From Flavobacteriaceae bacterium (GTDB lineage: Bacteria > Bacteroidota > Bacteroidia > Flavobacteriales > Flavobacteriaceae): a stretch of 35,875 bases of DNA. The position numbers and the translations under genes are program-made. Where the stretch lies: positions 1-35,875 of the forward strand of contig NVRM01000016.1 of assembly GCA_002400885.1 (NCBI GenBank). Reading direction: 5' to 3'. Below are positions 1 through 35,875 of the stretch, piece by piece (positions within the stretch are counted from its first letter, which is position 1; each line of letters opens with the position of its first letter). The notes beneath the pieces are model-generated. The model had not been told where the DNA came from and did not search any database. It saw only the letters and a list, made by a program, of their open reading frames with translations.

Positions 1-666
1 ATATCGTATTAATCTATTTTGAACAATTACATCCCCTCGATAAAACACTGAAATAAAACTATGAATCAAAGGGAAATGATTTTTTGTACCTATTTGTATA
101 GCTCTCCTAAAGAAGAGCTATAAGTTTACAGCATTCAAAACTACAGAAAACTACCTAATACAACAATGAACCAATGATATCACCCCCTTCAAACACTAAC
201 CCAAACACCTAATTAACAACATGCTACACGTACACCCTGTTAAAAAAAAACGCTATACCTTATAAAAACTTACAACACACCAATCTCTAATTAACATGAA
301 TTCAGTTCTCGGCACAAAAAAACCTTGTAGTAACCTAATTTACAAGAACTAAGAAGCTAAATAACCCCTCTATTTCTATTTTTCATAGAACACCAATCTC
401 CCTAAAATAAGTTAGCACTATAACCCAAAGGCTCTAGTGCTAACTTATTTTTTTTTACAAACACGGGACCTATCAATAAAAAGAAACGACCATCCTATTA
501 ACGGATGACATAAATACAGGATTTCATTGCCTTTATAACTCCATCATTGAAATGTAATCTATAAAAACCAACCTTTAAGGATTAAACACATTTCCTTCTA
601 TTATTTTAAACAAAAAAAAATAAGTGAATCCTATTATTTATACCACAATCCTAGGGGATAACTTTT
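1..666. other. Left-edge intergenic region
   Basis: No convincing gene is visible on either strand in these bases. The stretch holds a strong intrinsic terminator at 405-450 (listed separately) and a short perfect inverted repeat, 9-base arms at 97-105 and 114-122 with an 8-base loop and no T tract, of unknown role. The remainder is A/T-rich with stops in all frames. The terminator's better T tract is on the plus strand, so a plus-strand gene probably ends beyond the left edge. Confidence 0.6.
405..450 (+). terminator. Intrinsic terminator
   Basis: A perfect 16-base-pair stem (405-420 paired with 435-450; arm AAATAAGTTAGCACTA) closes a 14-base loop and runs into nine T on the plus strand. 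On the minus strand only about four T follow, so it mainly fits a plus-strand transcript entering from the left edge. It could also stop read-through from the SLC13 gene, whose stop codon is about 217 bases away. Confidence 0.85.
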
Positions 667-2568
667 TTACAATGGCCAAAAATATAAGATCAAGGGTGTT
701 CCAATAATCACAATAAGAATTTCTAAAGGAAGTCCCATTTTCCAATAATCTGAAAATTTATAGGCGCCTGGACCTAATACCAAGGCATTACATTGATGTC
801 CTATCGGGGTTAAAAAAGCACAGGAAGCGCCTACTGCCACACTCATTAAAAAAGGATCTATACTCAAACCCAAAGACACTGCAATCTCCACAGCAATTGG
901 TGCCATAATTAAGGCGGTAGCAGCATTATTAATAACATCCGAAAGTGTCATGGTAAAAACCATAATGATTCCTAGAATAAACCAAACCGGAAAATCTTGC
1001 GTTAAAGTCAGCATTATATCGGCAATTAAGCCTGTAGTCCCTGTTGATTGCAGCGCATTACTCACTGGAATCATCGCTCCTAATAAGACAATAATAGGCC
1101 AATCTATTTGCTTGTATAATTCACTAATAGGCAAAATACCAGTAAAAATATACATTAGGATAGCTCCTGAGAAAGAAACTGTTACGGGAAGTACTCCAAA
1201 CATACTTAAAACAATCGCTGCCCCGAAAATTAATAAAGCCGTACTTACTTTAGAAAAAACGCCCACCTTCACATTCCGCTCTGCTAAAGGAATAAGTTCT
1301 AAAGAACTTATTGTATCCTCTAAATTATCGATATTCCCTTGTAACAACAAGACATCTCCTACATGAAAAACAATTTTCCCTAAACGTTTCCGTATTGGCT
1401 GACCTCTACGAGCCAGTGCCATTAAGATCACCGAATTTGATGTTCTTTTACGTAAAAACGCTCTGTTTTGACCTTCTAATAAAGACTGTTGCGTTACCAA
1501 AACTTCTCTAAAAAAAGTACTCTGTTTATCTTTTAGCTGGTTGATGCGTTCCCGCATTATTTTTGTAAGTCGTAAACCGTACTCATTCATCATCAATCGA
1601 AGCTCTACGGGATCTGCCTTCACAAGAAATCGATCCCCTTTCTTAATTACATGTTCATTGTTTGGTAAATGAATGGTTTCATCTTCTAATATATGCCCAA
1701 AAATAGTTAACCTATCCTTTGTAAAATCCTCTATTTCTCTAACAGGAACACCTATAAAAGTACAAGCTAAGGGAATCCTCACTTCCGTAATATATTCATC
1801 AATAGAAAACAGTGTACTCTTCCCTGGTTTCTTTAAAGAGGTTTTAGGAATTAAACGCCAACCAATTAAAGCAATAAACAACACACCTACCAATGCAATA
1901 ACCCCACCAACCGGACTAAAATCCAACATTGAAAAGGGCGCTGGATCCAATTGAGAAATATCAATATTTTGAGTTTTGAAATAATTTGCAGCTACAGAAT
2001 TCACATCTGCTAGCGCACGTGCTTTTAACGCTATTAATTGTGTCTCTCTAAACGTAGCTATGATAATATTAGGAGGCGTCCCAATCATAGTAATCATCCC
2101 TCCTAAAATACTTGCAAATGCTAAAGGCATTAAAAGTATACTAGGCGACCGCTTCCTCTTTACAGAACTCTTAAGTGCTACCGGAAGCATTAACGCCAAG
2201 GCTCCCACATTGTTCATAATTGCCGAAAGAATCATCACAACCCCGCTCAAACTACTAATATGAGTAATCTTATGTTTAGAAAAAGGAGCTATTTGATGGG
2301 CAATTAAATCCACTACACCCGAGTTACGAAGTGCTCTACTTATAATAAGGACTAAAGCTACCGTTATAACGGCAGGATGTGCAAAACCTATAAATAAATT
2401 ACTGCCTTCTACAATTAAATCAGACCGCTCTCCGCCAAGTAATTTATCCGCAATAAACAAGGTTCCTAAAGCAATCATAGAAACAATATCATACCGCCAT
2501 TTACCCCATATAAAAAGGACAAAGGTTAAAGCGATAATTAGTAATATGGCAATTTGATCTGTGGTCAT
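667..2568 (-). CDS. SLC13/DASS-family permease with TrkA-C domains
   Basis: A predicted inner-membrane anion or dicarboxylate transporter of the SLC13 (divalent anion:Na+ symporter) type. Hydrophobic segments fill the first 220 and last 200 residues. The central soluble part (roughly residues 250-440) carries two TrkA-C/RCK-C-like modules, with the recurring pattern of a hydrophobic strand followed by GDRFLV or GDVLLL. The conserved SLC13 asparagine and glycine signatures appear as IMNNVGALALMLP and IGTPPNIII in the N half, and VINNAATALIMAPIA and TPIGHQCNALV in the C half. Substrate cannot be told; SLC13 proteins with TrkA-C domains include sulfate and dicarboxylate carriers. I chose the ATG at 2568 (633 aa, MTTDQIAILL); the frame stays open to a TTG at 2613, which would add 15 charged residues. 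A TAnnTTTG box at 2653-2660 permits either start. Confidence 0.85.
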   Translation of the reverse strand: MTTDQIAILLIIALTFVLFIWGKWRYDIVSMIALGTLFIADKLLGGERSDLIVEGSNLFIGFAHPAVITVALVLIISRALRNSGVVDLIAHQIAPFSKHKITHISSLSGVVMILSAIMNNVGALALMLPVALKSSVKRKRSPSILLMPLAFASILGGMITMIGTPPNIIIATFRETQLIALKARALADVNSVAANYFKTQNIDISQLDPAPFSMLDFSPVGGVIALVGVLFIALIGWRLIPKTSLKKPGKSTLFSIDEYITEVRIPLACTFIGVPVREIEDFTKDRLTIFGHILEDETIHLPNNEHVIKKGDRFLVKADPVELRLMMNEYGLRLTKIMRERINQLKDKQSTFFREVLVTQQSLLEGQNRAFLRKRTSNSVILMALARRGQPIRKRLGKIVFHVGDVLLLQGNIDNLEDTISSLELIPLAERNVKVGVFSKVSTALLIFGAAIVLSMFGVLPVTVSFSGAILMYIFTGILPISELYKQIDWPIIVLLGAMIPVSNALQSTGTTGLIADIMLTLTQDFPVWFILGIIMVFTMTLSDVINNAATALIMAPIAVEIAVSLGLSIDPFLMSVAVGASCAFLTPIGHQCNALVLGPGAYKFSDYWKMGLPLEILIVIIGTPLILYFWPL

Positions 2569-2652
2569 TGTATGTTTTTCTATAGGCAGTTCTTTCGATC
2601 TCTTTTTTATCAATTCAACGTTAAGGCTAATTGTTTAAAACGAAATCTTTTT

Positions 2653-2660
2653 CAAAGGTA
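2653..2660 (-). promoter_or_regulatory. Possible -7 box for the SLC13 gene
   Basis: Read on the minus strand this is TACCTTTG, a full match to the Bacteroidota -7 consensus TAnnTTTG, 85 bases before the chosen ATG. No TTG lies at the usual 17-23-base spacing (the nearest is 14 bases away), so support is partial. Confidence 0.3.
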
Positions 2661-2809
2661 TTTTTATTTTCTAACAAGCACTTACACCCCTTACAAAAAC
2701 AAGAAGGAATATTAGATTTACGAAATAGCTTGCCTTTTCTGTTGAAGGTACTCTTTTAAATCCAAATGTAATAAACCTCTAAATCCACTTCCTTGTTTCA
2801 AAATACTTA

Positions 2810-3520
2810 CTAGGCTAATAATACACCAAGAACTACAACTATTATAACTATCTGAATTACAAATAAAATCATTCCTGTAAGCGTTAACAAAAAAGATTCA
2901 ACCCTGTTATTTTCCTGTTTGAAAATTGCATAAAGCAACCAGAAAATTATCAAATAAACAAAAGGATCAAAAAACAACGGAAGACTAAACACAAAAAAAC
3001 TAACTATTATATTACTAAATAAAGCTACTAAAGTTGCTCCCCCTACAACAAAAGCACTAATTGCAAGATTCTCTATAAAATTAAATTTTTTAAAGGTGAG
3101 TTTTATAGATAAGGCCAAGGGGATTATCATTAAAATCCAAAAATATTTTAAATACGTGCCTATGAATTCCCCTATCCTTACACCTAAAGTAAAAGGATCA
3201 CTCTTCGTATAATTATCAAAACCCTTAGGTACAACCATAAATTGATCCGTTACAATCAAATAAATCGTTACACAGACAATCAAAAAGGAAATAGGATTTT
3301 GAATTCCTTTTCTTTTTCCACTAATATAATCATCTGTCAGTTTTTTAGGTGCTAAAACAAGTGCTTTCAAATTGAATAAAAACCCTTTATCCATATTTGT
3401 AATCGTTAAAAAACCATCTTGTAATATCGATAAAAAGGTAAGCTTTTTTATTCCATTTTTTTCTCCACAATTTAAGCAAAACTTATCCTTATGCTCATAA
3501 TTACACGCTATACAAATCAT
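2810..3520 (-). CDS. DUF3667 family zinc-ribbon membrane protein
   Basis: A 236-residue protein of the DUF3667 type, common in Flavobacteriaceae and of unknown function. The N terminus is a small zinc-ribbon-like knuckle with cysteines at 3, 6, 15 and 18 (MICIACNYEHKDKFCLNC). An amphipathic stretch follows, ending in the family-typical segment LAPKKLTDDYISGKRKG around residues 56-72. Four to five hydrophobic segments fill residues 75-236. It is expected in the inner membrane with the metal-binding knuckle in the cytoplasm. It stands alone, about 200 bases past the SLC13 start and 346 bases below the YeiH stop, so it is probably monocistronic. The ATG at 3520 is the only reasonable start because it precedes the first cysteine pair. 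Confidence 0.8.
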   Translation of the reverse strand: MICIACNYEHKDKFCLNCGEKNGIKKLTFLSILQDGFLTITNMDKGFLFNLKALVLAPKKLTDDYISGKRKGIQNPISFLIVCVTIYLIVTDQFMVVPKGFDNYTKSDPFTLGVRIGEFIGTYLKYFWILMIIPLALSIKLTFKKFNFIENLAISAFVVGGATLVALFSNIIVSFFVFSLPLFFDPFVYLIIFWLLYAIFKQENNRVESFLLTLTGMILFVIQIVIIVVVLGVLLA

Positions 3521-3866
3521 TTAGTCTATTTTAGATTACAGTCAACATTCATATTGTGTTAATATTCAGTTTGAAATATGACTTACCTAAAAGGTATTTC
3601 ACTAAACATAGTTATTACACAATACCTTCGGCTACTTAAGAAAAGAGGAATAAATAATAAGGGGAGATGTTTACAGTAATACTAAACCCTACTGTAGATA
3701 ATTAAAAATAAATGTAAGATATTTTAAATGATTAGGCTTGAATTCCTTGATCATTTTACAATAGTCACTAGGAATTAAATGCTCCTAACACCCAAATTAA
3801 AGCAAACAAAACACATAAACCAATTCAAACTTTGCACTATACCCCCAACATAACTACAAGTTGATC
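3521..3866. other. Intergenic region, nothing recognised
   Basis: This A/T-rich stretch lies between the DUF3667 start and the stop of the YeiH-type gene. I see no open frame of note, no hairpin with a T tract and no clear TAnnTTTG box. It must hold the DUF3667 promoter and the end of the YeiH transcript, but neither is obvious. Confidence 0.5.
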
Positions 3867-4793
3867 CTAGCCTAAAAACAAAATATACACTAAAGAAAAC
3901 ACCGCAATAAACACCCATAATACGACCGCCAAAATCAGCGGTCTATATCCTGTACTTTTGATATCTTTTACAGAAATGCTCGTCCCTACTAAAAATAAAG
4001 TAAGCACTAAAATTCTTTTAGAAAGCAGCACTAGCAGCATTGTTGTTCCTTCTGAAACCAACTCAAAATCCGTACTAATAACTGCGACTATAAACAACAG
4101 TATAAAATAAGGAATCCTAATTTTTTTTACAGAAGTTTTAAATACAAATACCGAAAAAACAGAAAGTGGAATAATCCATAAAGTTCTAGATAACTTTACC
4201 GTAGTTGCAATTTTCAAGGCTTCTTCTCCATAACTTAAGGCAGCTCCCACTACAGAACTTGTATCGTGAATGGCAATGGCACACCAGAGTCCAAAATCAT
4301 GCTGACTTAATCCAAAATAATGACCTAATACAGGAAATAACAATAAGGCAATTGAGTTTAATAAAAACACGATTCCCAAGGCAATACTTATGGTTTTAGA
4401 GGATGCTTGAATCACAGGAGAAACAGCAGCGATAGCACTTCCTCCACAAATAGTAGTTCCGGAGGTGATTAAGTGACCTAATTTTTTATCAATTTTCAAA
4501 AACTTACTGAGCAGTAAGCCTACACTTATAGTCGCTACCACAGAAAAGAAAGTCAATTTAAAACTTGCACTTGTCGCTGCGATCGTTTCTGTCAAATTCA
4601 TTCCAAAGCCCAATCCTATAACCGCTATTTTTAAGAAATACTGAATTCCAATATGAAGGTGTTTTTTGTAAGGCATCGTAAAGCATAAGGAAAACACCAC
4701 TCCAATCATTAAAGCCATTGCTCCACTTAACAATCCAAAACAAGCTGCTAGTAGCCCTCCAAAAAATAGTGATTTTTCTAAAAATATTCTCAT
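3867..4793 (-). CDS. YeiH/UPF0324 family putative sulfate exporter
   Basis: A 308-residue polytopic membrane protein of the UPF0324 (YeiH) family, commonly annotated as a putative sulfate exporter; the substrate is not firmly established. About nine to ten hydrophobic segments are visible. Family signatures include GLGFGMNL (residues 57-64), a glycine-rich TSGTTICGGSAIAAVSPV near 109-126, and IAIHDTSSVVGAALSYG near 173-189. Length is near the family norm. A LysR-type regulator lies 74 bases upstream on the same strand. In E. coli the LysR gene yeiE is also next to yeiH but divergent, so the pairing is conserved and the orientation differs. A TACTTTTG box (complement of 4813-4820) lies 20 bases before the ATG and could drive the gene separately, although the nearest TTG is badly spaced. 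Confidence 0.85.
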   Translation of the reverse strand: MRIFLEKSLFFGGLLAACFGLLSGAMALMIGVVFSLCFTMPYKKHLHIGIQYFLKIAVIGLGFGMNLTETIAATSASFKLTFFSVVATISVGLLLSKFLKIDKKLGHLITSGTTICGGSAIAAVSPVIQASSKTISIALGIVFLLNSIALLLFPVLGHYFGLSQHDFGLWCAIAIHDTSSVVGAALSYGEEALKIATTVKLSRTLWIIPLSVFSVFVFKTSVKKIRIPYFILLFIVAVISTDFELVSEGTTMLLVLLSKRILVLTLFLVGTSISVKDIKSTGYRPLILAVVLWVFIAVFSLVYILFLG

Positions 4794-4867
4794 TTATCGC
4801 TTTTTAACAAAGCAAAAGTAGTCATATTAAATAACCAAACCGGAAACCAAAAAGTAATTTGAGATAA

Positions 4868-5752
4868 CTATAAGTTATAGTTGTTTTTTGAAAATTTCTC
4901 AAATTGATCCATTAAAACAGACTGATAACCTGTCCGAGACACAAAGTAAAACCACCGTTCTATCATAAAACCTTTAACATCAATAATCTTCAATTTCTTT
5001 GCTAATAAATCTTCACTAACAGCATGAATAGAAATAAAAGCATAATTATCTGAGTAATACAGGTAATGCTTGATGGCTTCGGCACTACTTAGTGTCACTA
5101 CGGTTTTAAGAGAAGAAACTTGGTGAGATTTTAAAACAGCCTGAATGATATCACGGGTTCCAGATCCAAATTCACGCATTACGAAAGGTAGTTCCTGTAA
5201 GTTTTTTTTATCGACCACATCATTTTTAAAACGGTTGTTATTGGCATTGGTGACCAATACAATTTCGTCTTTTACAAATTTATTAAATTGTAATTGAGGG
5301 TGACTGTCTTTACCTTCTGTAATTCCAAAATCTAAGGTTTGATTTAAAATCAATGTTTCGATCGTTTCCGAATTACCACTTTTAATATCAAAACTAGTCT
5401 TAGGAAACTGTATTCTATAGTTTGCAATCACTTTAGGAATTACATAACTCGCTACGGTAGTACTGACTCCAAATTTAATAGCTGTAGGCTGGTTATTTTT
5501 AGCACTTAGAAAATAATTATCTATTTCTGCATGTACACTTAAAATTCGGTTTACATAGGCCAAAAACACTTTTCCGTTGTCTGTCAGTTCTATGGAGTTA
5601 CGTTTGCGTATAAAAAAAGTACTTTTATAGGCTTCTTCTAAATTCCGAATCGCTTTAGAAACAGCAGGCTGAGAAATAAACAATCGCTCTGCGGCTTTGG
5701 TAAAGCTAGCATAGTAAGCGACGGTTTTAAAAATATGTAATTTCGTTTTCAT
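4868..5752 (-). CDS. LysR family transcriptional regulator
   Basis: A 294-residue LysR-type regulator. The winged helix-turn-helix covers residues 3-62, with the classic order ASFTKAAERLFISQPAVSKAIRNLE and then the wing RKRNSIELTDNGK. A periplasmic-binding-protein-like effector domain (about 88-290) includes FGVSTTVASYVIPKVI and the region FVMREFGSGTRDII, a CysB/CbbR/YeiE-like effector-site motif. It lies directly upstream of the YeiH-type exporter in the same direction, which suggests that it controls the exporter, by analogy with YeiE and YeiH. I cannot tell the effector; a sulfur compound is an inference from the neighbour. A well-spaced promoter (5782-5814) precedes it with a leader of about 23 bases. 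Confidence 0.88.
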   Translation of the reverse strand: MKTKLHIFKTVAYYASFTKAAERLFISQPAVSKAIRNLEEAYKSTFFIRKRNSIELTDNGKVFLAYVNRILSVHAEIDNYFLSAKNNQPTAIKFGVSTTVASYVIPKVIANYRIQFPKTSFDIKSGNSETIETLILNQTLDFGITEGKDSHPQLQFNKFVKDEIVLVTNANNNRFKNDVVDKKNLQELPFVMREFGSGTRDIIQAVLKSHQVSSLKTVVTLSSAEAIKHYLYYSDNYAFISIHAVSEDLLAKKLKIIDVKGFMIERWFYFVSRTGYQSVLMDQFEKFSKNNYNL

Positions 5753-5781
5753 AGGGACGGAGATCTATTGCTATTCAATTA

Positions 5782-5814
5782 CAAATGTACACTTTTGAAA
5801 AATGAGTCTCTCAA
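5782..5814 (-). promoter_or_regulatory. Promoter of the LysR gene
   Basis: On the minus strand TACATTTG (complement of 5782-5789) matches TAnnTTTG. It is preceded by TTG (complement of 5812-5814) at a 22-base spacing, within the 17-23 range usual for Bacteroidota. The predicted start of transcription is near 5775, about 23 bases before the ATG. Confidence 0.5.
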
Positions 5815-5917
5815 TCGATTTACAATATAATAAACGCAGACTCAATCAGAAGAGAATTTTAATTAAGTAATACGGTAAACTCCACTATTCCGTACGCGAC
5901 AACACAAAACAGGAAAA

Positions 5918-5944
5918 GAGGTAGCCAAACTAAATTGGCGCCTC
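5918..5944 (-). terminator. Weak terminator-like hairpin after the LipL32-like gene
   Basis: An interrupted stem (CCTC, then GCCAA, pairing across a six-base loop with mismatches) on the minus strand is followed by CTTTTCC. It lies 33 bases past the stop of the LipL32-like gene. The T tract is short and the stem broken, so this is only a candidate. Confidence 0.35.
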
Positions 5945-5976
5945 CATTCCCTCTTAACATCACCCTAAAGATTTAT

Positions 5977-6660
5977 TTAAAATCCCTTTTTCAATTCTTC
6001 TATTGTTTTTGCTAAAACAACCCCTGGTAATTTAACTGGAGCAGCTACTTGCGCTAAAAAAGTCCCTTTAACTTCACCTCTTTTGTACGTTGTAAACCCT
6101 ATTCTGTACAAACCTACAGTTAATGCTCTTAAGGGATTACTTACTTCACTTTTATATCTAAGTAACGAGTTGTATTTTCTCCCACTTGGTTGTTTTGGCA
6201 TTTCGCTGCTATCATCATTAGAAGCAAGAGTTGTCCATGTCGCATTTTTAGCTCCTTCTACACTTACATCTCCTTTTTTAATAATAGTAGATCTTTCCAA
6301 GGTAATATATGTATCAAAATAATCCTTTGACGATGCATTATCAATGTAAGACTGTGATTTTGTAGCGTTTTTAGTTTTTGTTTTCCCTACTGGAGACATC
6401 ATTCTAATCCCTAATTCTGGAGCTACTGCTGGCACCCACAGGTACAAGTAATAAAACTTTTTTCCATCTTTTATTTCGTCTTGATTTCCTGGTGCAGCAT
6501 ACCCTAAATAAGTAGTATTATCTGTATAAGGCACTCTTATTGTTCTTGGTCCTATTTTCTTTTCTATTGAGCTACCAAATTTTTTCAGTTTTTGAGCCTT
6601 TGTAGATACCGTAAAAATTAAAGTAAATACACTTAAAAGTAAAATGATTTTTGTTTTCAT
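5977..6660 (-). CDS. LipL32-like secreted protein
   Basis: A 227-residue exported protein resembling LipL32, the major outer-membrane lipoprotein of Leptospira. Residues 1-22 form a signal peptide ending TKA-Q with no lipobox cysteine, so it is probably secreted rather than lipidated. Segments that align by eye with Leptospira LipL32 as I remember it are LGYAAPG (52-58), YYLYLWVPAVAPELGIRMM (70-88), YFDTYITLERS (114-124), KYNSL (162-166) and GLYRIGFTTYKRGEVKG (183-199). The Asp-Thr pair that binds calcium in LipL32 has an equivalent at D116-T117, and a calcium-ligand tyrosine may correspond to Y163. The long poly-Asp loop is reduced to a short acidic stretch (148-153). It is the last gene of a run with the SIMPL protein (49-base gap) and a small membrane protein. 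Homologues outside spirochaetes are known, for example in Pseudoalteromonas. The function here is unknown. Confidence 0.8.
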   Translation of the reverse strand: MKTKIILLLSVFTLIFTVSTKAQKLKKFGSSIEKKIGPRTIRVPYTDNTTYLGYAAPGNQDEIKDGKKFYYLYLWVPAVAPELGIRMMSPVGKTKTKNATKSQSYIDNASSKDYFDTYITLERSTIIKKGDVSVEGAKNATWTTLASNDDSSEMPKQPSGRKYNSLLRYKSEVSNPLRALTVGLYRIGFTTYKRGEVKGTFLAQVAAPVKLPGVVLAKTIEELKKGF

Positions 6661-6709
6661 AATTATTATTTTTATTTATTAATTTATTTTAGATACTTAT
6701 ACTCCTCCT

Positions 6710-7318
6710 TTAAAGAAGTTCAAAAGACACCGTTACGGCATATAATTGAGGCTTCCCAGGATCATACGAATTCACCGTTTGATCACTCAACTGGCTATTG
6801 ACAATCTGAATGATTTTTCCAATTTTTCTATGTTGCATTTTTGCGATTCCTGATGCTAAAATCTGTGCATTACCAATAGCTTCATTTGATAAATGAACGA
6901 TTTCTTCCAGTGATAATTTCTTTGCTTCAACAGTTACACTCGGAACATTTAACCCATTCATAGAAACTTTTACAAGTGCTCTAATTTTTGTTATGGATGT
7001 CGTTTTATAATTATACACTACTGTCTTTTTCTTCACAGAAATATTATATAATTCATAAGAGATATTCGGTTTAAATTTCTTAAAATCAATTCCTATTTTT
7101 TTAAGTTTCTTTTCGAATTTTAAAGAGACATCTCCCAATGTTTTTGCTTCTAAATTTTGATAACTGTCTACTTTTATCTCGGTTAATATAATAATCGCAT
7201 TATACTCCTTTACTTCCACCTTATGTATTGCTTCTCCCTGAACTGTAATTACATTTGGAGAAACTTGTGCCAATAGTGGAGTCATAAGAAAGATTAATAG
7301 ATATTTTAATTTTTTCAT
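6710..7318 (-). CDS. SIMPL (DUF541) domain protein
   Basis: A 202-residue exported protein with a SIMPL/DUF541 domain. Residues 1-17 are a signal peptide ending LLAQ. The body shows the family pattern: an early ITVQGEA strand (24-30), an EIKVDSYQNLEAKT helix entry near 47-60, and a C-terminal strand YAVTVSFELL. SIMPL proteins are periplasmic or surface-associated and poorly characterised. The named examples are mouse SIMPL and Brucella BP26/Omp28, which forms oligomeric rings. It sits between the small membrane protein (47-base gap) and the LipL32-like gene (49-base gap), all on the minus strand, so co-transcription is likely. I infer an envelope role but nothing more specific. Confidence 0.8.
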   Translation of the reverse strand: MKKLKYLLIFLMTPLLAQVSPNVITVQGEAIHKVEVKEYNAIIILTEIKVDSYQNLEAKTLGDVSLKFEKKLKKIGIDFKKFKPNISYELYNISVKKKTVVYNYKTTSITKIRALVKVSMNGLNVPSVTVEAKKLSLEEIVHLSNEAIGNAQILASGIAKMQHRKIGKIIQIVNSQLSDQTVNSYDPGKPQLYAVTVSFELL

Positions 7319-7365
7319 GCTAATAATTTTTAATAAAGGTTAGATATTACTTTCTTCGTTTTATA

Positions 7366-7785
7366 CTAAATAAACAATATAGAAGCTACAATCATCCATG
7401 TACCAACAACCAGTCCTAGCAATCCTAATTTCCCTTGTTTAGGAGCTAACTTCTCACGTAAAATCGTTGCTTTTTCTTTTGCTTTTTCATTTTTTGATAA
7501 GAAAAATTTATTAATAAGTCCAAATCCTAACATAAATCCTAACACTGCTTGTACAATACTTCCTGCCAATAATGTTGTCCACCAAACGGGTAAAGTAGTA
7601 ATCCATCCTAAATTCAATAAAGATGTAATGATACCCCACACACCACTAAAACAAAAGAAAATTCCAATCCAACCTTGGTATGGTTCTACTTTAGCTAAAA
7701 GCTCTTTTGCATTTGGTTTTTTTGCAAGTAATAAAGAAGGTACTGCGATGATACTTAATAAGATTAAAGAAATTCCGTAAAACAT
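7366..7785 (-). CDS. Small membrane protein with an internal duplication
   Basis: A 139-residue inner-membrane protein with four hydrophobic segments; I do not recognise the family. The two halves repeat each other. [19 protein letters not shown] followed by GVWGIITS corresponds to [19 protein letters not shown] followed by GTWMIVAS. This suggests a tandem duplication of a unit in which a short amphipathic helix with a PxQG turn leads into a membrane segment. I start at the ATG at 7785 ([10 protein letters not shown]); the frame is open to a TTG at 7827, which would put polar residues before the first membrane helix. A TACTTTTG box (complement of 7855-7862) lies about 70 bases upstream, without a well-placed TTG. 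It heads a presumed operon with the SIMPL and LipL32-like genes. Confidence 0.65.
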
Positions 7786-8077
7786 AATTTTGTTTTTTAT
7801 ATGATTAATTGTAATGCTTGTGTTCAACTATTAAACACTTATTTATTTACATTACAAAAGTATTGGAATCAAGTAAGGTGTTACACCCTATAAATAGTGA
7901 AAAGCCCCCCCCTGAAAACAGGGTAGTCTTACTTTACAACAGTCACTCTTTATGTTCATTCTCCTTTTTCAATTGATACCGCCTACTACTCAAAGGGTTT
8001 TGAAGTCCCTACCTCTTAGACTTTACAATCATACAACTCAATTAAGACAGCGGTTTCACCTAATAATAAAGCAAAAA

Positions 8078-8115
8078 AAAAACGGGTAGGAACACCATCG
8101 TTCCTACCCGTTTTT
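8078..8115 (-). terminator. Terminator of the two-component operon
   Basis: A perfect 16-base-pair stem (8078-8093 with 8100-8115, core CGGGTAGGAAC) has a six-base loop and about ten T on the minus strand. It lies 20 bases past the response-regulator stop. A T tract also follows on the plus strand, so it may work both ways. Confidence 0.9.
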
Positions 8116-8134
8116 TTTAACATTAATGGTCTAT

Positions 8135-8776
8135 TTAAACTACATACCCCTTTTTTAAAGCATATTTAGTCAAGCCTGCCAAATTACGCACATCCAATTT
8201 TATAATTAAATTTTTTCTATAGCTCTCTATTGTATGTTTACTTAAAAACAATTTATCTGCTATTTCGAGGGTTGTAAACTCCTCGGCTATTAAGGTAACT
8301 ACTTGCACCTCTCTTTTGGTTAACTTAACATTGTCTACTGTCTTTTTCTGAAATTTATTTTTCATATAAACCGCTGTAATCTCTTTTGAAAAATATTTCT
8401 CCCCATTTAAGATCATCTTAACAGCCATCAAAAACTCTTCTTTCCTCGTGTTTTTGTTCATGTAACCATCTACCTCATTCTCTATCAACCTGTCAATCAT
8501 ATCAGGAACAGAATGCATACTTACAACCAATGTTTTTATATGCTTATTGTTTTTTTTCAAAAAGGCATTCAGTTCTATTCCATCCATATCTGGCATCGAA
8601 ATATCTGTAATCACTAAATCTATTACAATGTCTTTATTGATACTTAAAAACTTGACAACTTCCTTTCCTGTTTTCGCGGTCAATACAATATTATAATCAT
8701 CCTCAGTATTTAAAATACTTACCAAACCATCCAAAAACATACTGTGATCATCAGCAATCATAATATTATATTTCAT
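8135..8776 (-). CDS. NarL/LuxR-type response regulator
   Basis: A 213-residue two-component response regulator. The receiver domain (1-125) has the acidic pair D9-D10, the phospho-acceptor D58 (LVITDISMPDMDG), S86 and K108 in the expected places. The C-terminal LuxR/NarL helix-turn-helix (about 148-213) contains LTKREVQVVTLIAEEFTTLEIA and LSKHTIESYRKNL, typical of this class. It lies 43 bases after the kinase start-to-stop frame and is surely its partner. A strong terminator follows. The target genes cannot be told from the window. NarL-type regulators paired with TPR-LytS-like kinases are common in flavobacteria. Confidence 0.93.
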   Translation of the reverse strand: MKYNIMIADDHSMFLDGLVSILNTEDDYNIVLTAKTGKEVVKFLSINKDIVIDLVITDISMPDMDGIELNAFLKKNNKHIKTLVVSMHSVPDMIDRLIENEVDGYMNKNTRKEEFLMAVKMILNGEKYFSKEITAVYMKNKFQKKTVDNVKLTKREVQVVTLIAEEFTTLEIADKLFLSKHTIESYRKNLIIKLDVRNLAGLTKYALKKGYVV

Positions 8777-8819
8777 GTGTTTAATTTAAAAATTATGTTA
8801 ATACGTGTTCCTGAAAATT

Positions 8820-10895
8820 TTAAACCCGTTCTATTTCAATATTTATGATAGTCCCTCTATTAGGATGTGCATCAATTGCAAAAGAGCCTCGCATCTTCTC
8901 TATCCTGTTTTTTATATTTCTAAGTCCAATCCCTTTGGTAATAAGTCCTACATCAAAGCCTTTTCCATTATCTTCAAACATAAAAAACAGATGCCCATCC
9001 ACAACATCTAGTTGTACATCTATAACAGAAGCCTCTGCATACTTCAAACTATTCGTAATTAACTCCTTAAGAATAGAAAACAATTCGTTTTGTATCCCTT
9101 TCTCTAATTTATTCACTTCGTTTTCTGGATACACAGAAATATTTATTTGCAGCTTACTTGCAACGGCTATATTATCCAAATAACTTTTTATCAGCGGAAC
9201 AAAATCACTATTTAGGATAGTCTTCGGAATTAAATCATGTGATAAATCTCTCACTTGCTCATACGTTTCGTCCAATTGCTTGTAAATAAGATCTTTTTTT
9301 TCTGGATGTTTATCCAGTTGACTGAATTGTAATTTTATTGCTGCCAAATTACCTCCTACAGAATCGTGCATCTCTTGCGCTATTTTTTGACGTGCTCTAT
9401 CTTGTCCTTCTACTTCCGCTTTTATAAGTTTTAACTCTTGGTCTTTCATCAATGTGACCACATTCTGAGAAGCAACTTCCTTTTCCTTTTCATGTAATAA
9501 ACTCTGAGCCTGTAACTTTTGATAATACATTACTAGTGCACCAATAATGGGCGCTAATAAAATCAAAAAAGCAATCAATATAAAATATTGAATTGATTTT
9601 TGCCGTTTCATTTCTATTACTTTCAACTGCCCTTTCTTTTTTAATAAGGATATTTCACTTTTTCTTTTGGCTACTTTATTCTCAAGGCTAAGAATATTAT
9701 TTTCACTTTCTTTCTCAATTAATTTTTGCTCTAGATGTAATTTTTCAATAGCATCATCTTTTGTTTTTAATTTTAATTTTTTATTTAGATTCTGAATTTG
9801 CAATACTTTTATAGCCTGGTCTTTTTCCAGCGTCCTAAATTTTACTTCAAGACTATTAACCTCTTTCCTTTTTTGTAAATTGTTTATTGAATCCTTAAGC
9901 TTATGGTACCTATTTAGCGTTTCAAAAGCATTTTTAAAATCTTTCTTTTGTCGAAATATAAGCGCCAATTTCTTATAACTGTCTACTTGAATCTGAAGTG
10001 ATCCCAAATTTATTGCTTTCGAAATGTTATCTCCTAATAATATAGATGCTTCGTCAAATCTCTTTTTAATGATAAAAATATCAATAATATTCTGTGTTAA
10101 AATAAGGGTTAAGTTTTGATCCTTATGTTTAACGCATATTTTTTTTGCTTTGACATATAAGTCCAAGGCTTTATCAAAATCAGCAACCTCGTTGTAGTTA
10201 TTCCCCATATTTAGAAACACCGTAGCCAAGGCCTTGTCGTTGCCGTTTTTACGAGCAATTTTCTCTGCTTTCAACAAACTTGAATTTGATAATTCAAATT
10301 TCTTTTGACTGGAATAAATAGAAGCAATATTAATATAAACCCCTAAAATAATCTCTTTATCATCGCTGTTCTCTTTACTTTTTAAAAAATACTCTAAGGC
10401 TTTTTTATCTTGTCCTAACAATAAATAAGAATTTGCGAGCCCATATATATGCGCGTTATACAAATCCTTTTCATTGTATTTTTGAGACACTTCTACACCT
10501 AACAAATGCCATTTTTTGCTAAGAAAAAACAAGCCCTTATTTTTATAATTCAAAGCCCTTAAATTGTACGCTAAAGACAATCTCCGATGACGTAAGGAGT
10601 CACTTTCTACCTTATACAATAATGCCTTATCTATATAGTACATAGAAGAATCTGCAAGCGAATGGGCATTAAAATAATAAGCCAACAACAAATTAACATT
10701 TGATTTTGACTTATTTGTTTTTAGCGTTTTCAATAACCTATGTGCCATGGCATAGGTTTTCTTCATATTATTGTTATTATAATAAGAAAAAGCTTCTGAT
10801 ACTTGTTCTTTTTCAGTAGCCTTTTCCTGAGCAAGACAGCACATAGAAAAAAGAATACCTACCCAAAAAAACATCATTATTTTTTTTACAAACAT
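8820..10895 (-). CDS. TPR-containing sensor histidine kinase (HisKA_3 type)
   Basis: A sensor kinase of 691 residues from the ATG at 10895; numbers here count two more from an upstream TTG at 10901. An N-terminal signal sequence (VKKIMMFFWVGILFSMCCLAQ) leads to a periplasmic set of tetratricopeptide repeats over about 35-340. A coiled coil (about 345-435), a single membrane helix (438-460) and a cytoplasmic kinase core follow. The HisKA_3 box is QEMHDSVGGNLAAIKLQF with phospho-acceptor H512. The ATPase domain shows the N box ELITNSLKYAE (N617), G1 DNGKGFD (644-650) and G2 GIGLRN (657-662). It is transcribed into the response-regulator gene. The stimulus is unknown; the TPR array suggests sensing of a protein or peptide in the periplasm. 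The ATG at 10895 is preferred because it keeps the KK of the signal peptide. Confidence 0.9.
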   Translation of the reverse strand: MFVKKIMMFFWVGILFSMCCLAQEKATEKEQVSEAFSYYNNNNMKKTYAMAHRLLKTLKTNKSKSNVNLLLAYYFNAHSLADSSMYYIDKALLYKVESDSLRHRRLSLAYNLRALNYKNKGLFFLSKKWHLLGVEVSQKYNEKDLYNAHIYGLANSYLLLGQDKKALEYFLKSKENSDDKEIILGVYINIASIYSSQKKFELSNSSLLKAEKIARKNGNDKALATVFLNMGNNYNEVADFDKALDLYVKAKKICVKHKDQNLTLILTQNIIDIFIIKKRFDEASILLGDNISKAINLGSLQIQVDSYKKLALIFRQKKDFKNAFETLNRYHKLKDSINNLQKRKEVNSLEVKFRTLEKDQAIKVLQIQNLNKKLKLKTKDDAIEKLHLEQKLIEKESENNILSLENKVAKRKSEISLLKKKGQLKVIEMKRQKSIQYFILIAFLILLAPIIGALVMYYQKLQAQSLLHEKEKEVASQNVVTLMKDQELKLIKAEVEGQDRARQKIAQEMHDSVGGNLAAIKLQFSQLDKHPEKKDLIYKQLDETYEQVRDLSHDLIPKTILNSDFVPLIKSYLDNIAVASKLQINISVYPENEVNKLEKGIQNELFSILKELITNSLKYAEASVIDVQLDVVDGHLFFMFEDNGKGFDVGLITKGIGLRNIKNRIEKMRGSFAIDAHPNRGTIINIEIERV

Positions 10896-10906
10896 ATACA
10901 AATGTA

Positions 10907-11287
10907 TCTATAATATTTTTCTGGTTTCTCACTGAATAAGGGGATATTCAATAACATATTACATTTACCCTATTACAATCCAAAATAACCGATATAAACA
11001 GCTCACCCAATCCAGTTGAGTACAAGTATTTTACGTTCTAATATTATTGAAAAACAGTACTATAGTTCTGGATATTCTCAGGTTTTCCACCTAGCTAAAA
11101 CAAAAAATAATTCCATTTCTAAACCGTCACCTGGAAATACATTTGGGATGAATGCCTTATTAGGATTTCATTTCCAAATCTCTACCTTGAAATAGAAAAT
11201 AGTCTTTCGGAAACACCTTTTACCTTTAGGTTCATAATTTATCAATGAGAAAACAATACTCTAAGAACTAATTCCCTTTTATGAAAC
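10907..11287. other. Intergenic region with a possible decayed CHU_C fragment
   Basis: No intact gene is present. On the minus strand, between about 11158 and 10990, pieces of three frames read in order like a gliding-motility-associated C-terminal (CHU_C) domain: AFIPNVFPGDG (11123-11155), ENIQNYSTVFQ (11047-11079) and VKYLYSTGLGE (10999-11034), separated by stops and frame changes. This may be the remnant of a type IX-secreted protein, or chance. No convincing terminator or TAnnTTTG promoter with good spacing was found for the kinase gene. Confidence 0.3.
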
Positions 11288-11605
11288 TCATCTTCTGTTT
11301 TTTTCTTCTTTATTTTTTATAATTTTTCTCAACCAATAAACGGCTAAAACAGCAAGTCCTCCTCCTAAAAAAGAGACAAACATATTAACACTAAAAAGAG
11401 TGAGATTAACAGTCCCAGAAAACATTATCGCTTTTGGACCAAAGCCCAACCTTCCTATGGACTTTATCAAAAAGGCACTTCCAAAAACACCCAATATCGT
11501 GTTCCCAATAAAACCTCGTGAATATTTAGGGTAAAACACCCCCATAGCATTGGCACCAAGGATACCTATTAAAATACTAATAATGGAAATAAGCGTCGCA
11601 GTCAT
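11288..11605 (-). CDS. Small hypothetical membrane protein after cydB
   Basis: A 105-residue protein with about three membrane segments and a basic, charged tail (KKEEK-like end) that should face the cytoplasm. Glycine-rich motifs such as GILGANAMGV and GNTILGVFGSAF resemble the helix packing of GlsB/YeaQ-type transglycosylase-associated proteins, but I cannot assign it to that family with confidence. It begins 31 bases past the cydB stop on the same strand and so is probably the third gene of the cyd transcript. It is too long and not of the right form to be CydX, which is about 40 residues with one membrane helix. No cydC or cydD is nearby. Confidence 0.6.
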   Translation of the reverse strand: MTATLISIISILIGILGANAMGVFYPKYSRGFIGNTILGVFGSAFLIKSIGRLGFGPKAIMFSGTVNLTLFSVNMFVSFLGGGLAVLAVYWLRKIIKNKEEKNRR

Positions 11606-11636
11606 ATTTATATCTTTTTAAAAAAATGTATCCGTT

Positions 11637-12710
11637 TTAATGTCCATAGTCCATTTTATCAACTTTACCTCCCATCAATCTTTTTTGAACTATTAGATAG
11701 ACAAATAACAATACAAACCCTACAATCCCCCAGCCCATTGCTACAGACATTCCATATTCTGTAGTTGCCGTATTATAGATTGTTAAAGAATCATTCACCG
11801 CATTCGTTGAAGGTAAAATCACTGGAAATATAGAAGCTAAGGAAGAGGTAATCCCTCCAAAAACTAAGGCGCAAGAGCATAGAAATCCATACACTTCTTT
11901 GTCAAACTTTTTAACAAAAAACAACCCTACAAGTCCTGAAATATAAACAAGTGGAAATATTAAAAGGTAGGGTTTATCCATGAAATTATCAAAACAATTA
12001 GGACGAATCCATTGCCAAGCTACTAGTGAAATCACGGTCAAAATAACCAATACCGTATTTAGCTTTACAATCGTATTTTTTAGTTGCGTATTAATAGATG
12101 CATTGGTTTTTAAAATGATCCAATTTGCACCGTGAATTGCTAAAGTAACCACAGAAATAAGACCGATAATAATCGTAAACCAATCGATGACCCCCGGAGA
12201 TTCTGCTAAAGGACTAAAACTGGCATCCCACAGCGGTAAGAAAAAATAATGGCCTTCATATTTAGAAATTCCATTTTCTACCCCTCCTAAATTAACACCA
12301 CGTACGATATTTCCTAAGGCCATTCCGAAAAACAAGGCCAATAATAAACTAGACACTCCAAAGGATTTATCCCATATATCTTTCCACATTTGAAAAGAAA
12401 ACTGACTTCTAAACTCTAAGCCAATGGCTCTAAAGATAATAAGCCACAATACCATCATAAGTGGCAAATAAAAACCACTAAATACCGAAGCATAGTAGAC
12501 AGGGAAAGCCATAAAAAGCAACCCTCCAGCGACTACTAGCCAAACTTCGTTAGAATCCCAAAACAAGCCTGCTGATTTTGTAATCACCTCTTTATCCTTT
12601 TCTTCTTTCGCCATAAACAAGTGGATAATCCCCACTCCAAAATCGTATCCATCTAAAATAAAGAATACGACTAAAACAATAGCAACTATGATAAACCAAA
12701 ATAACTCCAT
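11637..12710 (-). CDS. cydB: Cytochrome bd oxidase subunit II
   Basis: Subunit II of cytochrome bd quinol oxidase, the membrane partner of CydA that helps hold the complex together. The 357-residue protein begins MELFWFIIVAIVLVVFFILDGYDFGVG; the DGYDFGVG motif marks the family. The segment WDSNEVWLVVAGG (51-63), with conserved acidic and aromatic residues, and about eight to nine membrane helices follow. The length is close to the usual 340-380. The ATG lies three bases after the cydA stop, so the two are translationally close. Cytochrome bd has high oxygen affinity and supports growth at low oxygen and under nitrosative stress. Confidence 0.95.
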   Translation of the reverse strand: MELFWFIIVAIVLVVFFILDGYDFGVGIIHLFMAKEEKDKEVITKSAGLFWDSNEVWLVVAGGLLFMAFPVYYASVFSGFYLPLMMVLWLIIFRAIGLEFRSQFSFQMWKDIWDKSFGVSSLLLALFFGMALGNIVRGVNLGGVENGISKYEGHYFFLPLWDASFSPLAESPGVIDWFTIIIGLISVVTLAIHGANWIILKTNASINTQLKNTIVKLNTVLVILTVISLVAWQWIRPNCFDNFMDKPYLLIFPLVYISGLVGLFFVKKFDKEVYGFLCSCALVFGGITSSLASIFPVILPSTNAVNDSLTIYNTATTEYGMSVAMGWGIVGFVLLFVYLIVQKRLMGGKVDKMDYGH

Positions 12711-12713
12711 AAT

Positions 12714-14045
12714 TTAATGTGTTTGATGTTTAGGGCCTTGATAAATAGTTTTCCCTACTAATAATAAAAATAATACCCCTAAAATTAAATACAATCCAAC
12801 AAAGCCGAGTAAGGTAAATAATGTATTTCCAGAAGACACTGTGGGAGAAATCCCCTCACTTGTTTTTAATAATCCATAGACTAGGTATGGTTGTCTTCCT
12901 AATTCAGCCACATACCACCCTGTGATATTTGCGATATAAGGGAATGGAACTAAAAACAAAATAGCCCATAATAACTTTCTAGAAACATAGAGTTTTTTCC
13001 TCCATAACAAGAATACAGCTAAACTCATAACCCCCATAAATATCGTCCCTAATCCTACCATAATATGGTATGAATAATAAAGTGCTGGAATATTATCTGG
13101 TAATTCTTCTTCTTTAAATTGATCCATTCCTGGAATCTGACGGTCCCATTCTTGGTAGGTCAAAAAACTGAGTATATTAGGAACCGCAATTTTATTATCT
13201 AACCTTTTCTCAACCATATTAGGTTGGCCAATCAAAACAATTTCTGCTCCAGCATGTTCTGTCTCAAAAATTCCTTCCATTGCAGCAAACGCAGCTGGTT
13301 GATATTTAGCAACATTTTTCGCATTTAAGTCTCCCGTAGGAAAAGCGATAAGCATACTGGATACCAATCCAAAAATCACCCCCGTTTTTAAAAACAACTT
13401 CCCATATTCTACATTTTTTCCACTTAATATATAAAAGGCTCCAATACCCGCAACAACAAAGGACGAAGTAACTACAGAGGCCACTTGATTGTGTAAAAAA
13501 GCAGGTAATAACCAAGGGTTTGTAAATAATTCTGAAAAGTTTGTCAACACAAACACTCCATTCTCTAATATTTCATAGCCAACTGGATGTTGCATCCATG
13601 CATTGGTGGCCAAAATAAACCAACCACTCGCCCAAGAGCCTAAAAACACTAAAAAACCAGTCAGAAAATGTAATTTCTGCCCCATTAGCTTCTCACCAAA
13701 GATAAACAATGCCAAAAAAGAGGACTCTAAAAAGAAAGAAAACATCCCTTCCATGGCCAACGTTTGGCCTATAATTCCCCCGGTCAGTTCTGAAAACTTA
13801 GCCCAATTGGTTCCAAATTGAAATTCCATAGGGATCCCAGTGATCACACCCATGGTAAAGTTAATAGCAAAAATTTTCATAAAAAACTTTGCTGCATCAT
13901 TGTATTTCTCCAGTTTCTTTCTAAGATACAAGCCCTTATAAAAAACAATGATAAGCGATAAGCCCATTGTTAATTGAGGAAATATATAATGAAAGGTAAT
14001 TGTGAATGCAAATTGTAATCTATCATAAAAGAGCATATCTTCCAT
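12714..14045 (-). CDS. cydA: Cytochrome bd oxidase subunit I
   Basis: Catalytic subunit I of cytochrome bd quinol oxidase, oxidising menaquinol and reducing oxygen to water at the inner membrane. Residues known as haem ligands and proton-path residues are in place: H19 (FHYIFPQLTMG), E99 and E107 (AMEGMFSFFLESSF) and H185 (PAFLHNQVAS). The GRQP motif appears as GRQPYLVYGLLKT, with Tyr where E. coli has Trp. At 443 residues it is of the short Q-loop form: the quinol loop after about residue 225 lacks the long insertion of the E. coli enzyme. It is the first gene of cydA-cydB and is divergent from fabD. A possible promoter lies at 14144-14177. Confidence 0.96.
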   Translation of the reverse strand: MEDMLFYDRLQFAFTITFHYIFPQLTMGLSLIIVFYKGLYLRKKLEKYNDAAKFFMKIFAINFTMGVITGIPMEFQFGTNWAKFSELTGGIIGQTLAMEGMFSFFLESSFLALFIFGEKLMGQKLHFLTGFLVFLGSWASGWFILATNAWMQHPVGYEILENGVFVLTNFSELFTNPWLLPAFLHNQVASVVTSSFVVAGIGAFYILSGKNVEYGKLFLKTGVIFGLVSSMLIAFPTGDLNAKNVAKYQPAAFAAMEGIFETEHAGAEIVLIGQPNMVEKRLDNKIAVPNILSFLTYQEWDRQIPGMDQFKEEELPDNIPALYYSYHIMVGLGTIFMGVMSLAVFLLWRKKLYVSRKLLWAILFLVPFPYIANITGWYVAELGRQPYLVYGLLKTSEGISPTVSSGNTLFTLLGFVGLYLILGVLFLLLVGKTIYQGPKHQTH

Positions 14046-14143
14046 ACTGTTCGTCTTTAAAACCCAAAATTAAGGGTGTAAATTAAGGCATTAAAAGTAC
14101 TGTTTTCAGGCTTTAAATAAGTCTTTTTAATCACTAACTTTTT

Positions 14144-14177
14144 CAAATATTACTAAATCGATAATTAGCTCAGACCA
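14144..14177 (-). promoter_or_regulatory. Possible cydA promoter
   Basis: On the minus strand TAATATTTG (complement of 14144-14152) is a -7 box with one extra base, preceded by TTG (complement of 14175-14177) at 22 bases. The leader would be about 90 bases. The same nine bases serve as the proposed ilv promoter box. Confidence 0.3.
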
Positions 14178-14332
14178 ATACACAATTATACTCTCTTGGC
14201 GTTGCTTTTTTATTTTATAAAAACAAAATAAACACCCTATAAACCCTTAAAAATTAAGACCTAAAACTGTACTGTTCCCCTACTTATTTACATAGATTAG
14301 AATAATATGCCCTGTATTGCAAAGAAATTTAT

Positions 14333-14340
14333 TATTTTTG
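14333..14340 (+). promoter_or_regulatory. fabD -7 box
   Basis: TATTTTTG matches TAnnTTTG and ends 21 bases before the fabD ATG, giving a leader of about 15 bases. The nearest upstream TTG (14317-14319) is only 13 bases away, shorter than usual. Confidence 0.4.
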
Positions 14341-14361
14341 CCTCTATTAAAATGAAATTTT

Positions 14362-15252
14362 ATGAAAGCATATATTTTTCCAGGTCAAGGAGCTCAATTC
14401 ACAGGAATGGGTCTAGACTTATACGAAAACTCACCCTTAGCTCAACAGTTATTTGAGCAAGCAAATGAGATTTTAGGTTTTTCAATTACCGATATCATGT
14501 TCGAAGGAACTCCGGAACAACTGAAACAAACCAAAGTTACACAGCCTGCCATTTTCTTACATTCTGTGATTTTAGCAAAGACATTAGGTGACGATTTTAA
14601 ACCGGAAATGGTAGCAGGTCACTCTTTAGGTGAATTGTCAGCTCTCGTTGCAAACAACGTTTTAACTTTTGAAGACGGCTTAAGACTCGTTGCAAAACGC
14701 GCCATGGCCATGCAAAAAGCATGTGAAGCACAATCGTCTACAATGGCAGCTGTTTTAGGACTTGCTGATGATGTTGTGGAAGATACTTGTAAAGAAATAG
14801 ATGGAATTGTAGTGGCTGCAAATTACAACTGCCCTGGACAATTAGTCATTTCAGGCGAAGATGCTGCCATAGATAAAGCCATCGAATTATTGACAGAAAA
14901 AGGGGCTCGTAGAGCATTAAAACTTCCTGTAGGTGGTGCTTTTCACTCTCCATTAATGGAACCTGCACGTGAAGAATTAGCTGCCGCTATTGAAGCGACA
15001 ACTTTTAGTACGCCTTCTTGTGCTGTGTATCAAAATGTAACGGCGAGTGCGGTCATGGACCCTGAGGAAATTAAGAAAAATTTAATCTCTCAATTAACAG
15101 CTCCCGTAAAATGGACGCAATGTATTCAAGCAATGATTGCTGACGGAGGAACTGAATTTGTAGAAGTTGGTCCAGGTAAAGTATTACAAGGGCTCATGCG
15201 TAAAATTGACCGATCTGTGACAGCTAGTGGTGCTGCATTCGTAGTGGCTTAA
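14362..15252 (+). CDS. fabD: Malonyl-CoA:ACP transacylase
   Basis: The enzyme moves the malonyl group from CoA to acyl carrier protein, supplying extender units for fatty acid synthesis in the cytoplasm. The 296-residue sequence has the oxyanion loop FPGQGAQ (6-12), the nucleophile elbow GHSLG with S88, the carboxylate-binding arginine R113 (VAKRAMAM), and the catalytic histidine H195 (GGAFHSPLM). The C-terminal VEVGPGKVLQGLMRKI is typical of FabD. Length is normal. The ATG at 14362 is used; an ATG ten bases earlier is out of frame. The gene stands alone between cydA and galE and has its own terminator at 15331-15364. Confidence 0.96.
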   Translation: MKAYIFPGQGAQFTGMGLDLYENSPLAQQLFEQANEILGFSITDIMFEGTPEQLKQTKVTQPAIFLHSVILAKTLGDDFKPEMVAGHSLGELSALVANNVLTFEDGLRLVAKRAMAMQKACEAQSSTMAAVLGLADDVVEDTCKEIDGIVVAANYNCPGQLVISGEDAAIDKAIELLTEKGARRALKLPVGGAFHSPLMEPAREELAAAIEATTFSTPSCAVYQNVTASAVMDPEEIKKNLISQLTAPVKWTQCIQAMIADGGTEFVEVGPGKVLQGLMRKIDRSVTASGAAFVVA

Positions 15253-15330
15253 TTGATTTCTAATGGTTTCGACTCCTATCAACCAACTAGAATAGAGAAT
15301 AGAGAAAAAACAACTCAATTCTAACATTAT

Positions 15331-15364
15331 AAAAAGATTGTAAATTTATTTTTACAATCTTTTT
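15331..15364 (+). terminator. fabD terminator
   Basis: A perfect 14-base-pair stem (15331-15344 with 15351-15364, core AGATTGTAAA) with a six-base loop ends in seven or more T, about 80 bases past the fabD stop. Confidence 0.85.
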
Positions 15365-15552
15365 TTGTTTTTAAAAACACAAAACTTCACATAACACACT
15401 GAGTACCTGAACGTAATTCACTGCTAAAACCAGCAACAAAAAACCAATAACAGGCAACTATTTTTAAAAAAAGTGTGACCCCTCGAAAAAAAGTGTGTCT
15501 TAAAAGTATACTTATTAGAGTAATTGAAAAATTTGGGGAAAGGTTTCAATAT

Positions 15553-15580
15553 AAAAAGGTCGCTACTTAGCGACCTTTTT
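15553..15580. terminator. Strong terminator between fabD and galE
   Basis: A perfect 12-base-pair stem (AAAAAGGTCGCT at 15553-15564 with 15569-15580) has a four-base loop and eight T on the plus strand; on the minus strand five T precede ATATT. It probably ends galE from the minus strand, 169 bases past its stop. The better T tract suggests a plus-strand transcript as well. Confidence 0.8.
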
Positions 15581-15748
15581 TTTGTTTATTATTTTTCAGT
15601 AAAAAGAAACTAGCAAAAAGGGATTGGCCAAAAGCCATAAATGAGCACCAAATCTAAATAACAACATCAGAACCCTGATATTACTTGTCAGTAAAGCTCA
15701 CGTAGCTTTGGAAAACTCAATACTCACCTCTCACTACTAAAATCTCCT

Positions 15749-16759
15749 TTACAATGTTTGTTGCCATTTCCAGGCATCGCGTAAGGCATCTTCTATACTT
15801 TGTTCTGCTTTCCAACCAAGTTCATTATTTGCCAAGGTAGTATCCGCATAGGCTGCTGTAATATCACCTTCTCTACGACCTACAATCTTATAGTTTAATG
15901 ATTTTCCACTTACTTTTTCGAATGCTTTTATTACTTCTAAAACACTATTTCCTTTTCCCGTTCCTATGTTAAAAGTCTCGAATTGTGTTTTATTAGTACC
16001 TCCTATCAATCTTTTCAAAGCTACAATATGTGCTTTTGCCAAATCAACTACGTGGATATAATCACGTACTGCTGTTCCATCAACCGTAGGATAGTCATCT
16101 CCAAAAACAGATAACTCAGCACGAATACCTGCTCCTGTTTGAGTAATAAATGGCACTAAATTTTGAGGAACACCTATTGGTAATTCTCCAATAATAGCGG
16201 ATGGATGCGCTCCAGTTGGATTGAAATAACGTAAAGCGATCGCGTTTAAATCACTAGTTTTAGTCGTATCTGTAATAATTTCCTCCCCTATTTGCTTAGT
16301 GTTTCCATAAGGAGACTCCGCAAATTTAATAGGTGCATTTTCTGTAATAGGCAATTCATCCGCTTGACCATATACGGTACAAGAAGAACTAAAAATAAAA
16401 TTAGACACTTTATTTTTCTGCATAGCAGACAATACATAAATCAAGGCTGCAATATTATTTTCATAATACTCCAATGGCTTTTGAACACTTTCTCCAACAG
16501 CTTTTGATGCTGCAAAGTGAATTACACCATCTACTTTATGACCATCAAAAAACGCTGAAACCGCATTCTTATCTCTTAAATCTAAATTTATGTAAGTTGG
16601 TTTAACACCACTAATCTTAGTAATATTATCTAATACCTCGATTTTTGAATTGTACAAGTTATCGATAATTACAACTTCAAATCCTTCGCTTTGTAATTCT
16701 ACTACGGTATGTGAGCCAATAAACCCAAGACCTCCAGTGACTAATATTTTTTTTGCCAT
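15749..16759 (-). CDS. galE: UDP-glucose 4-epimerase
   Basis: A short-chain dehydrogenase/reductase that interconverts UDP-glucose and UDP-galactose (or the N-acetyl forms) for surface polysaccharide and galactose metabolism. The 336-residue sequence has the NAD-binding GGLGFIG (9-15), HFAASKAVGES (81-91), SSSCTVYG near 124-131 and the catalytic YxxxK as Y151 and K155 (SPYGNTK). The C-terminal part has RDYIHVVDLAKAHI, typical of GalE. Substrate range cannot be told. A terminator-like hairpin ends only 13 bases before its ATG, so the upstream aminotransferase and galE may be partly insulated from each other. Both enzymes fit nucleotide-sugar metabolism. Confidence 0.94.
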   Translation of the reverse strand: MAKKILVTGGLGFIGSHTVVELQSEGFEVVIIDNLYNSKIEVLDNITKISGVKPTYINLDLRDKNAVSAFFDGHKVDGVIHFAASKAVGESVQKPLEYYENNIAALIYVLSAMQKNKVSNFIFSSSCTVYGQADELPITENAPIKFAESPYGNTKQIGEEIITDTTKTSDLNAIALRYFNPTGAHPSAIIGELPIGVPQNLVPFITQTGAGIRAELSVFGDDYPTVDGTAVRDYIHVVDLAKAHIVALKRLIGGTNKTQFETFNIGTGKGNSVLEVIKAFEKVSGKSLNYKIVGRREGDITAAYADTTLANNELGWKAEQSIEDALRDAWKWQQTL

Positions 16760-16772
16760 ATTTATAATTTGT

Positions 16773-16813
16773 GTGTAAAAAAAAACAAGACCTTAAGCCT
16801 TGTTTTTTTACAC
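16773..16813 (-). terminator. Hairpin between the aminotransferase gene and galE
   Basis: Arms GTGT-A9-CAAG (16773-16789) and CTTG-T7-ACAC (16799-16813) pair around a short loop. On the minus strand the CAAG/CTTG hairpin is followed by nine T, as in an intrinsic terminator, starting six bases past the aminotransferase stop. Its end is 13 bases before the galE ATG, which leaves no space for a separate galE promoter between them. Confidence 0.6.
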
Positions 16814-16818
16814 GATGT

Positions 16819-17952
16819 TTATTTTGATACGAATTCCAATAAAGTATTGGTTATAAACGTTAGTTGCTCTTCGTCCAATTCTGTATGTATTGGTAAAGAA
16901 ATAACGGTGTGTATTAATTCGTTGGTTACTTTAAAATCTTCTTCTTTATAACGTGCATCTACATAGGCTTTTTGACTATGTAACGGCACTGGGTAATAAA
17001 TTGCATTTGGAATATTATTATCTAACAAATGCTGATGTAATGCATCACGATCTACACCTCCAACAATACGTAAGGTATATTGATGAAATACATGCGTAGT
17101 ATATGAACTAGTTACAGGAGTAATAATTTTATCAGATGCTGCAAAGGCATCATTATAAAATGTAGCTGCTTTTAAACGTGCCGCACAATAACCATCTAAT
17201 AATGGTAATTTAATACGAAGCACTGCTGCTTGCATACTATCCAAACGAGAATTTACACCTACGACATCGTGGTAATAACGCTTATACATTCCGTGGTTTA
17301 CAATTCCTCTTATAATATGAGCCAAGTCATCATCGTTGGTGAAAATAGCTCCACCATCTCCATAACAACCTAAATTTTTAGATGGAAAGAAAGAAGTAGT
17401 CCCTATATTTCCAATAGTTCCCGCTTTTTTAACGCTACCATCTGCAGAAGTATAATCCGCTCCTATAGCTTGAGCATTGTCTTCAATCACAAATAAATTA
17501 TGTGCTTTTGCTACTTCCATTACGGCATCCATATTGGCACATTGTCCAAATAAATGTACGGGTACAATAGCTTTTGTTTTTGGAGTGATGGCTTTTTTCA
17601 AGGCCTCAATATCCATATTAAAAGTAGCTGCATCCACGTCCACTAATACAGGAGTTAAACGTAACAATGCAATTACCTCCACAGTAGCTGCAAAAGTAAA
17701 ATCTACAGTAATGACTTCATCACCTGGTTCCAAACCAAGTCCCATCATGGCTATTTGTAAAGCATCTGTTCCATTTGCACAAGGAATTACATGTTTTACT
17801 CCTAAATACGTTTCTAAATCTGATTGAAACGTTTTTACATCTGGACCACCTACATAATAAGCAGAATCCAACACACTATGCAATGCCTCATCTACCTGAG
17901 GTTTGATTTGTTGATATTGACCTTGTAAGTCAACCATTTGAATTTTCTTCAT
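16819..17952 (-). CDS. DegT/DnrJ/EryC1/StrS family aminotransferase
   Basis: A PLP-dependent sugar aminotransferase that would put an amino group on a keto-sugar nucleotide for surface polysaccharide. In the 377 residues the opening MVDLQGQYQQIKPQVD is typical. The substrate and PLP sites show ANGTDAL (59-65), DFTFAAT (84-90), EDNAQAIGA (157-165) with PLP-pyridine aspartate D158, and the Schiff-base lysine K192 in SFFPSKNLGCYGDGG. VNHGMYKRYYHD and NSRLDSMQAAVL complete the family pattern. It resembles WbpE/FdtB-type enzymes, but the exact sugar is not resolvable. It is the first gene before galE on the same strand. A promoter (18082-18115) and an inverted repeat at its predicted start suggest regulation. 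Confidence 0.9.
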   Translation of the reverse strand: MKKIQMVDLQGQYQQIKPQVDEALHSVLDSAYYVGGPDVKTFQSDLETYLGVKHVIPCANGTDALQIAMMGLGLEPGDEVITVDFTFAATVEVIALLRLTPVLVDVDAATFNMDIEALKKAITPKTKAIVPVHLFGQCANMDAVMEVAKAHNLFVIEDNAQAIGADYTSADGSVKKAGTIGNIGTTSFFPSKNLGCYGDGGAIFTNDDDLAHIIRGIVNHGMYKRYYHDVVGVNSRLDSMQAAVLRIKLPLLDGYCAARLKAATFYNDAFAASDKIITPVTSSYTTHVFHQYTLRIVGGVDRDALHQHLLDNNIPNAIYYPVPLHSQKAYVDARYKEEDFKVTNELIHTVISLPIHTELDEEQLTFITNTLLEFVSK

Positions 17953-18060
17953 GTGTAATATATTTTATACTGATACAAAAAGCCGTTAAAAAAAGGACGT
18001 ACCAAGGGATTGATTACACCCATCGCTTTCAGCACCTATTTATAATTAAAAATTGATTTA

Positions 18061-18077
18061 TTGATATCGTATATCAA
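18061..18077. promoter_or_regulatory. Candidate operator for the DegT-type gene
   Basis: TTGATAT and ATATCAA form a perfect inverted repeat around the three bases CGT. The predicted start of transcription (about 18075) falls within it, which is a usual place for a repressor site. No regulator gene is adjacent. Confidence 0.4.
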
Positions 18078-18081
18078 CTAA

Positions 18082-18115
18082 CAAAAATACAAATAAATAC
18101 TTAGTTAAGCGCCAA
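18082..18115 (-). promoter_or_regulatory. Promoter of the DegT-type aminotransferase gene
   Basis: On the minus strand TATTTTTG (complement of 18082-18089) matches TAnnTTTG, with TTG (complement of 18113-18115) 23 bases upstream. The leader would be about 120 bases. Confidence 0.45.
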
Positions 18116-18187
18116 CAAAATTGCAGATAAAATCACGATTTTAAGGGGGACAAATTAGTCAATAAACACCCCATATTGAGCAAAAAC

Positions 18188-18226
18188 AAAAAACACCGCT
18201 TTCAATACTTGAAAACGGTGTTTTTT
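18188..18226 (-). terminator. leu operon terminator
   Basis: Arms 18188-18198 and 18216-18226 (core CACCG/CGGTG) plus an inner TTTCAA/TTGAAA stem, with one mismatch and a three-base loop, form a long hairpin 36 bases past the leuB stop. Six A/T pairs at the base give a T tract in both directions. Confidence 0.85.
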
Positions 18227-18261
18227 TTGACACAATACGATATCTAACATCTCACATCTAC

Positions 18262-19377
18262 CTATATAATTGTAGATTGACCAAGGTCAATATTGTGTTT
18301 ATTATAATTTGTTTTATCCTCATCCATTACATAGTCACTTATAAAACTACCTACATTCGTGGTTGAAAAATGATTTGTATTGTTTAAATCTGGTGTGGTT
18401 AAATTCAATTCGATTGATTTTTCTACGGCCGCTCTAATGTCTTGTGCTTCCTCATTCAATTCAAAATGATCCAACAACATCGCTGCTGATAAAATAGAAG
18501 CTAACGGATTGGCTATGTTTTTTCCTGCAGCCTGTGGATAAGAACCGTGAATAGGCTCAAACATGGCTGTTTTATCTCCTACCGATGCAGAAGCTAACAA
18601 ACCAATAGATCCAGAAATCACACTTGCTTCATCTGATAAAATATCACCAAACAAATTCTCTGTTAAAATCACATCAAACTGTTTAGGGTCTAAAATGATT
18701 TGCATGGCTGCATTATCAACAAATAAATATTCTACGGCAACATCGGTATATTTTTTAGCGATAATTGCCACGCGTTTTCTCCAAAGCCTAGAGGTTTCCA
18801 AAACATTGGCTTTATCTACTAAAGTTAATTTTTTACGCCTTGTTCTTGCTGCTCTAAATGCCAAGTGTGCAATTCTATCAATTTCCATGGCAGAATATTG
18901 GCAATTATCAGACGCTACAAGTCCATCATCACTTAAGGTTTTTTCTCCGAAATAAATTCCACCTGTAAGTTCGCGATAAATCACAAAATCTGTTCCTTCA
19001 ATTACTTCTTGCTTTATATTAGATTTATGCAACAGCGATTTATACGTAGTCAAAGGCCTAATATTCGCATACAAACCCATGCTTTTCCTCAACTTTAATA
19101 AGCCTTGTTCTGGTCTTACTATAGCATCAGGATTGTTATCGTATTTAGGATCTCCAATAGCTCCAAATAAAATAGCGTCAGATTTTTCACAAATATCTAA
19201 GGTGCTTTTAGGTAAAGGATCTCCTGTACTATCTATTGCACAGGCACCTACTTCGGCTTTTTCATAAATAAACGTATGCTCATATTTATCGGCAATGGCG
19301 TTTAATACTTTGATGGCTTGCTGGGTAACCTCTGGTCCGATTCCGTCACCCGCTAAAACAGCAATATTTAATTTCAT
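18262..19377 (-). CDS. leuB: 3-isopropylmalate dehydrogenase
   Basis: The third step of leucine synthesis: NAD-dependent oxidation and decarboxylation of 3-isopropylmalate to 2-oxoisocaproate. From the ATG at 19377 the protein has 371 residues; the frame is open to a TTG at 19395, which would add six residues and is less likely. It opens with IAVLAGDGIGPEV (5-17). The substrate site is RPEQGLLKLRKSMGLYANIRP (88-108) and YRELTGGIYFGEK (about 134-146). The metal and cofactor parts are LTENLFGDILSDEA and EPIHGSYPQAAGKNIANP. The order leuA-leuC-leuD-leuB, with gaps of 2, 4 and 33 bases to the chosen start, shows one operon. Confidence 0.95.
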   Translation of the reverse strand: MKLNIAVLAGDGIGPEVTQQAIKVLNAIADKYEHTFIYEKAEVGACAIDSTGDPLPKSTLDICEKSDAILFGAIGDPKYDNNPDAIVRPEQGLLKLRKSMGLYANIRPLTTYKSLLHKSNIKQEVIEGTDFVIYRELTGGIYFGEKTLSDDGLVASDNCQYSAMEIDRIAHLAFRAARTRRKKLTLVDKANVLETSRLWRKRVAIIAKKYTDVAVEYLFVDNAAMQIILDPKQFDVILTENLFGDILSDEASVISGSIGLLASASVGDKTAMFEPIHGSYPQAAGKNIANPLASILSAAMLLDHFELNEEAQDIRAAVEKSIELNLTTPDLNNTNHFSTTNVGSFISDYVMDEDKTNYNKHNIDLGQSTII

Positions 19378-19410
19378 ATTTCTACTTTTAAACAAACAGT
19401 TAATTAAATT

Positions 19411-19995
19411 TTATCTTTTTTCTTCGTATTCTTTAATGTCGTCTAAGATACTAACTAAATAATCCATATCGTCGTATCCGCTTAACAAACATAGCTTTTT
19501 ATACGGATTTATTTCAAACTTTTCTGAAAGATTTAGACGAGCTACAGTAATTAATTGTTGTTCTAAATTAACCGAAATAATCATTTTTGGATCCTCAGAA
19601 AGTCCTTTTAATAAAGCCTGTAAAAAATCTTCCGAAACCTGTACAGGTAATAATCCATTATTCAATGCATTTCCTTTAAATATATCTGCAAAAAAACTAG
19701 AAACTACTACTTTAAATCCATAATCACACAAGGCCCATGCGGCATGTTCACGACTAGATCCGCATCCAAAATTACTTCCAGCCACTAAAATACTACCGTG
19801 AAACACATCATTATTCAATACAAATTCATCATTTAAAGAACCGTCTTTATAATGACGCCAATCTTTAAATAAATTCTTTCCAAATCCAATTCTATCTGTC
19901 GCTTTTAAAAAGCGAGCTGGAATAATTTGATCGGTATCTATATTTTCTACAGGCAAAGGAATTGCCCTTGCTTCTAATGTTTTAAATTTTTCCAT
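19411..19995 (-). CDS. leuD: 3-isopropylmalate dehydratase small subunit
   Basis: The swivel-domain subunit of isopropylmalate isomerase, which works with LeuC to turn 2-isopropylmalate into 3-isopropylmalate. Its 194 residues include [13 protein letters not shown] (19-31) and the hallmark [17 protein letters not shown] (about 72-88). [13 protein letters not shown] (near 107-119) is also conserved. Length is normal for the bacterial form. The ATG lies four bases after the leuC stop. Confidence 0.95.
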
Positions 19996-19999
19996 GTAC

Positions 20000-21379
20000 T
20001 TAAACTAATTTTGTGATGTCAACGATTTTTCCTGCTACAGCAACTGATGCTGCTACTAATGGACTTGCCAATAATGTCCTAGATCCTTGACCTTGCCTTC
20101 CTTCAAAATTCCTATTGGAGGTGGCTACACAATACTCGCCATCTGGAATTTTATCATCATTCATTGCAAGACATGCCGAACATCCAGGCTGCCTCAATTC
20201 AAAACCAGCGGTTTCAAAAATTTCTTGCAATCCTTCCTTCTTTATTTGTTGCGCCACCAACTGCGAACCAGGAACAATCAAAGCCGTTACATTCGCCGCT
20301 TTTTGCTTGCCTTTTATAAAATCTGCTGCCGCTCTAAAATCTTCGATTCTAGCATTGGTACAACTTCCTATAAATACATAATTCACTTGTAAGTTTTCCA
20401 ACGAAGCTCCTTGACTAAAGCCCATATATTGCAACGATTTCTTATACGATTCGTTCTTGTTTTCAGGAATTAGTTCCGTTATTTTTATACCCATTCCTGG
20501 ATTTGTACCAAAGGTTATCATTGGGGCAATATCACTTGCATCAAAGGTGTATTCTGTATCAAAAACAGCCCTTACATCTGTAGCAAGTGTTTTCCAATAA
20601 GCTACTTTTTGTTCAAAATCGGCATCTTTTGGCGCAAACTCCCTCCCTTTTACATAATCAAAAGTAGTTGCATCGGGTGCGATCATCCCACCACGAGCTC
20701 CCATTTCTATACTCATATTACAAACCGTCATACGGCTTTCCATGCTCATATTTTCAAAGACTTCACCCGCAAACTCAATAAAATGTCCTGTACCTCCATT
20801 TGCCGTTATTTTAGACAGAATATAAAGGACTACATCTTTTGACAAGACCCCCTTTTTTAATTTCCCGTCTATGGTAATCCGCATAGATTTTGGTTTCTCC
20901 ATCACTACAGATTGTGTGGCGAAAACTTGCGCTACTTGGCTTGTTCCAATTCCAAAAGCGATGGAGCCAAATGCGCCGTGGGTAGAGGTATGACTGTCTC
21001 CACAAACTATGGTCATTCCAGGCTGTGTCACTCCTAATTCAGGAGCAATAACATGGACAATCCCGTTGTATTTATGTCCTAGACCATACAATTCTATATT
21101 GTTTTCTGCACAATTATTAGTCAATGCCTCCAACTGTTTCCGAGACAATTCGTCTTTAATAGGCAAGTGTTGATCCTTCGTTGGTGTATTATGGTCCGCC
21201 GTTGCTAAAATCTGATGGGGTCTTAACAATGGAATACCACGTTCTTTTAATTCATTAAAAGCCTGAGGACTGGTGACCTCATGAATCAAATGCTTATCTA
21301 TATATAATACTTGAGGGCCATCCTTTATGGTGGTCACGACATGACTGTCCCACACTTTATCGAATAATGTTTTTCCCAT
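20000..21379 (-). CDS. leuC: 3-isopropylmalate dehydratase large subunit
   Basis: The aconitase-family large subunit holding the 4Fe-4S cluster of isopropylmalate isomerase. In 459 residues the cluster cysteines are C340 ([13 protein letters not shown]), C400 and C403 ([10 protein letters not shown]). Other family marks are ADHNTPT (61-67), [20 protein letters not shown] (126-145) and [17 protein letters not shown] (230-246). The ATG lies two bases past the leuA stop and the leuD ATG follows after four bases. Confidence 0.96.
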
Positions 21380-21381
21380 AA

Positions 21382-22554
21382 TTAAGCCGTAGCTTTCTTT
21401 TGTATATGATTTAATTCCATCAAATGAACAACATCATCGTCGTCCACTTCTTTTTTATTGTCTGCAAATTTCAAAAACTGAGGATAAATATCGTCCAATT
21501 CAACTTTTGTCAAATCAAAACCTACAATTTCCGCTCTATAGGCCAATGCTGCCCTTCCACTTCGTGCCGTTAATACAATCGATGATTCATTCACTCCCAC
21601 ATCTGCAGGATCCATAATTTCATAGGTCTCCCTATTTTTTATCACACCATCTTGATGTATTCCAGAACTATGTGCAAACGCATTTTCACCTATTACTGCC
21701 TTATTGGCTTGTACTCTCATCCCCATCAAATCTTGTACTAACTGACTGGTACTGTATAACATTTTTGTATTGATACCTGTATCCAAATTCAAATAAGGAT
21801 GTTGCTTCATAATCATTACCACTTCTTCCAAAGCCGTATTTCCTGCACGCTCCCCTATTCCATTTATAGTACATTCTATCTGACGTGCCCCATTGGTAAT
21901 CCCAGCAATCGCGTTGGCGGTTGCCAATCCTAAATCGTTGTGGCAATGAGTAGATAAAATTACAGTATCTATTCCTTTTACGTTTTCTTTTAGATATTTT
22001 ATTTTTGCTCCATATTCCTCAGGCAAACAATAACCTGTTGTATCCGGAATATTTAGCACAGTAGCTCCCGCTTTTATCACGGCTTCACAGACTCTAGCTA
22101 AATACTCATTATCAGTACGTCCTGCATCTTCCGCATAAAACTCTATATCCTCTACAAAAGTTTTTGCATAAGCAACCGCTTTAATAGCACGCTCCATAAT
22201 GGCCTCTCTATTAGATTTGAATTTATGAATGATATGAGAATCTGAGGTTCCAATACCGGTATGAATTCGAGGTCGAACTGCATACTTTAAGGACTGTGCA
22301 GCTACCTCAATATCTTTCTGATGTGCTCTTGTTAAAGCACAAACTCCTGCATTTTTAACCATTCTCGAAATTTGCTCTACCGATGCAAAATCACCGGGAG
22401 AAGAAATTGGAAAACCAGCTTCAATGATATCAACACCTAAAATATCGAGGCGTTCTGCAATTATTAATTTCTGTTGTGTATTTAGCTTACATCCAGGAAC
22501 CTGCTCTCCGTCTCTTAGTGTCGTGTCGAATATTTGAACTCTATTATTACTCAT
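21382..22554 (-). CDS. leuA: 2-isopropylmalate synthase, short form
   Basis: The first step of leucine synthesis: condensation of acetyl-CoA with 2-oxoisovalerate. The 390 residues hold the HMGL-like TIM barrel with [13 protein letters not shown] (10-22), the metal-binding HCHNDLG near 202-208, and [17 protein letters not shown] near 229-245. The linker after about residue 290 has [12 protein letters not shown]. The protein ends near residue 390, whereas full-length LeuA is about 510-520 with a C-terminal LeuA-dimer domain that binds leucine. That domain is absent here. The family also contains homocitrate and citramalate synthases, but the leuCDB context fixes the role. A TATATTTG box lies about 32 bases upstream. 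Confidence 0.93.
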
Positions 22555-22585
22555 TTCTAATTTTTTTTTATCACTTTTGATATTT

Positions 22586-22593
22586 CAAATATA
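22586..22593 (-). promoter_or_regulatory. leuA -7 box
   Basis: On the minus strand TATATTTG matches TAnnTTTG, giving a start near 22579 and a leader of only about 25 bases. No TTG lies at 17-23 bases, although TTTTC is near. An inverted repeat, GAGAT-GT-ATCTC at 22597-22608, lies just upstream in the spacer and could be an operator. Confidence 0.4.
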
Positions 22594-22704
22594 GTTGAGA
22601 TGTATCTCTAGAAAAGTACTTAAATTGTTACTTTTACATTATCCATCTAAAAAACAAATCAGTAACTATCTGAAAACTATTACCTTACATTAATCAATTG
22701 CACG

Positions 22705-24249
22705 ATGGCTACGGAACAAAAAGATGTATTATTTTTATTAATAAAATCCTTATCAAAATCTGAAAAACGACAGTTTAGCCTGTACGTTCGTAGGCTAGGA
22801 GCGAATGAAGACGCCAATTTTATGGCCTTGTTTAAAGTGATTGATAAAATGGAACGATATGACGAGGGATTAATCCTCCAAAAAACCTCCATAAAAAAAA
22901 GACAATTGTCAAATTCAAAAGCACACTTATATAAACAGTTGTTAATAAGTCTACGCTTAAACCCATTGCATCAAAGTCCTATTACTCAGATAAGGGAGCA
23001 GTTGGATTTTGCTAGTATCCTGTATAATAAAGGGCTGTACAAACAAAGTTTAAAAATTTTAGACAAGGCAAAAACACAAGCCTTGGACTGTGTAGAAACC
23101 AACTTGGCCTATGAAATTGTAGAATTTGAAAAAATCATAGAATCACAATACATTACACGAAGCATGAGTAACCGAGCTGATGAACTAGCCATTCAAGCCA
23201 AGAATTTAAGTTTAAAAAATGTATTGACCAGTAAGCTTTCTAACCTGTCGCTACAGTTGTATAGTCTATTCTTAAAAATGGGCTATGTTAAAAATGATGA
23301 TGATCAAAAATTAGTACAATCCTATTTTGAAGCGAGACTTCCTGAATATAAATTTCACAATCTAGACTTTATAGAAAAACTATACTTGTACAAAGCTTAT
23401 TTGTGGTATAGTTTTATGATGCAAGATTTTTCCTTGTGCTATAAATACGCACAGAAATGGGTGGATTTATTCGAGCAAAAACCTGCTATGAAACAATTAC
23501 ATCCTGTATTTTATATGAAAGGTTGTAACTACTTGTTGGAAGCCTTATACTTGGCGCAACATCAAAGTAAATTTGATGCTGTGTTTGATAAATTAGAACA
23601 GGACGTATATGAAAATAAAATTGCCACCAATGATAATACAGCCTCTCTTTCTTTTTTATACCTCAGTCAAAATAAAATAAATCAGTTCTTTTTAAAAGGT
23701 GATTTTGAAGGTGGTATTGCTATGGTTCCCGACTTATTAAAAAAAATTGAACTCTATAAAAACAGAATAGATGCCCATCATATTATGGTGTTTTACTATA
23801 AAATAGCCTGTTTGTATTTTGGAAATGACGACCATAAAAATTGTATCTTATACCTAGACAAAATTATCAGCAATAAAGAGCTAAAAATGCGGGAGGATTT
23901 ATTGTGCTACACACGTATCCTGAATTTAATTTCTCACTATTCCGCTGGTTATGATCACAACATAGAATCATTGATAAAATCTACCTATAAGTTCTTGCTA
24001 AAAATGAATGAATTGTACGAAGTACAACGTAAAATAATCACCTTTCTAAAAAACTTAGGACGTCTTTACCCTCATGAGCTAAAAGATGCCTTTAAAAAAC
24101 TACATGCAGAACTTAAAGTGTACGAAGATCATCCCTATGAAAAACGTGCCTTTTTGTATTTAGACATTCTGTCTTGGTTGGAAAGTAATATTGAAGGGGT
24201 TACTGTAGGAGAAATTGTGGAACGCAAGATGAGGATGCTGAAGAAGTAG
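22705..24249 (+). CDS. Hypothetical helical-repeat protein
   Basis: A 514-residue protein with no signal peptide or membrane segment; I do not recognise a named family. It is nearly all alpha-helical. Paired helices with small and aromatic residues resemble tetratricopeptide repeats, for example ASILYNKGLYKQSLKILDKA (103-122) and ACLYFGNDDHKNCILYLDKI in the second half. The N terminus (EQKDVLFLLIKSLSKSEKRQFSLYV) is charged and helical. It is divergent from leuA and shares a 150-base control region, but nothing links it to leucine metabolism. A cytoplasmic scaffold or regulator is a guess. The ATG at 22705 opens the frame 150 bases from leuA. Confidence 0.8.
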   Translation: MATEQKDVLFLLIKSLSKSEKRQFSLYVRRLGANEDANFMALFKVIDKMERYDEGLILQKTSIKKRQLSNSKAHLYKQLLISLRLNPLHQSPITQIREQLDFASILYNKGLYKQSLKILDKAKTQALDCVETNLAYEIVEFEKIIESQYITRSMSNRADELAIQAKNLSLKNVLTSKLSNLSLQLYSLFLKMGYVKNDDDQKLVQSYFEARLPEYKFHNLDFIEKLYLYKAYLWYSFMMQDFSLCYKYAQKWVDLFEQKPAMKQLHPVFYMKGCNYLLEALYLAQHQSKFDAVFDKLEQDVYENKIATNDNTASLSFLYLSQNKINQFFLKGDFEGGIAMVPDLLKKIELYKNRIDAHHIMVFYYKIACLYFGNDDHKNCILYLDKIISNKELKMREDLLCYTRILNLISHYSAGYDHNIESLIKSTYKFLLKMNELYEVQRKIITFLKNLGRLYPHELKDAFKKLHAELKVYEDHPYEKRAFLYLDILSWLESNIEGVTVGEIVERKMRMLKK

Positions 24250-24313
24250 GGTTTATTGTTTGTTACTTGTTATTAGGAGAAACAATATTAAAAAAGCATT
24301 AAAATTAAATATA

Positions 24314-24340
24314 AAAAAAGCTGCAGATTGCAGGTTTTTT
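24314..24340. terminator. Bidirectional terminator
   Basis: CTGCA and TGCAG pair around GAT, extended by A/T pairs after one G/G mismatch, with T runs on both strands. It lies between the ends of the convergent helical-repeat and lipoprotein genes (24249 and 24365). Confidence 0.7.
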
Positions 24341-24364
24341 TATGATTAAATTATTTAAAATAGA

Positions 24365-25405
24365 TTAATTCTTCACAAAATAAACGTGATATTCGTAATC
24401 AGTTTCATTTTGTTCCGTTCTAAAACCTGTATAATCTTCTTGTATTGATGCTTCAAACCCTAAAGCACCATTTTTAAGTATATTATTATAATTCTCTTTA
24501 GGATTTACATGTTCAGAAAATTCTTTAAAAACTACTATAAACAATCTGTCTTTATCCTCGTCATATGCCCAATTCCCCGAACCCTCCAATATACTTTCTC
24601 CTTTGTAAACCACTTTTTCACATGTACTATTTGTAGAAGTCTCATTGAGTACCTCGTCTTGAAACCTCGCTTCATACGTAAATGTCCCATCTGCTTTAAG
24701 TAATAATTCATTTGAAAGTCCGGTACGACAGTCATCATTATAAATTGATTCATTAGTCTCACTACACCATCCATTATTAGTAAAACATGTCTTATCCGTA
24801 AATAAGCTCTTAACATTAGATTCACCTATTACAATTTCTTCATCACTATATTCCTTCCAAGAACCTACCAAATTACTATTCCCAGCCCAGTTCTCAATCT
24901 CTATACAAACTTCTTGTGGCTGACTAATATTCCCTTCCGAGTCGTATACACAAATCACATAGCAAAATTTACCAGGTTTAATAGCGTCTGAAAAGTTAAC
25001 ATCTATTAAGTCTTCATCCTCCGTTTCTAAACCTTCAAATGAAATATCCCAAAACCCATCAGCTATCCCTCCTTCTTTCTGTTTAATTTGTAAATACAAC
25101 CCAGAGAAAGAATCCATAGATGGAAGATTAATTTTGAATCCATTTTTCATAAATGCAGTAGTACTAGACTTAGAAACATCAAATTCTAAGGAGTTACTGT
25201 CAGGAACAGGAGCTCCGGATTTTTTAGTTCCATTTTCAATAATTAAGTTGTCTAAAACCATAGTTTCATCCAAAATCGCTTCTTCTACGGCATTAATAGT
25301 ATCATCTTTTGCTTGACTGTTATGTTCTTCGTCCTTTTCACAGGAAAACAAAATGCTTATAAACACCATGCTTATAGCCATGATTTTTAATGTTGTAAAT
25401 TTCAT
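24365..25405 (-). CDS. Lipocalin-like surface lipoprotein
   Basis: A 346-residue lipoprotein. From the ATG at 25405 the start MKFTTLKIMAISMVFISILF is followed by the lipobox cysteine C22; a more distant start at 25465 would put 20 residues before this signal and is rejected. A Glu/Asp-rich linker follows C22. The middle part (about 60-180) is beta-rich. The last 160 residues resemble flavobacterial lipocalin-like domains: GSWKEYSDEE, then LLLKADGTFTYEARF, then GSGNWAYDEDKDRLFIVV. Several extra cysteines (FCYVICVYD, DKTCFTNNGWCSE, DDCRTG) may form disulfides outside the cytoplasm. The ligand is unknown. It follows the aldehyde dehydrogenase gene, separated from it by a terminator. Confidence 0.75.
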   Translation of the reverse strand: MKFTTLKIMAISMVFISILFSCEKDEEHNSQAKDDTINAVEEAILDETMVLDNLIIENGTKKSGAPVPDSNSLEFDVSKSSTTAFMKNGFKINLPSMDSFSGLYLQIKQKEGGIADGFWDISFEGLETEDEDLIDVNFSDAIKPGKFCYVICVYDSEGNISQPQEVCIEIENWAGNSNLVGSWKEYSDEEIVIGESNVKSLFTDKTCFTNNGWCSETNESIYNDDCRTGLSNELLLKADGTFTYEARFQDEVLNETSTNSTCEKVVYKGESILEGSGNWAYDEDKDRLFIVVFKEFSEHVNPKENYNNILKNGALGFEASIQEDYTGFRTEQNETDYEYHVYFVKN

Positions 25406-25491
25406 AATAATATTTTTGAATTTTATTTTCAGAGCCCAATATACACATACACAACGACTAAACAACTATTAAACAGGAAGTTACATGAAAA

Positions 25492-25526
25492 AAAACCAGT
25501 ATTCACGTTCTGTAAATACTGGTTTT
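25492..25526 (-). terminator. Aldehyde dehydrogenase terminator
   Basis: A perfect 12-base-pair stem (AAAACCAGTATT at 25492-25503 with 25515-25526) and eight T on the minus strand lie 41 bases past the stop at 25567. Confidence 0.88.
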
Positions 25527-25566
25527 ATTATAATTAATATCCGAACACTAGCAGAAAAACACCTTG

Positions 25567-26946
25567 CTAACCTATCATTTTAAGCATCGATTTTAACAAC
25601 TTAAATTTCCCTTGATAAGGTGCATATCTAATCGGTAAATCTGGCCAAGAATAGCGTTTGGTAATACTTTTATGATGTGAAAATGTATCGAACGTCAATT
25701 TCCCATGATAGGCCCCCATTCCACTATGTCCTACGCCTCCAAATGGCAAACGATCATTTACAAAATGGATCAACGTATCGTTAATACAACCACCTCCAAA
25801 AGAATATTTTTCTAAGATAGACGCAATAAATTTCTTGCGATTACTAAAAATATACAAAGACAATGGTTTTTCGTAATGTGTCATAAACGTAGCGATATCT
25901 TCTTCTGTTTCATAGGAGAACACAGGCGATATAGGCCCGAAAATTTCATCTTTCATTACTTCACTATCCATCGGCGGACTGTCTATTAATGTAGGAGCAA
26001 TAAAAACATCGGTTCTATCTGTCTGTCCTCCATACACAATATTTACATCTACCAACATCTTGTGTAATCGATCAAAATTACGTTCGTTTATAATACGTGG
26101 ATAATTTTCTGATTGTTGTATATCTTCCCCATAAGCGGCCGTAATTGCATTGGAAAACTCCGTAATAAAATCATTTTTTATACTTTTATGTACTAAAAAA
26201 TAATCGGGAGCAATACAAGTTTGTCCTGCATTTAAAAATTTTCCCCAAACCAATCTTTTGGCTGCTAATTTCAAATCTGTAGTTTCGTCTATGATACATG
26301 GATTTTTCCCTCCTAACTCCAAAATCACCGGTGTTAAAAATTCAGCCGCTGCCTTCGCTACAATTTTACCAACGGTAACGGAACCCGTAAAAAAGATTAA
26401 ATCCCAACGTTGTTTTAATAAAAACTGAGATGTTTCTACTCCTCCTTCTATCACCGAAACATGCCCCTCATTAAATACATTTGAAATAATACTTTGCACA
26501 ATAGCTGCCGTATTAGTCGCTAATTCCGAGGGTTTAAAAACCACGCTATTTCCTGCCGATACAGCTCCTATAATCGGCGCTAATGCTAATTGATAAGGAT
26601 AATTCCATGGGCCAATAATTAAAATTCTCCCAAAAGGATCTTTATGAATTTTACTAAAAGAAGGGAAATTTAATAGTGCTGGAAAAACAGCTGTTGGTTT
26701 TGCCCATTTTTTAAGATTTCTTATGGCCTTGTTTAATTCCATTAACACCATTCCTGTTTCGGAAATCAAACTTTCAAAAGCAGGTTTTTTAAAATCGGCA
26801 TACAGAGCATTATGAATTTCGTCTTCTCTCAAAATCAACTCCGATCGCAACTTCTTGAGCAATTTCAGTCTAAATTGGACATCTTTTGTCTTATGTGTTT
26901 TGAAAAAGGCATCTTGACCGTTTATGATTTGCGTGATATGTTCCAT
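25567..26946 (-). CDS. Aldehyde dehydrogenase (ALDH3-like)
   Basis: An NAD(P)-dependent aldehyde dehydrogenase of the class 3/fatty-aldehyde type, about 459 residues and without the longer N terminus of class 1/2. Catalytic C244 (NAGQTCIAPDY) and E210 (ILELGGKNP) are present, with N115 (IGPWNYPYQLAL) and the cofactor lysine K138 (VVFKPSE). FFTGSV (185-190) and FGPISPVF complete the Rossmann and oligomer signatures. The C-terminal LPFGGVGHSGMGAYHGKLTFDTFSH is typical of class 3. The natural aldehyde cannot be told. The gene is divergent from the ilv operon and has its own promoter 19-51 bases upstream and its own terminator, so its closeness to ilv is probably positional. Confidence 0.93.
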   Translation of the reverse strand: MEHITQIINGQDAFFKTHKTKDVQFRLKLLKKLRSELILREDEIHNALYADFKKPAFESLISETGMVLMELNKAIRNLKKWAKPTAVFPALLNFPSFSKIHKDPFGRILIIGPWNYPYQLALAPIIGAVSAGNSVVFKPSELATNTAAIVQSIISNVFNEGHVSVIEGGVETSQFLLKQRWDLIFFTGSVTVGKIVAKAAAEFLTPVILELGGKNPCIIDETTDLKLAAKRLVWGKFLNAGQTCIAPDYFLVHKSIKNDFITEFSNAITAAYGEDIQQSENYPRIINERNFDRLHKMLVDVNIVYGGQTDRTDVFIAPTLIDSPPMDSEVMKDEIFGPISPVFSYETEEDIATFMTHYEKPLSLYIFSNRKKFIASILEKYSFGGGCINDTLIHFVNDRLPFGGVGHSGMGAYHGKLTFDTFSHHKSITKRYSWPDLPIRYAPYQGKFKLLKSMLKMIG

Positions 26947-26964
26947 GATATATTGTTAATTATT

Positions 26965-26997
26965 CAAATTTAAAGCTTTATTTTAAAAAAGTACGCA
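26965..26997 (-). promoter_or_regulatory. Aldehyde dehydrogenase promoter
   Basis: On the minus strand TAAATTTG (complement of 26965-26972) matches TAnnTTTG, and TTG (complement of 26995-26997) is 22 bases upstream. The leader would be about 12 bases. Confidence 0.5.
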
Positions 26998-27004
26998 ATG
27001 AATT

Positions 27005-27034
27005 TTGTTTTTTAAGAATTTATTCTAATATTTG
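27005..27034 (+). promoter_or_regulatory. ilv operon promoter
   Basis: TTG (27005-27007) and AATATTTG (27027-27034) are 19 bases apart, with one mismatch to TAnnTTTG. The start would be near 27040, about 31 bases before the leader-peptide ATG. Confidence 0.55.
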
Positions 27035-27071
27035 TCACGTACTTAATAAAACAAACAAAAGAGTACCAAAA

Positions 27072-27158
27072 ATGAAAAATTTTAACTCACCTATTATTAT
27101 TTCTTTAATTAACGTCGTTGTAATTCGAATTACAAGGGCAAGGGAAGGGATGGTATAA
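27072..27158 (+). CDS. ilv operon leader peptide (attenuation)
   Basis: A 28-codon open frame with ATG at 27072 and TAA at 27156-27158. Codons 7-20 read PIIISLINVVVIRI, and TRAREGMV ends the peptide. It has six Ile, four Val and one Leu codon, the three products of the operon downstream, with Ile codons at 8, 9, 10, 13, 18 and 20 and Val at 15-17. It resembles the E. coli ilvL leader in design, not in sequence. Translation of these codons would report charged Ile- and Val-tRNA. The GGAAGG that encodes part of the Arg-Glu-Gly end is complementary to the terminator arm, so the peptide's end may be set by RNA pairing. I judge this a real leader peptide because the composition, promoter distance and terminator position all agree. 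Confidence 0.85.
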   Translation: MKNFNSPIIISLINVVVIRITRAREGMV

Positions 27159-27212
27159 TGTGAACAACAACATATTTTATTTAAAAAACCTTCCTTAAAC
27201 GGAAGGTTTTTT
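27118..27212 (+). promoter_or_regulatory. ilv transcription attenuator
   Basis: Three competing structures are visible. First, a palindrome at 27118-27135 (seven-pair stem, UCGA loop) made from the Val-Ile-Arg-Ile codons themselves is a candidate pause hairpin. Second, AGGGAAGG (27141-27148) can pair with CCTTCCTT (27189-27196) in eight pairs, one a G-U, as antiterminator. Third, CCTTCC (27189-27194) with GGAAGG (27201-27206) plus A/T pairs is the terminator. A ribosome stalled on codons 15-18 leaves 27141-27148 free, so the antiterminator forms. One that reaches the stop at 27156 covers that segment and lets the terminator form. This is inference from pairing, consistent in all parts. Confidence 0.8.
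27183..27212 (+). terminator. Attenuator terminator before ilvD
   Basis: A 12-pair stem (AAAAAACCTTCC at 27183-27194 with 27201-27212) has a six-base loop and runs into about 11 T. It lies between two divergent genes, 261 bases before the ilvD ATG, so it can only act on a plus-strand leader transcript. Confidence 0.9.
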
Positions 27213-27473
27213 TTTTTGAACTAAAGAGTGTAAATAAAAACACACAAATATCGAAAAATCAACAACTTAAGACAAATAACAGACACTTGAATACTGTAAA
27301 ACAGGAGAAAATGAAATAAAGAGCCCGTAAAACAAAAGTACTTTCGGTCATTAGAATTGATTATAGTTAACAAAACAGCATTCTAAAGACTAAAACAAAC
27401 AAGAATTAACGAATAAATTAAAAAAAAACAGAAGTCAGCTTTAATTTATTGAGATTTATATAAAAAACAAACA

Positions 27474-29150
27474 ATGCAATTAAACAAACACAGCAGAAGA
27501 ATCACTCAAGACGAAACCCAACCAGCTTCACAAGCTATGTTATACGCTGTCGGATTAACGGATGAGGACATGAACAAACCTCAAGTGGGAATTGCAAGTA
27601 CAGGATACGATGGAAATCCATGTAACATGCACTTGAACGAAATGGCCAAGGAAATAAAAGCCGAGGTAAATAAATTAGAACAAGTAGGATTGGTGTTTAA
27701 TACCATTGGAGTGAGTGATGGAATATCCATGGGAACCTCAGGGATGAATTACTCCTTACCTTCTAGAGATATCATTGCAGACTCTATGGAAGTTGTTTGT
27801 AATGCACAAAGCTACGACGCCTTAGTTCCTGTAGTAGGATGTGACAAAAACATGCCCGGTTCTGTGATGGCCATGTTGCGATTAAATAGACCGTCGTTAA
27901 TGGTCTATGGTGGGACGATCGCCTCTGGATGTCACGAAGGAGAAAAATTAAACATTGTATCAGCCTTTGAAGCTTTAGGGAAGAAAGTAGCTGGTATTAT
28001 AGATGAAAAAGAATACAAACAAATTATAAAAAAGGCATGCCCGGGCCCAGGAGCGTGCGGAGGAATGTATACCGCTAACACTATGGCTTCTTCAATTGAA
28101 GCGATGGGATTTGCCTTGCCTTTCAACTCTTCTATTCCAGCGGAAAGTGAGATGAAAGCAAAGGAAGCAGAACGTACTGCCAAGGCGATCAAGAACTTAT
28201 TAGAATTGGATTTAAAACCCTTGGACATCATCACTAAGAAATCGATTGAAAATGCGGTGGTATTAGTAAACGCCTTAGGTGGATCTACCAATGCTGTATT
28301 GCATTTCCTAGCAATTGCACACGCAGCAGACATTGATTTCACCTTGGATGATTTTCAACGTGTAAGCGATAGAACACCCGTAATTGGAGATTTAAAACCT
28401 AGTGGAGAGTACCTTATGGAAGATGTTCATAGAGTTGGAGGAACACCGGCCGTTATGAAATACTTATTAGAAGAAGGACATTTACATGGCGATTGTATGA
28501 CGGTCACAGGAAAGACCATAGCAGAAAATTTAGCCGACGTACTTCCTTTATCATTTGAACAAGATGTAATTCATTCTAAAGGTGTACCAATAAAAGAAAC
28601 AGGAAATCTCCAGATATTATACGGAAACCTTGCAAACGAAGGATCTGTAGCTAAAATAAGTGGAAAAGAAGGAGAATTATTTGAAGGACCCGCCATTGTT
28701 TTTGATGGAGAAGATGCAGCAAACGATGGTATTCGTGCAGGAAGAGCAAAAAAAGGAGATGTAATAGTCATTCGCTATGTAGGACCTAAAGGTGGGCCAG
28801 GAATGCCTGAAATGCTAAAACCAACTTCTATGATTATGGGCGCTGGACTAGGAAAAACGGTCGCATTAATTACAGATGGTCGTTTTTCTGGAGGAACACA
28901 TGGATTTGTCGTAGGACACATTACCCCAGAAGCACAAAGCGGAGGTATGATCGCCTTATTAAAAGATGGAGATCTCATTACAATTGATGCTTCTAAAAAT
29001 AACATCAGTGTAGCATTAAGCGACACACAAATCAAGGAAAGAAAAAAGGCGTGGACGGAGCCAGCTCCCAAACACCCAAAAGGAATATTATACAAATATG
29101 CAAAAATGGTAGCCACGGCATCGGAAGGATGTGTTACCGATAAATTTTAA
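27474..29150 (+). CDS. ilvD: Dihydroxy-acid dehydratase
   Basis: The enzyme dehydrates 2,3-dihydroxy-isovalerate and -3-methylvalerate to the keto acids that precede valine/leucine and isoleucine. Its 558 residues carry the three iron-sulfur cysteines C50 (DGNPCNMH), C123 ([10 protein letters not shown]) and C195 ([16 protein letters not shown]), the metal aspartate D82 (GVSDGISMG) and K125 in the CDK motif. The C-terminal part has [12 protein letters not shown] and [16 protein letters not shown], typical of IlvD. It is the first structural gene of ilvDBNCA, and the ilvB ATG follows its stop by four bases. Confidence 0.97.
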
Positions 29151-29154
29151 GACT

Positions 29155-30888
29155 ATGGAAACAAAAAGCACCCTAACAAAAACTTCAGACACACAAAAAA
29201 CGGTTCGAATTATTGGAGCAGAAGCCGTTGTCAAATGTCTGTTAGCTGAAGGACAAACATTAGGTTATGGCTACCCTGGAGGTGCCATTATGCCGGTGTA
29301 TGACGAACTGTACAAATACCAAGACCAGTTTACACACATCCTTACCCGCCATGAACAAGGCGCTATTCATGCAGCACAAGGACATGCACGTGTTACCGGT
29401 GATGTAGGAATTGTATTTGCCACATCTGGCCCTGGAGCTACTAATTTAGTCACAGGAATTGCTGATGCACAAATAGATTCTACTCCATTGGTTTGTATCA
29501 CAGGTCAAGTCGCTTCTCATTTGTTAGGAACAGATGCTTTTCAGGAAACCGACATTGTTGGTATCTCTACCCCTGTTACCAAATGGAATTATCAAATTAC
29601 TAAAGCTTCTGAAATTCCAGGTGTATTTGCAAAGGCATTTTACATTGCTAAATCTGGTAGACCAGGGCCTGTTTTGATAGACATTACTAAAGATGCCCAA
29701 TTGGAAACATTTGATTTTGTGTATAAAAAATGTACTTCCATACGTAGTTATAGGCCAATACCTCATTACGATTATAATAAAATTAAGGAAGCTGCTACGC
29801 TTATAAATACCGCCAAAAAACCTTTTATAGTATTTGGACAAGGGGTTATACTAGGGGCAGCCGAACAGGAATTTAAAGCAGTCATAGAAAAAGCAGGTAT
29901 TCCATCTGCATCTACCGCATTGGGTTTATCAGCAATTAATTCTGATCACCCTTTACATGTAGGAATGGTAGGAATGCATGGGCATTATGCTCCCAATAAA
30001 TTAACCAATGAATGTGATGTCTTAATTGCCATTGGAATGCGTTTTGACGACCGTGTTACAGGTGATTTAGCACGTTATGCGACACAAGCTAAGGTCATTC
30101 ATTTTGATATCGACCCTGCGGAAATAGATAAAAATGTACCTACAACTGTGGCCGTATTGGGTGATGTAAAAGAAACCTTGGCTGAATTACTTCCCTTGTT
30201 AGATACGAAAACACACGATACTTGGTTTGACCAATTTAAAAAATTACGTGCCATTGAAAATAAAGAAGTGATTATCCCTCAATTGTATCCTAGCAAGGAA
30301 GGATTGACTATGGGAGAAGTATTGAAAGGTATTAACATAGAATCTAAAGGTGATGCCATAATTGTATCAGATGTAGGACAACACCAAATGTTTGCTTGTC
30401 GCTATGCCGATTTCAAAAAAACGAGGAGTAATATTACCTCTGGAGGACTAGGAACGATGGGCTTTGCATTACCTGCAGCAATTGGAGCGAAACTAGGAGC
30501 ACCAGACAGAGAAGTTGTGGCAATTATTGGTGATGGAGGATACCAAATGACGTGCAACGAATTGGGAACTATTTTACAAACCAAAGCCGCTGTCAAAATT
30601 GTAGTGCTAAACAATGGTTATTTAGGAATGGTACGCCAGTGGCAAGAATTATTTTTTGACAAACGCTACGCTTCTACAGAAATGATAAGCCCTGATTTTG
30701 TAAAATTAGCAGATGCTTATGACATTGAAGCTGTCCGTGTTTCTAAGAGAGAGGATTTACCAGGAGCCATAAAAAAAATGATGGCATCAGACCAGGCATT
30801 TTTCTTAGAAGTAATCATAGAAAAAGAAGACAATATATTCCCAATGATACCAACGGGATCAAGTGTTTCAGAAGTTAGACTTAAATAA
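29155..30888 (+). CDS. ilvB: Acetolactate synthase large subunit
   Basis: The catalytic, thiamine-diphosphate-dependent subunit of acetohydroxyacid synthase, the first common step for valine, leucine and isoleucine. I start at the ATG at 29155 (METKSTLTKT, 577 aa), four bases after ilvD; the frame is open a few codons further upstream but would overlap ilvD. Catalytic E67 lies in RHEQGAIHAAQGHARVTG, GPGATNLVTGIADAQ follows, and the thiamine-binding GDGGYQMTCNELGTI continues to NNGYLGMVRQWQ near the C terminus. The ilvN ATG is two bases past its stop, so subunit synthesis is probably coupled. Confidence 0.96.
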   Translation: METKSTLTKTSDTQKTVRIIGAEAVVKCLLAEGQTLGYGYPGGAIMPVYDELYKYQDQFTHILTRHEQGAIHAAQGHARVTGDVGIVFATSGPGATNLVTGIADAQIDSTPLVCITGQVASHLLGTDAFQETDIVGISTPVTKWNYQITKASEIPGVFAKAFYIAKSGRPGPVLIDITKDAQLETFDFVYKKCTSIRSYRPIPHYDYNKIKEAATLINTAKKPFIVFGQGVILGAAEQEFKAVIEKAGIPSASTALGLSAINSDHPLHVGMVGMHGHYAPNKLTNECDVLIAIGMRFDDRVTGDLARYATQAKVIHFDIDPAEIDKNVPTTVAVLGDVKETLAELLPLLDTKTHDTWFDQFKKLRAIENKEVIIPQLYPSKEGLTMGEVLKGINIESKGDAIIVSDVGQHQMFACRYADFKKTRSNITSGGLGTMGFALPAAIGAKLGAPDREVVAIIGDGGYQMTCNELGTILQTKAAVKIVVLNNGYLGMVRQWQELFFDKRYASTEMISPDFVKLADAYDIEAVRVSKREDLPGAIKKMMASDQAFFLEVIIEKEDNIFPMIPTGSSVSEVRLK

Positions 30889-30890
30889 TT

Positions 30891-31415
30891 ATGGAAGAAA
30901 AACAAAAATTTACGATTTCGGTATACACCGAAAATAACATCGGATTGTTAAACAGAATTTCGGCTATCTTTTTAAAACGTCATATCAATATTGAAAGTTT
31001 GACGGTGTCAAAATCCGAGATAGAAGACGTCCATCGTTTTACAATCGTAGCAAACATGACTGAAAAGGCGATTAAGAAAATTTTAGGTCAAATAGAAAAA
31101 CAAATCGAAGTAATTCGTGCTTTTTACCATACCGATGATGAAGTTATATTTCAAGAAACGGCCATGTTTAAAATATCAACAGAGCACTTGTACGACGAAA
31201 AAATACAAAACAAATTAAAATTACGCCATGCTCATATGGTGACCATAAACGAGCGGTATTTTGTAATTGAAACAACGGGGACCACTGAGGATATTAACCG
31301 ATTATACGATCGATTGAAACCCTATGGTTTATTACAGTTTGTACGGTCTGGACGGATCGCAATTACCAAAGAAAAAATGGCAATATCAGAATTATTACAA
31401 GAATTTAAAGACTAA
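30891..31415 (+). CDS. ilvN: Acetolactate synthase small subunit
   Basis: The regulatory subunit of acetohydroxyacid synthase. The N-terminal ACT domain (about 5-78) begins FTISVYTENNIGLLNRISAI with the glycine turn that binds valine in the family, and the second domain reaches residue 174. Length is that of the usual 160-180-residue form. In the family, valine binding at the ACT dimer face lowers catalytic activity. Gene spacing is two bases from ilvB and six bases to ilvC. Confidence 0.94.
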   Translation: MEEKQKFTISVYTENNIGLLNRISAIFLKRHINIESLTVSKSEIEDVHRFTIVANMTEKAIKKILGQIEKQIEVIRAFYHTDDEVIFQETAMFKISTEHLYDEKIQNKLKLRHAHMVTINERYFVIETTGTTEDINRLYDRLKPYGLLQFVRSGRIAITKEKMAISELLQEFKD

Positions 31416-31421
31416 ATTAAA

Positions 31422-32894
31422 ATGGCAAATTATTTTAACAGCTTACCGTTACGCTTACAATTGGAACAATTAGGAACTTGCGACTTTATGGATGCATCTG
31501 AATTCCCTAATGGAGTGGAAAAATTAAAAGGAAAAAAAATAGTTATTGTTGGTTGTGGTGCACAAGGACTAAATCAAGGATTAAACATGAGGGATTCTGG
31601 ATTGGATATCTCTTATACATTACGTGATGGGGCAATCAGCGAACAACGTACTTCCTATAAAAATGCCGTAGAAAACAAATTCAAAGTAGGAACCTATCAA
31701 GAAATGATTCCTTCTGCAGATATGTTGATCAATTTAACTCCGGATAAACAACATACAAATGTAGTGTCTACCATAATGCCACTGATGAAAAAAGACGCAA
31801 TACTCTCCTACTCCCACGGTTTTAATATTGTCGAAGAAGGTATGGAAGTCCGTAAAGATATCACCGTTGTGATGGTGGCTCCTAAATCTCCTGGTTCAGA
31901 AGTGAGACAAGAATACAAACGTGGATTTGGAGTTCCTACATTAATAGCTGTACATCCAGAAAACGATCCCAATGGAGATGGTTTTGAAATTGCAAAAGCC
32001 TATGCTGCTGCAACAGGAGGTCATAAAGCAGGAGTATTAAACTCCTCATTCGTTGCGGAAGTAAAATCAGATTTAATGGGAGAACAAACCATTCTATGTG
32101 GATTATTACAAACAGGATCTATCCTATCTTTTGATAAAATGGTGGAAAACGGACTGGAACCTGCCTATGCCACTAAATTGATACAATACGGATGGGAAAC
32201 GATTACCGAAGCATTAAAACACGGTGGAATTACCAATATGATGGACCGTTTATCAAATCCCTCAAAAATAAAAGCCTTCAATCTCTCCGAAGAATTAAAA
32301 GATATTATGCGTCCTCTATTTCAAAAACATATGGATGATATTATGTCCGGACATTTTTCAAAAACTATGATGGAGGATTGGGCCAATGATGATAAAAATT
32401 TATTGTCTTGGAGAGCCGAAACAGGAAACACTTCTTTTGAAAAAACAACAGCAAGCGCTCAAGATATTTCTGAACAAGAATTCTTTGACCATGGAGTGTT
32501 ATTAATTGCCTTCGTAAAGTCAGGAGTAGAATTAGCTTTTGAAACGATGACAGAAGCAGGAATTAAAGAAGAATCCGCTTACTACGAATCATTACATGAA
32601 ACACCATTAATTGCCAATACCATCGCACGTAAAAAATTATTTGAAATGAATAGAATCATTTCTGATACTGCAGAATATGGTTGTTATTTATTTGATCATG
32701 CCTGTAAACCATTGTTAGCCGATTTTATGAAAACTGTCAATACTGATGTAATCGGAAAATCATTTGACACCAACGGAAATGGCGTTGATAATAAAGAATT
32801 AATTGCAGTGAATGACGCCATTCGCTTTCACCCTATCGAAATTATAGGAGACGAATTAAGAGCTTCTATGACTGCCATGAAAAAAATAAGTTAA
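31422..32894 (+). CDS. ilvC: Ketol-acid reductoisomerase, class II
   Basis: The NADPH-dependent enzyme rearranges and reduces acetolactate and acetohydroxybutyrate. At 490 residues it is the long class II form, with a doubled knotted C-terminal domain as in E. coli IlvC (491 aa); the class I form is about 330. The cofactor loop is [19 protein letters not shown] with SYTLRDGA just after. [20 protein letters not shown] (about 152-171) and [13 protein letters not shown] (near 215-227) with the metal-binding acidic residues are conserved. It begins six bases after ilvN. Confidence 0.96.
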
Positions 32895-32918
32895 TCTCGG
32901 ATTAACATACTATTTTAA

Positions 32919-32957
32919 TCACCGCAAAAGGAATGGAAATAAACTCTTTTGTGGTGA
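32919..32957 (+). terminator. Hairpin between ilvC and ilvA
   Basis: TCACCGCAAAAG (32919-32930) pairs with CTTTTGTGGTGA (32946-32957) in 12 pairs, one a G-U, around a 15-base loop. ATCTTTTT follows. It has the form of an intrinsic terminator with a short T tract and may reduce transcription into ilvA or mark an RNA-processing site. Confidence 0.55.
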
Positions 32958-32978
32958 ATCTTTTTAAAATTTGAAATT

Positions 32979-34238
32979 TTGAATACACTTAACGAAACCA
33001 TCTCTTTAGAAAAAATATACAAAGCACAACATCAAATAAAAGATGTTGTGGAAAATACACCCCTGGTGTACATGAAAAATTTTTCTAAAAGATACAATGC
33101 CTCAATATATTTTAAAAGAGAAGATTTACAAATTGTAAGATCTTATAAAATAAGAGGCGCTTTTAATAAAATAAAAGGACTTTCAAAAGAAGATTTAACC
33201 AACGGGATTGTTTGTGCAAGTGCAGGAAATCATGCCCAAGGTGTCGCCTTTTCTTGTCAAAAACTAAAGGTAAAAGGAACAATTTTCATGCCTGTAACCA
33301 CACCGCATCAAAAAATAGATCAAGTACGAATGTTTGGTGGATCCTTTGTAGAAGTTATTTTAATTGGTGATAGTTTTGACGATAGTTCAGAAGCCGCCAA
33401 ACAATTTTGTAAAGACCACCATAGTACCTTTGTACATCCATTTGACGACTTAGATGTTATTGCAGGACAAGGAACTGTAGGCCTAGAAATATTAAACGAC
33501 TCAACAAGTCCCATTGATTATGTTTTTATGCCTGTTGGCGGAGGTGGATTGGCCTCAGGTATTTCAAGTGTATTTAAGGCTTTAAGTCCGGAAACAAGAC
33601 TTATTGGTGTAGAACCAGAAGGTGCTCCTTCCTTAACGACATCACTTAAAAACGGAAAAAACACAAGCTTAAAAAATATCGAGAAATTTGTAGATGGCGC
33701 TGCTGTAAAACGCATGGGTGAAATCACCTTTGAGCTTTGTAAAAGACAATTAGACGCCACCAATGTAATTTCCGAAGGCCTAATTTGTTCCACTATTTTA
33801 AAAGTGTATAACGAAAATGCCATGGTCGTAGAACCTGCCGGAGCCTTGTCTATTGCAGCACTTGAAAAACACAAAGATGAAATCATAGGTAAGACAGTTG
33901 TCTGTGTGGTAAGTGGAGGAAATAATGACATCACGCGAATGGAAGAAATGAAAGAGAGAGCTTTATTATACGAAGGCCTTAAACATTACTTTATCATCCG
34001 TTTTCCTCAAAGAGCTGGTGCATTAAAAGAATTTGTGGTAGATGTCTTAGGAGACACCGACGATATTGCATATTTCGAATACACCAAGAAAAACAATAGA
34101 GAAAAAGGCCCTGCAGTGGTAGGCATTGAACTAGAAAACAAGGAAGACTTTCAACCTTTAATTAATAGAATGAAAGAAAAAGGTTTTTTAGGAGAGTACT
34201 TAAACGACAATCCTGAACTGTTTCGATTCTTGATTTAA
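32979..34238 (+). CDS. ilvA: Threonine ammonia-lyase
   Basis: The PLP enzyme deaminates threonine to 2-oxobutyrate, the first step special to isoleucine. The 419 residues include the Schiff-base lysine K57 (RSYKIRGAFNKI), SAGNHAQGVAF (about 80-90) and the phosphate loop PVGGGGLASGIS near 185-196. After residue 325 a single ACT-like domain follows (HYFIIRFPQRAGALKEFV), the usual isoleucine/valine site; E. coli IlvA has two such repeats. The only in-frame start before the conserved N terminus is a TTG at 32979; the next Met is residue 32. A TTG start and an upstream hairpin suggest lower output than the other ilv genes. Confidence 0.93.
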   Translation: MNTLNETISLEKIYKAQHQIKDVVENTPLVYMKNFSKRYNASIYFKREDLQIVRSYKIRGAFNKIKGLSKEDLTNGIVCASAGNHAQGVAFSCQKLKVKGTIFMPVTTPHQKIDQVRMFGGSFVEVILIGDSFDDSSEAAKQFCKDHHSTFVHPFDDLDVIAGQGTVGLEILNDSTSPIDYVFMPVGGGGLASGISSVFKALSPETRLIGVEPEGAPSLTTSLKNGKNTSLKNIEKFVDGAAVKRMGEITFELCKRQLDATNVISEGLICSTILKVYNENAMVVEPAGALSIAALEKHKDEIIGKTVVCVVSGGNNDITRMEEMKERALLYEGLKHYFIIRFPQRAGALKEFVVDVLGDTDDIAYFEYTKKNNREKGPAVVGIELENKEDFQPLINRMKEKGFLGEYLNDNPELFRFLI

Positions 34239-34256
34239 ATCGTTTTTTCATAAAAT

Positions 34257-34299
34257 AAGACTAGATAAAAGGGATCCCCTTCCCTTAATCTAGTCTTTT
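34257..34299 (+). terminator. ilv operon terminator
   Basis: AAGACTAGAT (34257-34266) pairs with ATCTAGTCTT, with an inner AAGGGA/TCCCTT stem, to form a long hairpin 19 bases past the ilvA stop, ending in four T. It also lies 27 bases beyond the end of the frameshifted minus-strand gene and could serve both. Confidence 0.75.
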
Positions 34300-34325
34300 A
34301 AAGCTCTAAACGACTCCTATAATGT

Positions 34326-34672
34326 TTAGAAAAATTTAGGAGTGCTATTTAGAGTAAATTCAACAATGGAACTCGAAATCATTGAATAATTAGATTTTGT
34401 ACAACTCGTACGTTTAATCCCTAAGTTTCCATCAAATGGTAATTTATGCCATGCTACTCTCAAGTTAAAAAAAGGGCATTCAAATCTATTTTCGATAACA
34501 TGGTGCCATATACTTGATTTTTAAATTTACGAGGACAGTATGTTGTGTAAACATTGGGAGTGAATTCTTTAATATTTTCAGTGAAAAAGGTTTTTTCAGA
34601 AATGATATCCGCTTCTTGGGTATAGGAAACAGCAGCATACAAAAATGAAAAAACAATGAATATTTTTTTCAT
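34326..34672 (-). pseudogene. Small secreted-protein gene with an apparent frameshift
   Basis: The minus-strand frame from the ATG at 34672 encodes 70 residues beginning with a signal peptide (MKKIFIVFSFLYAAVSYTQ) and stops at 34460-34462, just after a run of seven T (complement of the A run at 34467-34473). If one base is added to that run, translation continues for about 51 more codons (FNLRVAWHKLPFDGNLG and on to STPKFF) and ends at 34326-34328, giving about 115 residues. The continuation makes a natural secreted-protein length and ends near a terminator. Either the gene is broken, the run varies between cells, or the base count in the run is a sequencing or assembly error. I do not recognise a domain. 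It is also possible that the 70-residue frame is the real gene. Confidence 0.55.
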
Positions 34673-35030
34673 AACAATAGTTATTATAAGCGCACTTTAG
34701 ATAAAGTCCGATTTTTGGGCTTAATACTGAGACACTTCTAAATTTTACGTTTTATATAAATATATAAACTAGTCTCTAATCTAACAGTAATGTACATAAA
34801 CTTGTAGTGAACATGTTTAAACTTCAATATAACACAGGTTTAACAAACACAAACCACTCTAAACACGAGTACCTTACAGAGATATTCCCTTAATATTATT
34901 TATAAAATGACACCTGTTTTTTAATTCATGTTAATTTATTTCAAAACAGACAGAAGAACTTACATAAAAAAAAGGTCTAAAAAAACCCGAAGTAAATACC
35001 TCGGGTCATCTCATAATAAATTAAACTTAT
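34673..35030. other. Intergenic region, with a terminator at its right end
   Basis: This stretch separates two minus-strand genes. It holds the DUF6526 terminator (34985-35006) and must hold the promoter of the frameshifted gene, but I see no clear TAnnTTTG box. No open frame of interest is present. Confidence 0.5.
34985..35006 (-). terminator. DUF6526 gene terminator
   Basis: ACCCGA (34985-34990) and TCGGGT (35001-35006) pair around a ten-base loop, and on the minus strand seven T follow. It lies 25 bases past the stop at 35031. Confidence 0.75.
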
Positions 35031-35459
35031 TTAAACTCTATAAAAGTCTACTTTCCATTCTTTTATCTCTTTTTTAATTTCTTTTTCTGAAAGGTTTTCA
35101 GTAACAGATCTAGTTACTAATGCTGGGAATTCTTTATCTGATGCGAATCTTAATCCTATCACTTGACGCATTTTTAAATTTTGAGGTAATTGTCTCCCCG
35201 TTAATAGATAATGTCTAAAATTTTCCTCCGACCTAATCACTCTATCCTGGGTCCGCAATGAAAAAATTCTTACGAAATAAAACAAGAATAGTAAAATAAA
35301 AGCAATCAGCACAAGTAATGTTCCAACATACCTATTACCTTCAGAAAAGACTACAAGGTTTCGGATACTACCTACTAAGAGGATTACAATAGCAAAAAAA
35401 CTTAAGAAATGATAGCCTGGCACCCATTTACTGTGATTTTTAAAATTCTGTTCTTTCAT
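35031..35459 (-). CDS. DUF6526 family membrane protein
   Basis: A 142-residue membrane protein whose start MKEQNFKNHSKWVPGYHFL is typical of the DUF6526 group found in Bacteroidota; its function is unknown. Two membrane helices (about 17-35 and 45-66) are followed by a cytoplasmic helical part with RTQDRVIRSEENFRHYLLTG and an alternating charged tail (SEKEIKKEIKEWKVDFYR). It lies alone between the rRNA operon end and the frameshifted gene. The ATG at 35459 gives a complete protein. Confidence 0.8.
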   Translation of the reverse strand: MKEQNFKNHSKWVPGYHFLSFFAIVILLVGSIRNLVVFSEGNRYVGTLLVLIAFILLFLFYFVRIFSLRTQDRVIRSEENFRHYLLTGRQLPQNLKMRQVIGLRFASDKEFPALVTRSVTENLSEKEIKKEIKEWKVDFYRV

Positions 35460-35535
35460 TTTTATTTCTTGTGTTGGTTAAAAAGTAAATATACGTTTTT
35501 TGTGTTTAGTAGAAAAAGAGCATTGCTAAGTCACC

Positions 35536-35757
35536 ACGGTTAGGATGTATTGCATACGCCAATATTGAAAAAGGGCGTATTGCAATACGCCCTTACCTAT
35601 TGATATTATGCGTGTTGTATGGTATGATATTTCGTTCTTAAGAACGATGCAATAAAGGCCGATATCTAAGTGAAAACTAGAATAAAAATCATGTAGAGAC
35701 GCAAAATCTTGCGTCTCTACGGTTAGGGCGTATTGCATACACCCTTTTCCAATATGG
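35536..35757. repeat. Cluster of REP-like palindromes
   Basis: Four palindromic units lie within 222 bases. The 25-base unit beginning ACGGTTAGG occurs at 35536-35560 and again at 35719-35743 with three differences; both copies contain GTATTGCATAC. A perfect 24-base palindrome is at 35571-35594 with core GCGTATTGCAATACGC. TCGTTCTTAAGAACGA at 35632-35647 is perfect. A 12-pair hairpin (GTAGAGACGCAA / TTGCGTCTCTAC) is at 35693-35720. The GTAGAGACGC type is a common short palindrome in Bacteroidota and cyanobacteria. No transposase is nearby. Confidence 0.75.
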
Positions 35758-35784
35758 GCGAAATATTTTCCGCCCAAACGCAAA

Positions 35785-35816
35785 AAATCCTCAATTAAAT
35801 TAATAATTGAGGATTT
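35785..35816 (-). terminator. rRNA operon terminator
   Basis: A perfect 13-pair stem (AAATCCTCAATTA at 35785-35797 with 35804-35816) with a six-base loop and six T on the minus strand lies just past the 5S rRNA 3' end. Confidence 0.9.
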
Positions 35817-35824
35817 AAAATAAA

Positions 35825-35875
35825 GGCGACGACATACTCTCCCACCCAGGGGCAGTACCATCTGCGCTAATAGGC
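35825..35875 (-). rRNA. rrf: 5S rRNA, 3' part (cut by the window edge)
   Basis: Read on the minus strand the last 51 bases contain GCGCAGATGGTACTGCC and GTGGGAGAGTATGTCGTCGCC, the well-known 3' half of 5S rRNA. The 5' part and the rest of an rRNA operon must lie to the right, transcribed toward this window. The exact 3' end is uncertain by a few bases. Confidence 0.92.

Follow-up and report, generated by a model that had tools for sequence, protein, structure and literature searches.

A putative ribosome-mediated transcription attenuator upstream of the ilvDBNCA operon in Flavobacteriaceae

Introduction

Why should a strong intrinsic terminator stand in front of ilvD, between two divergent genes? 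The question is raised by a stretch of 35,875 nt (contig NVRM01000016.1, positions 1-35,875, assembly GCA_002400885.1, hereafter the window) from a Flavobacteriaceae draft genome of 2.96 Mb and 75% completeness. A preliminary description of this DNA had proposed that the terminator belongs to an attenuator controlled by the translation of an Ile/Val leader peptide. To our knowledge, leader-peptide attenuation is documented mainly outside Bacteroidota.

In 2010, leader-peptide systems had, to the knowledge of the authors of one study, not been shown outside Proteobacteria and Actinobacteria (PMC2965389). For Flavobacterium psychrophilum, strong clues were reported for leader-peptide attenuation before amino-acid operons, with elements in front of hisG and pheA that also occur in other genera (PMC9723704). 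Here, the region upstream of ilvD was analysed by sequence comparison and RNA folding in the window and in its relatives.

Leader, terminator and operon in the window

The leader frame starts with the ATG at 27072, reads MKNFNSPIIISLINVVVIRITRAREGMV and ends with a TAA stop codon at 27156-27158 (Table 1). Its 28 codons include six for Ile, four for Val and one for Leu, hence a codon run that matches the products of the operon behind it, ilvD-ilvB-ilvN-ilvC-ilvA, each gene of which scored above its curated NCBIfam cut-off. The centre of the frame holds a perfect 18-base palindrome, TTGTAATTCGAATTACAA (27118-27135), one of three perfect palindromes of at least 16 bases in the window. The longest of the window is the 24-base perfect AAGGGCGTATTGCAATACGCCCTT at 35571-35594, which lies within a minus-strand open frame (35526-35861).

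Close to the leader end, GGGAAGGG at 27142-27149 (codons 24-26) can pair with the 5' arm of the terminator. The latter consists of AAAAAACCTTCC, the loop TTAAAC and GGAAGGTTTTTT (27183-27212) with a T run reaching 27217, has a predicted stability of -13.4 kcal/mol (27184-27215) and is followed by 261 bases before the start of ilvD. No listed gene needs this terminator, since the left neighbour, an aldehyde-dehydrogenase-like gene at 25567-26946, is located on the minus strand and points away from it. The frame, the palindrome, the GGAAGG arm and the strong terminator were all found at the positions given in the preliminary description, and its statement that nothing else needs ending there was borne out by the divergent left gene. 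Upstream of the leader, TAATATTTG resembles, without matching it exactly, the flavobacterial TAnnTTTG box.

Table 1. Coordinates of the putative attenuator and of the operon behind it.
Feature	Position	Strand	Basis
Promoter-like boxes: TTTG (27004-27007), 18-base gap, TAATATTTG (27026-27034)	27004-27034	+	sequence
Leader frame, 28 codons and stop	27072-27158	+	sequence; relatives
Segment 1, predicted protector 5' arm (codons 8-12)	27095-27106	+	folding; own-versus-swapped tests in relatives
Nested hairpin, core is the 18-base palindrome	27114-27139	+	folding; covariation
Segment 2: predicted partner of segment 1 (27144-27155) and predicted antiterminator arm (27141-27148)	27141-27155	+	folding; covariation
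Intrinsic terminator; 5' arm (segment 3) and loop, 27189-27196, are the predicted antiterminator partner	27183-27217	+	sequence, folding
ilvD	27474-29150	+	TIGR00110 over cut-off
ilvB, acetolactate synthase large subunit	29131-30888	+	TIGR00118 over cut-off
ilvN, acetolactate synthase small subunit	30891-31415	+	TIGR00119 over cut-off
ilvC	31422-32894	+	NF003557 over cut-off
ilvA	32979-34238	+	NF006390 over cut-off

Predicted competing helices

Without a ribosome, the RNA 27041-27215 was predicted to fold with -37.7 kcal/mol (z -3.7; 1 of 200 shuffles equally good) into a protector stem around the nested palindrome hairpin, followed by the terminator. The protector (1:2), in which 27095-27106 pairs with 27144-27155, would hide the antiterminator arm. 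This stem is missing from the preliminary description, the other structural parts of which were recovered. When the 3' arm of the terminator was left out, 27141-27148 paired with 27189-27196 (-15.0 kcal/mol; none of 200 shuffles equally good). The predicted antiterminator is thus a helix of 8 bp between AGGGAAGG and CCUUCCUU that makes use of the terminator 5' arm.

Ribosomes were then represented by masks placed by hand. With a mask at codon 9, 14, 17 or 19, segment 2 was free and the antiterminator was the minimum until the 3' arm was complete, and a mask at the stop codon left the terminator alone. In the complete transcript the terminator was the minimum even in the stalled states tested (codon 9: -28.5 when complete, -25.0 before the 3' arm). 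In a stalled state the antiterminator is thus the better structure only until the 3' arm is complete, and at equilibrium the terminator wins; antitermination would therefore have to be kinetic. In the absence of a ribosome, just before the terminator 3' arm is made, the minimum was the antiterminator and not the protector.

Occurrence before ilvD in the family

Regions upstream of ilvD were collected from the best 80 of 569 confirmed contig loci and from 30 whole-genome loci, the source of the latter being a set of family genomes in which 110 of 149 gave an ilvD match. After removal of L044 and L088, whose upstream DNA was too short, and of L085 and L099, which duplicate L003 and L016, 106 of the 110 loci were used, with near-identical pairs such as L014/L092 retained. 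Leaders had to be frames of 12-45 codons with six or more I/L/V in 12, and terminators had to be perfect stems of 6 bp or longer that carry a T run and follow the frame after 5-55 nt. Under these criteria 54 of 106 loci, among them the window and the neighbour from its genus, have a leader rich in branched-chain amino acids plus a terminator in front of ilvD, and 52 loci were without such a unit. Ten rounds of dinucleotide shuffling of the 106 loci gave 0, 0, 0, 0, 1, 1, 1, 0, 0 and 0 units. The leader of a typical relative reads MKKQILNIISIIVIVIISQR. Over 60 units, I/L/V made up 61% of frame 0, 36% of frame 1 and 6% of frame 2, a comparison that is biased because frame 0 had been picked for its content of these residues. 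Frames of relatives like MDYFIILDIIKNLV, near -250, were rejected as leaders by eye because no start is conserved.

A covariance model of the element (R1) matched 77 of 199 family genomes at E <= 0.001, a count that includes the Asn class described below and comes from a model that keeps 5 base pairs only and thus mainly recognises sequence. The R1 match G000:C94 (E 0.0025) was judged by eye to be a false positive, an inverted repeat right behind a dnaK-like frame. The terminator-like G000:C54:7835-7888 has no Ile/Val leader among the frames listed next to it and was rejected as a unit.

Of 58 units, 38 have a TTTG box no more than 45 nt ahead of the leader ATG, usually at a distance of 12-19 nt; in the window the distance is 44 nt. 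If TTTG is the -7 box, the leader mRNA would start a few bases before the ATG in many relatives and some 30 bases ahead of it in the window.

Covariation of the arms

The terminator arms of 60 units fall into two main codes (46 CCUUCC-like, 11 CCUGUAUC-like, 3 others), and the leader end tracks the code, being GGAA(U)GG-like or GAUAC(A)GG-like. The antiterminator and segment 2 were tested with 60 units, after one chance frame of L007 had been removed; automatic selection chose a wrong frame in the first of the two L082 units, where the leader is probably MENSNNNIINIISNVVIISLR. Own antiterminator pairs reached -10.35 kcal/mol versus -7.84 kcal/mol for swapped ones, and none of 20000 permutations was equally good, neither overall nor within the CCUUCC code. 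Within the CCUGUAUC code the difference between own and swapped pairs was not significant (1463/20000). Thinning to 42 and 25 diverged units still gave 0/20000 overall and a weaker signal within CCUUCC (53 and 584 of 20000); such permutations only partly remove relatedness, and the switch of arm code and the tandem loci are independent of it. The conservation in relatives that the preliminary description had named as a check is present, namely leader frames rich in Ile/Val whose codons vary, and joint changes in the arms of antiterminator and terminator across two codes.

RNAalifold on the leader alignment recovered the nested hairpin and the terminator, and the protector was absent from its consensus. 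The protector was therefore tested pair by pair. In 43 loci, own pairs were better than swapped ones (-8.9 vs -7.34; 0/20000 permutations equally good), also after thinning to 38 and 21 units (0 and 1 of 20000). The mean probability that segment 2 pairs upstream was 0.79 in the 60 units versus 0.51 with the upstream part shuffled; it exceeded the shuffled mean in 60/60 units, but only 26/60 units surpassed 29 or more of their 30 shuffles. By eye, several relatives have Ser (AGC/AGU) in place of Ile (AUC/AUA) at codon 8, and GC for GU in segment 2. For the nested hairpin plus terminator in 40 sequences, 85.1% of the cells were paired and 28 cells were changed on both sides, against a shuffled mean of 10.7. 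Slid versions of the same structure were at most 58.1% paired, and one of them equalled its 11 pairs with double changes. Both the antiterminator and the protector are thus predicted in the window and covarying among relatives.

The leader tail and the same-genus genome

The tails were aligned for 40 of the 46 CCUUCC references, L032, L066, L074, L082, L092 and L104 being omitted for divergence or redundancy, and the window took the place of L083 in this 40-sequence alignment. Judged by eye, the majority of these relatives have their stop codon at the antiterminator arm or just ahead of it. In the window and in the same-genus genome G003 the frame passes through the arm and stops beyond it, so that the arm is translated. 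The leader is 95.4% (83/87) identical to that of G003, the spacer 92.0% and the terminator 93.3%, versus 72.9-86.2% for six other stretches. The four base changes in the leader affect three codons and all change the amino acid (K/E, P/L, A/I). None of them touches the arm or the palindrome, and those at 27138-27139 preserve the predicted outer stem of the nested hairpin. The earlier suggestion that it is the RNA, not the peptide, for which the TRAREGMV end may be conserved has gained strength from the position of the stop codon in most relatives and from the unchanged arm within the genus. Conservation of the leader end as RNA fits these comparisons.

Tandem units

Two leader-plus-terminator units follow each other at six loci (L006, L007, L061, L066, L082 and L109); the window carries a single unit. 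L006, L007, L061 and L109 combine a first unit of the CCUUCC code with a second unit of the CCUGUAUC code. At L006, L061 and L109 both leader ends favour the terminator of their own unit, the first unit of L007 has no such preference (-4.4 own, -5.8 other), and at L066 and L082 the leader ends do not discriminate between the terminators. Two leader frames that act as attenuators in one leader mRNA are also described for mgtCBR of Salmonella, where they respond to two signals, ATP and proline (PMC3641672), whereas in the flavobacterial tandems both leaders of a pair are rich in Ile/Val.

The same design before other operons

The genome of the window itself contains a His-containing leader, MYNLIHHTHRFFSDQHRVS, which together with a strong terminator precedes hisG and hisD, the terminator ending a short way from hisG (L116:1501-1629, corresponding to G000:C86:2687-2815); the fold of this region has a z of -6.6. 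In relatives, an Ile/Val leader precedes ilvE in one NCBIfam-checked case and in three more by eye.

In relatives of the window (L151-L159 and the gatA loci L164-L180), an Asn-rich leader (e.g. MRNNNNNNNFNNPNT) of the same architecture, with a CCTTCC/GGAAGG terminator, was observed; of 17 close gatA loci, 11 have it in front of the gene. Two such leaders were folded, with z of -4.9 and -5.6. The GatA copy tested scored 431.6 bits, below the TIGR00132 cut-off of 481.1. In both operons scanned, the gene after gatA encodes a GatB::AspRS (gatB::aspS) fusion of 1110-1112 aa, and frames of 1115-1123 aa with a synthetase match are present in 15 of 16 such Asn-class genomes. This suggests that the Asn leader responds to Asn-tRNA(Asn), which is what the pathway under its control produces. 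No paper on an Asn leader before gatA was found in the literature searched.

An AsnB of about 560 aa (TIGR01536) was detected in 4/4 comparison genomes (G000, G003, G040, G096) and in 0/16 Asn-class genomes with an R1 match, the Asn leader itself having been read in 13 of these 16 (G162, G155 and G175 count by R1 match only). Ten of the Asn-class genomes are without AsnB over the cut-off and six have only frames of 587-640 aa; AsnRS is present in 18/18 genomes tested. With a comparison set as small as four genomes, it looks as if tRNA-dependent amidation had replaced AsnB in the Asn class.

Discussion

The element in the window is most probably (about 90%, a judgement from sequence) a ribosome-mediated transcription attenuator of the design known from the E. 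coli trp, his and ilv operons. Three helices would compete: the protector 1:2, the antiterminator 2:3 and the terminator 3:4. With charged Ile- and Val-tRNA, the ribosome would get to the stop codon at 27156 and cover segment 2, the terminator would form, and the transcript would end near 27212-27217. When Ile- or Val-tRNA is scarce, the ribosome would stall at codons 8-18, covering segment 1 or opening the protector. The free segment 2 would then catch segment 3 during synthesis, and the polymerase would continue into ilvD-B-N-C-A. A probable role of the nested hairpin is to stabilise the protector, and it may also make the polymerase pause. The Ile/Val attenuation reading of the preliminary description is supported by the occurrence of the unit in 54 of 106 loci and by its covarying arms.

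A simpler account would have the terminator merely end a small RNA or a constitutive short transcript, with the frame incidental in A+T-rich DNA and a promoter for ilvD within the 261 bases behind it. Something may indeed be conserved in that gap: in relatives it contains the motif pair TTGRRCRTCATA and TTAATTTCG-like (e.g. L008:1270-1400), the first of which occurs in 41 of 106 loci, with a spacing of 117 in 29 loci and 118 in 3. The pair is possibly also present, weakly, in the window at 27319-27366, a stretch 85% identical in the same-genus genome. RNAalifold found no consensus structure in 15 sequences of the terminator-to-ilvD region, and the pair is perhaps a protein-binding site or a second promoter. 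However, L003, where the terminator ends just 33 bases before ilvD, leaves little room for a promoter, and an incidental frame is hard to reconcile with an Ile/Val leader and terminator that recur in half of the loci with arms covarying with the leader end. We consider this account improbable.

Still less probable is that a metabolite-binding RNA or an RNA-binding protein, in place of the ribosome, chooses between antiterminator and terminator. A long and structured leader with a terminator would suit such a regulator, but the amino acids of the frame match the products of the operon, and the Rfam covariance models gave no match at gathering score in the whole window, either for a T-box or for another leader family. 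Among weak matches up to E 1 in 26940-27500, the best (E 0.013-0.025) overlap the terminator with scores far below the cut-offs, and none was credible.

Ribosome-mediated attenuation as proposed here is a known mechanism, of the classical E. coli type. In design, E. coli ilvL (ilvGMEDA) and ivbL (ilvBN) share with the putative element a leader with branched-chain codons, alternative helices, a terminator and the pathway. In contrast to them, the window has no match to an Rfam leader model, its leader is dominated by Ile and Val with one Leu codon, it precedes ilvD-B-N-C-A, and its antiterminator arm is located inside the frame. The Corynebacterium ilvB-II, ilvB-OMG and Leptospira ilvB motifs are described as having upstream frames rich in branched-chain amino acids and predicted attenuation before ilv genes, but they belong to other bacterial groups and differ in sequence and in the gene, ilvB coming first (PMC10272879). 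The suspected attenuators of F. psychrophilum concern the same bacterial family and the same proposed mechanism, which the main text of that study gives in one sentence and without ilv (PMC9723704). No paper describing this ilv element was found in the literature searched; Lopatovskaya et al. 2010 may cover Bacteroidetes.

Taking the operons together, Flavobacteriaceae could share an attenuator chassis with an exchanged codon run, a view to which we give even odds. The chassis would consist of a short leader codon run, a protector with nested hairpin, an arm at the stop codon and a CCUUCC-type terminator, and the codon run would be exchanged according to the tRNA: Ile/Val before ilvD and ilvE, His before hisG, Asn before gatA and the gatB::aspS fusion. 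Part of the same view is that doubling at ilv, mostly with two arm codes, would let a single leader mRNA take two successive decisions about the same amino acids. Common descent of the His, ilvE and Asn leaders with the ilv element would be one candidate reading of their likeness.

For the family, these results point to covarying attenuation of the main branched-chain amino acid operon in Bacteroidota. The natural variants, with swapped arm codes, tandem units and a stop codon moved past the antiterminator arm, illustrate the trade-off between coding and RNA pairing in the leader. The element also offers ready constructs for asking whether the coupling of transcription and translation in Bacteroidota is tight enough for attenuation.
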